Source: an uncultured Gemmatimonadota bacterium
Lineage (GTDB): Bacteria; Gemmatimonadota; Gemmatimonadetes; Gemmatimonadales; Gemmatimonadaceae
DNA length: 62,152 nucleotides
Direction of reading: 5' to 3'
NCBI GenBank assembly: GCA_903910555.1
Contig: CAIVZZ010000026.1
Location: forward strand, 1 to 62,152
The stretch's first letter is position 1. Every line of letters begins with the position of its first letter. Positions 1 through 62,152 of this stretch are shown here, one piece after another. A program made the position numbers and the translations under genes. The notes beneath the pieces were generated by a model. That model ran no database searches and was not told where the DNA came from. It worked only from the letters and a program-made list of their open reading frames with translations.

Positions 1-140
1 CCGCTACATCGAGACCTGGTACAATCGGAAACGTCGGCATTCCACGCTGGGCTACGTCAGCCCCGTCGCGTACGAAACGCAGTTGCAGGACGCGGCCTAG
101 TTCTTATCACTCACGCGTCCATTAAATCGGGGCAAGCTCA
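1..140 (+). mobile_element. Right end of an IS3-family insertion sequence
   Basis: The transposase tail at 2-100 is followed by a terminal inverted repeat. Read on the minus strand, the end begins TGAGCTTGCCCCGATTTAAT at position 140, a terminus of the kind typical for IS3-family elements (TGA...CCCCGATTTA). The rest of the element lies left of the window. The terminus abuts a CT-rich tract from 141 onward, so the element appears to be inserted in that tract upstream of the malic enzyme gene. The exact terminus and target duplication cannot be confirmed without the left end. Confidence 0.8.
2..100 (+). CDS. IS3-family transposase OrfB, C-terminal fragment
   Basis: The last 32 codons of an IS3-family OrfB (DDE integrase core) are visible. 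The tail contains the characteristic block WYNRKRRHSTLGYVSP, which follows the catalytic glutamate region in this family. The gene enters from outside the window, so nothing can be said about intactness. It differs from the transposase tail at 62042-62152, so two different IS3-family elements frame the window. Confidence 0.9.
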   Translation, partial: RYIETWYNRKRRHSTLGYVSPVAYETQLQDAA

Positions 141-145
141 GAGCC

Positions 146-305
146 CCCTCCCTACTCCCACTGTACTCCCACTCAGTCTCACTCTCGCCCCTCAAACTCC
201 CACTGAACGTTCTCCAACTCATCCCTCCCTCTCTTACTCAACTCTCATACTCAACTCCCACTCACCTCTAACTCCCACTCCCCCTCCCACTCGTTCCCCC
301 AACAA
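146..305 (+). repeat. Pyrimidine-rich leader repeat, copy 1
   Basis: This stretch is almost purely C and T on the plus strand and is built from recurring words such as ACTCCCACTC and CTCATACTCAACTC. The 120-130 bp core aligns at high identity with the reverse complement of 8204-8335. It ends about 40 bp before maeB. Its function is unknown. It could be a dispersed repeat or an unstructured pyrimidine-rich mRNA leader. No clear promoter was seen inside it. Confidence 0.75.
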
Positions 306-345
306 GGTGTCCGAAAGTGTGCGAATCGGTTAACTTTCGGCCCAC

Positions 346-2658
346 ATGACCAAGCGCGAAGACGCCCTCGATTATCATCGTCTGGGCCGCCCCGGCAAAA
401 TCGCCGTCGTCCCCACCAAACCGCTGACCAACCAGCGGGATTTGGGCCTCGCCTACTCTCCGGGCGTCGCCGAACCCTGCCTTGAAATCCAGAAAAACCC
501 CGACGACGCCTATCTCTACACGTCCAAGGGAAACCTCGTCGCCGTGGTCACCAACGGCACGGCCGTTCTCGGCCTCGGCAACATCGGCGCGCTGGCCGGT
601 AAGCCGGTTATGGAAGGGAAAGGAAACCTCTTCAAGCAGTTCGCCGATCTCGACGTATTCGATCTCGAAGTTGGCTCCGAAGATCCCGCTGATGTCATCC
701 GCTTCTGCCAGCTGCTCGAACCGACAGTCGGCGGCATCAACCTCGAAGACATCCGCTCGCCCGACTGTTTTTTGATCGAAGAGACGCTGCGGAAGACCAT
801 GAAAATCCCGGTCTTCCACGATGACCAGCATGGCACCGCAATTATCTCCGGCGCCGCGCTTCTCAACGCGCTCGAAGTGGTCGAGAAGAAAATCGAAGAT
901 GTGAAAGTCGTATTCTCCGGCGCTGGCGCTGCCGCGGTTTCGACGGCGGAGCATTACGTGCGGCTCGGCGTCACGCGCGAACACATCACGATGTGTGACA
1001 AAGAGGGCGTGCTCTACGTAGGTCGCGTCGGGAACAGCGATCCGTACAAGGATCGTTTCAAGCGGAAAACGGACGCGCGCACGCTGAAAGACGCGCTCGA
1101 TGGCGCCGATGTTTTCGTCGGCCTCTCCGCTGCCGGAGCAGTGACGCCGGACATGCTGAAGAAAATGGCGCCCAACCCGATCATCTTCGCGCTCGCGAAT
1201 CCCGTTCCGGAAATTCTTCCCGAAGAAATCCGCAGCGTGCGCGACGATGCGATCATCGCAACCGGCCGCAGCGATTACGCAAACCAGATCAACAACGTCC
1301 TCTGCTTTCCGTTCATCTTCCGCGGCGCACTCGACGTGCGCGCCACGCAGATCAACGAAGAAATGAAGATGGCTGCCACGCGCGCACTGGCAGCGCTGGC
1401 AAAAGAGGACGTCCCCGACAGCGTCTCGCAGTTATACGGACTCAAGTCGGTGAAGTTCGGCGCGGAATATCTGATCCCCTTCCCGTTCGATCCGCGCGTG
1501 CTGCTCTGGGTCGGACCCGCGGTCGCGTGGGCCGCAGTGGCCAGCGGCGTCGCACGCGAGTTCATCGATCTCGAGACCTACCGCGACGCGCTCGAAGCAC
1601 GGCTCGGCCGCGCACGCGGCATCATGCGCGGCATTATCAATCGCGCGCATCACGATCCCAAGCGGATCGTGTTTGCCGAAGGCGAAGAGCTCAAGATCAT
1701 CCGTGCGGCACAGATCATGGTGGATGAAGGCATCGCGCAGCCGATTCTTCTGGGCCGCGCGAAGCGCATTCGCGAGACGGCCGAGGAGAATCACGTATCG
1801 CTCGCCGGCATCCGCATTGAAGATCCCGGGAGCTCAAAGCATCGCGAGCGCTACGCGAATTTTCTGTTTCAGCGCCGCCAGCGCAAAGGACTCTCGCTCG
1901 CCGAAGCGCATCAGCTGTTGTACAAAGGAATTTATTTCGGCACGGCGATGGTCGCGGTGGGAGACGCCGATGGAATCATCGGCGGACTCAACAAGCACTA
2001 TCCGGAAACGGTCCGCCCGGCGCTCGAGGTGATCGGTCCGCATCCCGTGGTCGGACTCGCCAGCGGTTTGTACATGCTCGTATTCGAGAAGCATGTGATT
2101 TTCTGCGGCGATACCACCGTGAATATCGATCCAACGGCGGAGCAGCTCGCGCAGATCGCGATTTCAGCGAGCGGCCTCGTCACGAATTTCGGACAGATTC
2201 CGCGAGTGGCGATGCTCTCATTCTCGAATTTCGGCTCGGTAAAGCATCCGCAGGCACAGAAGATGGCGGACGCGGTGAAAATTCTCCGCGAGCGCAGGCC
2301 GCAGCTCGTTGTCGACGGCGAAATGCAGGCCGATACAGCGTTCAGCGAGGAGATTCTGTCCTCGCGCTATCCGTTCAGCCGCTTGAAGGAAGCAGCGAAC
2401 GTCTTGATTTTCCCGAATCTGAGCGCCGGCAATATTGCATATAAATTGCTGACGCAGCTGGGCGGGGCCACCGCGATCGGCCCCATTCTCGTCGGCATGG
2501 CACACCCGGTTCATGTGCTCGAGCAGGGCGCCGACGTGCAGGAGATCGTGAACATGGCGGCTGTTGCCGTCATCGATGCGCAATGGCGCGTACGTGCCAG
2601 TACCGAAGCCGCTCGCGTGACGACCGGCGAATACGAAACCGTCGTCGCAACGCGCTGA
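346..2658 (+). CDS. maeB: NADP-dependent malic enzyme fused to phosphotransacetylase-like domain
   Basis: Predicted cytoplasmic malic enzyme of the large MaeB type (770 aa, the usual length of the fused form), converting malate to pyruvate and CO2 with NADP reduction. Residues 1 to about 430 are the malic enzyme part, with the SPGVAEPC motif near residue 38, the block GLGNIGALAGKPVMEGK, and a Rossmann nucleotide site VVFSGAGAAAVS near residue 188. From about residue 434 (KRIVFAEGEE) the protein matches phosphate acetyl/butyryltransferase; in this fused form the domain is generally regulatory. pckA follows on the same strand after 43 bp, suggesting joint control of the C3/C4 node. The ATG at 346 is the natural start. 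Confidence 0.95.
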   Translation: MTKREDALDYHRLGRPGKIAVVPTKPLTNQRDLGLAYSPGVAEPCLEIQKNPDDAYLYTSKGNLVAVVTNGTAVLGLGNIGALAGKPVMEGKGNLFKQFADLDVFDLEVGSEDPADVIRFCQLLEPTVGGINLEDIRSPDCFLIEETLRKTMKIPVFHDDQHGTAIISGAALLNALEVVEKKIEDVKVVFSGAGAAAVSTAEHYVRLGVTREHITMCDKEGVLYVGRVGNSDPYKDRFKRKTDARTLKDALDGADVFVGLSAAGAVTPDMLKKMAPNPIIFALANPVPEILPEEIRSVRDDAIIATGRSDYANQINNVLCFPFIFRGALDVRATQINEEMKMAATRALAALAKEDVPDSVSQLYGLKSVKFGAEYLIPFPFDPRVLLWVGPAVAWAAVASGVAREFIDLETYRDALEARLGRARGIMRGIINRAHHDPKRIVFAEGEELKIIRAAQIMVDEGIAQPILLGRAKRIRETAEENHVSLAGIRIEDPGSSKHRERYANFLFQRRQRKGLSLAEAHQLLYKGIYFGTAMVAVGDADGIIGGLNKHYPETVRPALEVIGPHPVVGLASGLYMLVFEKHVIFCGDTTVNIDPTAEQLAQIAISASGLVTNFGQIPRVAMLSFSNFGSVKHPQAQKMADAVKILRERRPQLVVDGEMQADTAFSEEILSSRYPFSRLKEAANVLIFPNLSAGNIAYKLLTQLGGATAIGPILVGMAHPVHVLEQGADVQEIVNMAAVAVIDAQWRVRASTEAARVTTGEYETVVATR

Positions 2659-2701
2659 GTCCACAACAAGATTTAACTTTCTACTTCATCAACTAAACAT
2701 C

Positions 2702-4311
<1,610 letters not shown>

Positions 4312-4315
<4 letters not shown>

Positions 4316-5541
4316 CCTTCATCCGGGATCCGCTCTGGAATAACATCCGGGTCGATCCCACCGCCGAACGACTGCTCGACACGAGCGTCGTTCAGCGGTT
4401 GCGGTACGTACGGCAGCTCGGACTCGCGCACCTGGTGTATCCCGGCGCGACCCACTCACGATTCGAGCACGCACTCGGCGCGTACCACCTCGCGCGCCGC
4501 ACCCTCGCGCGCCTTCACGAAGAAGGCGCGCTCGAGGGGATCGCGGCAGACGAAGGCGCTGTAGTTGCGGCGGCGGCGCTGCTGCACGATGTGGGGCACT
4601 ATCCGTTCTCGCACGCGCTCGAAGAGATCGGCGTGCCGCATCATGAAGAAGTCTCGCGGCCACTGCTGACTGAAGGCGAGATCGCGGAGATTCTGCGCAA
4701 CGAAACCGCGAGCGATGCACCCGAGCGGATTTATGCACTGGTATGCGGCACGAGCAAGAGCCCGCTGCAAGGGCTGATATCGGGCTCGCTCGATCTCGAC
4801 AAAATGGATTATCTCAAGCGCGACGCACTCATGTGCGGCGTGCCGTACGGCGAGATCGACGAAGATCGTTTGATGCATGCGCTCGTCGTGCTCGACGATC
4901 CTACAACCGGGCGCCGCGGTGTGGGCGTGCGCACGAAGGGATTGTCGGCGCTCGAGTCACTGCTCTTCGCGAAATATCAGATGTACCGCAATGTGTACTG
5001 GCATCACGCGGTGCGCAGCGCGACGGCGATGTACAAGCGGATGGTGGAATCCGCGCTGGCGGCCGGGAGCTTGGAGATTGCTGCGCTCGGGCGTTACACG
5101 GACGAAGGATTGATCTTTGCGCTCGGCGCATCCGCCAAAGGCGATTCGCGCGCGCTGCTCGACGATCTTCTCGGCCGTCGCCTTTTCAAGCGCGCGTTCG
5201 AGGCACCGGCTGCGGCGCTGCCGATGGAATCGCTCGAGTGGATTGCCGAGGATCGCGACCGCTCGCGGCGGGCGGAGAGTGAAATCGCCGCGAAACTTGG
5301 CTTGGCGGCAGACGATGTGCTGCTCGATTTTCCGGCGAAGACGCAGATGCTGGGGTTGGATCTGCCTGTGCTCGCGCGGGATGGAACGGTGCACCGGGTG
5401 ACGCAGGAGGGGATTCCGGGGGCAATCGATCTTCCCGTTTTGGCGGAGCAGCTGTATCGGTCTGCCCGATACCTTCGCGTGTTTACTCGAGGGAAAACTA
5501 CTATTTCGCGCGGTGACCTTGAGGCTATACTCGGCGCATAG
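4312..5541 (+). CDS. HD-domain phosphohydrolase (SAMHD1/dNTPase-like)
   Basis: 409-aa soluble protein with the metal-binding signature of HD hydrolases: HSRFEH early, then LLHDVGHYPFSH (the HD pair) and DLDKMDYLKRD, in the order seen in dNTP triphosphohydrolase-like proteins. The substrate cannot be told from sequence; dNTPs or other nucleotides are plausible. The TTG start at 4312 overlaps the pckA stop (TTGA), implying translational coupling. The protein begins with the family-typical MTFIRDPLWNNIRVD, which supports this unusual start. Confidence 0.88.
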
Positions 5542-5545
5542 TGTC

Positions 5546-5699
5546 CAACGAGTGAACTATTAACTACTAACTGTTGGTCGGTGTTCTGTTAAACAATTTG
5601 TCCGGGCATCGTGCCGCGTCGACGCGGTTCGAAGCCCGGACTGATTTTTTAACCTTGGTTAACCGACCAACAGTTAGTGGTTAACAGTTCACTCGTTTT
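5546..5699. repeat. Long intergenic inverted repeat A with embedded terminator
   Basis: Arms of about 36 bp at 5547-5582 and 5664-5698 are complementary with only about two mismatches (arm begins AACGAGTGAACT). Inside lies a second stem, TCCGGGC at 5601-5607 with GCCCGGA at 5634-5640, enclosing the perfect palindrome CGCGTCGACGCG and followed by six T residues at 5645-5650. It fills the gap between two convergent transcription units, so it can terminate the HD gene on the plus strand. The outer arms are much longer than a terminator needs. Confidence 0.85.
5601..5650 (+). terminator. Rho-independent terminator after the HD gene
   Basis: Stem TCCGGGC/GCCCGGA with an inner CGCGTCGACGCG palindrome, then CTGA and a run of six T. 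It lies 60 bp after the HD phosphohydrolase stop and inside the larger inverted repeat A. Confidence 0.75.
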
Positions 5700-5880
5700 A
5701 CACTTTCTCCCGCCCGCGTGCCTCCGCAAGCTTTCGCGCTATCCCCCGATAGAACCCCGCATCAGCGGGTTTCCCCTCGGTTTCCAAATCCAGCGCGCAC
5801 CGCTCGAGCGCAAACAGAATGTTGCCGAGGTACAGCGCCGCGACCGACTCAACCGTTTCGGTTACCCGCTCCTCAGCCAT
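5698..5880 (-). CDS. Small hypothetical protein, coupled to the phosphatase
   Basis: 60-aa acidic/helical protein beginning MAEERVTETVESVAALYLGN. Its ATG overlaps the stop of the PP2C gene (ATGGCTGA), so it is most likely translated by coupling as the last gene of the FHA-PP2C operon. No signal peptide or membrane segment is visible and I do not recognise the family. The longer version starting at 5907 would extend back into the phosphatase gene and is less likely. It ends at the edge of inverted repeat A. Confidence 0.65.
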   Translation of the reverse strand: MAEERVTETVESVAALYLGNILFALERCALDLETEGKPADAGFYRGIARKLAEARGREKV

Positions 5881-6640
5881 TCGCGGCGGAGGTGCCTGGC
5901 GTATCAACCTGCACCACCTGAATCACAATCGCCGTGATATTGTCCAGCCCGCCACGCCCATTTGCCTCGGCAATCAGCGCATCGACAATCCGGCCGGGTC
6001 CCGAGCGCGCGAGCAGCATCGCTTGTAGGCGACGGTCGTCGACCATGCCCGTCAGTCCGTCGCTGGCGAGGAGGTACACGTCACCCGGCTTCATCTCGCC
6101 TTCGTAGATGTCCGCCTCGACGTTCTCGCTCGCACCCACGCAGCGCGTGATCACATTGCTGTAGGGATGGTAGCGCGCCTGCTCCGGCGTGAGGAGCCCC
6201 GCGTCGACCTGCTCCTGCACGTACGAATGGTCTTTCGTGAGTTGCGTCAGCGCGCCATCGCGAAGGAGATAAATGCGCGAGTCGCCGATCTGTCCGATCA
6301 GGAATTGATTGTCGGAGACAACGAGTACGCTCGCTGTCGTCCCCATTCCCTGCTTGTCGACTTCGGCGAGCATACGATCGTAAATCGCACGGTTCGCGTC
6401 GCGCATCGCGTTCGCGAGCCGGTCCGACGATTCTTTGCCGACCACAGTCGTGAGCCCGAGCAGCTGTCGTGCGACGATCTGCACCGCCATTTCGCTGGCG
6501 ACTTCACCGGCCGCGTGGCCGCCCATTCCATCGGCGACGACGAACACGCCACGGCGATCGTCCGCTTCGGCGAAGAAATTATCTTCATTCCCCGAGCGGA
6601 TCATCCCCACATCAGAACGCGCGCCGACCTTTAGCTCCAC
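5873..6640 (-). CDS. PP2C-family serine/threonine protein phosphatase
   Basis: 255-aa metal-dependent protein phosphatase of the bacterial Stp/PrpC type, removing phosphate from Ser/Thr proteins. Diagnostic motifs are RSGNEDNFF near residue 16, VVADGMGGHAAGE near residue 34 (metal-binding Asp and Gly), GDSRIYLLRDG, and ASDGLTGMV toward the C-terminus. The GTG start lies 4 nt after the stop of the upstream FHA gene, so the two are co-transcribed. The pairing with a phosphothreonine-binding FHA protein suggests a Ser/Thr phosphorylation circuit; no kinase gene lies in the window. Confidence 0.93.
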   Translation of the reverse strand: MELKVGARSDVGMIRSGNEDNFFAEADDRRGVFVVADGMGGHAAGEVASEMAVQIVARQLLGLTTVVGKESSDRLANAMRDANRAIYDRMLAEVDKQGMGTTASVLVVSDNQFLIGQIGDSRIYLLRDGALTQLTKDHSYVQEQVDAGLLTPEQARYHPYSNVITRCVGASENVEADIYEGEMKPGDVYLLASDGLTGMVDDRRLQAMLLARSGPGRIVDALIAEANGRGGLDNITAIVIQVVQVDTPGTSAANG

Positions 6641-6644
6641 GAAA

Positions 6645-8138
6645 TCAGCCCCGAATGGTGAGCAGGATGGCCATCATTGATGCTCCGGCGACGCCGAGCG
6701 CCACCACGAATGCGATCATGGCCATGCACCCTTTCTTCTTTTCGACGGGAAGCTTGGCGGTGTCGGGCTGCTGCGGAGCAGCCTGAGTCGCGCGCTTCTT
6801 TTCGGCGGCTTTCTTGGCCGCCTCAACGCCGAACGCGGCAATCGCGCGCGTCCCCTTCCCTTCATCTTCGGCGGGCACCGGCGTCGACTTGAACATCATC
6901 TTGATACTGCCGAAACGTACATCCGGCGCGCCGACGATCTGCTGTTCGCCCTGCACGCGGCGGCCGCCGATGTAACTGCCATTGGTCGAGCCCTGATCGA
7001 CGAGCCACCACGATCCATCACGCTTGAGGATCTTTGCGTGTGAATCGGAGACGCTTTCGTCTTGCAGCGAGACGTCGTTGTGCGGGCCGCGGCCGACGTT
7101 CGTGAGGGGGGTGTGGATCTCGAACTTTGTCCCCTTCATCGGCCCTTCGTTGATCACTTCGAGCATCGCCATCGGCGTCCGCGACACAGTCGGAGCAATT
7201 GGCGCTTCAGGCGCGGCGGGGCGAACCGGCGGTGCCGCGGGCGCGGCGGGTGCTGGTGCCGGCGCTGGTGGAGCGGCCGGCGGCGGTGTGGGTTTCGACA
7301 CCGACGCCATCGCATCTTCGAGATCGATAACGGTCATCTCGATCTGCGGCATGCCGTCGAGCGTGCCCAGTCCAAATGGAGAGTCCGCGACGAGCGCGGG
7401 CGCCTCGGAAGGCGCCGGCGGGGGTGCGCTCGCCGCGGGAATCTCTGGAGCTGGTGCGACGGGCGCCGGTGGCTCAGGCGCCTTGGCAACGTCAGCGTAA
7501 AAGCGGTATTCCTCGGGCCCGATCTTCAGGACATCGCCGCGGCCGAGCAGCTGCGATTTCTCGACCCGCGTGCCGTTGACGGTGAGGCCGTTCGTGCTCA
7601 GATCAGTGACGACATAACCACCCTCGGCCGGCGCAATCGACGCGTGCTTGCGCGAGACTTCGGTGGATGCGATGACGATGTCATTCCCGATCTCGCGCCC
7701 AAAACTGACGCCGGCGTCGGGGACGGGATATTCACGTCCATCGACCAGCGAGACCAGACGGCCGCCGGTGGCGGTCGTGGGCTTCTTGGGTGCGCTTCCC
7801 TTCGCCCTGATGGCGTCGGGGACATTCATGCTGGATAGGAACTGCGTGCTGCCGCCCTTCACGTCGTCGCCGTAGCGGAGCTCGTGAGCCCCGAGCGAGA
7901 GTTTGTCGCCGTGGAGCAGCGGACTCGGTTCGGCACCCAGCTGCACGCCATTCACGAACACGGCTGAATCGGCACTTCCGCGCCTGACGAGCCCGGTTCC
8001 GTCGGCCCCCACCAGCAGGACGGCACGGAGCGTCGAGTCGTCGCCTGGGAGCCGCAGCGCGGCACCGTCATAGGCGCCGACAGTAAGCTCGGCCGCGGTC
8101 AGGGGGAACCGCTGATCGTTGAACTGGATGTAGGGCAT
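6645..8138 (-). CDS. Tail-anchored protein with two or three FHA domains
   Basis: 497-aa protein starting at MPYIQFNDQRFPL; the reading frame extends upstream only through the pyrimidine-rich leader, so 8138 is preferred. It holds a degenerate N-terminal FHA-like module (residues about 1-95), a canonical FHA (GREIGNDIV, SRKHASI, STNGLTVNG; about 125-215), a long Ala/Pro-rich linker, and a second canonical FHA (GRGPHNDVS, SDSHAKI, STNGSYIGG; about 325-415). It ends with a single hydrophobic helix (MAMIAFVVALGVAGASMMAIL), giving a C-terminal membrane anchor. FHA domains bind phosphothreonine peptides. It heads the operon with the PP2C phosphatase, so a membrane-bound phospho-scaffold is likely. 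Confidence 0.88.
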   Translation of the reverse strand: MPYIQFNDQRFPLTAAELTVGAYDGAALRLPGDDSTLRAVLLVGADGTGLVRRGSADSAVFVNGVQLGAEPSPLLHGDKLSLGAHELRYGDDVKGGSTQFLSSMNVPDAIRAKGSAPKKPTTATGGRLVSLVDGREYPVPDAGVSFGREIGNDIVIASTEVSRKHASIAPAEGGYVVTDLSTNGLTVNGTRVEKSQLLGRGDVLKIGPEEYRFYADVAKAPEPPAPVAPAPEIPAASAPPPAPSEAPALVADSPFGLGTLDGMPQIEMTVIDLEDAMASVSKPTPPPAAPPAPAPAPAAPAAPPVRPAAPEAPIAPTVSRTPMAMLEVINEGPMKGTKFEIHTPLTNVGRGPHNDVSLQDESVSDSHAKILKRDGSWWLVDQGSTNGSYIGGRRVQGEQQIVGAPDVRFGSIKMMFKSTPVPAEDEGKGTRAIAAFGVEAAKKAAEKKRATQAAPQQPDTAKLPVEKKKGCMAMIAFVVALGVAGASMMAILLTIRG

Positions 8139-8203
8139 CTGGGAAGGGAAACTATGGGCCGGAGAGGGGGTGGGCAAGCTTGATATCGATGGTCTGTAAC
8201 GGG

Positions 8204-8335
8204 GAAAACGGGAGTGGGAGAGGTGAGCTGAGTATGAGAGTTGAGTAAGAGGGGGAGGGATGAGTTGGAGTACGCTCAGTGGGAGTTTGAGGGATGAGAG
8301 TGAGTTGGAGTGGGAGTCGAGTGGGAGTGGGATCA
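8204..8335 (-). repeat. Pyrimidine-rich leader repeat, copy 2 (inverted)
   Basis: G/A-rich on the plus strand and C/T-rich on the minus strand. Its reverse complement aligns over about 120 bp with 146-270, sharing runs such as CTTACTCAACTCTCATACTC. It sits between the divergent FHA and uvrA genes and, like copy 1, places its pyrimidine strand on the coding strand just upstream of a gene (FHA start at 8138). Translation of the minus strand gives a long Ser/Pro/Leu-rich extension of the FHA frame, which I treat as non-coding. Confidence 0.75.
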
Positions 8336-8355
8336 CAAGTCGCTAGCTTTCGGCC

Positions 8356-11229
8356 GTGAAGGATCGCATCCAAATCCGCGGCGCTCGGCAACACAACCTC
8401 AAGGCTGTCGACCTCGACATCCCCCGCCGCGCTGTAACAGTCATCACCGGCCCCTCCGGCTCCGGTAAGTCCTCGCTCGCGTTCGATACGATTTACGCCG
8501 AGGGGCAGCGCCGGTACGTCGAATCGCTCTCGGCGTATGCCCGCCAGTTCCTCGAGCGGATGAAAAAGCCCGATGTCGACTTTATCGACGGGCTTTCCCC
8601 GGCGGTCGCGATCGAGCAAAAGAACCCGACACGCACATCGCGCTCGACAGTCGGCACCGCGACCGAGATCTACGATTACCTGCGCCTGTTGTGGGCGCGC
8701 GTCGGGCGCACGATGTGCCCCGTCTGCGGGCGCGAGCTCAAGCCCGACACTGCGCAAAGCGCCGCTGACGCGACGCTCGAACTTCCCGAAGGAACGCGCG
8801 TCCTCATTGCCTTCCCGCTCAAACGTTCCGCGAAAGTCACACACGCGCAAATCGTCGAGAACCTGAAAGCGAAAGGCTTCGTCCGCGTCGTCGCCGATGG
8901 CGTCGTGATGCACCTCGACGAGCTTCCGCCGAAAACGAATCTCACGAAATCGAAGGAACTGCTCGTCGTCGCAGATCGTCTGGCGGTCTCAACCGCCGAA
9001 CGCACACGATTCACGGATGCGTTCGAGACCGCGTTCATCGAGGGCGACGGAGACGCCACGGCGCTGCAAGTCGATCCGCCGTCCACCCTCCCGCCGCCGT
9101 CCGCCGTCCGCCGTCTGCCGTCTCAAAAGTTCACAACGCGTTTCCACTGCCCTAACGACGGCCACGTCGCCCCCGTCCCATCGCCGCAGCTTTTCTCCTT
9201 CAACAATCCCCGCGGCGCCTGCTCCAACTGCAACGGATTCGGCGCGACGCTCGAATACGATATCGCGCTGATCGTCCCGTATCCTGAACGCACGTTGTCG
9301 GAGGGGACGATCCACCCCTGGACGATGCCGCGCTACGACAACAAGCGCCGCGCGCTCGCAGAATTCGCGAAGCGTGAAGGGATCCCGATGGACCGGCCCT
9401 GGTTCGAGCTGACGCCTGTGCAGCATGAGAAACTCTTGCACGGAAAAGCGAAAGGATTTCTCGGGATCGTCAAACACCTCGAATCGCTCGAGCCGAAAAA
9501 GTACAAGCAGTACATCCGCGTTTTTCTGCGGCAGTATCAAACGGCCCAGACCTGTTCCGTCTGCCACGGGACGAAGCTCCAACTCGACGCGCTGAATGTG
9601 AAAGTTGGCGCAAAGAGCATCGCCGATGTTTCATCGATGCCCGTGGATTTGTTGCGTGCCTGGCTGGACACACTGACGTTGACGCAACACGAACTCGCGA
9701 TCGCTTCGCACATCATTCGCGAGGCGCGCGACCGTGTGCGTTTTCTCACCGATGTCGGCCTCACCTACCTCACGCTCGATCGCACCACGCGCACGCTCTC
9801 CGGCGGCGAGGCTCAGCGGATAGGGCTGGCCAATTCACTCGGCGCGCATCTCGTCGACACGACATATGTGCTCGACGAGCCGAGCATCGGATTGCATCCG
9901 CGCGACATGGACCGGCTGCTCGGGCTGCTCGCGCGGCTGCGCGACGGCGGCAACACCGTGATCGTCGTCGAGCATGACCTCGAAGCGATTCGGATGGCCG
10001 ACTGGATGATCGAACTCGGTCCCGAGAGCGGCGAGGCGGGCGGGCATGTTGTATTCGCCGGTCCGATTTCCGACGCCGCAAAGAGTCCGCTGACCGGACA
10101 GTACCTCACCGGCGCGCGCACGATTCCGCTCCCGGAAAAGCGGCGCAAGACCGGTCCGCGCTGGATCAAGCTCACCGGCGCGCGCGAGCACAATCTGCGC
10201 GGCGTCGATATCAAAGTTCCTGTTGGCGCGCTTACCGCGGTTACCGGAGTATCCGGCAGCGGTAAGAGCACGCTCGTGCACGACATTCTTTTCCGCGCGC
10301 TCGAGCAGCGCATCACCGGCGAGCATTCGGCCAAGCAGCATCTCGGCGAGCGCGTCGGCGCGTTCGATGAACTCACGGGATATGAATCGCTCGATAGTGT
10401 CGTGCTGGTGGATCAAGAACCGATCGGGCGCACACCGCGTTCGAATCCAGTCACATATATCAAAGCGTTCGACGAAATCCGCCGGATTTTTGCGAACGTC
10501 CCGCTCGCGAAGCAGCGCAAATACACGGCGAGCACTTTCAGTTTCAATGTGAAGGGCGGCCGCTGCGAGAAGTGCGAGGGCGCGGGCTATATCGAAGTCG
10601 AAATGGTGTTCATGGCCGACGTGTATGTGCCGTGCGAAGAGTGCGATGGCACGCGCTACAAACCAGACGTGCTCGACGTGAAGTACCAGGGGAAGAGCGT
10701 CGTCGAAGTGCTGGAGCTCACGGTCGATCAGGCGATTCGATTTTTCCCGAAAGAAGAAAAACTCGGCCAGGCGCTCTGGCAGGTGCAGCAGGTTGGACTC
10801 GGCTATCTGCGGCTCGGCCAGCCGGCGACGACGCTTTCAGGTGGGGAGGCTCAGCGGCTGAAAATAGCCCGCGAGCTGACGTTCTCGGCGAAGTCAGCGG
10901 GGAAAAAACTGTACGTGATGGATGAGCCCACAACCGGTCTCCATCTCGAAGACATTCGAAAGCTCGCCGGCGTGTTGGATCGGCTCGTGGACGCCGGGCA
11001 CACCGTGCTGTTGATCGAACACAACCTCGATGTGATCAAGCTCGCGGATTGGGTGATCGATATGGGGCCGGATGGTGGCGACGGAGGCGGAAAGCTTGTA
11101 GCGATGGGGACGCCGGAAGAGGTCATGAAGGTGAAGGCGTCGCATACGGGACAGTGGCTGAGGACGGTGATGGGCGAGGAGAACAACAGGGACGGGCGAA
11201 GGGTGAGGGGGAAGATCAGTGAGGGGTGA
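8356..11229 (+). CDS. uvrA: UvrABC excision nuclease subunit A
   Basis: Cytoplasmic DNA-damage recognition ATPase of nucleotide excision repair, 957 aa. Two ABC modules are visible: Walker A GPSGSGKSS near residue 32 and GVSGSGKST near residue 631, each with its LSGGEAQR signature (near 480 and 828). Zinc-site cysteines appear in CPVCGRELKP, CSNCNGFG, CSVCHGTKL and CEKCEGAGY...CEECDGTRY. The start is GTG at 8356. Two oddities stand out: a run of 7-bp units encodes a Pro/Ser/Arg-rich insert near residue 247 (9094-9121), and the last codons are encoded by the first unit of a 23-bp tandem array. Confidence 0.96.
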   Translation: MKDRIQIRGARQHNLKAVDLDIPRRAVTVITGPSGSGKSSLAFDTIYAEGQRRYVESLSAYARQFLERMKKPDVDFIDGLSPAVAIEQKNPTRTSRSTVGTATEIYDYLRLLWARVGRTMCPVCGRELKPDTAQSAADATLELPEGTRVLIAFPLKRSAKVTHAQIVENLKAKGFVRVVADGVVMHLDELPPKTNLTKSKELLVVADRLAVSTAERTRFTDAFETAFIEGDGDATALQVDPPSTLPPPSAVRRLPSQKFTTRFHCPNDGHVAPVPSPQLFSFNNPRGACSNCNGFGATLEYDIALIVPYPERTLSEGTIHPWTMPRYDNKRRALAEFAKREGIPMDRPWFELTPVQHEKLLHGKAKGFLGIVKHLESLEPKKYKQYIRVFLRQYQTAQTCSVCHGTKLQLDALNVKVGAKSIADVSSMPVDLLRAWLDTLTLTQHELAIASHIIREARDRVRFLTDVGLTYLTLDRTTRTLSGGEAQRIGLANSLGAHLVDTTYVLDEPSIGLHPRDMDRLLGLLARLRDGGNTVIVVEHDLEAIRMADWMIELGPESGEAGGHVVFAGPISDAAKSPLTGQYLTGARTIPLPEKRRKTGPRWIKLTGAREHNLRGVDIKVPVGALTAVTGVSGSGKSTLVHDILFRALEQRITGEHSAKQHLGERVGAFDELTGYESLDSVVLVDQEPIGRTPRSNPVTYIKAFDEIRRIFANVPLAKQRKYTASTFSFNVKGGRCEKCEGAGYIEVEMVFMADVYVPCEECDGTRYKPDVLDVKYQGKSVVEVLELTVDQAIRFFPKEEKLGQALWQVQQVGLGYLRLGQPATTLSGGEAQRLKIARELTFSAKSAGKKLYVMDEPTTGLHLEDIRKLAGVLDRLVDAGHTVLLIEHNLDVIKLADWVIDMGPDGGDGGGKLVAMGTPEEVMKVKASHTGQWLRTVMGEENNRDGRRVRGKISEG
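9094..9121 (+). repeat. 7-bp tandem repeat inside uvrA
   Basis: Three perfect copies of CCGCCGT plus one variant (CTGCCGT) lie within the uvrA reading frame, extending an imperfect GC-rich run from about 9076. Because seven is not a multiple of three, gain or loss of one unit would shift the uvrA frame. Confidence 0.8.
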
Positions 11230-11338
11230 GGGGGAAGATCAGTGAAGGGTGAGGGGGAAGATCAGTGAGGGGTGAGGGGGAAGATCAGTGAAGGGTGAGG
11301 GGGAAGATCAGTGAGGCGTGAGGGGGACGATCAGGGAG
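11201..11338 (+). repeat. Six-unit 23-bp tandem repeat spanning the end of uvrA
   Basis: Six consecutive 23-bp units (GGGTGAGGGGGAAGATCAGT plus GAG or GAA) start at 11201, 11224, 11247, 11270, 11293 and 11316. Units 1-5 are identical except for the last base, which alternates G,A,G,A,G, hinting that the array grew as 46-bp dimers. The sixth is degenerate. Unit 1 encodes the last uvrA residues and the stop codon falls at 11227-11229 in unit 2. There are no spacers, so this is not a CRISPR array. Confidence 0.95.
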
Positions 11339-11373
11339 GGGAAACAAACTTCCTTCGTGAGCGTAGGGTCGGC

Positions 11374-12279
11374 ATGACTGGCACACCTGCGATTGAGCTC
11401 AAGAACGCGACGAAGCGATTTGGGGCCCTCACTGCGCTGCACGATGTGAGCGTCGTCGTGCAACCCGGCGAGACGGTCGCGATGCTCGGGCCGAACGGCG
11501 CGGGAAAGACGACCGCCGTGTCATTGATGCTCGGGATGCGCTCGCCGACTTCTGGAACGGCGAGATTGTTCGGCGGCGATCCCCGCGTTCCCGCAACGCG
11601 CATGCGGCTCGGCGCGATGCTCCAGGAGTCAGGCGTGCCCGCGATGCTCACGGTGCGCGAAGTTGTAGAACTCTTTGGCGCTCTGTACGCCAAGCCGATT
11701 TCCGCGGCTGCTGCGATCGAGGCTGCGCAGCTCAGCGAAAAATCCTCCGCGCGCATCGTGACACTCTCGGGCGGACAACGCCAGCGTTTGTATTTCGCGC
11801 TCGCGATCGTCGGCGATCCGGACGTGCTCTTTCTTGACGAACCAACCGTCGCGCTCGATGTGGAATCGCGTCGCGCATTTTGGGAGCAGATCACACTGCT
11901 CACTGCGCGCGGCAAGACCGTGCTGCTCACCACGCACTATCTCGAAGAAGCGGACGCGCTCGCGAATCGGATTGTCGTGATCAACAGCGGCGTCATTGTG
12001 GCGCAGGGGACGCCGTCGGAAATAAAATCGAAAGTGGGTGGAAAGTACGTGCGCTTTATGGCAGAGGGATTGTCGCGCGAATGGCTCGCCGCTCTCCCGG
12101 GAATGCAAAGCGTGACACATGCCGGCGGACAGTGGCAGCTCTACACGCTTGAAGCTGAAGCGACACTGCGTGCGGTGTTCGCGAAAGACATTGCGATCAT
12201 CGGACTCGAAGTTGAGGGCGCCGGACTTGAGGAAGCAGTGCTCTCGCTGACGTCCGCGCACGCGAAGGCGGCCGCATGA
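11374..12279 (+). CDS. ABC-2 type exporter, ATP-binding subunit
   Basis: 301-aa ABC ATPase (CcmA/multidrug-type) with Walker A GPNGAGKTT near residue 39, signature LSGGQRQR near 131 and Walker B VLFLDEPTVALD near 151, followed by the H-loop region TTHYLEEAD. The start MTGTPAIELKNATKRFG at 11374 is preferred; an in-frame GTG at 11311 lies inside the tandem repeat. Its stop overlaps the start of the permease gene (ATGA), so the two form one exporter. The substrate (drug, lipid or peptide) cannot be told. Confidence 0.93.
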   Translation: MTGTPAIELKNATKRFGALTALHDVSVVVQPGETVAMLGPNGAGKTTAVSLMLGMRSPTSGTARLFGGDPRVPATRMRLGAMLQESGVPAMLTVREVVELFGALYAKPISAAAAIEAAQLSEKSSARIVTLSGGQRQRLYFALAIVGDPDVLFLDEPTVALDVESRRAFWEQITLLTARGKTVLLTTHYLEEADALANRIVVINSGVIVAQGTPSEIKSKVGGKYVRFMAEGLSREWLAALPGMQSVTHAGGQWQLYTLEAEATLRAVFAKDIAIIGLEVEGAGLEEAVLSLTSAHAKAAA

Positions 12280-13049
12280 GCGCGACGACAGGCACACGAT
12301 TCCCGTTGGCGGTGCTCGTGAAAGCCGAAGTCATGCAGCGCATGCGCGTGCCCGGCTTCGTGATATCGTCGATCGTTTTCCCGACGATGTTTTTCGCGCT
12401 ATTCGGCCTGCCGAACCTCGGCCGCTCGAGCAATGGCGTCGATTTCGGCGCATACATGATGGCGTCGTATGGCGCGTACGCAGTGATGTCGGTCGCGCTG
12501 GTTTCGTTTGGCGTTTCGATATCAGCGGAACGCGGGCTTGGCTGGAACAAGCTGTTGCGCGCGTCGCCAATGGACCCGCTCGCGTATTTCACCGCGAAGG
12601 TCTTAATGGCGATGGTGCTCGGTCTCGTCTCGCTTGTCGTGCTTTTCGCATTCGCGGCGATCGCGGGACATATCTCGCTGCCGCTGCTATTCTGGTTGAA
12701 GATCTCCGGCCTTCTGATTGTCGGCATGGTGCCTTTCGTCGCGCTCGGTCTGGCGATTGGATATCTGTCGAGCCCGACAGCGGCCGCGCCGATCGCGAAC
12801 TTGATCAGTCTGCCGCTCTCATTTGGATCGGGGCTGTTCGTGCCGCTCCAGTTTCTGCCTGCTCCGGTGCAGCACGTCGCGCCGTACCTGCCTTCGTATC
12901 ATGTGGCCGAGCTCGGCTGGACGCTTCTCGGCGCGGGTGATGGGCAGGGCTACGGCAGGCATCTGCTTTTGGTCGCGGGCTACGCGATCGCGTTTATCGC
13001 CCTCGCAGTGGTCGCTTATAGGCGCGACGAGGGGAAGACGTTCGGGTAA
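12276..13049 (+). CDS. ABC-2 type exporter, membrane subunit
   Basis: 257-aa integral membrane protein with about six hydrophobic segments (for example VMAMVLGLVSLVVLFAFAAI and LVAGYAIAFIALAVVAY) and the ABC-2 permease layout. It overlaps the ATPase gene by 4 bp and would form its transmembrane partner. In related loci a two-component pair often follows; here only small membrane proteins do. Confidence 0.9.
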   Translation: MSATTGTRFPLAVLVKAEVMQRMRVPGFVISSIVFPTMFFALFGLPNLGRSSNGVDFGAYMMASYGAYAVMSVALVSFGVSISAERGLGWNKLLRASPMDPLAYFTAKVLMAMVLGLVSLVVLFAFAAIAGHISLPLLFWLKISGLLIVGMVPFVALGLAIGYLSSPTAAAPIANLISLPLSFGSGLFVPLQFLPAPVQHVAPYLPSYHVAELGWTLLGAGDGQGYGRHLLLVAGYAIAFIALAVVAYRRDEGKTFG

Positions 13050-13124
13050 AAAAAAGCACAGGAACCGCGCGTCGCAGGCGGGCTAAGTTGACGCCCATGC
13101 CGTTCAGCCATAGCGTTTTAGCCG

Positions 13125-13622
13125 ATGACACGCGGCTCCGCTCCCGCCGACTTGAACGCGCCTGTGCGTGTGCTCAAATACGGCTTGACCGTCGGCGCGA
13201 TCTGTGCGGCCGCATTTCTTGCTCAGCGCGCCGTCTGGGGCGCGACAGCGCTGGACTTCGACGACATTCCGCTGATGAAGGCGATCGCCATCTGCGCAGG
13301 CGCAGGGTGTCTCGCGGGTACAGTTGGCGGAATGTTTGCGGTTTCCGCTGCCACAAACGGGAAGCAGACGTTCGCAACTGGAATGACTGGGTTCTGCATC
13401 GTGTTGGCCGTGAGCGTGGCGGTGGTAGTGCTCGCGGAGCCCGGGCATGTCGTCTTGTTCGATTTGGAGATAGCCCTCGGACTCAGCGTCATCACAGGAC
13501 TGGCGCCCCTCCTGATAGAAACCCGACGGCGAGAAGCGCGAGGTATCCTAGTTGACCGCTCGGACCTACTCGACGCACCGCCGAAGCCATCGGGTGACAA
13601 ACCGGAGTTCGATCTTTCGTGA
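13125..13622 (+). CDS. Hypothetical membrane protein
   Basis: 165-aa protein with four probable membrane segments (around GLTVGAICAAAFLA, AIAICAGAGCLAGTVGGMF, GFCIVLAVSVAVVVLAE and IALGLSVITGLAPLLI) and a charged cytoplasmic-looking tail. I do not recognise a family. The start ATG at 13125 is chosen because it gives the frame with regular hydrophobic segments and GC-rich third positions; an overlapping frame at 13088-13555 lacks these properties. It lies 75 bp behind the ABC exporter and may belong to it. Confidence 0.6.
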   Translation: MTRGSAPADLNAPVRVLKYGLTVGAICAAAFLAQRAVWGATALDFDDIPLMKAIAICAGAGCLAGTVGGMFAVSAATNGKQTFATGMTGFCIVLAVSVAVVVLAEPGHVVLFDLEIALGLSVITGLAPLLIETRRREARGILVDRSDLLDAPPKPSGDKPEFDLS

Positions 13623-13644
13623 TGCGGGGACGGAGACCGGCGCG

Positions 13645-13830
13645 GTGTGGTCCATCGCCGACGCCCAACAACGCGCGTCACTACGCCGTGCGGAGCACAC
13701 GGTGAAGCTCCTCCACGCGGCGAGCGGTCGCCGGCTGATTTGCGCGCAGCAGGTGACGAACCTCGACAAGAACAACCAGAAGTTCATTTACGGCGCGATT
13801 GCCGCTCCCAACGCCGTGAGGCTCGCGTAG
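13645..13830 (+). CDS. Small hypothetical protein (possible gene remnant)
   Basis: 61-codon frame beginning with GTG (MWSIADAQQRASLRR) and ending before 13831. Third codon positions are strongly G/C, as in neighbouring real genes, which argues that it is or was coding. The frame stays open upstream to a TTG at 13552 that overlaps the previous gene. No motif is recognised. It could be a short real gene or the 3' remnant of a degraded one. Confidence 0.4.
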   Translation: MWSIADAQQRASLRRAEHTVKLLHAASGRRLICAQQVTNLDKNNQKFIYGAIAAPNAVRLA

Positions 13831-13861
13831 CTCCTTGTGCTAACCCGATCCGGAGTGCGAC

Positions 13862-13981
13862 ATGATCACGCAAAAAAAGATGCTGATAGTCGCGGCGACT
13901 GTTGTAGTCGTGGCAGTCGTCGTGCGGCTATGGTTCATCTACTTTCCTGTCCATATCGGGAGTCGCGTGGTGAAGCGGTGA
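13862..13981 (+). CDS. 39-aa single-span membrane peptide
   Basis: A short frame starting MITQKKMLIVAATVVVVAVV encodes a positively charged N-terminus, one strongly hydrophobic helix and a short basic tail ending RVVKR. A GGAG Shine-Dalgarno-like element lies about 7 nt upstream of the ATG. No family is recognised. It is followed by tRNA-Asn 72 bp later. Confidence 0.5.
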   Translation: MITQKKMLIVAATVVVVAVVVRLWFIYFPVHIGSRVVKR

Positions 13982-14053
13982 GCGACTGTGCGTCAAGTCC
14001 ACCCTTCCGGCGCGTTGACCCAACCCTGTCCTCCGTCTAGCTTTCCCTCCTCT

Positions 14054-14126
14054 TCCCGAGTAGCTCAGTTGGTAGAGCAGGCGACTGTTAATCGCCGGGT
14101 CGGGGGTTCAAGTCCCTCCTCGGGAG
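14054..14126 (+). tRNA. tRNA-Asn (anticodon GTT)
   Basis: 73-nt cloverleaf: acceptor TCCCGAG/CTCGGGA, D-arm AGCTCAGTTGGTAGAGC, anticodon stem GGCGA/TCGCC with loop CTGTTAA (anticodon GTT), and T-arm GGGGGTTCAAGTCCCTC. CCA is not encoded. A strong hairpin follows directly. Confidence 0.96.
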
Positions 14127-14131
14127 CTTCT

Positions 14132-14172
14132 GCGGGGCAAGCGCTGGTGGCGCTTGCCCCGCATTTCGTTTC
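14132..14172 (+). terminator. Terminator after tRNA-Asn
   Basis: A near-perfect 14-bp stem (GCGGGGCAAGCGC with GCGCTTGCCCCGC, three-base loop) is followed by the T-rich ATTTCGTTTCTT. It lies 6 nt after the tRNA and also faces the convergent lipoprotein gene. Confidence 0.85.
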
Positions 14173-14179
14173 TTACGCG

Positions 14180-14692
14180 TTATTCGGCGACGGTGATGTA
14201 GATCGTTCCCCACGGAAAATAGATACCGTTGCCGAGCTGATCGTCGGCGGTGTAAACGCTGTTGATGCTACAGGTGGACGGCTTATATGTGATGGTGCCG
14301 CTCTGCGCCCAATGTACGCCAGCGGAATTGGCGCCAGGGCCAACCGTTGTGATCGGCGGATTCGATCCGCCTTGCTGGAACAGCGTGACCGTCGCACCAG
14401 AGTTGTTGTACCAGACGACGGTTTGACCCGCCGCGACCGACGCAGGATTCGGACTGTAGGTGGGGCACCTCAGCGTGTCGACCTGCGCACAGCCCGCGGG
14501 CGGGCAGCCAGCCACTCGTAGGAACGAAATCGTATCGAGTCGATAGATCACCGACGGGCCGATCGTTATCACGACGGACCCGGTGGGAGCTGAAGTGCCG
14601 TTCGATCCGGTCGAAGCCGTGGGCCCCGCGCCGCAGGCGCTCGCGGTCATCGCGGCCGCGGTGCCGGTTATCAGCAACATCCACCGGCGCAC
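14180..14692 (-). CDS. Putative lipoprotein with cupredoxin-like core
   Basis: About 170-aa exported protein. The chosen GTG start gives MRRWMLLITGTAAAMTASAC, a signal peptide ending in a lipobox (ASAC); the ATG at 14680 is an alternative. The mature part is Thr/Ser/Gly-rich and contains SVAAGQTVVWYNNSGATVTL and a C-terminal GTIYITV, a layout reminiscent of plastocyanin-like beta-sandwich domains (PxxVxAGxTVxWxN). Typical His and Cys copper ligands are not obvious, so metal binding is unlikely. Function unknown. Confidence 0.65.
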   Translation of the reverse strand: MRRWMLLITGTAAAMTASACGAGPTASTGSNGTSAPTGSVVITIGPSVIYRLDTISFLRVAGCPPAGCAQVDTLRCPTYSPNPASVAAGQTVVWYNNSGATVTLFQQGGSNPPITTVGPGANSAGVHWAQSGTITYKPSTCSINSVYTADDQLGNGIYFPWGTIYITVAE

Positions 14693-14960
14693 TCTGCGGA
14701 TAGCGACACACGCCGCTCCGGAGTGATGATCTCGTTGTGGGGTTGTCGGCCCTTCCATCGCTTGCGGACGAATTCGCATCTCATTGCGCTCCGTGAGAGA
14801 AAGAGGAGCAGACGCTATTCGGCCGCCGTGTCCCAGCTATGGGCGCCGCCGTGTCTCACCCGTGTCGCGTGCCGTTTCGGGTTGCCGCCGCGTTCCAGCG
14901 GGGACAAATTCGCCCGTTCCCGTACGAGAGCCATCGGTCCGCAGCAAGAGGTGCCAGAGG

Positions 14961-16958
14961 ATGAGGCCGGAACTTCGACTGCTCGGGACGCTCGACGTTC
15001 GCCTCGTGGACGTGGCTGCAAGTGACCGCGCGATGCGTCATCCAAAGCGCATCGCACTCCTCGCATATCTCGCCGTCGCGCGCCCGCGTGGCTTTCACCG
15101 TCGCGACGCGCTCATCGCGATGTTCTGGCCGGAACTCGCAACTGACGCCGCACGCGGCGCGCTCCGGACCGCCCTCACCCGCCTGCGTAAGGAGTTTGGC
15201 GCGGGCGCAATCACAAGCCGCGCCGATGAGATTCGCCTCGAGACTGACGCGATCTGGTGCGATACGACTGCGCTAGAGGAGGCGGTCGGTGCCGGGCGCG
15301 CGAACGAAATTGGCGATCTGTATCGCGGAGATCTTCTTGCCGCGCTGCACGTCGAAGGAATCGGCGAGGAGTTCGAAAGCTGGCTTTCAGCCGAACGCGT
15401 TCGCATTCGGGACTCCGCCGTTCAAGTGCTTTCTGCGCACGTGCGCAGTCTTGAGTCACGCGGGGATCGACGAGCGGCGGTTCCAATCGCGCAGCGCGCG
15501 TTTGAAATCGCACCGCACGACGAAACCGTCTCGAGGCAACTCATACGCCTTCTGGCTGCGGCCGGCGACCACGGCAAAGCCGCTCAGGTCTATCAAGTGA
15601 TGGCGCGTCGATTGAGTCTTGAGTTCGAGACCTCTCCTTCGCGCGAGACGCTGGAGCTGATGCAGTCATTGCGCGCGACGAGTCGCGAATACGAGGCCGC
15701 GGCTCCGTTGGTCGATTCACCGTCTGCCAGATTCGCAACCGAGGGGTCGCTGCCGCTAGCCGTTCGCGCGAACACTCAGTCAGGAGGCCCGCATCACGCA
15801 GCACGACGCGCCTTCTTGAAGCCCGCCCTCGCGGGCGTGGCGCTCATTCTGGTCGCGCTCTCTGTCGGTGCAAAGTTGCTGTATCCTGGACGACCGCCGG
15901 CAGCACGCTGGATCTCGCTCCCGGCGCCGATCGAGTCGAGACCTCCATCAAGGGATTTTGAATCTGCATTCCTCGACTCGACCGCAAATGCGCTGGTCGT
16001 GTTCGGCGGACTGACTTCACGCGGAGAAGGTTCCGACTCGAGCCCGATTCTCGGCGACATGTGGCGTCTCACGGGACTGCGGCGGGACGAGGCGCACCAC
16101 TGGCAGCGGGTGCAGCCTGCAGCCGGACCCTCTCCGGGGCGACGCTGGAACTCGCTCGCGACATACGATGCCGCAACTGATCGAGCACTGATTCACGGCG
16201 GAGCGATGGGTCATAGCTCCCCGTGCGCGAACGATACGTGGGTGCTCGATCATGCGTCTGGGATCGGCGCGACTCCACGCTGGAGAGCACCGGACATTAC
16301 CGGAACCTTACCGCCCCCACACGCCGAGACAAACGGATTCTACGACGGCCGCACCCGCAGTCTCGTCGTGCTCGGCGGCAACGACTGCGTCGCAACGTTT
16401 ACAAACGACGTTTGGGTTTTGTCGTTCGACGCCTCGTCCCTCCGCTCCGGCGTCTGGCACCGCCTATCACCGACCGGCTTCGACGGCTCGCCGGTTCGGC
16501 GTAACGCGGCCGCGGCCGCATACGACCCGAAGTTCAGGCGACTCTGGCTTGAGGGAGGTCACGACCGGAATCCATTGTCGGACTTGTGGCGGCTCGACGA
16601 TCCAGACGGTTCGGCCGGCCGCCCTGCGTGGCACCGCGTGCACTGTGGAGGAGAGGCGCCTGCGCTATATGGGCACCTCGCGGCGTACGACACGACCAGT
16701 GGCGCGCTCCTGCTTTTCGGAGGGATCGACGAAAACGGCGAAGCCCGCAATGATGTGTGGGTAGCGCGCAACCTCAATGACGACGGTCACGATTGCCGAT
16801 GGGAGCGACTTGGCGCGGCGGAGCATTCGCCTTTGCCTCGCGACACGCCGCGAGGGTTTGTGCTGCCATCAGGCGACGCGCTGATCGTCGTCGGCGGTTC
16901 CGTCGAAAACGTTGCCTTCCTCGACTTGTGGCGCCTCGATCACCCGCTGCACCGCTAG
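14961..16958 (+). CDS. Membrane-tethered BTAD (SARP-like) regulator with Kelch repeats
   Basis: 665-aa fusion. Residues about 1-95 form an OmpR/SARP-type winged helix (LRLLGTLDVRL, LLAYLAVARPRG, FWPELATDAARGALRTALTRLR). Residues about 100-245 form a BTAD helical domain (YRGDLLAALHVEG, IAQRAFEIAPHDETVSRQLIRLL). A single membrane helix (ALAGVALILVALSVGAKLL) lies near residue 290. The rest (about 330-660) contains repeated Kelch-like blocks (LVVFGGLTSRG, ALIHGGAMGH, LVVLGGNDC, LLLFGGIDENGE, LIVVGGSVEN). The topology predicts cytoplasmic DNA binding coupled to an external beta-propeller. The ATG at 14961 is chosen because the SARP domain starts there; the upstream extension has no domain. Confidence 0.85.
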   Translation: MRPELRLLGTLDVRLVDVAASDRAMRHPKRIALLAYLAVARPRGFHRRDALIAMFWPELATDAARGALRTALTRLRKEFGAGAITSRADEIRLETDAIWCDTTALEEAVGAGRANEIGDLYRGDLLAALHVEGIGEEFESWLSAERVRIRDSAVQVLSAHVRSLESRGDRRAAVPIAQRAFEIAPHDETVSRQLIRLLAAAGDHGKAAQVYQVMARRLSLEFETSPSRETLELMQSLRATSREYEAAAPLVDSPSARFATEGSLPLAVRANTQSGGPHHAARRAFLKPALAGVALILVALSVGAKLLYPGRPPAARWISLPAPIESRPPSRDFESAFLDSTANALVVFGGLTSRGEGSDSSPILGDMWRLTGLRRDEAHHWQRVQPAAGPSPGRRWNSLATYDAATDRALIHGGAMGHSSPCANDTWVLDHASGIGATPRWRAPDITGTLPPPHAETNGFYDGRTRSLVVLGGNDCVATFTNDVWVLSFDASSLRSGVWHRLSPTGFDGSPVRRNAAAAAYDPKFRRLWLEGGHDRNPLSDLWRLDDPDGSAGRPAWHRVHCGGEAPALYGHLAAYDTTSGALLLFGGIDENGEARNDVWVARNLNDDGHDCRWERLGAAEHSPLPRDTPRGFVLPSGDALIVVGGSVENVAFLDLWRLDHPLHR

Positions 16959-16965
16959 CGAACGC

Positions 16966-17250
16966 CTACGGCTTCTTCGTCGGCGCCGGCGTGGCCGTCT
17001 CCGCCTTCAGCGCGGCCTTGGTCTGCTTCTCGCCCTTGATCTGCTGCTTCAGCTTTTTGGCCGTCGCCGTATCGCCCTTCGCCTTGGCCGCCTTACGCGC
17101 AGCCTTGTTCGATTTGATCGTCTTCTTCACCGACTTGAGACTGTCATGCTGAGCGGTCGCCTTCTTCGTCGCGCCACTCCCCTGCGCGGCCAGGCTTGAA
17201 CTTCCCAGCGCAATCGCGGTGGCGAGCAGTGCAAGGTGAATCCGCTTCAT
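16966..17250 (-). CDS. Small secreted Lys/Ala-rich protein (paralogue 1)
   Basis: 94 aa with a clear signal peptide (MKRIHLALLATAIALGSSSLAAQG), then a highly basic helical segment rich in KSVKKTIKSNKAARKAAKAKGDTA-type sequence. AGGAG precedes the ATG. It shares its layout and the motif RKAAKAxGDTA with the gene at 17272-17595. It ends 7 bp from the convergent BTAD/Kelch gene. Function is unknown; a histone-H1-like charged periplasmic protein is one description. Confidence 0.7.
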   Translation of the reverse strand: MKRIHLALLATAIALGSSSLAAQGSGATKKATAQHDSLKSVKKTIKSNKAARKAAKAKGDTATAKKLKQQIKGEKQTKAALKAETATPAPTKKP

Positions 17251-17271
17251 GATCTCTCCTGAGTGAGTGCG

Positions 17272-17595
17272 TTACGGGTTCGGTTTACGCGGAGCTTTCC
17301 TCGGCGGCAGCTCTTTCCTGAGGCCGGCTGCCTGCATTCGGTTCGCCTTGAGGGCCTTGGAATCTGCCTTCATTCTCGCCGTATCGCCCGATGCCTTCGC
17401 GGCTTTTCGGTCGGCGGCCAACGACTTCATGTTCTGACGAACTGCCCTCAAACTGTCACGTGCCGGGCTCGCGTGCTTTGTTGCCGGCGTGGTCGTTGTC
17501 GGAGGCGTGGTCGTCGATTGAGCAGAAGCACTCGCGGCACCTACTACAGAAACAGTCAATGCCGCAAGAATAGTTGCAATTCGGATCGAGCGCAT
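17272..17595 (-). CDS. Small secreted Lys/Ala-rich protein (paralogue 2)
   Basis: 107 aa starting MRSIRIATILAALTVSVVGA with a signal peptide ending near ASAQS, a Thr/Pro linker, then DSLRAVRQNMKSLAADRKAAKASGDTARMKADSKA. The block DSL(K/R)xV(K/R)...RKAAKAxGDTA matches paralogue 1, so the pair arose by tandem duplication. AGGAG sits 5-9 nt before the ATG at 17595; the in-frame start at 17619 has no such support. Function unknown. Confidence 0.7.
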   Translation of the reverse strand: MRSIRIATILAALTVSVVGAASASAQSTTTPPTTTTPATKHASPARDSLRAVRQNMKSLAADRKAAKASGDTARMKADSKALKANRMQAAGLRKELPPRKAPRKPNP

Positions 17596-17658
17596 GGGAA
17601 CTCCTGAAAGGTTCACCAATCAGACGCTCGCAAGTTGACGAAGGTTAAGTGCTCCCGG

Positions 17659-18225
17659 TCACACCCGAAAGAACGCCGTCGCTTCGTGCATCGGCTTGAG
17701 CCCCCATAAAATCTTCCCGTCGCTCCGGATTACCCGCGGAACCCCGCCGAGCCGCTCGGTCGCCCAGTCGAGGTCCCACCCCTCGACCGTCTCCGCGGCG
17801 TCGGGATTGTCGAGATCTATGAATCGCGGCACCTCCGCGGCGTCGGCAACGCGCTGCAACTCGGCCATCACCGAAATGTCCGTTCCATCGCGCCAATACG
17901 CGCGATACAACGCGTCGCGATACGCCGCCGCGCGCGCCGGCTGCTGCCTCATAACCGATGCAACGGCCACAATCGCTTTCAGCGTCCGCGGCTTTCCGCG
18001 CGGGAGATGCATCACGACTCCGTCAACGCGGCGTTGCACCTCGCCGATTTCATCTTCAATCCGATCGAGCGCACGACGGTCGAGCGATCGCATCGGCACC
18101 GCGAGTGCGGGCTCGACCTGCACGCCACGCCAGTGCACAGCCGCACTCACGCCGAGTGCTACGAGCTGTTCGTTCAGCCCGTAGCACTCGGTGCAGGTAA
18201 AATCAGAGTAGACGGTAAACTCCAC
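17659..18225 (-). CDS. DsbA-family thioredoxin-fold oxidoreductase (FrnE-like)
   Basis: 188-aa protein starting MEFTVYSDFTCTECYGLN: a beta strand followed by a CxxC pair (CTEC, residues about 11-14), the DsbA/FrnE arrangement. The central helical insertion (RTLKAIVAVASVMRQQP...YRDALYRAYW) and the cis-proline loop GGVPRVI near residue 160 complete the fold. No signal peptide is visible, so a cytoplasmic thiol-redox role is likely. It stands alone downstream of the TonB receptor. Confidence 0.82.
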   Translation of the reverse strand: MEFTVYSDFTCTECYGLNEQLVALGVSAAVHWRGVQVEPALAVPMRSLDRRALDRIEDEIGEVQRRVDGVVMHLPRGKPRTLKAIVAVASVMRQQPARAAAYRDALYRAYWRDGTDISVMAELQRVADAAEVPRFIDLDNPDAAETVEGWDLDWATERLGGVPRVIRSDGKILWGLKPMHEATAFFRV

Positions 18226-18270
18226 AGCGCAAAAGTAGAGCGCGCGGCAATCAGCAGCAATTCAAACAGA

Positions 18271-20352
18271 TCACGGACTGCGATACCGCATACTCACATA
18301 CACCGTGCGCCCCTGACCGGGTGTCACCTGTCCGCCGGACTCGAGTTCGCGGTAGCGCACGTCGAGAATATTGCGAACGCCGAGCAACAGTTGCGTGCGC
18401 TCGGAAAGCTTGAAGCCGCCGGACGCGTTGAACAGGGTGAACGCCGGACGCACAACACCCGGTTCTTCAAACGGCGTATACGCTCCCTGAAAATTCGCGC
18501 CGAGCTGCGCGACCCAAATCTGCTTTGGAATGTCGAAGTCGACGCGCACCGCACCGACGTACCTCGACGTATTGAAAATCGGCGTGTGCGAATAGTCCAC
18601 GCCGTCGTCCGGATTCACGAAGTGCGTATAGAATCCGTTCAGTACCGTGAAGCTCGCGTCTGCTGTGACGCCGGTCGCGAGATGACCGTTGGCCGCGACG
18701 TCGAGTCCGTTGCGGCGGCTCTGGCCTCCGCCGATCACACTGTTCAGCGCGGGGTCGAACGTCTCTTCATTTGAGACATCCATGCGGAAGAGCGATGCGT
18801 CGACGTTCCAACTGCCGACGTCGAACTTCACGCCGGTTTCGTAATCCCACACGGTGACGAACGGCAGCGTGACATCGGTGATCACGCCGTCCGTCTGCCG
18901 GAAGCCGCGCGAAACATTTGCGAACACGCCGAAATCCGGATGACCGATTCCGGCGAACGGCCGGATGAGAATGCCGGACTTCGGCGAGAAAATTCCTTTC
19001 GAGTGCTGTGAGTCGTAGTACGAGTTCAACTGCAAGTCGCCTGATGCATCGACCTGGGGTTGGTGCACCGAAGTCGTCAGCTGATCGATGCGACCGCCGA
19101 GATTCAGTCGCGCGTACTTGGTGATGTCGAATCCCGCCTGCACGAACAGCCCGCCGGAAAACTGCTGCGCCGGCGACGCGAGGACGACCGCCGCTGAATC
19201 GACACGAAATCCAGTCGACGACTCGGCGTAGTTCGCGTACGTCGCGTTCGAATAGCGCGCATCGACACCAACCGTGATGTCGACGCCCTCGGCAGCATAC
19301 GTGATCGCCGAGGTTCCGCCGTAGCCGTAGCGTGAGTCGTATTCGCGCGACTCTGCTCCGCTTCCTTCGGTCAGGCCGCCGAGCCCCGGTGGCGAGCTCA
19401 GCCAGAACTGCCACGTCCCCTGCTGCGCGTAGACGGTGCTGCGCCACTCGAGCGTCGAGTTGATAAAGGTGCGGATGCTGACGCGCTCCTGCGCGTGGCG
19501 CTTGAATCCGCCGTCGCCAAAGTTCGAGACGAAGTTCGTGCGGCCGGCATTGTAGAGCGTGGTGTCGAGAAATCCCGGCGAGTCGTACGAGGTGAGATAG
19601 CCGTCGACACTCGCGTCGATTGTCGTGAGCGCCGAGAGATTGTGCACGACACCCATATGCAGATGTCCGTACTGATTTTCCGAGTGCGGCCGCCAGCCGT
19701 CCTCGCGATTGAACGAGAGCGCGAAGATGCCGCCGGTCGCGCCGTGGTCGAACCCGGTGATGAGATATCCCTGGCCGAGTCCGTACGAGCCGCTGCCGAC
19801 AGAGAGATCGACGCCGCTGAACCGGTTCAGCGTGCGCACGTTGATCGCGCCGCCGAATGCAAAATTTCCATAGAGCGCGCTTGTCGGGCCTTTCACGACA
19901 TCGATTCCGCTGACGACCTGCGGCATCAGCAGGTTGATGTCGTTGTAGCCTTCGGCATGGCCGTTCACCGGCTCGTTGTTTGGAACGCCGTCGATGTACA
20001 GCGCGAGATCGGTCGAGTGGTCGGAGCTGAAGCCGCGCACCGAGAGATCAGACGCGAAGCCCGGGCCCTGCCCCTGTTCGTGCGCTTCGAGTCCCGCGGC
20101 CTGGCGGAACAGCTCCCACGGCGAGTTATACGGCGTGAGCGAAATCGTGAGCGGTGTGAGGTGCTGCACCGTCAGCGGTTCGCTCCGCTCGACCGGAGTC
20201 GTGGTAATCGTGATCTGATTCAGTCGCGACTTTCGCCAGAGCCCGGTGTCCGGTTTGGTGTCCGGTTTTGCTTTCGTCGAATCCTGAGCGGTGGCAATTG
20301 CCGGAGCCGCAACAAACAGCGCGGCCAGAACGGCCTTACGTATGAATGACAT
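18271..20352 (-). CDS. TonB-dependent outer-membrane receptor
   Basis: 693-aa outer-membrane protein with signal peptide (MSFIRKAVLAALFVAAPAIA), a plug domain (LSVRGFSSDHSTDLALYIDGVP, GIDVVKGPTSALYGNFAFGGAINV) and a 22-strand barrel region ending in YVSMRYRSP. A TonB-box-like segment may be ITITTTPVE. It follows a His/Cys/Met-rich exported protein on the same strand, so a metal or metallophore substrate is plausible but not shown. Confidence 0.93.
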   Translation of the reverse strand: MSFIRKAVLAALFVAAPAIATAQDSTKAKPDTKPDTGLWRKSRLNQITITTTPVERSEPLTVQHLTPLTISLTPYNSPWELFRQAAGLEAHEQGQGPGFASDLSVRGFSSDHSTDLALYIDGVPNNEPVNGHAEGYNDINLLMPQVVSGIDVVKGPTSALYGNFAFGGAINVRTLNRFSGVDLSVGSGSYGLGQGYLITGFDHGATGGIFALSFNREDGWRPHSENQYGHLHMGVVHNLSALTTIDASVDGYLTSYDSPGFLDTTLYNAGRTNFVSNFGDGGFKRHAQERVSIRTFINSTLEWRSTVYAQQGTWQFWLSSPPGLGGLTEGSGAESREYDSRYGYGGTSAITYAAEGVDITVGVDARYSNATYANYAESSTGFRVDSAAVVLASPAQQFSGGLFVQAGFDITKYARLNLGGRIDQLTTSVHQPQVDASGDLQLNSYYDSQHSKGIFSPKSGILIRPFAGIGHPDFGVFANVSRGFRQTDGVITDVTLPFVTVWDYETGVKFDVGSWNVDASLFRMDVSNEETFDPALNSVIGGGQSRRNGLDVAANGHLATGVTADASFTVLNGFYTHFVNPDDGVDYSHTPIFNTSRYVGAVRVDFDIPKQIWVAQLGANFQGAYTPFEEPGVVRPAFTLFNASGGFKLSERTQLLLGVRNILDVRYRELESGGQVTPGQGRTVYVSMRYRSP

Positions 20353-20454
20353 GGTCTGACGTTCCGCAGGCTATGGGTCGGGCAGGAGCGATGTGCACCC
20401 TGCCGGACGCTGCGCACCCTGGTCAACTGACGACCGGCGCGCGAACTGCGAGCC

Positions 20455-20913
20455 CTACGTCAGCGAATGCGCGGCGCTCTGAAGCGTGAGTCCCGAAGCC
20501 GGTGGCGCATGCGAGAACGGCAGCGCGATCTGCGGGTTCGGTGCGCGATCGATTGCGTCGGCCGGTTCCGCAACGCGTGAGGGAACGTCGACGTGCAATG
20601 CGAGCGGCGCGCTCAGCGAAGGTGCGCTAAGCCCCACCGGCGTACTGCTGCAGCAACCGCCGGGACAGGTGCACTGATGGGCGGCGTGATTCGATTCCGG
20701 CGCGCCGTGCGTTGCGTGCGCGTGCACCGCGACCGGCATCGTCTCGCCGGCGGCCATCGGCATCGCCGCGATTGCAGCCGGCGGCGGCGTTTCCGCGTGG
20801 ACGGACGCACCGTGCATCGGGCACGGATCCCACTGCACCGGTCCGGCGACCGTCACCGCAAACGCGGTGCCGCTCACCAGTGCCGATAGAGTCCGCCAGA
20901 GCCCGTGACGCAT
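20455..20913 (-). CDS. Exported His/Met/Cys-rich protein, putative metal binder
   Basis: 152-aa protein with an N-terminal hydrophobic signal (LWRTLSALVSGTAFAVTVAG) and no other domain. The mature part has CPMHGASVHAE, a Met/His-rich stretch (PMAAGETMPVAVHAHATHG) and the cluster HQCTCPGGCCSS, a potential soft-metal site. It lies about 100 bp upstream of the TonB receptor on the same strand. Copper or zinc handling is inferred from composition and neighbour only. It diverges from purE with a 25-bp gap. Confidence 0.6.
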   Translation of the reverse strand: MRHGLWRTLSALVSGTAFAVTVAGPVQWDPCPMHGASVHAETPPPAAIAAMPMAAGETMPVAVHAHATHGAPESNHAAHQCTCPGGCCSSTPVGLSAPSLSAPLALHVDVPSRVAEPADAIDRAPNPQIALPFSHAPPASGLTLQSAAHSLT

Positions 20914-20938
20914 GCGCTGAAGATACTATATTGTCTCC
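20914..20938. promoter_or_regulatory. 25-bp divergent gap upstream of purE
   Basis: The only sequence between the start codons of the exported His-rich protein and purE contains an AT-rich element (GATACTATATTGT), a candidate -10 region for purE. Any purE promoter must extend into the neighbouring gene, and the purE mRNA would have a very short leader. No Shine-Dalgarno is evident. Confidence 0.35.
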
Positions 20939-21442
20939 ATGAAAGAACCCATGGTTGGCATCCTGATGGGCAGTAAGTCGGACTACGACTACCTCGCCCC
21001 CGCGTGCGAAATGCTCACGCAGCTCGGCATTACGTACGAAGCAAAAGTCCTCTCCGCGCACCGCACGCCCGATGAGACCGCCGATTACGCCGCGTCCGCT
21101 GAGAAGCGCGGTCTATTCTGCATCATCGCCGCGGCAGGCGGCGCCGCGCACCTCGGCGGCGTGATCGCGTCGAAGACCATTCTTCCCGTCCTCGGCGTTC
21201 CGATTCCGTCGACATCGCTGAACGGCATGGATTCGCTGCTGAGCATCGTACAGATGCCCTCCGGCATTCCGGTGGCGACTTTTTCGATCGGAAAATGGGG
21301 CGCGACAAACGCGGCGATTTTCGCGGCCCAGATCATCGGCGCGAAGCATCCGGAGTTCCGCGACAAGCTGCGCGCGCGGCGAGAAGCGAACGCGAAAGAC
21401 ATCCTCTCGCAGACGCTGCCCGAGCAAGCTCCGCTTCCGTGA
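20939..21442 (+). CDS. purE: N5-carboxyaminoimidazole ribonucleotide mutase
   Basis: 167-aa class I PurE, interconverting N5-CAIR and CAIR in de novo purine synthesis. Signatures are GILMGSKSDYDYL near the N-terminus, VLSAHRTPDET, IIAAAGGAAHLGGVIASKT and LPVLGVPIPS. purK is not next to it. Its stop overlaps the GTG start of the following PPOX-like gene (GTGA). Confidence 0.95.
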   Translation: MKEPMVGILMGSKSDYDYLAPACEMLTQLGITYEAKVLSAHRTPDETADYAASAEKRGLFCIIAAAGGAAHLGGVIASKTILPVLGVPIPSTSLNGMDSLLSIVQMPSGIPVATFSIGKWGATNAAIFAAQIIGAKHPEFRDKLRARREANAKDILSQTLPEQAPLP

Positions 21443-21888
21443 GCCGCGCCGGCGCCGCAAAGTTTCGCGAGCTGACTCGTGAGGAATGCAACGAGCTGCT
21501 CGCAAGAAATCACGTCGGGCGGATCGCGTTCAGTTACCACGATCATGTGGACATCGAGCCGATCTATTTCGTCTACGAAGACGAGTGGCTCTACGGGCGC
21601 ACAGGCGAGGGCACGAAACTCCGCACACTGGCGCACAACCGCTGGGTGGCATTCGAGACCGACGAGGTTGCAGCGCTGCTCGACTGGAAGTCAGTCGTGG
21701 TGAAGGGCGCGCTGTACCTGCTCGAGCCCGGCGGCGCGCAGCGGGAGACGTACGATCACGCGGTGGACGTGCTGCGGCGAATTAACCCGGAGGCGTTGCG
21801 CGCAGATGATCCGACGCCGCACCGGACGGCACTGTTCCGGATTCATGCGGATCAGGTGACGGGGAGAGAGGCTTCGACGCGGGATTGA
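21439..21888 (+). CDS. Pyridoxamine 5'-phosphate oxidase-like flavin-binding protein
   Basis: 149-aa protein with the split-barrel fold signature of the NimA/PPOX-like group: FRELTREECNELLARNHVGRIAFS, EPIYFVYEDEWLYGRT, GTKLRTLAHNRWVAFETDEV and DWKSVVVKGALYLLE. Such proteins usually bind FMN or F420; the substrate is unknown. The GTG at 21439 overlaps the purE stop codon by 4 nt, so this start and translational coupling are favoured. Confidence 0.82.
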   Translation: MSRAGAAKFRELTREECNELLARNHVGRIAFSYHDHVDIEPIYFVYEDEWLYGRTGEGTKLRTLAHNRWVAFETDEVAALLDWKSVVVKGALYLLEPGGAQRETYDHAVDVLRRINPEALRADDPTPHRTALFRIHADQVTGREASTRD

Positions 21889-21895
21889 GTATTTA

Positions 21896-22028
21896 GCTCA
21901 GAGTTCAAGCTCCGGGCTTAGCGGCTCCCCGCTTGGCGTTGTCAAAGCTCGAGCGTGCAGCTGCTGAGAGCTTGAGCTGTGACGATGCCAAGCCGGGAGC
22001 TGCTAAGCGTCAAGCTTGAACTGTGAGC
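21896..22028. repeat. Long intergenic inverted repeat B
   Basis: Two 59-bp arms, 21896-21954 and 21970-22028, are complementary with about 11 mismatches and no indels, separated by a 15-nt loop. The arm starts GCTCAGAGTTCAAGCT. It fills the gap between two convergent genes. No T-run follows the base of the stem, so it is not a standard terminator. Confidence 0.9.
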
Positions 22029-22038
22029 CTGCCTGCGG

Positions 22039-22752
22039 TCACACGCCGCCGTACCACTCGTACCCCTCATCAGTCCAGTAGCCCCCGTTCCGCTCGGGCA
22101 TAAACACGATCTTCGTCAAATACTTCGTGTTCTTGTACCCCAGCTTCACCGGCGAATGGACCCGCGCCGGCGCGCCGTACGCGGGCGGCAGAACCGCGCC
22201 ATCCTTCGCGTAGACAATCAGCGTCTGCGGGTGCGTCGCGCTCTCCACATCCCAGCTCTCATGATAGCCGTTGTCGAACGATTGAAAGTCGACGTATCCG
22301 GCCTTCGGATCAGCCTGTGCGAGTATTGCGAGTGAGCGCAGCGGCACGCCGGTAAACTCGGCGACCGCCGTCCACCCTTCGACGCAGTAGTGATTCACGC
22401 GCTGCGTCTGCCGGTCGAGCTTCATGAGATCGTCGAGCGTCAGCGAGAGCGGCTTCTGCACCATCCCGCTGATTTCGAGGCGCCACGCTGCCATCGCGCC
22501 CGCGTCGAGCGTCGGCACGACATCAGAAACGAAGTAGCTCGGAAATTGGTCACCGGCCGCGCGCACATTCGACTTCGCGTGATCCATCGACGTGTGGCGA
22601 AAAATCAGTCGTTCGACGCCTTCGTTTTTCTTCTCGGCGTACCTGAGGAGTTTTTCCGCTTTCTCCGGCCCCTGAGAATCGCACGCGCCGAACAGCGCCG
22701 CACTCAGCGCGGTGCCGCCGTATCGAATGAAGTCGCGACGATCAAACGTCAT
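22039..22752 (-). CDS. Molybdopterin-dependent oxidoreductase (sulfite oxidase/MsrP family)
   Basis: 237-aa exported enzyme with a Tat-like N-terminus (DRRDFIRYGGTALSAALFG). Blocks typical of the SUOX/YedY fold include PLSLTLDDLMKL, then NHYCVEGWTAVAEFTGVPLRSL, whose Cys is the expected molybdenum ligand, and GAPARVHSPVKLGYKNTKYL. Its ATG overlaps the stop of the upstream cytochrome b gene (ATGA), so the pair should form an electron-transfer unit at the membrane. The substrate is unknown; protein-methionine sulfoxide is possible because MsrP/MsrQ share this layout. moaC, needed for the cofactor, lies 2 kb away. Confidence 0.88.
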   Translation of the reverse strand: MTFDRRDFIRYGGTALSAALFGACDSQGPEKAEKLLRYAEKKNEGVERLIFRHTSMDHAKSNVRAAGDQFPSYFVSDVVPTLDAGAMAAWRLEISGMVQKPLSLTLDDLMKLDRQTQRVNHYCVEGWTAVAEFTGVPLRSLAILAQADPKAGYVDFQSFDNGYHESWDVESATHPQTLIVYAKDGAVLPPAYGAPARVHSPVKLGYKNTKYLTKIVFMPERNGGYWTDEGYEWYGGV

Positions 22753-23519
22753 GTGATTTCTGATTTCTCGGCTGCCGAGACTTCCGCGACCGGCGCTGCG
22801 ACTACCGCAGGCGCGGCAGCGGCCTGCGGCAATAGATGATAGAACGGCCGCGCGTTGCGCTCTTCAGGTGACAGCCGCTCGCTGTATCCGCCCGTCGTCA
22901 TACTTCGCAGCGAATACGGATCGACGGCAAACACCATAAAAATGTGGCTTGCCGCGAGCACCACGATTGCAACCATCGCGAGAAAGTGCCAGTAACGCGC
23001 CCACGCGTATCCGCCGAGCACGTTGGTGAGCGGCGAAAACTCCACCGGCTTCCAAATCGCGAGTCCTGTGACAACGCAGACGACCGCGATCCACGGCATC
23101 GCGAAGTACGCGCCCTTCTGCAGCGCGTTGTGTTTTCCCTGACGCGGATGATTCTTGGTGATGAACGTGTAGAACTTGATCATCGCCCACGTGTCGCGGA
23201 GATCGCCGCGGCGCGGCACGAGGTCGCGCCACTCGCCGTGCAAGTAAATGAAGCCGAGGTAGATCAACCCATTCACGACGAGCACCCACATCATCGCGAA
23301 GTGCCAGTGGCGCGCACCGGCCAGCCAACCGCCGAAAGTGAGCGAGGCCGGTATTGACCGGCCTTCAAATGGGTAGCAGCAGAAGGTACCGCCCTTTGGC
23401 GCAAACTCCGGCGATCCATTGAAGATGCGCAGCCCGCTCGCAACCATGAGCGTCAGCGCGACGGCGTTCACCCAGTGGGTGACGCGAACAATCCAGTGAT
23501 GTCGTGCGTGTTCGCCCAT
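22749..23519 (-). CDS. Cytochrome b (b561/b6-type) membrane partner
   Basis: 256-aa integral membrane protein with four main helices and heme-ligand histidines in HHWIVRVTHWVNAVALTLM, ARHWHFAMMWVLVV and ARYWHFLAMVAIVVLAASH. The start MGEHARHHW at 23519 is chosen because the longer open frame runs through holB on the other strand. The C-terminus is Ala/Pro-rich. It overlaps the molybdoenzyme gene by 4 bp and probably passes electrons between the quinone pool and that enzyme. Confidence 0.88.
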   Translation of the reverse strand: MGEHARHHWIVRVTHWVNAVALTLMVASGLRIFNGSPEFAPKGGTFCCYPFEGRSIPASLTFGGWLAGARHWHFAMMWVLVVNGLIYLGFIYLHGEWRDLVPRRGDLRDTWAMIKFYTFITKNHPRQGKHNALQKGAYFAMPWIAVVCVVTGLAIWKPVEFSPLTNVLGGYAWARYWHFLAMVAIVVLAASHIFMVFAVDPYSLRSMTTGGYSERLSPEERNARPFYHLLPQAAAAPAVVAAPVAEVSAAEKSEIT

Positions 23520-23552
23520 GTAGCGAAGATATCGCGTATCTTTTGATTCGCC

Positions 23553-24617
23553 ATGCCGTTTCTTCCGCTTATTGGTCACGATGCGCTGCGAGAACGCCTT
23601 AGCGAGCAAGTCTCGCGCGGCGCGCTCCCGGCGAGCCTGCTGTTGCAGGGCCCTCCGGGCATCGGCAAGCAGCGGCTCGCGCTCTGGCTCGGGCAGCGGC
23701 TGCTCTGCGAGGCGGCGTCGGCGCCGTGCGGAGTCTGCCAGCACTGCACGTACGCGCTGCAGGGCGCGCATCCGGATTTGCGCTGGTATTTTCCGCGGCC
23801 GCGCCTGAAAGACTCCTCCGATATTGCGCTCGAAGAAGTCGCGCGCGACTACGCCGAGGCGATCTCCGATCGCGTGGCTGCTCACGGTTTGTACGCGAGG
23901 CCGGACGGATCGCAGGGCATCTATGTCTACGTCGCGCGGCTGATCGTGCAGCAGGCGGTGAGCACACCGGCGATGGCGCGCCGCAAAGTTTTCATTGTCG
24001 GCGACGCCGAGCGAATGGTGCCACAGCTCTCGAGTCAGGAAGCGGCAAACGCATTTCTCAAACTGCTCGAAGAACCGCCGGCCGACACGACGATCATTCT
24101 GACATCGAGCGAACCCGGCGCGCTGCTCCCGACGATCCGTTCGCGTGTGGTGAGTCTGCGCGTCCCTGCCGTAAGCGACGCGGAACTGCGCGCATTTCTC
24201 GCGCAGCCCGAAGCGGCCGCTGCCGCCGGCGGCGGTGCGGTCACCGTCGAGCGCCTCATGCTCGCGCACGGTGCACCGGGCGCACTGATCGGCGGCGAAA
24301 GCGGCGCCCTCGCAATAGATCGCGCGCGTGCGCTGCTCGACGCCGCGCGCCGCGGACGCGAGCAGGCGATGCGCGCGGCATTCGTGCAGGGGAGTTCCAA
24401 GGCCCGCGGGCAATTCGCCGACGTGCTCGATGCGATGACCATGCTGCTGCACGAACGCTCGCGCGACGCCGCCGAAAAAGGCGACGGTGCCGCAGCTGCA
24501 TCATCCGCTCGCGCGGTGCGCTACGTGGAAGAGGCGAAACGCGCAGCGGAGGGGAATGCGATTCCTCAGTTAGTCACCGCACGCCTACTCGATCAGCTTG
24601 CGGAGATCGGTGCATGA
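23553..24617 (+). CDS. holB: DNA polymerase III, delta' subunit
   Basis: 354-aa clamp-loader AAA+ protein. Walker A is [20 protein letters not shown] near residue 33. The four-cysteine zinc module (C...CGVCQHC) follows near residues 51-64, and the sensor region [19 protein letters not shown] with TIRSRV appears near residues 165-195, as in DnaX/HolB proteins. A modest insertion ([21 protein letters not shown]...) is present. Its stop overlaps the moaC start (ATGA). Confidence 0.88.
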
Positions 24618-25099
24618 AAAAGAAAAAAACGCTCTCGCATGTGAACACCGCTGGCCAGGCGAGCATGGTGGATGTTGGCGCGAAAACTCCGACTGTTCGG
24701 TTCGCGCGCGCCGAGGGACTGATCCGCATGAGTGCGACCGCACTGCGCGCGATTCGAGCGAACACAATCAAAAAAGGCGACGTGCTCGGCGTCGCACGTA
24801 TCGCGGGAATCCAGGCCGCAAAACGTACCGCGGATTTAATTCCGCTCTGTCACCCGCTCGCGCTCACTGATGTGCAGGTCAATCTCACGATCGTCACGAA
24901 GTTGACTGCGATTCGCGTCGAGACGAGTGTGAGCACCACCGCGCAGACCGGCGTCGAAATGGAAGCGCTTACTGCCGCATCGGTCGCGCTGCTGACCGTG
25001 TACGACATGGCGAAGAGCGTCGACAAGGGGATGGTGATCGAGCGCGTGCGGCTGCTTGAGAAGACGGGCGGAAAAAGCGGAGACTGGCGGGCCCTTTAG
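24614..25099 (+). CDS. moaC: Cyclic pyranopterin monophosphate synthase
   Basis: 161-aa MoaC, which forms cPMP from the MoaA product in molybdenum cofactor synthesis. Signatures are [56 protein letters not shown] and KSVDKGMVI. The ATG at 24614 overlaps the holB stop. The open frame extends far upstream through holB, but that part is only a shadow. The N-terminal lysine run MKKKKTLSH is normal for this start. Other moa genes are not in the window. Confidence 0.94.
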
Positions 25100-25103
25100 T
25101 CCC

Positions 25104-26435
25104 TCAGTGCGCGGGCTTTTTCTTCGGCGTGTCGGTGGTTTTTTTCGCCGGCGCTTTAACTGCGGCGATTGACGCCTTTCCTTTCGCGCTGCTCTTCACG
25201 GGCGCCTTCGCCTTGTGCGGATAACGCTCGAGCGACGGATTCGGCACGTCGACCGCGAGCCGCAGCGTTGCCCGGCTCGGCACAAGAATGAGCTGACCCG
25301 CGGTGAGGTTGCCGCTTTTCAACCGCGTGGCTTTCGGGTTGTACCAGCCGAGTTGTTTTGCCGAAAGACTGTGTGCGTGACCGATCGACGACATCGACTC
25401 GCCCTTCTTTGTGGTGATGTACTTGCCGGCGGCACGCTCGTCGGGTTCGAGCGCCGCAAAGCGTTCATCGAATCCCGCCGCCGTTCCAACGGGCACGCGC
25501 ACCCAGAGCGAATCATCCGGCGGCGTCATCCCGCGCAGCAGCTGCAGGTTGAGATCGTGAACGTTTTCCGCAGTCGAGCCGGCGGCGTTCGCGATAGCGG
25601 CGAGTGACGTCGCTCCGGCCACACGCACCGTATCGAACGCAAGTTCGGGAACGGAATCGACCTTCACACCATACCGGGCGGGCTCTTTTCCCACGAGCGC
25701 CGCTGCAATGATTTTCGGAACGTAGTCACGCGTTTCGGGACGCAGAAACTTCGTCTCGGCGAGCGAGAAGAAACGATCTTCCCCCTCGACGCCAACGAGA
25801 CGGCCCGCATACCGCACGAGTCCGCGCGACACACGCCCGTCGCCGCCATCGTACGCGGCCGCGGCGAGATACAGCGAGCCGAACTGTTCGCGCAGTCCGG
25901 ATAAAAGACGCACGGCGCCTTCCGTAGATCGCACCGGATCACGGCGTTCGTCCGCCCACCAATCGACGCGGAGCCCGACCCCGCGCGCTGTCCCCGCCAT
26001 GAACTGCCAAATCCCCACGGCGGCAGCTTTGGAGAAGGCGTTGGGGTCGTACCAGCTTTCTATCAAAGCGAGATATGTCATGTCCTCCGGCAACCCGCCC
26101 GCGCGCAACTTCTGGCGGATGAGCGAACCGTACCGCGTCTGACGCTGCAAGCTCTTCTCGAATTCCTCGCGAACTTTCCCGGAGAAGAGTCCAATAAAGT
26201 GCTGCACGCGCTCATGAGTTTCATACGAATGCACGTCGATGTCCCACACCGGGCCGGCAACGAGCGCCGCAACCAGAGCGGTATCGATCGGCACTGAATC
26301 TTTCACGGCCGATTGCGCGCGCAGCGGCGTACCCGACACAACGATGCATGCGGCGAGCGCGATCAACGACGCGACCATCGCGCCGCCGGACCGCACCGAC
26401 CGTCTCGCCTCTGCACTGTTGCGCTCGTCTCGCAT
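25104..26435 (-). CDS. MltD-like lytic transglycosylase with LysM domain
   Basis: 443-aa exported peptidoglycan hydrolase. After a signal segment (MVASLIALAACIVVSGTPLRAQS) comes a transglycosylase SLT domain: LPEDMTYLALIESWYDPNAFS, whose Glu fits the catalytic position, then AAVGIWQFMAGTARGVGL and YLAAAAYDGGDGRVSR. A LysM-like wall-binding segment (YITTKKGESMSSIGHAHSL...LGWYNP, GQLILVPS) follows near residues 340-400, then a Lys/Ala tail. The start at 26435 is preferred; an in-frame one at 26486 would nearly touch the divergent lipoprotein gene. Confidence 0.85.
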   Translation of the reverse strand: MRDERNSAEARRSVRSGGAMVASLIALAACIVVSGTPLRAQSAVKDSVPIDTALVAALVAGPVWDIDVHSYETHERVQHFIGLFSGKVREEFEKSLQRQTRYGSLIRQKLRAGGLPEDMTYLALIESWYDPNAFSKAAAVGIWQFMAGTARGVGLRVDWWADERRDPVRSTEGAVRLLSGLREQFGSLYLAAAAYDGGDGRVSRGLVRYAGRLVGVEGEDRFFSLAETKFLRPETRDYVPKIIAAALVGKEPARYGVKVDSVPELAFDTVRVAGATSLAAIANAAGSTAENVHDLNLQLLRGMTPPDDSLWVRVPVGTAAGFDERFAALEPDERAAGKYITTKKGESMSSIGHAHSLSAKQLGWYNPKATRLKSGNLTAGQLILVPSRATLRLAVDVPNPSLERYPHKAKAPVKSSAKGKASIAAVKAPAKKTTDTPKKKPAH

Positions 26436-26499
26436 TCCGCCTGCCTCCGCTTTCGCGCCCAAACCAACCATTTCAACCACAGTCATCTATATTCGGGAA

Positions 26500-27429
26500 A
26501 TGCGCAGACTCCTGCCACCCCCGGCACTGCTTCTATTTCTGGCGGCCTGTTTCCTGCCTGTCGCCGGCCCCAAGCAACGCCCGCCACTCGTCGCGGCGGT
26601 CTCGGTCGACTCACTGCGCGACCGGATCGTCGCCATGACGGCGAGCCATCCGGGCGCCGACGTCGCGGTCTACTACCACGAACTCACGCGCCCCGAATCT
26701 CTGGCATACAACGCAGACGTGTCCTATCACGCTGCGAGTACGATGAAAGTTCCAGTCATGATCGAATTGTTCAAGCGTGTCGATTCGCGTACACTGTCGC
26801 TCGATCAGACAGTCGTGATCGAAAATAGTTTTTCGTCCCTTGCGGACGGATCGCCCTTCACGTTAGACCGCAACGGCGATTCAGAGGTTTCCCTCTACAC
26901 ACGCATTGGACGTTCGGCCACGCTCAGCGAGCTGAACGAACTCATGATCGCGCACTCCAGTAATTTCGCGACCAACATTCTGCTGAAACTGCTCAACCCG
27001 AAAACCGTCGACGCCACAGCGCATGCACTCGGCGCGCGCCACATGAATGTTCTGCGCGGCGTCGAAGATGACAAAGCGTTCGAGAAGGGGCTCAACAACA
27101 CGACCACCGCGCGCGACCTCGGCGTACTCCTTGCCGGCATCGAACATGGAACGGTGGCGTCGCGCCGGAGCTGCGCCGCGATGAAAGCCGTGCTGCTGCG
27201 ACAGATATTCAACACGGAGATTCCAGCGGGACTCCCGGCTGGCGTGCAGGTCGCGCACAAAACCGGATGGATTTCCGGCACGCTGCACGATGCGGCGATT
27301 GTCTATCCGAAAAACCGGCCGCCCTATGTGCTCGTCGTCCTCACGCGAAACATCGCTCGTGAAAAAGACGCTCAGGAAATGATTGCGAATATCTCGCGCC
27401 AGGTCTACGCCTTCAACGCCTCGCGATAG
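26500..27429 (+). CDS. Class A beta-lactamase-like lipoprotein
   Basis: 309-aa serine hydrolase with lipoprotein signal (LLLFLAAC). The class A catalytic set is recognisable: S80-x-x-K83 (STMK), SSN at 153-155 (the SDN position), E195-x-x-L-N199 (EKGLN, the omega-loop position) and KTG at 254-256. This supports genuine class A architecture rather than a DD-peptidase, though whether it hydrolyses beta-lactams is unknown. It diverges from a lytic transglycosylase with a very short gap, linking both to cell-wall chemistry. The 3' end overlaps the convergent glycosyltransferase gene by 25 bp. Confidence 0.85.
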   Translation: MRRLLPPPALLLFLAACFLPVAGPKQRPPLVAAVSVDSLRDRIVAMTASHPGADVAVYYHELTRPESLAYNADVSYHAASTMKVPVMIELFKRVDSRTLSLDQTVVIENSFSSLADGSPFTLDRNGDSEVSLYTRIGRSATLSELNELMIAHSSNFATNILLKLLNPKTVDATAHALGARHMNVLRGVEDDKAFEKGLNNTTTARDLGVLLAGIEHGTVASRRSCAAMKAVLLRQIFNTEIPAGLPAGVQVAHKTGWISGTLHDAAIVYPKNRPPYVLVVLTRNIAREKDAQEMIANISRQVYAFNASR

Positions 27430-28562
27430 TCGGCAACGAGCCCGTCGAACACGGCGTCCCACGTTCGCGTTGACGCCACCGCAAATGCCGCATCTGCAAT
27501 CCGCGCGCGCAGGGCCGGATCATCCACCAGCTGCTGCACTCGCTCGGCCAGCGCTGATGCATCGTGCGCCGGAAACTGCAGCGCCGTTTCCGTGGTCGCG
27601 AGTTCGGTGGTCGCTCCCCAATCCGGCGCGACCAGCGCGAGATGACTCGACATCGCCTCCAGCACGACATTCCCGAACGTCTCGGTGATCGACGGAAAAA
27701 TAAAAATGTCCGCCGAGGCATAAAACTCCGAGAGTGCGCGCCCGGTGAGTCGCCCCATGAACACCGTTCCCGGAGGCGCCGTCGCGCGGCAGCGCGCTTC
27801 GTCGGGGCCGTGACCGGCGAGCGCGAACGAAACCTTCGTCCCGTTGCGCTCCATCAGACGACGCATCCCCTCGAGCGCCACATGAATTCCCTTCTCCGGT
27901 GCGAGCCGGCCGACATACACAGCGAGCAGACCGTCGTCGGCAACGCCGAGTGATCTGCGCAGCTCTTGCGAGCGGAATTTCGGATGGAATTGCTCTGGAT
28001 CGACACCGCGCGACCAGACACGCGTATTACTGAAACCGTTCGCCGCGAGCTCGCTGCGCACGATCTCGGACGGCGCCCAAGTCGTGCGACCGGCGTTATG
28101 GAACCAGCGCAGATACGGCCAGCCGATCGTATCGAGCGCGGTGAGTTTATAGTGGCGCAGATACGCGGTGAAGTGCGTGTGGTAACTCGAGACGAACGGC
28201 ACGCGTTTCTCTCGCGCACCAAAAAGCCCGCCGAGCCCGACGCCGAACTCGGTCGTCGAGTGAATCAGGTTCGGTTTCCACTTTTCGATGAGATCGAGTG
28301 CTTCGTTGCGCCGCGGTGCGGCCATCTGCAGCTGTGGATAGGCCCAAAAGGGGATGCTCGGCCACCGCTCCACCTGAGGATCACTCGTCGCGTCGGGATC
28401 GCTGACGGTGACGACCTGCACCGCGCCGCCGCGCGCCTCGACGGCTTTCACCAATCGCGCGAGTGTTGGCGCAACGCCGTTGATTTGCGGCGGATATGTG
28501 TCCGAGAAAATCGCGAGCCGCAGCCCGGCCGCGCTCCCCTCCGTCGGGGACATTCCCGTCAC
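27405..28562 (-). CDS. GT4-family glycosyltransferase (MgtA/PimB-like)
   Basis: 385-aa GT-B glycosyltransferase. The N-terminal half has the family opening LAIFSDTYPPQINGVAPTL and HSTTEFGVGL...SYHTHF. The C-terminal half has the donor-binding part (VYVGRLAPEKGIHVALEGM, SITETFGNVVLEAMSSH, with an E-x7-E-like segment). It is last in a three-gene operon with a PAP2 phosphatase (13-bp gap) and an alkaline-phosphatase-like enzyme, a set that suggests glycolipid or polyprenyl-linked glycan synthesis. It is similar to the GT4 at 30338. Confidence 0.9.
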   Translation of the reverse strand: MTGMSPTEGSAAGLRLAIFSDTYPPQINGVAPTLARLVKAVEARGGAVQVVTVSDPDATSDPQVERWPSIPFWAYPQLQMAAPRRNEALDLIEKWKPNLIHSTTEFGVGLGGLFGAREKRVPFVSSYHTHFTAYLRHYKLTALDTIGWPYLRWFHNAGRTTWAPSEIVRSELAANGFSNTRVWSRGVDPEQFHPKFRSQELRRSLGVADDGLLAVYVGRLAPEKGIHVALEGMRRLMERNGTKVSFALAGHGPDEARCRATAPPGTVFMGRLTGRALSEFYASADIFIFPSITETFGNVVLEAMSSHLALVAPDWGATTELATTETALQFPAHDASALAERVQQLVDDPALRARIADAAFAVASTRTWDAVFDGLVADYREALKA

Positions 28563-28575
28563 AGCGCCATCAACG

Positions 28576-29184
28576 CTACCAGAGCGCCCGCACCGCGACG
28601 CCGGTGACGATCGCGATGAGCTGGCCGACCAACACGTCGCCGGGATAATGCGCGCCGAGGCGCACGCGTGACGCGCCGATCAGCAGCGCGATCACCAGCA
28701 GCGGCCACGCCAGCGAGTGGAACGTCGCGGCATGAATGAACGCGACGCTCATTGACGCGGCGGCATGTCCTGACGGAAATGAAAAACGATCGGGGACATT
28801 GACGTGAGCATGATAGTTCACGCGCTCGGTGGGCCGCGTGCGCACGACGAGCCGTTTGATCACCTGTACGCTGAGCAGCGAGATCGTCAGCGTCCACGCC
28901 GCTTGCACCGCCGCGATTTTCAGCTGGCCCTCGGCCGTGAGCAGCGGCACCAGCGCGAACACGACGCTGGCCGATACGCCACCCATGTGCGTGACCGCCG
29001 TCCAAAAAAAGAGCGTGACACGCGATGCCGATTCACCGATGACCCAGCGCAGGTATAGCGCCCGGTCCCGATCATCAAGACGGTGGAGAAACGGGCTTTG
29101 GAGCATACGTTCGAATGTAGCCAAAGGCGGTCGAAACGGGGGTGCGTGAATCGCGGGCACCGACGACGATGTCGTTGTAGTCAT
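28576..29184 (-). CDS. PAP2-superfamily membrane phosphatase
   Basis: 202-aa integral membrane phosphatase with the three PAP2 motifs: KRLVVRTRP, FSFPSGHAAASMS and SRVRLGAHYPGD. Family members remove phosphate from lipid or polyprenyl phosphates at the membrane. The start MTTTTSSSVP at 29184 lies only 5 bp after the stop of the upstream alkaline-phosphatase-like gene. It is the middle gene of the operon ending with a GT4 transferase. Confidence 0.9.
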   Translation of the reverse strand: MTTTTSSSVPAIHAPPFRPPLATFERMLQSPFLHRLDDRDRALYLRWVIGESASRVTLFFWTAVTHMGGVSASVVFALVPLLTAEGQLKIAAVQAAWTLTISLLSVQVIKRLVVRTRPTERVNYHAHVNVPDRFSFPSGHAAASMSVAFIHAATFHSLAWPLLVIALLIGASRVRLGAHYPGDVLVGQLIAIVTGVAVRALW

Positions 29185-29189
29185 ATACC

Positions 29190-30041
29190 TCAAGCCGCCA
29201 TTGGAAGTTTCGCAAACGCCTGCATGAGCGGGCGTCCTACATAGCTCTCGGGGCGCGCGATGCCGAGCGCCCACAGAATCGTCGCCGGAACGTCGGTCAG
29301 GGATACGCCGGCGCCCAGGTCGCATGGCATGATTGCGCCACCTGCGAGCATGATCGGAATCGTGGTGTCGAGCGGATGGGAGCTGTCGTGATGCTTCAGC
29401 GTGCCGCCGCCGCCGCCATGATCCGCGAGCGCGATGACGAGCGTCGTGGGATCATTGAGATCAACCGCGTCCGTGAGCTCGCCGAGCGCATCGTCCATCC
29501 GCGCGGCGGCGATTCCATATTCGGGCGACATCCAACCGTGGTCGTGGCCGGCGCGGTCGGCGTCGAGCCAGTGCAGCATGATCAGGCCGCGCCGCTGCGA
29601 TTCGAGCGTCGACCGTGCGGCCGCGAGCACCTCGCCCGCCTCATTGCCTTGATTCCTGAATTCGCTCAGTCCGAGCATCGTCGAGATCCGCGCCGCAATG
29701 CCGCGCATCAAGAAGGGCACGCGCGGCATGAAGAAGGACGCGGGGAGCGAGTGTTTCGCGAGTTCCTTCGCGATCGGATGCACGGGACCGCGCGGGCGTG
29801 GAATGTGAAAATGTTCGCTTTGGATGCCGTGCCGCTCTGGCGCTGCGCCGGTGAGCAGCGACGCCATGGCGCACGGTGTGATGCTCGGCGTTACGGTTTG
29901 TGCGCGAAATGTGGACGCACCGCGGCGCGCGAGGCTTGCGACGCGATGCAGATGGAAGCGCGAAATAGCGTCCGGGCGGAGCCCGTCGAGTACAACGAGT
30001 ACAACGCGGCGCACCGGGGACGAACGATAGTCAGCGGGCAT
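29190..30041 (-). CDS. Alkaline phosphatase/phosphodiesterase superfamily enzyme
   Basis: 283-aa metal-dependent hydrolase of the nucleotide pyrophosphatase/phosphodiesterase type. Visible are VVLVVLDGLRPDAISR (first metal Asp), TPSITPCAMASLLTG (nucleophilic Thr region), HWLDADRAGHDHG and ALADHGGGGG. The start MPADYRSSPVRR at 30041 is preceded by GAGGAAC; the frame extends upstream only through inverted repeat C. No signal peptide is evident. It is first gene of the operon with PAP2 and GT4, fitting turnover or synthesis of a phospholipid or glycolipid head group. Confidence 0.85.
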   Translation of the reverse strand: MPADYRSSPVRRVVLVVLDGLRPDAISRFHLHRVASLARRGASTFRAQTVTPSITPCAMASLLTGAAPERHGIQSEHFHIPRPRGPVHPIAKELAKHSLPASFFMPRVPFLMRGIAARISTMLGLSEFRNQGNEAGEVLAAARSTLESQRRGLIMLHWLDADRAGHDHGWMSPEYGIAAARMDDALGELTDAVDLNDPTTLVIALADHGGGGGTLKHHDSSHPLDTTIPIMLAGGAIMPCDLGAGVSLTDVPATILWALGIARPESYVGRPLMQAFAKLPMAA

Positions 30042-30151
30042 TGGCGTTCCTCGGAGTCGGAGGAGAGTGAGTGCAGTTCTCACGCCTGAATGACGCATGG
30101 GCCGGTGACGGGCCCAGTACAGTGGGGTCGCGAACAGGTCACGGTTAGCTT

Positions 30152-30276
30152 CGGCGACTGGCGACTGGCGACGGGCGATCTGGTGCATAGCGAGTGGCAC
30201 GGAGTGCGTAGGCAAACGTTGTTCTACGTGCCACTCGCGATTCGCCATGCACCCGATCGCCAGTCGCAAGTCGCCG
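30152..30276. repeat. Long intergenic inverted repeat C
   Basis: Arms of about 50 bp (about 30152-30200 and 30228-30276) are complementary apart from small indels and a few mismatches. The left arm starts CGGCGACTGGCGACTGGCGA and ends in GAGTGGCACG. It occupies the 296-bp gap between the divergent phosphodiesterase and second GT4 genes, so unlike repeats A and B it lies at the 5' ends of genes. Short GCGACTG words recur inside the arms. Confidence 0.85.
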
Positions 30277-30337
30277 TAGTTCAGTCGTGACAGAACCATC
30301 ACCGCATCGTCACGCCGTGTCGCGAAATAGTAGATCC

Positions 30338-31465
30338 ATGCGAGTCCTCTATTGCACGGATACCTACCCGCCGCAGGTGAACGGCGTCTCCGTCGTCACC
30401 GCGATTTCAGTTGCCGGCCTGCGCGAACGTGGATGGGACGTTCACGTGATCGCGCCGCGATATCCGGAGAACGGAAACGGCCACGATGCAGATCCGAACG
30501 TGATCGGACTGCCGAGCGCGTCGCTTCCGCTCTACCCGGACGTGCGGCTCGTCGCGCCGGACTACTTCGCCGTGCGCCGAGCGATCGATCGGCTGCGGCC
30601 CGATATCGTCCACTGCGCGACGGAGTTTCTCGTCGGCCGTCTCGGACAAATAGCCGCATCACGTGCGGGCGTGCCGTTCGTGACGTCGTATCACACGGAT
30701 TTCTCGCGCTACATGACATCGTACGGCGTGCCGTGGCTCGCTCCAACCGTCTCGCGGTATCTCGCGCGCTTTCACAAACGCGCGCGCCGCACGTTCACGC
30801 CGTCGAAGGCATCGCGTGCGGATCTCACCAAGCTCGGCGTGACGGATGTCGAAGTGTGGGGATGCGGCGTCGATGCCGAGCTGTTCAATCCGGCGCGCCG
30901 ATCGCAGGCGCTGCGTGTGAAGCTCGGGATCGACGGCGCCTTCACTTTTCTCTACGTCGGCCGGCTCGCCGCCGAAAAAGGCGTCGACGTTGTGATGGAG
31001 GCGTATCGTCGCGCGGAGGCTCAGCTCCCGCACGGATCCACGCGGCTCGTGATCGCGGGTGCCGGCCCGGAAGAAGAGCGGCTGCGCGCGAGCGCACCGC
31101 CGGGAACTGTTTTTCTCGGATTCCTCGAGCGCGGGTCAGCGCTTCCGACGCTCTACGCCAGCGCTGACGCATTCGCGTTCGCGTCGACGACTGAAACGCT
31201 TGGACTCGTCGTGCTCGAGGCGATGGCATCGGGACTGTCCGTGATCGCTGCTCCCGCTGGCGGTGTTGCGGAGCATCTGCGCGACGGTGAAAACGGGATT
31301 GCGTATCCCGCGAACGATATCGACGCCTGCGCAGCGGCGATGGTGCGTCTGGCTTCAGACGGCCCGCTCTCCGTACGGCTCCGCACCGGCGCGCGGCGCA
31401 CCGCGGAGGCGCTTGCCTGGTCCGCCGAGCTCGACCGCCTCGACGCGAGCTACCGGCGGCTGTAG
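30338..31465 (+). CDS. GT4-family glycosyltransferase (second copy)
   Basis: 375-aa GT-B glycosyltransferase opening with MRVLYCTDTYPPQVNGVSVV and containing HCATEFLVGRL, SYHTDFSRYM, LYVGRLAAEKGVDVVMEAY and STTETLGLVVLEAMASGL. It shares overall design and many motifs with the GT4 at 27405-28562; the two flank the phosphatase genes and inverted repeat C. The start at 30338 is chosen because the family-specific strand begins there; the frame is open from 30287. Confidence 0.9.
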   Translation: MRVLYCTDTYPPQVNGVSVVTAISVAGLRERGWDVHVIAPRYPENGNGHDADPNVIGLPSASLPLYPDVRLVAPDYFAVRRAIDRLRPDIVHCATEFLVGRLGQIAASRAGVPFVTSYHTDFSRYMTSYGVPWLAPTVSRYLARFHKRARRTFTPSKASRADLTKLGVTDVEVWGCGVDAELFNPARRSQALRVKLGIDGAFTFLYVGRLAAEKGVDVVMEAYRRAEAQLPHGSTRLVIAGAGPEEERLRASAPPGTVFLGFLERGSALPTLYASADAFAFASTTETLGLVVLEAMASGLSVIAAPAGGVAEHLRDGENGIAYPANDIDACAAAMVRLASDGPLSVRLRTGARRTAEALAWSAELDRLDASYRRL

Positions 31466-31597
31466 CTCCGCCTCGACTTGATTTGGGGTGGGTTCTTGCG
31501 CCGCACCGCGACTGAAACACAGAGTTAGTGCGTGCGTAGTGCGCAGGAAGCGCTTGAACTGCAGTTCGAAGCCCCCCCCATACACCTCGAGGAAGAG

Positions 31598-32335
31598 ATG
31601 ACGGAACCATCCGCCGCCGTACCGACGTCACCGGACAATGCGAGCATGGCCGAGGACTTCGTCGACATTTTCGTGGCACCGGCGAAAGTTTTCGCGCGGC
31701 GTGCGAAAGCGAGCCCGATGATGCCATACCTGATCGTATGCGTTCTGTTGATCGTGCTGTTTTTCGCGTCGAAGAATGTGCTCTCACCGATTTTTGATGC
31801 GCAGATGGCGAAAGGAATGGCCGCCTCGATGAAGGCCAATCCGCAGCTCACGCCGGAAATGATCGAGAAGACGAAGCCGATCACAAACGTCATCATTAAC
31901 GTCGGCGGCGTCGTCGGTCCGCCGATCCTGCTGCTGATCCTCGCGCTGATCACCTGGGTCATCGGACGCTTCTTCATGAGCGGCCCGCTCACGTTCGGCA
32001 CGGCGCTGCTGATTACCTCGTACGCATGCATTCCACGCGTGGTATCGAGTGTGCTCGGCCTGGTTCAAGGGCTGGTGCTCGACGTCAGCAAGATGACGTC
32101 GCCGTATCAGCTCTCGCTCAGTCCGGCACGATTCTTTGAACCGACCGCCATGTCAGATGGCATGTACGCAATCCTGGGGTCGCTCGATTTATTCACGATT
32201 TGGGGGACAGCGCTGATCGTCATTGGGCTGATTCACGCGGGGAAGCTCGAGAAGTCGAAGGCGATTACTACGGGTGTGATCATGTTTGTGGTTGGGTGCA
32301 TTCCGGCGCTTTGGATGCTTGCGAAAGGGAGCTGA
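31598..32335 (+). CDS. Yip1-like integral membrane protein
   Basis: 245-aa protein with about five membrane helices (YLIVCVLLIVLFFAS, PILLLILALITWVIGRFFM, FGTALLITSYACIPRVVSSVLGL, FTIWGTALIVIGLIHA, TTGVIMFVVGCIPALWML), the pattern of bacterial YIP1 proteins. The start MTEPSAAVPT at 31598 follows a strong GAGGAAGAG; the in-frame one at 31532 lacks this. Role unknown. It is followed by inverted repeat D. Confidence 0.8.
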   Translation: MTEPSAAVPTSPDNASMAEDFVDIFVAPAKVFARRAKASPMMPYLIVCVLLIVLFFASKNVLSPIFDAQMAKGMAASMKANPQLTPEMIEKTKPITNVIINVGGVVGPPILLLILALITWVIGRFFMSGPLTFGTALLITSYACIPRVVSSVLGLVQGLVLDVSKMTSPYQLSLSPARFFEPTAMSDGMYAILGSLDLFTIWGTALIVIGLIHAGKLEKSKAITTGVIMFVVGCIPALWMLAKGS

Positions 32336-32359
32336 CGGCTCAACCGCGTGACGCAGCAC

Positions 32360-32502
32360 GCAGGAGAGGAAATTGGACGCGGGGTGGAGAGGCCGTAGAC
32401 GCAGGCCGCAGCAGAGGAAATTGGAGACGGGGTGGAGGAGCGAGATTGGAGGTACTCCGATCTCATCCCTCCACCCCGCGTTCAATTTCCTCTCCTGCGG
32501 TC
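32360..32502. repeat. Long intergenic inverted repeat D with an extra direct copy
   Basis: A fold-back at about 32407-32453 and 32454-32500 pairs a 45-48 bp arm starting CCGCAGCAGAGGAAATTGGA with its near-complement. A second direct copy of the arm core (GAGAGGAAATTGGACGCGGG) lies just upstream at about 32362-32391. It sits between two co-directional genes. Confidence 0.85.
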
Positions 32503-32526
32503 CGCGTCCCGCAGGTAAATCCCGCA

Positions 32527-32580
32527 TTCCATCTCGCCCCTCCCCTCTTACTCTCCCACTCAATACTCATCACTTTTCAG
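32527..32580 (+). repeat. Short pyrimidine-rich leader related to copies 1 and 2
   Basis: CT-rich stretch containing CTCTTACTCTCCCACTCAAT and TACTCATCAC, words shared with the tracts at 146-305 and 8204-8335. It ends 25 bp before the S9 peptidase ATG, again with the pyrimidine strand as coding strand. Homology is suggestive only, because the stretch is short and low in complexity. Confidence 0.45.
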
Positions 32581-32604
32581 CCATCCCCAATCAGGCCCAC
32601 GATC

Positions 32605-34584
32605 ATGCTAAAACAGTTCGCCCTCGCGGGTATCATCTCCCTCTCCGCCCTGACCGCTCAAGCTCAAGGCACAAGGCGCATGACCTTCGACGACGTCATC
32701 GCCCTAAAATCCGTCACCGACCCCCAACTCTCCCCCGATGGAAAGTGGATCGCGTATGTCGTCGCCCACGCCGACATGCAAGCCGACGCGGCCGATCCTG
32801 ACATCTACGTCGTCTCAACCGCCGGCGGCGATCCCATCCGTCTCACGACGAGCAAGAAGGCGGATACCTCGCCGCGCTGGTCGCCCGACGGCAAATGGAT
32901 CGCGTTCATTTCATCGCGCGATGAGCGCCCGCAGATTTATCTGATCTCGCCGACCGGCGGCGAAGCCGAAGCGCTCACCAGCTCCAAGAGCGGTGTCAGC
33001 TCGTTCCAGTGGTCGCCCGATGGCAAGCGCATCGCGTTCGTCGCGCAGCGTGACCTCACCGCCGACGAAGAGAAAAAGCAAAAGGACAAAGACGACGCGG
33101 TCGTGATCGATCACCAGTTCCGCTTCAATCAGATCTCGACCATCGATCTGGCAACCAAGAAAGTCGCGCTGATCGTCGCCGGCGAATTTCAGGCGAGCGA
33201 TCCGCAGTGGTCGCCCGACGGATCTCGCATCGCGTACGTCGCGAACCCGACGCCAAAGGCGGACGACGGCACCGTCAGCGACATCTACACGGTGGCCAGC
33301 GATGGTGGATCGCCGAAAAAGCTCGTTGAAAACGAAGGGCCCGACGCTGCGCCACGCTGGTCGCCCGACGGCAGATGGATCGCGTACAACACGCGCATCG
33401 GTAAACCGACCGGCGTCGGTCTGCTGCAAATGGCAATCGTCAGCGCAGACGGCGGCGCGCCGCGCATGGTCGCGAGCGGATTCCTCTATCAGCCGGGCGC
33501 GGCAACGTGGTCCAACGATGGCGCGACGCTCTACTTCACGTCGTCCGTGCGCACGACCACGCAGCTGTTCTCCGTCGCCAGCGCAGGCGGCACACCAAAG
33601 CAGCTCACCGCGGCGAAGGGGATAATCTCCAACGCCAGCTTCTCACGCGATCGGTCTTCGTTCGCCGTCACGTTTGAAGATTTCCAGCACCCGAACGACG
33701 TGCACTTCGGCGCGACGGCCAACGCGGGCGCGCTCACGAAACTCACCGAGCACAATCCGCAGCTCCGCTCGATCGCGATGGGCAAGAGCGAACTCGTCCG
33801 CTGGAAGAGCAAAGACGGAATGGATATCGAGGGCATCCTCGTTTATCCCGTCGATTACCAGCCGGGCAAACGCTACCCGACCGTCGCGGAGATTCATGGC
33901 GGCCCCGCAGGCTCCTGGACCGAGGCCTTCCCCGGTAACTGGGGCGCGCCAGCGCATGTGTGGGCCGGACGCGGCTGGGCTGTGTTCTTCCCGAACCCAC
34001 GCGGATCGAGCACCTACGGAGAAAAATTCCTGCGCGCCAACATCAAGGACTGGGGCGGCGGCGACTTCCGTGATATCCAAACCGGCATCGACAACCTCAT
34101 CGCGAAAGGCATCGCCGATTCCACCAAGCTCGCGCAGAGCGGCTGGAGCTACGGCGGCTACATGACCGCGTGGACGCTCACCCAAACCAATCGCTTCAAA
34201 GCCGTGATGGTCGGCGCGGGCCTCACCGACATGGCGTCGATGTACGGTACGAACGACATCCCGCGCACGATCGACGGCTACTTCGAAGCCGAACCGTGGA
34301 ACGATCCATCACAGTACGCGGCGCACTCGGCGATGACCTTCATCAAGCAGGCGAAAACGCCGACGCTCATCGAACACGGGCAGGCCGACCAGCGCGTACC
34401 GATCGGCCAGTCACAGGAACTCTACCTCGGCCTCAAGAAAAACGGTGTGCCGGTCGAGCTCGTGTTCTTCCCGCGTGAACCGCACGGACTCGGCGAGCCG
34501 CGCCATCAGCTCGACAAAATGCAGCGCGAGTACGACTGGTTCGCGAAGTACGTGCTCGGAGAGAACAACAAGGTCGTGCCGTAA
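32605..34584 (+). CDS. S9-family prolyl oligopeptidase-like peptidase
   Basis: 659-aa exported serine peptidase (signal MLKQFALAGIISLSALTAQAQ). The first 400 residues form a WD40/TolB-like propeller with recurring WSPDGKWIA blocks. The C-terminal alpha/beta hydrolase carries GWSYGGY (nucleophile Ser about 515), QADQRVP (Asp about 595) and EPHGLG (His about 627). It probably trims peptides in the periplasm as part of protein scavenging. It is monocistronic as far as seen. Confidence 0.94.
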   Translation: MLKQFALAGIISLSALTAQAQGTRRMTFDDVIALKSVTDPQLSPDGKWIAYVVAHADMQADAADPDIYVVSTAGGDPIRLTTSKKADTSPRWSPDGKWIAFISSRDERPQIYLISPTGGEAEALTSSKSGVSSFQWSPDGKRIAFVAQRDLTADEEKKQKDKDDAVVIDHQFRFNQISTIDLATKKVALIVAGEFQASDPQWSPDGSRIAYVANPTPKADDGTVSDIYTVASDGGSPKKLVENEGPDAAPRWSPDGRWIAYNTRIGKPTGVGLLQMAIVSADGGAPRMVASGFLYQPGAATWSNDGATLYFTSSVRTTTQLFSVASAGGTPKQLTAAKGIISNASFSRDRSSFAVTFEDFQHPNDVHFGATANAGALTKLTEHNPQLRSIAMGKSELVRWKSKDGMDIEGILVYPVDYQPGKRYPTVAEIHGGPAGSWTEAFPGNWGAPAHVWAGRGWAVFFPNPRGSSTYGEKFLRANIKDWGGGDFRDIQTGIDNLIAKGIADSTKLAQSGWSYGGYMTAWTLTQTNRFKAVMVGAGLTDMASMYGTNDIPRTIDGYFEAEPWNDPSQYAAHSAMTFIKQAKTPTLIEHGQADQRVPIGQSQELYLGLKKNGVPVELVFFPREPHGLGEPRHQLDKMQREYDWFAKYVLGENNKVVP

Positions 34585-34591
34585 CCGAAGC

Positions 34592-35950
34592 TCAGCTCCG
34601 CTTCAGCGTCATCGTTACGACGTTCACCGCACCGTTGCGCGCAACATTGAGCGCGCCGCCGTGCGCCCGCGCAATCCACTCGACTATCGGGAGCCCCAGG
34701 CCATCGGGCGCTCCCGAGTCGGGGCGCGGGACAAGAACAAACGGCTCACCGCCGCTCATCACTTCGAGCGCGGCGCCGTAGTCGGTGAGCGCCGACGAAA
34801 CCGTGACCGGCGTCTCCGAGTTTCCGTGGCGACACGCGTTCTCGATCAGTTCAACCAGCGCTTCCTGAAGCAGCGGCGCACTCCCCCGCACCACCACATG
34901 CTCGGCTTTTCCGATCGCGAGCGACCGCCCGAGTGCTGACGCGCGCTCGCGCATGAGATCGGTGCAGTCGAGGACAAGCCCATCGAGTTCGACGTCATCC
35001 TCGAGCCGGACTTTCTCTCCGGCCTGCGCTTCGGCGAGCAGGAACAGTTCATCCACGCGCCGCCGCATCTGCTCCGCCGCCGTGCGAATCCGGCCAAGCG
35101 TCGTGCGCATGCGGTCGGGCGTCGTGCTCGCAGCAGCGAGTTCGTGCCCCGCTTCGCCAAGGACGAGTGTCAGCGGCGTACGAATCTGATGCGCAGCTTC
35201 ACGAATGAACCCGCGATTGCGCCGCTGGGCATCGTCGAGTTTTTGGAGCAGTGAATTGAACTCCGACGCGAGCGCGGCGACTTCATCGTGCGCTTTGCCA
35301 ACGGGGAGTCGCTGCGAGAGATCAGTTGGCGCAATGCTCGCAATCGCGGCTCCGAGTTCGTCCACGGGACGCAGCGCGCGGCGCGCCAGCATGTATCCAG
35401 CGGCCAGGCTCAGAAGGACAATGAGCGGCGCGGCGATCGCGAGCGCGCCGCCGACGAGGTGCGTGTCTGTGTCGATTCCTTCAATTGAGCTGAAGGCCAG
35501 AACGCCGAATTTCAGCGGCGTGCCGCCGGAAACCGGCAGCGTCGCGTGCACCCCCGACGCGCGGTAATCGTCGCCCGGCTTGTCGACGGCAAAGTGCGGA
35601 GCTGATGCGGTGGTCCACGCGCCGAGCACGCGGTCGATCACCGCTCGCGGCCCCACGCCGGCGATCATCGCGCCAGCACTGTCGACAATCGCGAACAGAT
35701 CGCCGTTCGGCGGCCATTCGCGGACCACTTCGTTCGCTGCGTGCGACAGCGACGCGTCGCGCGAGTCCTGCACCACACGCGCGACAGCCGCGGCGACGCC
35801 ATCAGCCGAAGCGTCGAGTCGTTTGTCCAGTCTTCTTGTTGACTCGGCCCAGAGATACCCCAGCGCAGCCGCTGCGAGAATCGCCAGCGCCACGAGAAAC
35901 GCGAACGCAAAACCTCCAGCCAGCCGGAGCCGAAGCCGGCTAAGCGCCAC
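34592..35950 (-). CDS. Two-component sensor histidine kinase
   Basis: About 452-aa membrane kinase. A first helix (LAGGFAFAFLVALAILAAAALGY), an extracytoplasmic sensor of about 130 residues, a second helix (LAIAAPLIVLLSLAAGYML), a HAMP segment, the HisKA box FIREAAHQIRTPL (phospho-acceptor His), the N box VELIENACRHG and the G box GLGLPIVEWIARAHGG follow in order. The GTG at 35950 overlaps the response-regulator stop by 11 nt; upstream in-frame codons lie inside the regulator gene. It is the last gene of the minus-strand array that begins with the ECF sigma factor. Confidence 0.92.
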   Translation of the reverse strand: MALSRLRLRLAGGFAFAFLVALAILAAAALGYLWAESTRRLDKRLDASADGVAAAVARVVQDSRDASLSHAANEVVREWPPNGDLFAIVDSAGAMIAGVGPRAVIDRVLGAWTTASAPHFAVDKPGDDYRASGVHATLPVSGGTPLKFGVLAFSSIEGIDTDTHLVGGALAIAAPLIVLLSLAAGYMLARRALRPVDELGAAIASIAPTDLSQRLPVGKAHDEVAALASEFNSLLQKLDDAQRRNRGFIREAAHQIRTPLTLVLGEAGHELAAASTTPDRMRTTLGRIRTAAEQMRRRVDELFLLAEAQAGEKVRLEDDVELDGLVLDCTDLMRERASALGRSLAIGKAEHVVVRGSAPLLQEALVELIENACRHGNSETPVTVSSALTDYGAALEVMSGGEPFVLVPRPDSGAPDGLGLPIVEWIARAHGGALNVARNGAVNVVTMTLKRS

Positions 35951-36635
35951 TCGGAGCGCTCCGCGCGCGGTCAGTGATCGCGTAGCCTGCGCCGCGAACG
36001 GTGTGCACGAGCGGGATGAGTCCCGGACGGTCCACTTTCCGGCGCACACGTCCAACGAGCACATCGACAGCGTTCGCGACGGGCTCAAAGTTGTCGTCCC
36101 ACACATGCCCGAGAATCTTTGCGCGCGTCATCACCTGGCGCGGATTGCGCATCAGATATTCGAGCAACGCGTACTCGCGCGACGTGAGCGCGATCTCGGC
36201 GTTGCCGCGCCGTGCGCCGCGCGTCGACGGATCGAGTTGAAGATCGGCAATTTTCAAAACCGGCTCGAGCGCACTCGTCGGTCTACGAGCGAGTGACCGC
36301 AGACGTGCGAGAAGCTCGCTGACGGCAAACGGCTTCGCGAGGTAGTCGTCAGCGCCCGCGTCCAATCCGCGGACGCGATCGTTCACTGCATCACGTGCGG
36401 TGAGCATGAGAGTCGGCGTGCGGTCGCCGCGCTCGCGCATCTGCCGGCACAGCTCGAACCCGTCGATATCGGGCAGCCCGAGATCGAGGATCACGAGATC
36501 GTATTCGCTCGCGGAGAGAGCCTTGAGCGCTTGCGCACCCGTGCGAGCGGCGTCGGCCGCCCATGCTGCTTCACGCAGCACGCGCAGCAAGAACGCGCTG
36601 ACTTCCGGTTCGTCTTCTACGACTAGTAGGCGCAT
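35940..36635 (-). CDS. OmpR-family response regulator
   Basis: 231-aa regulator: receiver domain with MRLLVVEDEPEV, phospho-acceptor in LVILDLGLPDIDG (Asp about 51), TARDAVNDRVRGLDAGADDYLAKPF, and a winged-helix DNA-binding domain (LTSREYALLEYLMRNPRQVMTR, VLVGRVRRKVD, VRGAGY). The ATG at 36635 is the correct family start. It sits 37 bp after the RND gene and overlaps the kinase gene, so it is probably co-transcribed with the efflux genes it may control. Confidence 0.94.
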   Translation of the reverse strand: MRLLVVEDEPEVSAFLLRVLREAAWAADAARTGAQALKALSASEYDLVILDLGLPDIDGFELCRQMRERGDRTPTLMLTARDAVNDRVRGLDAGADDYLAKPFAVSELLARLRSLARRPTSALEPVLKIADLQLDPSTRGARRGNAEIALTSREYALLEYLMRNPRQVMTRAKILGHVWDDNFEPVANAVDVLVGRVRRKVDRPGLIPLVHTVRGAGYAITDRARSAPSGA

Positions 36636-36672
36636 GACAATTAAAGTAGCGGAATTGCGCAAGTTGCGCGCG

Positions 36673-39600
36673 TCACTGAGGAACCACCTTATACGAGCGG
36701 CCACGGATGGCCACCAGCAGTACCGGAACCACAAAGAGCGTGATCGGCGTCGAGAGCGCGAGGCCGCCGATGACCGCGAGCGCGAGCGGCTTCTGCATCT
36801 CGCTCCCCGCGCCGAGTCCGAGCGCCAGCGGCAGGAGGCCGAACAGCGTGCAGAGCGTCGTCATGAGGATGGGACGCAGGCGCACACGCGCAGCCTCACG
36901 GATTCCCGTCTCGAGATCGACACCGCCCGATTCCATCCGATGCTTGGTGAAATCCAGCAGGATGATGCCGTTCTTCACGATCAGCCCCACCAACAGGATC
37001 AATCCCATGAAGCTGGAAACATTCAACGCCGTACCCGTGACGATGAGCAGCGCGAGCGCGCCGACAAACGAAAGCGGCGCGGCCAGCAGCACCACGAGCG
37101 GCTCAACAAACGACCGGAACTGGATCACCATCACCGCCATCACGCTCACCGCCGCAAGCGCGAGCACGAGCAGCAACGCGGCAAACGCCGCCTGCTGACT
37201 GGCATATCGTCCGCCAAGCTCCACACGTATACCAACAGGCGGCGGGTTCGCATCCAAAATCTCACGCACTTCTTTCATGACCGCATTGAGCGGACGATCG
37301 GTCACCGCCGCCGTGAGGTGCAGCATCTGCTGCTGGTTCTCGCGGAGATGCTCGCCGAGCACGTCGGTCTTGGTGAACGACGCCAGCGTGCCCAGAGACG
37401 CGGATTGATGCGTCTGCGCGGAGAACACGGGGAGCGCCGCGAGCCGCCGATCATTGTACCGCACCGAGTCTGGCGCGCGCACACGAATCGCGATCGAGCG
37501 GTCGTCCAGACGAATTTCGCCGGCATTCACGCCGAGCAGCGCGCCGCTGACTTCGTTGCTCACCTGCTCCGGCGTCAGCCCGATGCGCGATGATTCGGCG
37601 CCCTTGATCTTCATTTCCATTTCTGCGGACGGCTCTGCGATTCCGCCAAAGAAATCGTCGAGTCCTTCAATCTTGCCGATCTTCGGCGAAATCACGCGGG
37701 CGTATTTCTCGAGCGCGGTGAGATCGGCGCCGAACAGCTTGATCTCAACCGGCTCCGGATTACCCTCTGCGTCGCCAAGCACGTCCGATAGAATTTGATG
37801 GAACTCCACGCGGAATCGCGGCACGGCCGCCGCGACTTTTCCGCGCACATCTTCCATCACCTTGAAGATGTCGCGATCCCGTTCAGACTGCGGCTTGAGA
37901 CGGATGGTCATGTCACCACGATTCTGCTCAGTGGCAAAGAGCCCAAGCTCCGCGCCGAGGCGGCGTGACGTGCCGGTCACCTCGGGCGTGTCGCCAAGGA
38001 TTTTCTCGACCGTGTGAAGCTGGCGGTTCGTCTCGTCGAGCGAAGTCCCGCCGGGGCTCCAGTAATCGAGAATGAACGCGCCCTCGTCCATGTCCGGAAG
38101 GAAACCCGTTCCCACGAGTCCGTACGCACCCACGCCGAGCGCGACGAGCACGAGCGCGGCGACGATCATCATTTTTGGACGCCGCAGCGCGCCGCCGAGC
38201 GCCTTCTCGTAGCGATCCGCCAGCGCGTCGAGCGAGCGTCCGATCCCGTCGAGCATGCCCCGCTTCGGCGTCGCGCCAAAGTGCGAGGCGTCGAGAAACC
38301 GTGCACTTAGGAGGGGAATGATCGTAAGCGCGAGCACGAGCGAAACGAGTACGCTCACCGTCAGCGTCAGCGAGAGCGCCGCAAAGAACTGACCGGCGAC
38401 ACCTTCGAGGAGTCCGAGCGGCAGAAACACGACGACCGTCGTGATCGTCGATGTCGTCACCGGCCAGATCAGTTCCTGCACGGCGCGCCGGATCGAGTTG
38501 TTCTTATGCGCGTCGAGGTGAAAGTGCCGGACGATGTTTTCTGTGATCACCACCGCGTCGTCGATCACCAACCCGATCGCGATCGCCATCGCGCCCAGCG
38601 TCATCAGGTTGAACGTCTGATTGAGCCAGCGCATCAACAGCACCGCGATCACCAACGTCAGCGGAATTGCCGCCGCACTGATTGCCGTGATGCGGAAATC
38701 GCGCAGAAAGAGCAGGAGCGTGATCACGGCGAGCAGTGCGCCGATGAGCATCGCGTCGCGCACGGATCGTACGGCATCGGTCACCAGCGAAGCCTGATCG
38801 TACACCGCCTTCACGCGCACGCCGGCCGGCAGCGATTTTTGCAGCGTCGCCATCAGGTGGCCGACGCTGTCTGAGATCGCAACGGTATTGCCGCCGGTCT
38901 GACGCGTGATGTTGAGCAGCGCCGCAGGGCGACCGTCGCCGGCCACGATGCGCACATGGTCTTCGGTCCCCGGCACAACGGTCGCCACGTCGCGCACGCG
39001 GAGCGCGCCCTTCACGACGACATCGGCAACGTCTTCCGCCGAGTGAGCCTCCTGCGCAGACACGACGAGATACTGCTTGTAGTCGGCCGCAACGCGTCCG
39101 ACAGCGTCGACCGCTATTCCCGATTTAATTGCCGACGCAAGGTCATCGTACGTCAGTCCGGCCGACGCGAGCCGCGCCGGATCAGCGATCACCTCGATCT
39201 CGCGCACATCCGAGCCCTGCACATCGACGCGTCCGACTCCGGGCACGCGTGACACCACCGGCTTGATCTGATAGCGCGCGATGTCGTACAGCGTCGCGGG
39301 ATCGCCGCCTTCAATATTGTACTGGAGAATCGGAAAGAGCGTCGGCGTCATCCGCTCGATTTCGATGTCGATCCCCGGCGGCAGGTCGCTGCGCACCTGA
39401 TCGACTCGGAGCCGCACGAGATCGAGCGCGGCGGCCATATCTGTGCCGTCGGCAAAGGTGATCGGCATTTCCGTCGCGCCGCGGATCGAGCGCGAGCTCA
39501 CGCGGATCACTCCGGGTACGGTGCTCACGGCTTCTTCAATCGGGCGCGTTACGGCAAACACTTCCTGCCGCGCGCCGAGCGACGACCCCTGCGCAACGAT

Positions 39601-39768
39601 CGTGATCCGCGGGAATGTGAGCTCGGGATACACCGCCGACGGAAGCTGCAACGCCGCCCACACACCGGCCGCGCTGAGCAATCCCACCGCGAGATAGATG
39701 AATCGCTGATGCGCCGTGATCAGGTCGAACAGCACCCAATGCGCATGATGCTCGTGCTTATCGCTCAC
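36673..39768 (-). CDS. RND-family efflux pump, inner-membrane transporter
   Basis: 1031-aa AcrB/CzcA-superfamily proton-driven pump. An N-terminal helix (FIYLAVGLLSAAGVWAAL), two large periplasmic loops and two helical bundles are visible. The proton-relay DD pair sits in MTLGAMAIAIGLVIDDAVVI. The substrate class cannot be assigned with confidence; the sequence is closer in feel to hydrophobe/metal-type divergent RND pumps than to classic AcrB. Its ATG overlaps the fusion-protein stop (ATGA). Confidence 0.94.
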   Translation of the reverse strand: MSDKHEHHAHWVLFDLITAHQRFIYLAVGLLSAAGVWAALQLPSAVYPELTFPRITIVAQGSSLGARQEVFAVTRPIEEAVSTVPGVIRVSSRSIRGATEMPITFADGTDMAAALDLVRLRVDQVRSDLPPGIDIEIERMTPTLFPILQYNIEGGDPATLYDIARYQIKPVVSRVPGVGRVDVQGSDVREIEVIADPARLASAGLTYDDLASAIKSGIAVDAVGRVAADYKQYLVVSAQEAHSAEDVADVVVKGALRVRDVATVVPGTEDHVRIVAGDGRPAALLNITRQTGGNTVAISDSVGHLMATLQKSLPAGVRVKAVYDQASLVTDAVRSVRDAMLIGALLAVITLLLFLRDFRITAISAAAIPLTLVIAVLLMRWLNQTFNLMTLGAMAIAIGLVIDDAVVITENIVRHFHLDAHKNNSIRRAVQELIWPVTTSTITTVVVFLPLGLLEGVAGQFFAALSLTLTVSVLVSLVLALTIIPLLSARFLDASHFGATPKRGMLDGIGRSLDALADRYEKALGGALRRPKMMIVAALVLVALGVGAYGLVGTGFLPDMDEGAFILDYWSPGGTSLDETNRQLHTVEKILGDTPEVTGTSRRLGAELGLFATEQNRGDMTIRLKPQSERDRDIFKVMEDVRGKVAAAVPRFRVEFHQILSDVLGDAEGNPEPVEIKLFGADLTALEKYARVISPKIGKIEGLDDFFGGIAEPSAEMEMKIKGAESSRIGLTPEQVSNEVSGALLGVNAGEIRLDDRSIAIRVRAPDSVRYNDRRLAALPVFSAQTHQSASLGTLASFTKTDVLGEHLRENQQQMLHLTAAVTDRPLNAVMKEVREILDANPPPVGIRVELGGRYASQQAAFAALLLVLALAAVSVMAVMVIQFRSFVEPLVVLLAAPLSFVGALALLIVTGTALNVSSFMGLILLVGLIVKNGIILLDFTKHRMESGGVDLETGIREAARVRLRPILMTTLCTLFGLLPLALGLGAGSEMQKPLALAVIGGLALSTPITLFVVPVLLVAIRGRSYKVVPQ

Positions 39769-40844
39769 GGCTTCTTCGCCGCTGTCGCAGGCTTCTCATC
39801 TTTCGCGCCGCCCGTCTCAACCTTCGTGCTGTCGTCAACACCGTACGCGCCCTGCGTCACGATGTTCTCGCCGGCCTTCAACCCGTCCGTGATCCACGCA
39901 CCATGGTCCGACCGCCCGCCGATTTTCACCGGCCGCGATTCCGCGACCCCCTTCTCGTCCACGACAAAAACTTTGAATCCCTCACCAGTCGGCACGAGTG
40001 CCTCGAGCGGCACGACCACCGCGTGATCGTGCTCGGCCACCACGATTCGTCCGAACAGCGTCTGCCCGATGCGCAGCACGCCCGCCCCCGACGTGATCTC
40101 GATCCGCGCCGGCACGCCGCGGCTCGAAGTGTCGACCGCGGCGGAAATGTCTGCGATACGGCCGCTCGCGATCGCCGCGCCGGATGCGGCCGCGCCCGCG
40201 TGCAGCGCGACTTGATCGCCAATCTTCACGCGCGATGCATCCGTTGGCGAGAGCGTGAGCAGCGCGTCTATCGCGCTCGGGTCCGCTACCTCGACCATGA
40301 CCTGCGTCGGATCCGCACTCGCGCCGAGCACGGCATTCATTCGCGTGACGACTCCATCAATCGGACTGCGCAGCGTCGAAAGTTCACGCGAGCGCTTTGC
40401 ATTCACAGCGTTCAGTCGCGCAGCGCCGAGATCCGACGCCGCCGCTTCTGCATCTTTGCGCGGTATCACGCCCGCATCAGCGAGCCGCTGCGTCCGCTCC
40501 GACGCTTTCTCGGCGGCAGCGAGCGTCGCATCCGCTCCCTTCGCCGCGGCGTCAAACGCCGGCTGCTCGAATTCCACCAACGGATCCCCCGCTTTCACGT
40601 GCGCGCCGAACGAGACGTACACTTTCGAAACGCGCGTCGGCGACGGCGCCGCGAGCGACGCGATGTGCCCCGCGCGCGGCGAGACGACGCCAACTGCGTC
40701 GACCGTCTCGGTAAATCGCTCGGCTGCCACCGGCGCAACCTGCGCGCTAACCACGGCCTGCGGTTTCTCAGCGGCGTCGTCAGCCTTCTTCGCGCACGCG
40801 CCGATCGCGATGGTGGCTGCGGCGAGCATCAGTTGTCGTTTCAT
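39765..40844 (-). CDS. RND efflux periplasmic adaptor (membrane fusion protein)
   Basis: 359-aa adaptor with lipoprotein-like signal (MKRQLMLAAATIAIGAC), a lipoyl-type hairpin (PSPTRVSKVYVSFGAHVKAGDPLVEFEQPAF...STLRSPIDGVVTRMNAVLGASAD), beta-barrel and membrane-proximal domains. It bridges the RND pump to TolC. It overlaps the RND gene and lies in the same overlapping array as tolC. Confidence 0.93.
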   Translation of the reverse strand: MKRQLMLAAATIAIGACAKKADDAAEKPQAVVSAQVAPVAAERFTETVDAVGVVSPRAGHIASLAAPSPTRVSKVYVSFGAHVKAGDPLVEFEQPAFDAAAKGADATLAAAEKASERTQRLADAGVIPRKDAEAAASDLGAARLNAVNAKRSRELSTLRSPIDGVVTRMNAVLGASADPTQVMVEVADPSAIDALLTLSPTDASRVKIGDQVALHAGAAASGAAIASGRIADISAAVDTSSRGVPARIEITSGAGVLRIGQTLFGRIVVAEHDHAVVVPLEALVPTGEGFKVFVVDEKGVAESRPVKIGGRSDHGAWITDGLKAGENIVTQGAYGVDDSTKVETGGAKDEKPATAAKKP

Positions 40845-42085
40845 TTGTCGTTGCCGTGCGCGGTGAGCGTGAGCAGACGTACGATGCCGGCCGCGTTTCT
40901 CACCGCGGCAACGTCATCGACGTATTGAGAAAGCGTCTCGCGCGCGATCTTCTGCGCCTCGAGCACATTTGGAAGCGATGACGCGCCCTCGCGATATGAC
41001 AACAGCGAGAGCTGTTCGACCTGGTTGGCCGCGGTGACGAGTCGCTCGCTGCGCGCGAGACGATCCCGCGCGAGCGCCAGCTCGCGACGCGCGCGCGCCG
41101 CCTGCTGCGCACCCTCCTGCCGAGCGAGTGTCAGCGCCGCGTCCGCGCGATCGCGCTGAGATTGCGCGAGCAAAATCGTGCCACGATTCTGATTGAAGAG
41201 CGGAAGCGGCAGCGCAATACCGACGGTTGGCAGTGTGCCCGGTTCCTGTCCGGTCGGATCGCGCGACTCCCAGCCCACGGTCAGCGACGGCGCGCCGAAG
41301 AGCAGCCGCCTCTCGAGCGTCAACGCTTGATCGGCCTGGAGCAAATCCTGTTCGGCAGCGGCCACAAGCAACTGTGTTCCCGGCTGCGGATCGGCGCGCA
41401 CGTTCTCACCGGCTTCGAGTGTGTCGGCAAATACAATGGTCGCATTTTCCGAGGGCAGTCCCATCAGCGCCTGCACCGAGAGCACCGCCGTAACCGCGTC
41501 GACCGAATCGCGCGCCGCTGCATTCGCCACCTGCCCAAGGCTCACCGCGGCAAGCTGCACATCCAGTTCACTCCCATCACCGGCCTCGCGGCGCAGGCGC
41601 GCGAGCTTCAGCACACTGTCCGCGTCGCGCGCCGTGCTGCGCGAGAAGGCCGCGCGCTTTGCCGCCGCGAGCGCGTTCGTGTACGCTGTCTCCGCTTCGA
41701 ACGTCACAGCCGCGCGTTCAAAGTCAAATCGATTGCGCGCCGCGCCCAGTCCGGATGTCGCCGCACCAACGCGCGCGCGCCGGAGCCACGGATAGTCGAG
41801 CGGTACATCAACTATGAAATGCTGCTGCGGCGTCGCCTTGGAATAGCTCAGCGAGAGAACTGGATTTTCGAATTGCTTCGCGATCGCCAGCCCCGCATGC
41901 GCCGCCGTCGAATCGGCTTTCGCAAAAGTGATCCGTGGCCCGCGCGCGAGCGCGGCCGCGACGACGTCGGCGCGCGTCACCGCGCGCTGCGCATACAGCG
42001 ATCCCGCCGTCGCCATGAACATCGCGCCCGCGGCGACGAGTGTTCCCAGTTTCATTCGATCGAGTTCCGTAACGAGAGAGTTCAT
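40841..42085 (-). CDS. TolC-family outer-membrane efflux protein
   Basis: 414-aa outer-membrane channel subunit with two coiled-coil repeats (AALTLARQEGAQQAARARRELALARDRLARSERL; QVEQLSLLSYREGASSLPNVLEAQKIARETL). The first ATG overlaps the upstream permease stop (ATGA); an internal Met at 42055 gives a neater signal peptide (MKLGTLVAAGAMFMATAGSLYAQ). Translational coupling favours 42085 but the choice is open. It forms the tripartite pump with the next two genes. Confidence 0.92.
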   Translation of the reverse strand: MNSLVTELDRMKLGTLVAAGAMFMATAGSLYAQRAVTRADVVAAALARGPRITFAKADSTAAHAGLAIAKQFENPVLSLSYSKATPQQHFIVDVPLDYPWLRRARVGAATSGLGAARNRFDFERAAVTFEAETAYTNALAAAKRAAFSRSTARDADSVLKLARLRREAGDGSELDVQLAAVSLGQVANAAARDSVDAVTAVLSVQALMGLPSENATIVFADTLEAGENVRADPQPGTQLLVAAAEQDLLQADQALTLERRLLFGAPSLTVGWESRDPTGQEPGTLPTVGIALPLPLFNQNRGTILLAQSQRDRADAALTLARQEGAQQAARARRELALARDRLARSERLVTAANQVEQLSLLSYREGASSLPNVLEAQKIARETLSQYVDDVAAVRNAAGIVRLLTLTAHGNDK

Positions 42086-43299
42086 TCAAACCGCAGCGCT
42101 TCGATAGGATCGAGCCCCGCCGCGCGCCTCGCGGGCCAGACTCCAAACAGCACGCCAACAGTGCCCGAAAACGCGAAGGCCAGCAAGATCGAATCCGGCC
42201 CGACAAGTGTATTCCACCCAAACGCCTGGTGCATCAGCACCGCTGACAACATCCCCGCCCCCGCGCCGATGAATCCGCCGAACAGGCAGAGCACCACCGC
42301 CTCGATCAAAAACTGCGACATGATGTTGACGCGCGTCGCGCCGAGCGCCTTGCGAATACCGATTTCGCGCGTCCGTTCCGTCACGGAGACAAGCATGATG
42401 TTCATGATTCCGATTCCACCGACGAGCAACGACACCGACGCAATCCCGGCGAGCAGCATCGTGAACGTCTGACTGGTTTCGCTGAGCGTTTTCAGATATT
42501 CGTCGGACGAACGGATTCTAAAATCATCAGGTTTCCCCGCGCCGATCATATGCGACCGGCGAAGCAGCTGCTCGAGCTCCACGAGCGCGCCCGGCACATT
42601 TTCCTCGCTCGCAGCCGTCACGAACAGGTCGTTGAGAAACGGCGTTCCGAACATCCGGAAGCGCCCCGTCTCGAACGGAATGATGATCTGCGAATCCGGT
42701 TCGCCGAAATTTCCCTGATTCCCTTTTGATTTCAGAACGCCGATCACCTGGAACTGCATGCCCATAATCCGGATGTACTGTCCGATCATCGCGTCGGCCG
42801 ACGGCATGTTCAGCATTCCGACAACATCACCGCCGAGCACGGCCACGAGCCTCCGCGCCTGATCCTCCTGCTCCGTGAACATCCGGCCGACATCGAGTTC
42901 ATAACCGCGCACCGGAAGAAAATTCGACGTCGCGCCGGTGACCTGCGTGTTCGTGTTCTGATTCCGATACGTGACCTGCACATTCCGGTCCTGCTGCGGC
43001 TCCACCTCCGCGAGCATCGTCTCATGCTCGCGCAGATACTTCGCGTCTTTCTCCGTCATGCGCACAGGAGCTTGCACTGCGATCCCGCCGTTCAGCTGCC
43101 GCGCAGCATCCACCTGAAGCAATCGCGTGCCCAGCGCCGAGATCCGGTCTTGCACCGCCTTCGATGCGCCGTTGCCGAGCGCGGTCATTGCGATCACCGC
43201 GCCGACACCGATGATGATGCCGAGCATGGTGAGCAGTGAACGCATTTTGTTCGCACGGAGCGAGTCGAATGCGACCCGCACGACTTCAAGAACCAGCAT
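42082..43299 (-). CDS. MacB-like ABC permease (FtsX/MacB periplasmic core)
   Basis: 405-aa protein with an N-terminal helix (MRSLLTMLGIIIGVGAVIAMTAL), a periplasmic MacB-PCD core of about 220 residues and three C-terminal helices ending in the conserved GVWPARRAAGLDPIEALRFE. This is the permease half only. No cognate ABC ATPase lies beside it, which is unusual because MacB-type permeases need one. It overlaps tolC by 4 bp in the ECF-headed array. Confidence 0.92.
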   Translation of the reverse strand: MLVLEVVRVAFDSLRANKMRSLLTMLGIIIGVGAVIAMTALGNGASKAVQDRISALGTRLLQVDAARQLNGGIAVQAPVRMTEKDAKYLREHETMLAEVEPQQDRNVQVTYRNQNTNTQVTGATSNFLPVRGYELDVGRMFTEQEDQARRLVAVLGGDVVGMLNMPSADAMIGQYIRIMGMQFQVIGVLKSKGNQGNFGEPDSQIIIPFETGRFRMFGTPFLNDLFVTAASEENVPGALVELEQLLRRSHMIGAGKPDDFRIRSSDEYLKTLSETSQTFTMLLAGIASVSLLVGGIGIMNIMLVSVTERTREIGIRKALGATRVNIMSQFLIEAVVLCLFGGFIGAGAGMLSAVLMHQAFGWNTLVGPDSILLAFAFSGTVGVLFGVWPARRAAGLDPIEALRFE

Positions 43300-43351
43300 C
43301 GATTCAGAAGTCTCCGTTCAGCGCGGCCAAATCGCAGTGATCACGGCTTCT

Positions 43352-43831
43352 TCATGGTTTCTTCACATTCTTCGCAGCGCTGTCCTGCTCGGCCTGCTCG
43401 TGCTGCCACCGCAGTTCCTGCTGCGCGAGCATCTCGTGATAGCGCGTGCGCTGCGGTGCCGTGAGGACGCTGTCGATTTGCCGGCGCGTATCATCGAGCA
43501 CGGCCTGCATGCGCGGCCATGTTTCGTCGCGCACCGCGCTGACCGCTTCGAACTCGTGCCGTGAGATGCTGTCGACCGCAGTGGCCTGCGCGGGCGTGAG
43601 ATCGAGCGCCTTTGTAAAGCGCTCGAGGAAACGCTGCGACACCTGCCCGGGCTCGTGTCCCTCTTCCGCTTCTTCGACCGGTGCGCGTGAGAGTTTCATC
43701 CCTGGCACGAATCGCGGCCCACCGTCATGACCACGGTGCCCGAACTCGCGATCCGCCGACGCACCTGCCAAGCCACCAACGATAAACGCGACCGCGATCA
43801 CGATCGCCGCCGTTGCGCGTGGACCGATCAT
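43352..43831 (-). CDS. Spy/CpxP-like periplasmic protein
   Basis: 159-aa exported or membrane-anchored protein (GPRATAAIVIAVAFIVGGLAGA). The mature part is mostly helical with LDLTPAQATAVDSI and LTAPQRTRYHEML, the paired LTxxQ motifs of Spy/CpxP/ZraP-type stress proteins. It is rich in charged residues and a few His. Its start overlaps the stop of the preceding gene (ATGA). A role in sensing or buffering envelope stress for the operon is likely. Confidence 0.8.
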   Translation of the reverse strand: MIGPRATAAIVIAVAFIVGGLAGASADREFGHRGHDGGPRFVPGMKLSRAPVEEAEEGHEPGQVSQRFLERFTKALDLTPAQATAVDSISRHEFEAVSAVRDETWPRMQAVLDDTRRQIDSVLTAPQRTRYHEMLAQQELRWQHEQAEQDSAAKNVKKP

Positions 43832-44310
43832 CTCACGCCTCCGCCGGACGAGTCTGCGAGAAACGCAGCTGCCGGAACCGGAATCAACGCGTGCATCACC
43901 GCGCGCGGCGCTGCTGCGCCGGTCAGCACGGATTCGAACGCGTCGCGCGCGGAATCTGCGCCGCCCATGGCGATCGCCGCAGACGAAACCGCCGGGCGCG
44001 CATCATACTCCGCGCTGCTGTCCGACCGCAGATAGGTGAACAACAGCAACGCCGCTGCGAGACCGAGCGGCACCGCCGCAAGCGATGCGCGCGCCGCGTA
44101 ATCCCACCATGCCGCACCGGCCGCAGCAGTCGCGCGATATCCGCCCGACGCGCGTCGACGAAGCTCCACAAGGTGGGGCGCGACTGCCGCGGCGAGCGTA
44201 CTATGAAAAACCGTCCAGTCCGCGTCACGTTCGACCGATTGCTCGACCGCCTCGCGCAACTGCGACTGGAACTCAGGACTTTCAGCGGTCACATCGTCAT
44301 CGTTGTTCAT
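43828..44310 (-). CDS. Single-span membrane protein, putative anti-sigma factor
   Basis: 160-aa protein directly behind the ECF sigma gene (ATGA overlap). An acidic N-terminal cytoplasmic part (MNNDDDVTAESPEFQSQLRE) is followed by one helix (ASLAAVPLGLAAALLLFTYL) and an extracytoplasmic tail. This topology and position are those of anti-sigma factors. The zinc-binding HxxxCxxC signature is absent, so assignment rests on context. Confidence 0.65.
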   Translation of the reverse strand: MNNDDDVTAESPEFQSQLREAVEQSVERDADWTVFHSTLAAAVAPHLVELRRRASGGYRATAAAGAAWWDYAARASLAAVPLGLAAALLLFTYLRSDSSAEYDARPAVSSAAIAMGGADSARDAFESVLTGAAAPRAVMHALIPVPAAAFLADSSGGGVR

Positions 44311-44936
44311 TCGCCCTCCCTCCGTAACGGCGCGAGCGCTTCGCGCAGCGTGGCACGCGCCTGATGCAGCAGCCATCTCACCGTTCCGCTCGGAATCGCG
44401 AGCTGTTCGGCGATCTCCGCACCCGTGAATCCTTCAACGTCTGCGAGCTGCACGATCAGTTGCTGCCGCTCCGGCAACAGCTGAAGCGCCGCCGCGAACC
44501 GCTCGCGAATTTCCGCACGCTCGCCCACTGATTCGCTCGACGAAACCACCGCATCGCTTTCCATCAATGCCGACCCGCGCACATGTCCCGATTCGGCGGC
44601 GCGCGAGCGGATTGCCGTAAGACTCTTGTTCACGACGATCCGCATGAACCACGGACCAAATGGCCGGTCTGAATCGAACGAATCGATCGCCCGAACCGCC
44701 GCGATAAACGATTCCTGGACGACGTCCTCGGAGTCGGCGCCATTTTGCAGCAGGCGGTTTGCCACGGCGAATGCGCGTTTCGCGTATCGCCGAGCGAGAT
44801 CGTCAAATGCCTGATTGTCTCCGCGCTGGACCCGCGCAACGAGCTCGGCGTCGGATTCATCGGTTTGAGCCACGTCGCTCCCGGCGGCGAGGGGTTTCCG
44901 GAGGGTCGCAGGTTCGTCTCCACCCTCTCGATACAA
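44307..44936 (-). CDS. ECF-type RNA polymerase sigma factor
   Basis: 209-aa sigma-70 family protein with region 2 (DLARRYAKRAFAVANRLL, ADSEDVVQESFIAAVRAI, WFMRIVVNKSLTAIRSR) and region 4 (LPERQQLIVQLADVEGFTGAEIAEQLAIPSGTVRWLLHQARATL). It heads the minus-strand array that runs through the anti-sigma candidate, Spy-like protein, MacB-like permease, TolC, adaptor and RND pump. Autoregulation would place the entire efflux set under its control. Confidence 0.94.
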   Translation of the reverse strand: MYREGGDEPATLRKPLAAGSDVAQTDESDAELVARVQRGDNQAFDDLARRYAKRAFAVANRLLQNGADSEDVVQESFIAAVRAIDSFDSDRPFGPWFMRIVVNKSLTAIRSRAAESGHVRGSALMESDAVVSSSESVGERAEIRERFAAALQLLPERQQLIVQLADVEGFTGAEIAEQLAIPSGTVRWLLHQARATLREALAPLRREGE

Positions 44937-45027
44937 CCAGAGCGGCCGGAGTGTTGGGTGAACACTGTCCCTTTATATTGAAATTACAGATTGTTGCCGG
45001 TGACCGCACGATACGAGGGGGCTGCCG
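44937..45027. promoter_or_regulatory. Divergent promoter region with palindrome (sigma operon / msrB)
   Basis: The 91-bp gap holds a perfect inverted repeat AGTGTT-N5-AACACT at 44950-44966 and an AT-rich island at 44972-44979 that reads TATAAA on the minus strand and TATATT on the plus strand, usable as a -10 box either way. A shared operator for the ECF operon and the divergent methionine sulfoxide reductase is plausible. Confidence 0.45.
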
Positions 45028-45609
45028 ATGAGTCGTCGTGAAGAACGCATGGCACTGAACCGTCGGGAATTTCTGTGTCGCGCCGCGGCGGCGGTGGCGA
45101 TTGGCTCCCTCCCCGGATCGCGACTTTTTGCGGCACCGATGGGAAACCCGCGCGCGGACGAAGTGCTCATCGTCCAGTTCAATGCGGCGGGCGTGAAAGA
45201 AGGCGCCGTCAAATTGCCCAAGGTGGTAAAAACCGAACGCGAGTGGCGACAGCTGCTGTTACCACTCGCGTTCGATGTTACCCGTCACGCCGGTACCGAG
45301 CGTTCCTTCACCGGCGCGTATTGGGACTTCCATGAAAAGGGCGTGTACCGCTGCACCTGCTGCGACACGGCGCTCTTCAGTTCCGTTCATAAATTCGATC
45401 CGCACACCGGCTGGCCAAGTTTCTGGCGGCCGATTGCCGATGAGAATGTCGTCGGTCCGTTGGCGCAAACGGCGGGCGCCGATCCCACCGAGGTGACGTG
45501 CCACCGCTGTGACGCGCACCTCGGCGATATCTACAATGACGGACCTCGCCCAACCGGCCTGCGCTATTGCATCGACTCGGTCGCCCTCAAATTTGTGAAG
45601 GCGCCGTAG
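45028..45609 (+). CDS. msrB: Exported peptide-methionine (R)-S-oxide reductase (zinc-type MsrB)
   Basis: 193-aa enzyme that reduces methionine-R-sulfoxide in proteins. A twin-arginine-like leader (NRREFLCRAAAAVAIGSLPGS) suggests export. The MsrB fold is clear: zinc cysteines in CTCCDTALF and VTCHRCDAHLG, HTGWPSFW, and the catalytic Cys in GLRYCIDSVAL. GAGGGGG lies upstream of the ATG. It diverges from the ECF sigma operon, consistent with an oxidative envelope-stress response. It differs from the second MsrB at 47550. Confidence 0.94.
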   Translation: MSRREERMALNRREFLCRAAAAVAIGSLPGSRLFAAPMGNPRADEVLIVQFNAAGVKEGAVKLPKVVKTEREWRQLLLPLAFDVTRHAGTERSFTGAYWDFHEKGVYRCTCCDTALFSSVHKFDPHTGWPSFWRPIADENVVGPLAQTAGADPTEVTCHRCDAHLGDIYNDGPRPTGLRYCIDSVALKFVKAP

Positions 45610-45627
45610 TCGATCCGTTCAACCCGC

Positions 45628-46203
45628 TTAGTTGCCGATGTACTCGACGTGCACGTATGTCCCCAAGCGGACATTGTACGCGAGGTAGTAGCCCGGATGA
45701 TCCGGATCCGGATACAGCGTGATGTCGTCGGTGTCCCACAGCCAGCCGTCCGTGTAACCGTAGTCCACGGCTGCGACATTCCAGAAGAAGCCGCCGAACC
45801 CGAAACGCGCCCTGTCGCCGCCGCCCAAACGATAGACATGGCCGGCGCCGATCTCGCCGTCGAAACGTCCGTGAGCCCACGGGTGGTCGAGGCGAAGTCC
45901 GACTTCATTGCGGCGCGTGTCGTGACCGATCCACGCGTTGTTGTGCACGTCGACGTGCGGCGCGACCGGATGTCCTTCCATGTGGGCTACCGTCGGTGCG
46001 GGGCGCTGTGGCGCAGAGCGCGCAGGAGCGGCCGTGCGCACTGGCCCGCGCGGCGGGATGTGTCCGCCGCCGACTGGCGCGCGCGGCGCTGCGCGCGGCG
46101 CCGGCGCGGGGGCACGATGTGCGGGCTCGCCACGACCACCCTGCGCGAGCAATGGCGCCGCTGCTAAAACTGCGAAGGTGAACAGACCGATCGTTCTTTT
46201 CAT
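45628..46203 (-). CDS. Secreted Pro/Ala-rich hypothetical protein
   Basis: 191 aa with signal peptide (MKRTIGLFTFAVLAAAPLLAQG), a Pro/Ala/Arg-rich low-complexity linker, then an aromatic C-terminal part (HPWAHGRFDGEIGAGHVYRL, GFFWNVAAVDYGYTDGWLWD, PDPDHPGYYLAYNVRLGTYVHVEYIGN). GGAG precedes the ATG at 46203. I do not recognise a family beyond similarity of style to small envelope proteins of this phylum. It converges on msrB with an 18-bp gap. Confidence 0.7.
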   Translation of the reverse strand: MKRTIGLFTFAVLAAAPLLAQGGRGEPAHRAPAPAPRAAPRAPVGGGHIPPRGPVRTAAPARSAPQRPAPTVAHMEGHPVAPHVDVHNNAWIGHDTRRNEVGLRLDHPWAHGRFDGEIGAGHVYRLGGGDRARFGFGGFFWNVAAVDYGYTDGWLWDTDDITLYPDPDHPGYYLAYNVRLGTYVHVEYIGN

Positions 46204-46432
46204 TGATACTCCGTGCGTTCGACTCGTGGTTGATGTCCTCACAGTCAAAGTGCGCATACGCCACACGCGATACTATCGCGCAAACGGAGTGAGTTGTCCG
46301 CGCCGTCGGAGTAGACCGATCGTGCGATAGGCGGCGATGGCACTGCGCGCTATTCATCCGCTCAAGGAATCCAGCAGCCGCAAATACGTCGCGCGACGCC
46401 GCGACCACGAAAACAAACACAGGAAGGAAACA

Positions 46433-46759
46433 ATGAAGCTTGCAACGGGAGTACGTGTCTTCGCGGCGATGACACTCGCCGTAACTGCCAGTGGCTGCAT
46501 GATCAGCGGCCGCGGCGGTCCGATCGTGTCGGTTGGTTTTCTCGTCCGTGAACCACCGCCGGAACGTGTCGAGATCGTGAGTGAGCGCCCGTACACCGAA
46601 GCGGTGTGGATTGGTGGCCACTGGGCGGCGAACGGCGGCGAGTACGCATGGCAAGCGGGCCGCTGGGAACGTCCGGAATCCGGCAAGCACGAGTGGGTCA
46701 GCGGACACTGGGAGCATGAAGAGCGTGGTTGGCACTACTCCGAAGGTCACTGGCGCTAG
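46433..46759 (+). CDS. YXWGXW-repeat lipoprotein
   Basis: 108-aa lipoprotein (MKLATGVRVFAAMTLAVTASGC, lipobox ASGC). The mature part carries repeated W/G/H motifs (WIGGHWAANGGEYAWQAGRW, WVSGHWEHEERGWHYSEGHW) typical of YXWGXW repeat proteins, which are envelope proteins of unknown function. AGGAAGG lies just upstream of the ATG. A strong bidirectional terminator follows. Confidence 0.85.
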   Translation: MKLATGVRVFAAMTLAVTASGCMISGRGGPIVSVGFLVREPPPERVEIVSERPYTEAVWIGGHWAANGGEYAWQAGRWERPESGKHEWVSGHWEHEERGWHYSEGHWR

Positions 46760-46776
46760 GCTGATGGCTTAAAAGA

Positions 46777-46820
46777 AAATCCCGGCGGAGCACGAACCAC
46801 GCGCTCCGCCGGGATTTTTC
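46777..46820. terminator. Bidirectional rho-independent terminator
   Basis: Stem AAATCCCGGCGGAGC (46777-46791) pairs with GCTCCGCCGGGATTT (46803-46817) around an 11-nt loop, with A-rich sequence on the left and T-rich sequence on the right. It serves both the YXWGXW gene and the convergent PEBP gene. Confidence 0.92.
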
Positions 46821-46849
46821 CTTTAGCTGCGCGACGAACTACAACCTCA

Positions 46850-47467
46850 CTACGGCGCCATCGCCTGGCCGAGTCCGATCACTTCGCCGCTGGCGAGCAC
46901 ATGATCTTTGAGCGCAGCGGTCAGCGCTTCGAACGTCGGGAGCGCGCCGGCATCAACCTGCGTGTCGAGCGCGAACACCTGCAGATGATAGCGATGCTTC
47001 GGTCCGGCGGGCGTACGCGGGCCCATGTACGGCTGCGTCGCTCCGCGGATGTTCGGTCCGTATGCTGCACCGGCCGGCGGTGCCGCCATGCCGGCGTCGA
47101 GCTTCATGACGTTCGCCGGGATATTCACCATCGACCAGTGAAAAATCGGCGCGCCGTTTCGCATCGCATCAGCGTCCTGCATTATGATCACGAACGATTT
47201 CGTCGCCTTCGGCGCGCCCGTCCACGCGAGGCCCGGGAAAACGTTTCCCTTGTACTGCGTGTTCTCAAACGGAATGTCACCCATCTGCGCGAACGCGGGC
47301 GTGGTGACGGTGAGCTTCGCGCCGCCCTTGGCGGGCACGGTGACCAACGCCAGCTGCGCCGCGCCCGGCTCAACGGCCGGCGGCGGCGGTGACTGCGCGA
47401 TCAACGCGGGCGCGAACGTCACGCTGAGCAGAACTGCAGAGATCGAGAGAAAGCGATGCACTTTCAT
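46850..47467 (-). CDS. YbhB/YbcL (PEBP/Raf-kinase-inhibitor-like) exported protein
   Basis: 205-aa protein with signal peptide (MKVHRFLSISAVLLSVTFAPALIA). The PEBP-like core is visible: GNVFPGLAWTGAPKATKSFVIIMQDADA, PIFHWSMVNIPANV, YMGPRTPAGPKHRYHLQVFALD, and ALTAALKDHVLASGEVIG. Family members bind small anionic ligands; the biological role is unknown. Confidence 0.9.
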   Translation of the reverse strand: MKVHRFLSISAVLLSVTFAPALIAQSPPPPAVEPGAAQLALVTVPAKGGAKLTVTTPAFAQMGDIPFENTQYKGNVFPGLAWTGAPKATKSFVIIMQDADAMRNGAPIFHWSMVNIPANVMKLDAGMAAPPAGAAYGPNIRGATQPYMGPRTPAGPKHRYHLQVFALDTQVDAGALPTFEALTAALKDHVLASGEVIGLGQAMAP

Positions 47468-47549
47468 GAAGTCGGGCTTCCTGGTTGAGATTGTGTGGGG
47501 GATCGTGCCGCGTGCACGAACAGCGTTCTAGTGGGCTGCTGCGAGGGTT

Positions 47550-48101
47550 CTACTTCTTCTTCTGGAACAACGGCAGATACTTGCCGTAGCCGCTGCTCTC
47601 CAGCTTCTCGACAGGAATGAAACGCATCGACGCAGAGTTCATGCAATAACGCAACCCCGTCGGCTGCGGGCCGTCATCGAATACGTGTCCGAGATGAGAG
47701 TTCGCGTGCGCAGATCGCACTTCGGTGCGGTCCATGCCGAGGCTCTTGTCATCTTTCGATTTAATATTCTTCGGCTCGAGCGGCTTCGTGAACGACGGCC
47801 AGCCGGTTCCCGATTCGTATTTGTCGAGCGAGCTGAACAGCACTTCGCCCGAGACAACATCGACGTAGATCCCCGCGGCGTGGTTGTTCCAGTACTCGTT
47901 GTTGAACGGCCGCTCGGTATCGTCGTGCTGCGTGACTTCGTACTGGATCGGCGAGAGGATCTTTTTCAGTTCCGCATCGCTCGGCTTCACGAAGTGCTGC
48001 AGGTCAGTGGGAGCCTGCGCCTGCACCGGGCGCGATGGAAACGCAGAGAACGCGAGAGCGACGACTGCGGCGGCGAACAACCTCGAATTGCGCGACAACA
48101 T
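47550..48101 (-). CDS. msrB: Exported MsrB-like methionine sulfoxide reductase without zinc site
   Basis: 183-aa enzyme with signal peptide ([21 protein letters not shown]). It has [56 protein letters not shown] with the catalytic Cys, but the two CxxC zinc pairs are replaced (VVSGEVLF and SAHANSHLG). It is therefore a metal-free type distinct from the MsrB at 45028. GGAG lies 6 nt before the ATG and partly inside a stable hairpin at 48109-48148. Confidence 0.92.
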
Positions 48102-48108
48102 TTAAAAC

Positions 48109-48148
48109 TCCGGGGTAGCCATGGATACGTACCATGTTCTACCCCGGA
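48109..48148 (-). promoter_or_regulatory. Hairpin overlapping the ribosome-binding site of the second msrB
   Basis: Arms CCGGGGTAGCCATGG (48110-48124) and CCATGTTCTACCCCGG (48132-48147) pair almost fully around a seven-base loop. On the minus-strand mRNA the 3' arm runs into the Shine-Dalgarno GGAG (48108-48111), so most of it is paired, with the ATG six nt further on. It may also terminate blaR1 transcription (AGTTTT follows). Translational control or a thermometer-like switch is possible. Confidence 0.6.
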
Positions 48149-48173
48149 ATCTAGGATTTGTCGGGTACGGCGG

Positions 48174-49661
48174 CTACGGCATCGCGGTGATAATTACGAC
48201 CGAAAGCGTGAGTATTCCGTTGGACCCGGTGTCCGATAGCAACGTCTCCAACGTCGCGCGCTGCCCTTCCGCGGTGGACATTGGGCCGCCGTCGACGTTG
48301 AAGATGTATGGCGCCTGCACGAGTTGACGCACGGGCTGTCCGTTCACTACGGCCGGCCGAAACTGCATATGGGGCAACGCCGCGATTATTGCATCGCGAA
48401 ACAGTGCATGAGTCACATGAATGAACTTCGCGGTCGTCGTGTCGACGCTGCCGTCCGCATTGACGACGAACGCGACGAGAACCGCGCCGCCGAGACCAGC
48501 CTTTTTGAGAATGTCCGGATAACGCGGCTGCGCTCCGCCCGGCACTTGCATCACAGGATGGTCGTCGCTGCGCGTGACGATGTCCGTGTCGCTCCCAGCG
48601 TCGGCGGCCGTTATCGTCGGCATTCTCGTGACGGGCACCGCTGGCTCGCGCACGACCGGCATCTCCACCGGCGGGGTGAGTGCTTCATGTGCGACGAACA
48701 CGGGAGGCGTCAGCTTCGGCGCATTCGAGAAAATCGCCGGGGCCGCGGTCAGTTCTTTCGCAAACGTCGTCGATCCCGCGAGCGCGCAGACCGCGAGCAC
48801 GGCAAATCCCGCAATACGCACGCGCGGATTGTTCGGACGTGGAGCATTCATGGCGTCTATCCTCCGGCTCAGATGTGAATTCGATTCCGCAAGCATCGGT
48901 GCAAGGCGCACATGCGATTGGCGCTGTGCGATAAACAGCAGAAGTCTCGAGTAACGCTCGGAATCGCTCGCATGGCGCAGCACTCGCACATCGCAATCGA
49001 CTTCCACAGCGAGCCGCAGGCGCTTCGCGATCCACCACACGCCGAGGTTCCACGGCGTGAGCGCGATCGCAAACGCGACGACGAGCGTGAGCTGTGGATC
49101 GCGCGCGCGGCAATGCTCCTGTTCGTGCCGTACGACAAGCGCCCGCAGCGGCGCGTCGAGATCGAACAGCCAGCGCGGCATCAGTACGCGCGGACGGTGC
49201 GCGCCGAACACGGCCGGACCGATCGTCGGCGTGACCAGCACCGGAACGCCTTCGATCATTTCGCGATCAGCCGATCGCTCCACTCGCGACAGCGCACGCA
49301 TCGCAACCACGAGCCGCGCGATGAGCAAGAGCGAGGCACACGCCCAGAGTGCGATGAGCGCCCCATTCATGTACGCGATCCACGCTGGCGGAAGAGTAGG
49401 CAGCGCCTTTCCAATGGTCACGACTGTCGACCCATCAATCGTCACTGGCGCGAGCTGCGTGACGGCTGCACTGGCACCGCGGCCGAACACAGAGGCAACC
49501 GCCGGCGCCGCGAGCGGCCACCCGATCGCTCCCACCAGCGCGAACACCCACGCACCGCGCGCCTCACGTGCAACCGTGCGGAGCGCACGCTCGGCAGCGA
49601 TCGCCGCCACGCCGAGCAGAATCGCCAGCGCCGTCGACGCAAGCATCCATGTAATAATCAT
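48174..49661 (-). CDS. BlaR1-like M56 peptidase with C-terminal TonB domain
   Basis: 495-aa membrane protein. Several N-terminal helices flank an M56 metallopeptidase motif HEQEH (residues 179-183). After a further helix (RVRIAGFAVLAVCALAGSTTF) comes a long linker and a TonB C-terminal-like domain (GGAQPRYPDILKKAGLGGAVLVAFVVNADGSV, HMQFRPAVVNGQPVRQLVQAPYIF). Classic BlaR1 carries a penicillin-binding sensor here; this one has a TonB-type domain instead. It overlaps the upstream BlaI-type repressor gene by 4 bp and is expected to inactivate that repressor by proteolysis on a signal. Confidence 0.9.
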   Translation of the reverse strand: MIITWMLASTALAILLGVAAIAAERALRTVAREARGAWVFALVGAIGWPLAAPAVASVFGRGASAAVTQLAPVTIDGSTVVTIGKALPTLPPAWIAYMNGALIALWACASLLLIARLVVAMRALSRVERSADREMIEGVPVLVTPTIGPAVFGAHRPRVLMPRWLFDLDAPLRALVVRHEQEHCRARDPQLTLVVAFAIALTPWNLGVWWIAKRLRLAVEVDCDVRVLRHASDSERYSRLLLFIAQRQSHVRLAPMLAESNSHLSRRIDAMNAPRPNNPRVRIAGFAVLAVCALAGSTTFAKELTAAPAIFSNAPKLTPPVFVAHEALTPPVEMPVVREPAVPVTRMPTITAADAGSDTDIVTRSDDHPVMQVPGGAQPRYPDILKKAGLGGAVLVAFVVNADGSVDTTTAKFIHVTHALFRDAIIAALPHMQFRPAVVNGQPVRQLVQAPYIFNVDGGPMSTAEGQRATLETLLSDTGSNGILTLSVVIITAMP

Positions 49662-50050
49662 TGCGCCCCCCGCCCTTTCTTCCCCTTCTCTTTGATCCGC
49701 TTCGCCAGCCGCTGCAGCTCATCCGCGCCGACACTCTTTTCATCGACCAGATGCGCGAGCAGCTCCTCCGGCGATCCCTCAAAGAGCGAATCGAGCAGGC
49801 GCGTGATCGCGCTCCGCCGCGCCGACCGCTGTTGCACACGCGGGAAGTACCGATGCGCGCGCCCTTCCTCCTCATGCGTCACGAACTCCTTCACTTCGAG
49901 ATTGCGAAGGATCGTGAGCACCGTCGTATACGCCAGCTTCGCGGAGAGCTGCTCGCGCACCTCGCCCACAGTCCCCGACCCGATCTCCCAGAGCACGGCC
50001 ATCACGTCGAGCTCGCGATCCCCGAGTGTTCCAAGCGTCGTCCCATCCAT
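49658..50050 (-). CDS. BlaI/MecI-family transcriptional repressor
   Basis: 130-aa winged-helix repressor: LGDRELDVMAVLWEIGSGTVGEVREQL, then YTTVLTILRNLEVKEFVTHEEEGRAHRYFP, followed by a dimerisation helix and a basic tail. The ATG at 50050 is preceded by GAGG; a TTG at 50068 is less likely. It is co-transcribed with the BlaR1-like protease. Two palindromes upstream are probable binding sites. Confidence 0.94.
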   Translation of the reverse strand: MDGTTLGTLGDRELDVMAVLWEIGSGTVGEVREQLSAKLAYTTVLTILRNLEVKEFVTHEEEGRAHRYFPRVQQRSARRSAITRLLDSLFEGSPEELLAHLVDEKSVGADELQRLAKRIKEKGKKGRGAQ

Positions 50051-50073
50051 CGGCTGCCTCACAGGCAAGTGTT

Positions 50074-50091
50074 CTACTACGATGATAGTAG
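50074..50091. promoter_or_regulatory. Putative BlaI operator 1
   Basis: Palindrome CTACTA-N6-TAGTAG (CTACTACGATGATAGTAG), 24 bp upstream of the blaI start. The TACTA/TAGTA core agrees with known BlaI/MecI-type dyads, so autoregulation of the blaI-blaR1 pair is likely. Confidence 0.7.
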
Positions 50092-50120
50092 TATGCTACG
50101 CCCCCGCCTCCAGGTTGTCA

Positions 50121-50134
50121 ACTATGGCGATAGT
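50121..50134. promoter_or_regulatory. Putative BlaI operator 2
   Basis: A second dyad, ACTAT-GGCG-ATAGT, starts about 47 bp from the start of operator 1 and repeats its half-site word (ACTA..TAGT). Together the sites could allow cooperative repression of blaI and perhaps of the divergent CHRD gene at 50287. Confidence 0.6.
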
Positions 50135-50286
50135 AGCCAGACCATACGACCCGTCCATCGGAGCCCGTATCACCCGATTGAGCGATACGCCCCGGCCACA
50201 CGCCGCCGTAACCTTCGTGCGATCCGGCGCGATCGCGCCGGCGTCGTCTGTCCGCTGCACGTCTCACACCCACTCGAGTGCGTCCC

Positions 50287-50757
50287 ATGAAATCTCGCAT
50301 CCTCGGTCTCGCCGCAGTCGCCGCATCAGTCACACTGCTGGCCGCATGGAGCTACCCGACGACGACGTCGCGCCAGGACATCACCTACAATGCCGACATG
50401 AACTCGTCCAAGGCCACGCCGCCAGGCACTGACAAAGGCACCGGCCGCGCCACGCTGAAGCTCGACGGTCACATGATTCACTTCTCGATCACCGTCAGCG
50501 GGCTCACCGGACCAGCCACGGCGGCGCACATCCACGTCGGCGCAATCGGAGTGGCGGGGCCGCCGGTCTACACGTTCATGATCAAGAACGTCGACAAAGG
50601 CACGCTTGCCGAAGGGACGATCGATCTTACGCAGATGGCGAGCAAGAACGTCTCGGGCGACTCGCTGAAAGTGCTGATCAACAACGGCAACGCGTACGTG
50701 AACGTGCACACCGCTGCGCACCCGGGCGGCGAAATTCGCGGGCAGATTTCGAAGTAG
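50287..50757 (+). CDS. Exported CHRD-domain protein
   Basis: 156 aa with signal peptide (MKSRILGLAAVAASVTLLAAW) and a single CHRD domain (YNADMNSSKATPPG, GRATLKLDGHMIHFSITVSGLTGPATAAHIHVG, AYVNVHTAAHPGGEIRGQI). CHRD domains are widespread in extracellular bacterial proteins, with poorly known function. It shares the 236-bp gap at 50051-50286 with the BlaI gene; that gap holds the two operators and nothing else I can identify. Confidence 0.87.
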   Translation: MKSRILGLAAVAASVTLLAAWSYPTTTSRQDITYNADMNSSKATPPGTDKGTGRATLKLDGHMIHFSITVSGLTGPATAAHIHVGAIGVAGPPVYTFMIKNVDKGTLAEGTIDLTQMASKNVSGDSLKVLINNGNAYVNVHTAAHPGGEIRGQISK

Positions 50758-50812
50758 TCCTGTGATTCGATGAGACCACGCGCGAGGGGCGCATGACTCC
50801 GGGGGGTCGCCC

Positions 50813-52189
50813 ATGACGGCGGCCCCTCATGGCTCGCGCACGGTGCTGCTCATCGACAATGAGCCCCGCGTACTCCGCCTCGTCACGCAGTTGTTTGAGC
50901 GGCATGGCTGGAACGCCATTCGCGCGTCCGACGGGCAGCAAGGCATCGAACTGTACGCGCAGGAATGCCCCGATCTCGTCGTGCTCGATCTCGAAATGCC
51001 GGGAATCGGCGGCATGCGCGTCCTCGAGGTCCTGCGCGACCGCGATCCGGACGCCACGGTCATCATGCTCACCGGCCATGAGGACATCGGCACCGCTGTC
51101 GAAGCGATGCAGCTGGGCGCCGAGAACTTCATCGCGAAACCGTTCGAGGCGAAGCACCTCGCGGCAATCGTCGACCGCGCGTACGAAAAATCCCGGCTCC
51201 GCAGAAGAAACCGGGTCCTTGGCGCGCGACAGGTCCGCGACTCGAGCCCGACGAGCCTCGGCCAGTCGCCCGCGATGCGTGCCGTATCGCGCGAAATCGA
51301 ACTCATCGCCGTCGGGCTCGCGCCGATTCTTTTGTCCGGTGAGACCGGCAGCGGCAAAGGATGGATTGCAAAGCTCATTCATGCCGCTTCGCCGCGGCAC
51401 GCTGCGCCATTCGTCTCGATCAACTGCGCGGGGCTCTCGACTTCGTTTCTCGATACCGAACTGTTCGGCCACGAGAAGGGCGCCTTTACCGACGCCAAAA
51501 CGCAGAAACTCGGCCTGTTCGAAATCGCCGATGGCGGCACGCTGATGCTGGACGAGATCGCCGATCTTGCGCTCGACCTGCAGCCGAAGCTGCTGACCGT
51601 GCTCGAAACGCAACGTTTCAGGCGGCTCGGCGGCACGCGCGAAGTGGAGGTCGACGTGCGGCTCATCGCGGCGACACACGTGGACCTCGCTGCCGCCAGC
51701 AAGACCGGAAAGTTTCGCGAGGACCTCTACTATAGAATCGCCGCGCTCCCGATCCGCGTCCCGTCGCTCAAGGAACGCGGAACCGATGATATCGCCGTGC
51801 TGGCTCTGCATCTGTTCGGATCGATTCGCGAGCAGCTTGGCCGCGGGCCGAAAGAGGTTTCTGCGGAAGCGCTGGCGCTGATCGTCCGGCACGACTGGCC
51901 CGGCAACGTGCGCGAACTTCGCAACGTGCTGGAACGTTCGCTGCTTCTCGCGGCCGGCTCAGATCGCCTCGAGCCGCGCCATCTGCCGTCGGAGCTTCGT
52001 CCGCAGTCGGCGTCGCGCGAGGACGAATCTGGTCCGCAGGATCTCACGATGGCTGCGGCCGAGCGCGCGCACATCGAACGCGTGCTCACGCTCGCGAAAG
52101 GGAACCGGCTCCGCGCGGCGAAGCTGCTTGGCCTCGCCCGGCAGACGTTGTACAACCGTTTGCACGACTACGGGCTCGACGACTCGTAG
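50813..52189 (+). CDS. NtrC-family sigma-54-dependent response regulator
   Basis: 458-aa activator with receiver domain (VLLIDNEPRVLRLV; Asp in LVVLDLEMPG near residue 58; LTGHEDIGTAVEAM; FIAKPF), AAA+ domain with Walker A GETGSGKGW near 177, GAFTDA near 223, Walker B TLMLDEIADL, and the HDWPGNVRELRNVLERS block, and a Fis-type helix-turn-helix (RLRAAKLLGLARQTLYNRL). The sigma-54 contact loop reads GAFTDA instead of the usual GAFTGA. No sensor kinase is adjacent. The next gene has a matching -24/-12 promoter. Confidence 0.94.
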   Translation: MTAAPHGSRTVLLIDNEPRVLRLVTQLFERHGWNAIRASDGQQGIELYAQECPDLVVLDLEMPGIGGMRVLEVLRDRDPDATVIMLTGHEDIGTAVEAMQLGAENFIAKPFEAKHLAAIVDRAYEKSRLRRRNRVLGARQVRDSSPTSLGQSPAMRAVSREIELIAVGLAPILLSGETGSGKGWIAKLIHAASPRHAAPFVSINCAGLSTSFLDTELFGHEKGAFTDAKTQKLGLFEIADGGTLMLDEIADLALDLQPKLLTVLETQRFRRLGGTREVEVDVRLIAATHVDLAAASKTGKFREDLYYRIAALPIRVPSLKERGTDDIAVLALHLFGSIREQLGRGPKEVSAEALALIVRHDWPGNVRELRNVLERSLLLAAGSDRLEPRHLPSELRPQSASREDESGPQDLTMAAAERAHIERVLTLAKGNRLRAAKLLGLARQTLYNRLHDYGLDDS

Positions 52190-52202
52190 CCTGAATACGG
52201 AC

Positions 52203-52240
52203 TGTCCAACCGATGGACAGCTGTCCACGCCGTGGACACA
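52203..52240. promoter_or_regulatory. Twin palindromes, putative activator binding sites (UAS)
   Basis: Two perfect dyads with the same half-sites and spacing, TGTCCA-ACCGA-TGGACA and TGTCCA-CGCCG-TGGACA, lie two bases apart. They start about 15 bp after the NtrC-type gene and end about 80 bp before a -24/-12 promoter, the normal position for an enhancer of a sigma-54 activator. Confidence 0.75.
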
Positions 52241-52314
52241 AAAACCAGCTGAACGAGACGCACGAATAGTCGCGTAACTCCCTGCTCCATAGCGGGTTGA
52301 GCCGATGTGCGCCC

Positions 52315-52330
52315 TCTGGCACCGTTCTCG
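52315..52330 (+). promoter_or_regulatory. Sigma-54 (-24/-12) promoter
   Basis: TGGCACCGTTCTCGCT matches TGGCAC-N5-TTGCW except for one base in the -12 box, with exactly ten bases between the invariant GG and GC. It lies about 50 bp before the TTG start of the secreted Pro-rich protein. Confidence 0.7.
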
Positions 52331-52380
52331 CTTTATACCACTCCAGAATTGCTGCCTCACGCATCAAACTGGAGTCCATT

Positions 52381-53715
<1,335 letters not shown>

Positions 53716-53789
53716 AACACGACACTCGCTGCGCTAACCGCTGGACCTGTCCGTTGCCCGGAACGCCGCTTCGCTCCTAATTTTCCTCC

Positions 53790-54860
53790 ATGCGGTTCGC
53801 AAAACTCAGGATTGCTCAATTGGTCGTCGCCGCGCTGATCCTTGGCGCGGCGCGACTCGTTGGTGCACAGGGCACCGCGCCGCGACTGATCGGCGACGTC
53901 GTCAACAGCGAGGGTGGCATTCCCCTCGGCCACTCGATGGTCACAGTCGTCGGCTTCGATCGCCAGACCTTCACCTCCGAGAGCGGAATCTTCGTTTTCG
54001 CCGGACTGGAACCGGGCAAATACCACATCCGCGCCGCACACATCGGCTACACGCCAACCGACGCCCTCGTTGAAATCGTCGCCGGCACCGATCCGCCGCG
54101 TATGAAAATCGCCCTGAAGAAAATCTCGGTGCAGCTCGCAACGGTAAAAATCGTCGCGACCTCCGTCTGCCGAACACCCGGCCGCCCGAATCCCGACGTC
54201 GAGCCGGACTTCGCCGCGATCGTCGGCCAGCTGCGCATGAACGCCGAGCAGTTTCAGCTGCTCTCCGATTCGTTTCCGTACAAGTACAAAGTCGATCAGC
54301 AGTTCTACGACATGAAGGGCGACAGCAGCCGCACGCACGAAACGAACGAATCAGAGGAATACCGCAGCGACTCGCGCGGCTGGGAATACAAAATGGGTCA
54401 GGTCGTCGAGCAGGCGCGCGACGGCCACACGATCATGCACCTCCCGACGCTGCGCGATTTCGCGAGCTACGAATTCCTCAACAACCATTGCTTCAGCTTT
54501 GGCGGCGTCGAAACCACACGCGACGGCACTTTCATAAGAATCGGATTTCAAGCCGACGTACAGATTCGAACGCCCGATGTGAGCGGCACCGTCTACCTCG
54601 ACGCGAAGACCTATCAAATCCGGCGCGCCGATCTCGAACTCACGAAAATGCCGCGCGAACTTCCCGAAGCCACGGCAATTCACGTGACGACGATCTTCGG
54701 CGAGGTCGCCCCGTCGATCGACATCATCCAGCAGGTTCGCGGAATCACCTCGCTGCGCCACCACGGCTGGGGCGCGTTGATCGCCCGCGGCGAAGATCAG
54801 CGCATGTTCAGCCTGGAATGGCTCGGCACCGACCCAAGCCACCCGCGGGTGCAACCCTAG
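53790..54860 (+). CDS. Exported carboxypeptidase-regulatory-like domain protein
   Basis: 356 aa with signal peptide (LVVAALILGAARLVGAQ). Residues about 30-120 form a CarboxypepD_reg-like beta domain (LIGDVVNSEGGIPLGHSMVTVVG, FVFAGLEPGKYHIRAAHIGYTP), common in outer-membrane-associated proteins. The remaining 230 residues (YKYKVDQQFYDMKG, GTVYLDAKTYQIRRADLELTKMP) are a beta-rich region seen in TonB-linked proteins of unknown function. TTCCTCC precedes the ATG without a clear Shine-Dalgarno. Confidence 0.75.
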   Translation: MRFAKLRIAQLVVAALILGAARLVGAQGTAPRLIGDVVNSEGGIPLGHSMVTVVGFDRQTFTSESGIFVFAGLEPGKYHIRAAHIGYTPTDALVEIVAGTDPPRMKIALKKISVQLATVKIVATSVCRTPGRPNPDVEPDFAAIVGQLRMNAEQFQLLSDSFPYKYKVDQQFYDMKGDSSRTHETNESEEYRSDSRGWEYKMGQVVEQARDGHTIMHLPTLRDFASYEFLNNHCFSFGGVETTRDGTFIRIGFQADVQIRTPDVSGTVYLDAKTYQIRRADLELTKMPRELPEATAIHVTTIFGEVAPSIDIIQQVRGITSLRHHGWGALIARGEDQRMFSLEWLGTDPSHPRVQP

Positions 54861-54975
54861 ACGGGGCATCCGTAGTCGAATGGCTGGTCGGCCATGCGTG
54901 GGCTACGTTAACCGCATCGCCGGTCACGAAAATGAACATGTATGAGCATACCGGTCACCAACTGGAGCTATTCAG

Positions 54976-57900
54976 ATGAGTAGACGTTTCTCGAAGGGAA
55001 CACTGATGCTCGCGATCACACTCGCGGCCATCGTCCCCGCCCACACGGCACGCGCCCAGGGCACACCGCCCGCAGCCGCGGCAAACACGCTGCCGCTCAA
55101 GCCGACGCGGACCCATGAGTTCACCACGACGCGGGGGACCTGGCTGTCGCTCGACATCTCGCCCGATGGCAAGACGATCGTGTTCGACATGCTCGGCCAG
55201 CTCTACACGCTCCCCTCGACCGGCGGCAAAGCGACCGCAATAACGAGCGGGCTCTCGTACAATGCCCAGCCGCGGTTCTCGCCGGACGGCAAGCGCATTG
55301 TCTTCGTGTCGGATCGCAGCGGCGGCGACAACGTCTGGATCATGTCGCTCGATCGCTCGGATACCGTGCAGATCACGAAGGGCAATGACAATCTCTACGC
55401 CTCCCCCGCGTGGACGCCCGACGGCAAGTACGTCATCGCGTCGAAGTCGGGCGGTCTGAACGGAACCGCCAAACTCTGGATCTACAATGTCGACGGCGGC
55501 AGCGGTCTGGCCCTCGTGAACGGCGTTCCGCCGACTCAGAAAATGCTCGGCGCCGCGTTCGGAAAAGATCCGCGCTACGTGTGGTACGCCACGCGCACCG
55601 GCGACTGGCAGTACAACGCGATCGGCGCGCAGTACGAGCTCGCCGTGTACGATCGCGAGAACGGAAAAACATCTACAATGTCCACGCGCATCGGCTCGGG
55701 GTTCCGCCCCGCGCTCTCGCCCGACGGCAAGTATCTCGTCTACGCGACGCGGCTCCAGACGAAGACCGGTCTGCGCATCAGAAATCTCGAGACGCAGGCC
55801 GAGGATTGGCTCGCATATCCCGTGCAGCGCGACGACATGGAATCTCGTGCACCGCTCGACGCGTATCCGGGCTATTCGTTCACGCCCGACTCACGAGCGA
55901 TTATCGTGAGCTACGGCGGCGAGATCTGGCGCGTGCCGATCGACAAGAGCGCGGCGACGAAAATTCCGTTCGAAGCCAATGTGAAGATGGCGATGGGTCC
56001 GGAGGTGAAGTTTGCCTACCGCGTCGATACGGCATCGACATTCACGGCGCACCAGATTCGCGATCTCGCACCGTCGCCTGATGGAACGAAGCTCGCCTTT
56101 TCGTCGCTCGATCGCGTCTATGTGATGTCGCTGCCGAACGGAACGCCGCAGCGCGTTTCGACGCAGACGGTCGGCGAATACGGCCCGACATGGGCGCCCG
56201 ATTCGCGTTCGCTCGCGTACACCACGTGGAACGATCACGACGGCGGCCAGATTATGCGCGCGCGCTGGCAGGGTGCAGGCGGCGCAGCAACAGTCACACA
56301 GGTCACGCAGACGCCAGGCTTCTACGAGGACCTCGCTTGGTCGCCCACGAATGACCGTATCGTCGCGATTCGTGGTGCTGCGCGCGAAATGCAGGACGCA
56401 GGCGGCGCATTTGGCGGTCCCGCAGCCGCCGATCTCGTCTGGTTCCCCGCCGCCGGCGGAGCGCCGACGCTCATCATGCCGGCCGGCGGACTCGGCACTC
56501 CGCATTTCGCGGCGGATCCCAATCGCATCTACGCATACAGCCGTCGTGATGGTCTCGTGAACTTCCGCTGGGACGGCACGGACATCAAGTCGGTCATAAA
56601 AGTCACGGGCCCGATGCCGCCGGGCGCGGGCACTCCGGGTTCCGCGATGACGCTCGACGCCAGTCTCATGGACGAATCGTCAAAGCGTTCGCCTGGAGGG
56701 CGCGAGGCGCGCCTCGTAGTTGGCGACGACGATCCGGCCGAACCGAACCCGGCGCCGATGGCACCGGCCGCTTCACTCGTGATGATGGCGCCGCGTGGCG
56801 ATCAGGTTGTCGCGATGGTCGGGATGGATTTCTATCTCGTCTCCGTTCCGCAGGTTGGCGCGACGGGCGTGACCGTTTCTGTTGCGGCGCCGGCAAACGC
56901 GTCGGTCCCTGTGAAGAAACTGAATGACGTTGGCGGTGAGTTCCCCGCGTGGACGAGCGATGGGCGCAAAATCATGTGGTCGCTCGCGAACGCGATGTGG
57001 ACATACGATCTCGATCGCGCAAAAGTCGTCGAAGATTCGCTCAAGGCCGACACGCGTGCGAAGGCGGCGGCGCGGCGCGACAGCGCGGGCGGCGGTGCGG
57101 CGACTCCGGCAGCGCCGACCGTTACTCCCGATACGACGAAGAAAGAAAAGCCGGGCTACAAGCCTGTTGAAATGCGCGTCGTGGTTCCGACCACTCGCGA
57201 CACACCGCACGGCACGCTGCTCTTCCGCGGTGGACGCGCGCTGACGATGAAGGGGAAAGAGATCATCGAGAACTCCGACGTGCTCGTGCGCGACAATCGC
57301 ATCGTGTCCGTCGGGCCGCGTGGAAGTGCGAAAGTCCCGGCCGGCACGAAGATCATCGACGTCTCGGGCAAGACGATCATGCCGGGCTTCGTCGACACGC
57401 ACTATCACACGCAGTGGCTCTATCAGAACATTCACACGAATCAGGTGTGGCAGTACCTCGCCGAACTCGCGTACGGCACGACCACGACGCGCGATCCGCA
57501 GACGGCCACGACGGATTTCCTGACGTACAACGACCGCGTCGACATGGGCGATGTCGTCGGACCGCGCGTGTACACCACCGGCCCCGGCGTATTCTCCGGT
57601 GAGCAGGTTCGCGATCTCGATCATGCGCGCACGATCCTCAAGAAGTACGCGCAGTACTACGACACGAAGACGCTGAAGATGTACATGACGGGCAACCGTC
57701 AGCAGCGTGAGTGGATCATCATGGCCGCCAAAGAACTCGGCCTCATGCCGACCACCGAAGGCGGGCTCGATTTCAAACTCAACATCACGCATGGACTCGA
57801 CGGTTATCCCGGCGTCGAGCACACGCTGCCGATCACGCCGAAGTTCGAGGACGTGTTCCAGTGGTACAAGGGGACGCAGCTCACGAACTCGCCGACACTC

Positions 57901-58506
57901 ATCGTGGAATACGGCGGACCGTTCGGCGAGAACTGGTTCTATCAGTCGGAGAATCTCGCCGGCGACGCGAAGCTCAAGCACTTCACGCACCCGGCCGACT
58001 TCGACGCCAAGATTCGTCGCCGCGGATTGGGCAGCGGCGGATCACCCGGCCCCGCCGGCTTCGCGCTGAAGGAAGAGTACGCGATGTGGCAGCACGCTCA
58101 GGACGTCGCGAAGATCGTCGCAGCAGGCGGGCGGATCGGCGTCGGCAGCCACGGCCAGTTGCAGGGGCTCGGCATGCACTGGGAAATCTGGCTGCTCCAG
58201 AGCGGCGGCCTGTCGCAGCACGACGCATTGCGCGCCGCGACGATCGTCGGCGCAGAAGCAATCGGCATGGCGCAGGACCTCGGATCGCTCGAGGCCGGCA
58301 AAATGGCCGACATCATCGTGCTCGACAAAAACCCGCTGGTCGATATTCGCAACACCAACACGCTCGCGATGGTGATGAAGAACGGGCGCCTGTACGACGC
58401 CAACACGCTCGACGAGCTGTATCCGCGTCAGCGCAAACTGCCGGTCCAGCAGTGGATGTCCGTCGCGCCTAGCGTTGGCGCCGGCGCAGGGATTCCGCAG
58501 CCGTAG
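54976..58506 (+). CDS. Exported TolB-propeller amidohydrolase
   Basis: 1176-aa exported protein (signal GTLMLAITLAAIVPAHTARAQG). Residues about 40-650 form WD40/TolB-like propeller blades (DISPDGKTIVFD, RFSPDGKRIVFVSD, WTPDGKYVIASK, ALSPDGKYLVYAT). From about 740 an amidohydrolase barrel follows (GRALTMKGKEIIENSDVLVRDNRI, MPGFVDTHYHTQW with the HxH metal ligands, THGLDGYPGVEHTLPITP, GVGSHGQLQGLGMHWEIW, ATIVGAEAIGMAQDLGSLEAGKMADIIVLDKNP). The substrate is unknown; peptide or imidazolone-like amides are usual for the superfamily. Confidence 0.93.
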   Translation: MSRRFSKGTLMLAITLAAIVPAHTARAQGTPPAAAANTLPLKPTRTHEFTTTRGTWLSLDISPDGKTIVFDMLGQLYTLPSTGGKATAITSGLSYNAQPRFSPDGKRIVFVSDRSGGDNVWIMSLDRSDTVQITKGNDNLYASPAWTPDGKYVIASKSGGLNGTAKLWIYNVDGGSGLALVNGVPPTQKMLGAAFGKDPRYVWYATRTGDWQYNAIGAQYELAVYDRENGKTSTMSTRIGSGFRPALSPDGKYLVYATRLQTKTGLRIRNLETQAEDWLAYPVQRDDMESRAPLDAYPGYSFTPDSRAIIVSYGGEIWRVPIDKSAATKIPFEANVKMAMGPEVKFAYRVDTASTFTAHQIRDLAPSPDGTKLAFSSLDRVYVMSLPNGTPQRVSTQTVGEYGPTWAPDSRSLAYTTWNDHDGGQIMRARWQGAGGAATVTQVTQTPGFYEDLAWSPTNDRIVAIRGAAREMQDAGGAFGGPAAADLVWFPAAGGAPTLIMPAGGLGTPHFAADPNRIYAYSRRDGLVNFRWDGTDIKSVIKVTGPMPPGAGTPGSAMTLDASLMDESSKRSPGGREARLVVGDDDPAEPNPAPMAPAASLVMMAPRGDQVVAMVGMDFYLVSVPQVGATGVTVSVAAPANASVPVKKLNDVGGEFPAWTSDGRKIMWSLANAMWTYDLDRAKVVEDSLKADTRAKAAARRDSAGGGAATPAAPTVTPDTTKKEKPGYKPVEMRVVVPTTRDTPHGTLLFRGGRALTMKGKEIIENSDVLVRDNRIVSVGPRGSAKVPAGTKIIDVSGKTIMPGFVDTHYHTQWLYQNIHTNQVWQYLAELAYGTTTTRDPQTATTDFLTYNDRVDMGDVVGPRVYTTGPGVFSGEQVRDLDHARTILKKYAQYYDTKTLKMYMTGNRQQREWIIMAAKELGLMPTTEGGLDFKLNITHGLDGYPGVEHTLPITPKFEDVFQWYKGTQLTNSPTLIVEYGGPFGENWFYQSENLAGDAKLKHFTHPADFDAKIRRRGLGSGGSPGPAGFALKEEYAMWQHAQDVAKIVAAGGRIGVGSHGQLQGLGMHWEIWLLQSGGLSQHDALRAATIVGAEAIGMAQDLGSLEAGKMADIIVLDKNPLVDIRNTNTLAMVMKNGRLYDANTLDELYPRQRKLPVQQWMSVAPSVGAGAGIPQP

Positions 58507-58518
58507 TCGTACACGAAC

Positions 58519-58559
58519 AAAAAAAGGGAGCGCGTCACGACGACGCGCTCCCTTTTTTT
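58519..58559. terminator. Bidirectional rho-independent terminator
   Basis: A7 then GGGAGCGCGTC (58526-58536), a five-base loop, GACGCGCTCCC (58542-58552) and T7. It separates the amidohydrolase gene from the convergent cysK. Confidence 0.95.
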
Positions 58560-58577
58560 ATTACCGGATGACGCCGC

Positions 58578-59597
58578 TCACCCCGCGATCGCGATTTCCT
58601 CCGGCGTCATATCCGCCGGAATATCGGCGAAGAGTCCCGTGCTCAAGTAGCGCTCGCCGGTATCGGGGAGCATGCACAGCACCACCGAACCCTTCGGCGA
58701 ATCGGCGCACACGCGGAGCGCCGCTGAGAATGTCGCGCCCGAAGACGTGCCGACAAAGATTCCTTCCTTCTGCGCGAGATCACGGCTGCACTGCATCGCA
58801 TCGGCAGTCACGACCGTGATGACGCGGCTGACCATCCCCGCGGCAACCGCGTCCCCCGTCAGCTTCGCGATGAAGTCCGGGCTCCATCCCTGAATCGGAT
58901 GCGGCTTCCACGCCGGATGACTTGCCGTCGCGGATCCATCGTCGCGCCGCGGCTGCGCTTCACCGCTCGTGAGCATCGGCGCATCGGCGGGCTCGCTTAC
59001 GACGATCTTCGTCTCCGGGCGCTCCATCGCAAGCACTCGGCCGACGCCCTTCAGCGTGCCGCCGGTGCCAAAGCCCGTCACGAAATAGTCGAGCCGCCCG
59101 CCGGCGAAATCATCGACAATCTCGCGCGCGGTCGTTTTCGAGTGATAGTCTGCGTTCGCTTCATTCTCGAACTGCCGCGTCAGGAACCAGCCGTTCTTCG
59201 CGGCGAGCTCGTTCGCCTTGCGCACCATTCCCGTTCCGCGCTCTGCCGCCGGCGTAAGAATCACCTTGGCGCCGAGGAAGCGCATGAGTTTGCGGCGCTC
59301 GACGCTGAACGAATCGGCCATTGTGACGACGAGCGGATACCCTTTCTGCGCGCAGACCATCGCGAGTCCGATTCCGGTATTGCCGCTGGTGGCCTCGATG
59401 ACCGTATGGCCGGGTTTCAGTGCGCCCGTGCGCTCTGCGTCCTCGATGATTCCCAATGCGAGGCGGTCCTTCACCGAGCCCAGTGGATTGAACGCTTCGA
59501 TTTTTACGTAGAGATCGACGCCGGGCGGGGCGAGTTTGCCAATTTTGACGACGGGCGTGCGTCCAACGGTCTCGAGGATGTTCGCGAACTTGGCCAT
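58578..59597 (-). CDS. cysK: Cysteine synthase A (O-acetylserine sulfhydrylase)
   Basis: 339-aa PLP enzyme making cysteine from O-acetylserine and sulfide. PLP lysine in NPLGSVKDRLAL (about residue 44), the Asn/Gly loop TSGNTGIGLAMVCAQKGYP, TGFGTGGTLKGVGRVL (phosphate-binding) and GIFVGTSSGATFSAAL are all present. A modest insertion after SEPADAPMLTSGE (PRRDDGSATASHPAWK) lengthens the usual loop. It is transcribed alone. Confidence 0.94.
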   Translation of the reverse strand: MAKFANILETVGRTPVVKIGKLAPPGVDLYVKIEAFNPLGSVKDRLALGIIEDAERTGALKPGHTVIEATSGNTGIGLAMVCAQKGYPLVVTMADSFSVERRKLMRFLGAKVILTPAAERGTGMVRKANELAAKNGWFLTRQFENEANADYHSKTTAREIVDDFAGGRLDYFVTGFGTGGTLKGVGRVLAMERPETKIVVSEPADAPMLTSGEAQPRRDDGSATASHPAWKPHPIQGWSPDFIAKLTGDAVAAGMVSRVITVVTADAMQCSRDLAQKEGIFVGTSSGATFSAALRVCADSPKGSVVLCMLPDTGERYLSTGLFADIPADMTPEEIAIAG

Positions 59598-59708
59598 ACG
59601 GTTCTCCGGTGCGTTAGCGCTGAATGTGTCGAAGCGGATCCTCTCGAATTATGCTTCGCGCCCCCTCCCCCGGTAGTGCGTCATCCTCCCGTTACTTGAC
59701 ACGTCCAG

Positions 59709-59747
59709 ATGGTTAGCATAGACTTACCGTTAGCCATGACTAACCAT
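59709..59747. promoter_or_regulatory. Inverted repeat at the ArsR-type gene start, putative operator
   Basis: ATGGTTAG (59709-59716) and CTAACCAT (59740-59747) are perfect inverses spaced by 23 bp and flank the start codon at 59736, with a further GTTAGC word between. The position suits autorepression by the ArsR-type product. Confidence 0.5.
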
Positions 59748-60047
59748 GCACGAGCCTTCGCCGCCCTCGCCGACCCCACCCGTCGCCTCGTCTTCGAGCG
59801 ACTGTCACGCCGCCCGTTGCCGGTTGGACAGATCGCCCGCGGCCTGCGCGTCACGAGGCCGGCCGTGTCGCAGCACCTGCGGGTGCTCAAGGACGCCGGC
59901 CTGGTGATCGACCGCGAAGAAGGAACGCGGCGGATCTACCGGGTTGACGCCCGCGGCGTCGAAGCGATGCGTGCCTACCTCGATCGCTTTTGGGATCGAT
60001 CGCTTGCGGCCTTCAAGGCGGCCGCCGAACTGGAGAACGACACGTGA
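59736..60047 (+). CDS. ArsR-family transcriptional regulator
   Basis: 103-aa winged-helix repressor: FAALADPTRRLVFERLSRRPLPVGQIARGLRVTRPAVSQHLRVLKDAGLVIDREEGTRRIYRVDARG. The metal-binding cysteine pairs of classical ArsR are absent, placing it in the group paired with AHSA1-like proteins. The ATG at 59736 (MTNHARAF) is preferred over the in-frame ATG at 59709, which falls in the operator-like repeat. Its stop overlaps the GTG of the next gene. Confidence 0.92.
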   Translation: MTNHARAFAALADPTRRLVFERLSRRPLPVGQIARGLRVTRPAVSQHLRVLKDAGLVIDREEGTRRIYRVDARGVEAMRAYLDRFWDRSLAAFKAAAELENDT

Positions 60048-60508
60048 ATACGATTGAGCCGGTGCGGAAAGAGGTCGTCGTGGGAGTGTCCGCCGAAAAA
60101 GCGTTTCGCGTTTTCACCGACGGGATCAACACGTGGTGGCCGCGGTCGCATCACATCGGCTCATCGCCGCTCAAGCGCGCGATCATCGAACCGCGCGAGG
60201 GCGGGCGCTGGTATTCAGAATCTGAAGACGGCACCGAGTGCGACACAGGCAAAGTCCTCGTCTGGGATCCGCCGAAACGTCTGGTGATGACTTGGCAGCT
60301 CACCGCCGCGTGGAAGTTCGACCCGGAATTCATCACGGAAGTCGAAGTGAACTTTACGGCGGACGGCCCGAACCGGACGAAGGTCGTCCTCGAGCACCGC
60401 AATCTCGAGCGCTACGGCGGAGTGGCCGCGGCGGTCAGGAGTCAGATCGGCGCCGAGACCGGGTGGGGGTTGATCATCGACAACTTCGTCACCGCGGCGG
60501 CGGCATAA
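60044..60508 (+). CDS. SRPBCC/AHSA1-domain protein
   Basis: 154-aa START-like ligand-binding protein: VVVGVSAEKAFRVFTDGINTWWP, GGRWYSESEDGTECDTGKVLVWDPPKRLVMTWQL, and TKVVLEHRNLERYG. It is coupled to the ArsR regulator by a GTGA overlap, a frequent pairing in bacteria; the ligand is unknown. Its 3' end overlaps the convergent yihY-like gene by 20 bp. Confidence 0.9.
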   Translation: MNTIEPVRKEVVVGVSAEKAFRVFTDGINTWWPRSHHIGSSPLKRAIIEPREGGRWYSESEDGTECDTGKVLVWDPPKRLVMTWQLTAAWKFDPEFITEVEVNFTADGPNRTKVVLEHRNLERYGGVAAAVRSQIGAETGWGLIIDNFVTAAAA

Positions 60509-61367
60509 CGATCGGCTCGATCAACACCCGTTCGTACTCCGCAATCACCTGAGCGCCGAGCAACAGCAGAATGGCCGCAACCTCGGCGCTCAGCAAGAGC
60601 GCGACCGCGGCGGTGAACGAGCCGTACACCTCCTGCATCCGCGAGATCGACCCGTAATACCAGAGCAGCAGGTGACGCGTGATCTCCCACAGCACCGTCG
60701 CGGTCACGCCGCCTACGAGCGCGTGCCGCCACGAGAGTCGCCCGACCGGCATCACATGGTAAATGGCGGTGAGCATTAGCACTTCGCCACCGACTCCCAT
60801 CACATACAGCAGATAGTCAGAGAGCAGCAGGTTGTGCGTGGCGAGCACCGCGAGCCGCCCCGAGACGATCGTGACGACGAGGAGGCCGAGTCCAAGCGTG
60901 AGGATGAACGTGTATGGAAGCAGCGCCGAGATGATGAACCGTCGCCGCCGGATTTTCACGCGATGGAAGAAAATCACCGACATCGCGTTCTCCAGCACGG
61001 TGAACGCGAGCGCGCTCGAGAAGACCATCGTGATCGCGACGCCAACGCCGATCACGTCGCGATTGGCGAGCACACTGCGCAGGTTGGTCACGAGCGCCGC
61101 TCCCGCACCGGGCGCCGCGAAGTCCAGATATTCCGTCAGGGTGGTGAGCAGCCGCGCCTGATCGATCACGTGCGAGAGCACGATCAGCAGAAGGAGCAGC
61201 AGCGGAATGAGCGAGAGCAGCGCGTAGTACGCGACTGCGCCGGCGAGCAGCAATCCCTGGTTCGCCTTGAACCCCTTGAGCACTCTCATCACGAAAGTGC
61301 CGGGGTGTTTCAGGATCTCTGTCGCTGGGTGCGTCGTGAGAACCTGGTCTGTGGCGGGATTGTGCAC
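60489..61367 (-). CDS. YihY/BrkB-family inner-membrane protein
   Basis: 292-aa protein with about six helices and the family block LLLAGAVAYYALLSLIPLLLLLLIV, then SALAFTVLENAMSVIFF, VGGVTATVLWEITRHLLLWY and SFTAAVALLLSAEVAAILLLLGAQVIAEYER. Function in this family is unsettled (once thought to be RNase BN). The GTG start at 61367 lies 5 bp after tRNA-Lys on the same strand, so co-transcription is likely; a start at 61289 is possible but would clip the usual N-terminal segment. Confidence 0.88.
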   Translation of the reverse strand: MHNPATDQVLTTHPATEILKHPGTFVMRVLKGFKANQGLLLAGAVAYYALLSLIPLLLLLLIVLSHVIDQARLLTTLTEYLDFAAPGAGAALVTNLRSVLANRDVIGVGVAITMVFSSALAFTVLENAMSVIFFHRVKIRRRRFIISALLPYTFILTLGLGLLVVTIVSGRLAVLATHNLLLSDYLLYVMGVGGEVLMLTAIYHVMPVGRLSWRHALVGGVTATVLWEITRHLLLWYYGSISRMQEVYGSFTAAVALLLSAEVAAILLLLGAQVIAEYERVLIEPIVMPPPR

Positions 61368-61372
61368 AGCAG

Positions 61373-61445
<73 letters not shown>

Positions 61446-61632
61446 GGCGAGATATAAAGTTCACATGGCGCAAGAACTTATACAACTCACCGACCCGTAC
61501 TTTTTCGTCCAACGCGCGGGCAATCCGTAGGGGGCCGACGCAGGCGAGACGGTGCGACGCAATCGGGCCTCCCCCCAGGAGTACCCCCTTTGTGTGATGG
61601 CCACCGCTCGGACGCAGTCCTAGTCTCTCTCC
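61446..61632. other. Divergent intergenic region
   Basis: 187 bp between tRNA-Lys (minus) and the PAS-domain gene (plus). AT-rich words next to the tRNA (ATATAAAG, CTTATACAAC) could be its promoter. I see no repeat, hairpin or further gene; no confident promoter for the PAS gene was found. Confidence 0.4.
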
Positions 61633-62011
61633 ATGCCCCGACCCCGGTCAGATGTCACCACCGATCTCCGGCACGCCGAAGCGCTGCTGACAACAGGCGC
61701 GCTCCAAAGCGCGATCTTCAACAGCGCGAACTTCTCCAGCATCGCGACCGACGCCAAAGGCGTCATCCAGATCTTCAACGTCGGCGCCGAGCGCATGCTC
61801 GGCTACACGGCCGCCGAAGTCACCAACAAGATGACGCCGGCCGAGATCTCCGATCCCCAGGAGATCATCGCGCGCTCGCGTACGCTGAGCGCCGAGCTCG
61901 GAACCGCGATCGCGCCAGGCTTCGAAGCGCTGGTCTTCAAGGCATCACGCGGAATTGAAGACATCTATGAACTGACATACATCCGCAAAGACGGCACACG
62001 CTTCCCCGCTG
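61633..62011 (+). pseudogene. PAS-domain sensor gene, truncated by an IS3-family insertion
   Basis: The first about 126 codons encode a PAS sensor domain (QSAIFNSANFSSIATDAKGV, IFNVGAERMLGYTAAEV, YELTYIRKDGTRFPAV), the usual start of a sensor or hybrid histidine kinase. At RFPAV, where the final PAS strand should continue (typically RFPAVVSVTALRD), the frame runs into an IS terminus at 62012 and stops at 62049 after foreign residues. The kinase part must lie beyond the element, outside the window. The fragment alone could still make a free PAS domain. Confidence 0.85.
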
Positions 62012-62152
62012 TGAATCGTACCGGGTTTTCCGGAGGCTCAGTTAGTTGAGTGCCATGACCGCGGAGTCGGCCTGGGCACGATGGTACTGCTCCTCATACT
62101 CCGCCGGCGGCACGTGGCCCAGCGGGCCCATCAAGCGCTGACTGTTGTACCA
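62012..62152 (-). mobile_element. Right end of a second IS3-family insertion sequence
   Basis: The terminus starts TGAATCGTACCGGGTTTTCC at 62012, the TGAA(C/T)CG..CCGGG type of end seen in IS3-family elements, followed by the tail of a transposase gene on the minus strand. The element continues past the window. It differs in both terminus and transposase from the element at 1-140. Confidence 0.85.
62042..62152 (-). CDS. IS3-family transposase OrfB, C-terminal fragment
   Basis: 36 terminal codons of an IS3-family transposase: WYNSQRLMGPLGHVPPAEYE, then QYHRAQADS. The WYN...R...LGxVPPAEYE block is the classic C-terminus. The gene starts beyond the window. Its stop lies 30 bp from the element terminus. 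Confidence 0.92.
   Translation of the reverse strand, partial: WYNSQRLMGPLGHVPPAEYEEQYHRAQADSAVMALN

What the first reader, a model, noticed from the sequence alone, without database searches (positions are those of the whole stretch)
14961..16958. One-protein signal system: cytoplasmic SARP/BTAD head, one TM helix, external Kelch propeller
SARP-type regulators are usually soluble. Here the DNA-binding part is joined through a single helix to a beta-propeller that would face the periplasm, giving a direct outside-to-DNA route without phosphotransfer, analogous to CadC or ToxR.
Basis: partly seen in the sequence, partly recalled or inferred. Interest (0 to 1): 0.52.

Follow-up and report, generated by a model that had tools for sequence, protein, structure and literature searches.

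The report
Membrane-tethered SARP regulator with Kelch sensor
This gene encodes a one-protein signalling device: a DNA-binding head of the kind known from antibiotic regulators, tied by one membrane helix to a propeller that should sit outside the cell membrane, and it lies beside a matching DNA-site array and, in most copies, a gene for a secreted lipoprotein.

Summary
ORF 14961-16958 has an AfsR/EmbR-type head (winged helix plus BTAD; model pLDDT 96.9, best PDB match AfsR), one hydrophobic helix at residues 288-304, and a six-GG Kelch propeller with four cysteines invariant in all seven relatives. Six full-length homologues exist (one a paralogue in the same genome): 6 of 179 genomes of the family.

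I add three things. (1) The base-contacting residues of AfsR are kept. (2) All seven loci carry CGT-core half-sites at offsets 0/23/34 bp; here CCGTGTC at 14826, 14849 and 14860, between the regulator and a divergent lipoprotein gene. Strong homologues of that lipoprotein lie only beside Kelch-SARP genes (3 of 3), and in one genome the array precedes the lipoprotein instead. (3) The build is not solitary: 67 of 81 other BTAD heads fetched have a helix in the same place, and their upstream regions are enriched for repeats at 11 bp, the published SARP spacing.

Best reading: a membrane-bound one-component receptor, working like ToxR/CadC but built on a SARP head, that controls itself and the neighbouring lipoprotein. 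Ligand, topology and sign of regulation are untested. New variant of a known kind.

The parts
14961..16958 (+). Kelch-SARP gene, 665 aa, ATG start
14961..15245 (+). OmpR/SARP-type winged-helix DNA-binding domain, residues 1-95
   Evidence: model pLDDT 96.9; AfsR/EmbR matches
15258..15695 (+). BTAD (TPR-like bacterial transcriptional activation domain), residues 100-245
   Evidence: Pfam PF03704 at 119-238, structure match to AfsR
15822..15872 (+). single predicted transmembrane helix, residues 288-304
   Evidence: hydropathy in 7 of 7 members
15906..16943 (+). six-GG Kelch propeller, residues 316-661; invariant cysteines 422, 476, 562, 612
   Evidence: Pfam, Foldseek, alignment
14826..14878 (+). 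candidate operator array: CCGTGTC at 14826, 14849, 14860 and CCGTTTC at 14872; the 0/23/34 spacing is shared with the homologous loci
14180..14779 (-). divergent secreted lipoprotein-like gene (likely starts nearer 14680-14692), candidate target and partner
   Evidence: homologues beside the Kelch-SARP genes of L060 and L062; start options; no Pfam match; my signal-peptide heuristic did not score it

Best explanation
A membrane-integrated one-component transcription regulator. The cytoplasmic SARP head (winged helix plus BTAD) binds a phased array of CGT-core half-sites in the intergenic region it shares with a secreted lipoprotein gene. A single helix carries the signal from a Kelch propeller outside the membrane, which senses an envelope cue or binds the lipoprotein itself. 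It most likely controls the lipoprotein gene and its own gene, without phosphotransfer. Shown by computation: domains, helix, conserved DNA-contact residues, conserved array, gene neighbourhood. Inferred: outside location of the propeller, that this head binds this array, which genes respond, and any ligand.
For: Head structure matches AfsR and EmbR over both domains. Contacts described for AfsR (PMC10936776, passages read) R87, T88, R92, R94 correspond to R69, T70, R74, R76, kept in 7, 6, 7 and 7 of 7. Half-sites at 0/23/34 bp in the seven loci: CGT at offset -23 in 6 of 7, a position not used to find the sites; 0 of 20000 Markov shuffles reach this, and 6 of 20000 for five less related loci, where it is 4 of 5. 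The 23-bp repeat in the window had been flagged before the array was known. A matrix from five loci found the L062 site blind, score 27.5; apart from the rejected terminator hit at window 14164 (19.4) the next best in 645 kb is 14.0. SCGTKTCNNNNSCGTKWC has two matches in the whole genome, both upstream of its two Kelch-SARP genes. The lipoprotein family has three strong matches in 179 genomes, each beside a Kelch-SARP gene.
Against: The window's array is a weaker match (matrix score 6.6) and lies 82 bp before the ATG, while in five loci the site ends 12 to 14 bp before the regulator's ATG. That position and orientation do not fit the AfsR activation geometry for either gene. In L061 and L063 the nearby exported proteins are of other families. 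The patterns were written from sites already seen, so they measure specificity only. K95 of AfsR is K, D or N here and Q48 is K. Charges flanking the helix are balanced.
Confidence: 0.72

Rival explanations
1. The protein is a SARP, but the propeller stays cytoplasmic and the helix is only a hydrophobic linker, so it is a soluble multidomain regulator like AfsR with a Kelch sensor in place of NOD-TPR.
For: Large soluble SARPs with C-terminal sensor domains are known (PMC10936776, passages). A minority of family heads lack a clear helix (14 of 81). The flanking charges do not decide topology.
Against: The helix is at the same place in 7 of 7 Kelch members and 67 of 81 others, median start residue 290-292, against 21 of 106 for a comparable stretch of background proteins. 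Four cysteines are invariant in the propeller. The neighbour genes encode exported proteins.
Confidence: 0.12
2. The array is the site of another regulator or an RNA/translation element that controls the Kelch-SARP gene; the SARP head acts elsewhere.
For: In five loci the array sits 12 to 14 bp before the start codon, where a translational element could lie.
Against: The 11-bp phasing is the published SARP operator rule (PMC10936776). In L062 the array precedes the lipoprotein, not the SARP. Upstream regions of 81 other SARP heads are enriched for the same phasing.
Confidence: 0.2
3. The propeller is an exported enzyme or binding module, for example for a sugar, and DNA binding is vestigial.
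For: Kelch propellers such as the sialic-acid mutarotase YjhT exist; 2uvk (YjhT) is a lower-ranked fold match.
Against: DNA-contact residues and the head fold are strongly conserved.
Confidence: 0.06

Closest known systems
AfsR and EmbR (SARP family)
   Same: Winged helix plus BTAD with the same fold over 230 residues; recognition-helix residues kept; direct repeats phased by 11 bp
   Different: AfsR has NOD and TPR domains, EmbR an FHA domain, with no membrane helix in the passages read; here a helix and a presumably exported Kelch propeller
ToxR/CadC membrane-integrated one-component receptors
   Same: N-terminal cytoplasmic winged helix, one helix, C-terminal extracytoplasmic sensor, no phosphoacceptor (definition in PMC5936718, passages)
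   Different: Head is SARP type with BTAD; sensor is a Kelch propeller; profile match to the ToxR winged helix is only E 0.02
Kelch propellers such as LZTR1, KLHDC2 and bacterial YjhT/NanM
   Same: Propeller fold
   Different: Fused to a DNA-binding head through a membrane helix

Membership tests
SARP family | N-terminal OmpR-type winged helix | tested here: met
SARP family | BTAD following it | tested here: met
   53.8 bits against a cut-off of 22.1
SARP family | DNA-contact residues of the recognition helix | tested here: met
   R87, T88, R92, R94 equivalents kept; K95 and Q48 vary
SARP family | Direct repeats 11 or 22 bp apart near target promoters | tested here: met
   pair at 11 bp plus a third half-site 23 bp upstream, seven loci; sequence only, no binding shown
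SARP family | Transcription activation through sigma region 4 and alpha CTD | not testable with these tools
   needs biochemistry
ToxR/CadC-like one-component receptors | Bitopic: a single membrane helix between head and sensor | tested here: met
   hydropathy, 7 of 7; prediction only
ToxR/CadC-like one-component receptors | C-terminal domain is periplasmic | tested here: inconclusive
   four invariant cysteines; flanking charges balanced
ToxR/CadC-like one-component receptors | No phosphoacceptor domain | tested here: met
   no such Pfam match at E up to 1
ToxR/CadC-like one-component receptors | Winged helix of the CadC superfamily | tested here: inconclusive
   ToxR at E 0.022, behind EmbR and AfsR

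The most novel reading that the evidence does not exclude
Membrane-tethered SARPs are a large, so far undescribed class of one-component receptors in this bacterial family: one head, swappable external sensors (mostly TPR, here Kelch), each reading an 11-bp-phased operator beside its own gene and often beside a divergent gene for an exported protein, so that the sensor, its DNA code and its surface target can be read together from sequence.
Probability: 0.6. Interest if true: 0.72.

Novelty: new variant of a known kind. Interest (0 to 1): 0.58.

Why it matters
Membrane-integrated one-component regulators are known mainly with CadC/ToxR-type heads. A SARP-headed class, with AfsR structures in hand for the head and a predicted operator for many loci, would give a directly testable system for how a single helix passes a signal from outside to DNA, and would extend SARPs from antibiotic control to envelope sensing. 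The Kelch member comes with a candidate target that is itself secreted, so feedback between the sensor and its own product can be tested.

Tried and rejected
Matrix hit at window 14164 (score 19.4): rejected as an operator, because it lies in the T-tract of a hairpin after the tRNA-like gene and over the stop of the lipoprotein gene. RecA matches to residues 65-113: too weak, and inside the recognition-helix/BTAD junction. A wider set of related loci from genome contigs gave one Anaerolineae locus matching only residues 48-243. Distant lipoprotein homologues in two other genomes of the genus have no BTAD gene in the stretch fetched. The NCBIfam lipoprotein-tail hit on the window lipoprotein (E 0.0028, below cut-off) was not used. 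The exported-neighbour count is only moderately enriched: the divergent neighbour scored as exported in 17 of 30 and 15 of 26 heads, against 99 of 293 and 45 of 147 other genes; the classifier is a home-made heuristic that misses the window's own lipoprotein. The 81 comparison heads are 80 places taken from the ranked list, not at random (that list is itself cut), plus the third BTAD gene of the same genome. Six homology-selected Kelch loci were left out of that comparison and treated apart.

Papers: PMC10936776, PMC5936718, PMC9214523 and PMC1262709 were read as passages only; other papers as search listings. No description of a membrane-bound BTAD protein, or of BTAD or SARP together with the word Gemmatimonad, was found in searches; subscription journals are mostly not covered. 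The phylum was not identified by any search.

Full report
What is there. The ORF at 14961-16958 encodes 665 aa. Pfam places BTAD at residues 119-238 and Kelch repeats from 319 on. Seven full-length proteins of this build were aligned: the window's, a paralogue on contig 5 of the same genome, and one in each of five other genomes. Six of 179 genomes of the family hold it. In a draw of 395 genomes from the phylum, 5 had a match at E up to 1e-60, all five of the same family. Identity to the window protein is 34 to 41 %.

Head. With 46 heads aligned, AlphaFold2 gives mean pLDDT 96.9. Foldseek ranks AfsR, then EmbR, ahead of all others, and VIA-align gives AfsR Z 16.6 over 230 residues and EmbR 15.3, with unrelated helical-repeat proteins from 13.6 down. 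A profile of the heads finds EmbR at E 2.7e-12 and AfsR at 6.9e-11 across both domains (designed TPR proteins score higher through the repeat part alone). The winged helix alone still finds EmbR (5.9e-4), AfsR (4.5e-3), BasR and, weakly, ToxR (0.022). AfsR residues that contact DNA were taken from passages of PMC10936776. Their equivalents R69, T70, R74 and R76 are kept in 7, 6, 7 and 7 of 7 Kelch members; S91 is S or T in 6 of 7; K95 is D in 5; Q48 is K in 7. In the 46 heads taken together T70 and R74 vary widely, as expected if they set specificity.

Helix and propeller. The best 19-residue hydropathy window lies between BTAD and propeller in all seven members, although the linker is not conserved. 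The propeller has six GG motifs in the window protein (sequence) and matches Kelch domains of known structure. Cysteines 422, 476, 562 and 612 are invariant, which suits an oxidising compartment but does not prove it; I could not measure their distances because no coordinates are released. The full-length model has a low-confidence head and linker.

A family of tethered SARPs. From the list I fetched 40 further loci; with the third BTAD gene of the same genome these give 41 non-Kelch heads. Thirty-five of 41 have a helix (Kyte-Doolittle at least 1.6) after BTAD. In a second set of 40 the number is 32. A comparable stretch of background proteins passes in 21 of 106. The parts beyond the helix match TPR families in most cases: 28 of 41 match TPR_19 alone.

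Operators. The published SARP rule is direct repeats 11 or 22 bp apart (PMC10936776). In the 220 bp before 41 non-Kelch heads, an 8-base repeat with at least 7 matches at period 11 occurs in 17, against a mean of 4.1 over the 24 other periods from 9 to 33, and in 28 of 322 upstream regions of other genes (Fisher one-sided 3.7e-7). Period 22 was not raised in this first set (5 of 41). In the held-out 40 heads, period 11 gives 16 and period 22 gives 12; no other of the 25 periods exceeds 7. Background at period 11 there is 15 of 101 (p 0.0017).

For the Kelch members an 11-bp pair, in the form GCGTKTC-N4-SCGTTAC, was seen upstream of five genes. A matrix from these five found, blind, a site in L062 with score 27.5; a second hit in the window at 14164 (19.4) I reject as a terminator, and the next best in 645 kb is 14.0. 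The L062 site lies upstream of the lipoprotein gene of that locus, not of the SARP gene. The pattern GCGTDTCYTNNSCGTTAC occurs once in each of the six Kelch-SARP genomes and in none of the other 173; since it was written from those sites, only the absence elsewhere is informative. Lining up the seven loci shows a third half-site 23 bp before the pair in 6 of 7, with 0 of 20000 shuffles as good. In the window the copies are CCGTGTC at 14826, 14849 and 14860, and CCGTTTC at 14872. Its pair, with the contig-5 paralogue's, is all that SCGTKTCNNNNSCGTKWC finds in the 3.2-Mb genome, with one control hit.

Partner. Beside the window gene, divergently, lies a small secreted lipoprotein-like gene (14180-14779). 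Homologues lie beside the paralogue and beside the G116 gene. A profile of these three finds only two further, weak matches in 179 genomes, without a BTAD gene in the 6 to 10 kb fetched. Two loci (L064, L065) have instead a divergent lipoprotein with Ig-like repeats (my reading of its sequence) and a Kelch propeller of its own (Kelch/mutarotase matches). L061 and L063 share another exported domain. Each Kelch-SARP locus thus has exported proteins nearby, of three kinds.

Mechanism. I commit to a membrane-bound one-component regulator whose head binds the array side by side, as AfsR does, and controls the shared intergenic region. Shown: domains, residues, array, neighbours. Inferred: topology, binding, sign, ligand. 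In five loci the site ends 12 to 14 bp before the regulator's ATG, which suits self-repression better than AfsR-type activation, and its orientation does not match AfsR geometry for the divergent gene; the sign of regulation is therefore open.

Known or new. It works like ToxR/CadC (definition from passages of PMC5936718) and its head is a SARP by every feature I could test. I found no paper on membrane-bound BTAD proteins in the searches listed under Tried and rejected. I rate it a new variant of a known kind.

Noticed in passing
upstream regions of BTAD genes, e.g. L097, L102, L104, L106: Several TPR-type heads carry CCGTGATC repeats at 11 bp; heads with R at position 69 tend to have CGT-core repeats, heads with S there CTC- or CGATC-type repeats, which looks like a readable specificity code.
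   Followed up: partly
L064:6663-8654 and L065:6204-8231: The gene divergent from two Kelch-SARP genes encodes a lipoprotein with Ig-like repeats and its own Kelch propeller, so sensor and neighbour share a fold.
   Followed up: partly
L066:7060-9981 (contig 6 of the same genome) and L066:10089-11297: A third BTAD gene with a helix and a 673-aa C-terminal part without any Pfam match, divergent from a secreted Ig-like protein.
   Followed up: no
window 14131-14185: A strong hairpin and T-tract (terminator-like) that by chance resembles the Kelch-SARP operator and overlaps the stop of the lipoprotein gene.
   Followed up: yes
window 16966-17250 and 17272-17619: Two adjacent small secreted proteins rich in Lys and Ala with a similar repeat-like core, downstream of and antisense to the Kelch-SARP gene.
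   Followed up: no
L062:11629-11700: In G116 the array is followed after about 12 bp by an ATG of a short ORF, as if a regulator gene had once started there and moved to the other side of the lipoprotein.
   Followed up: no
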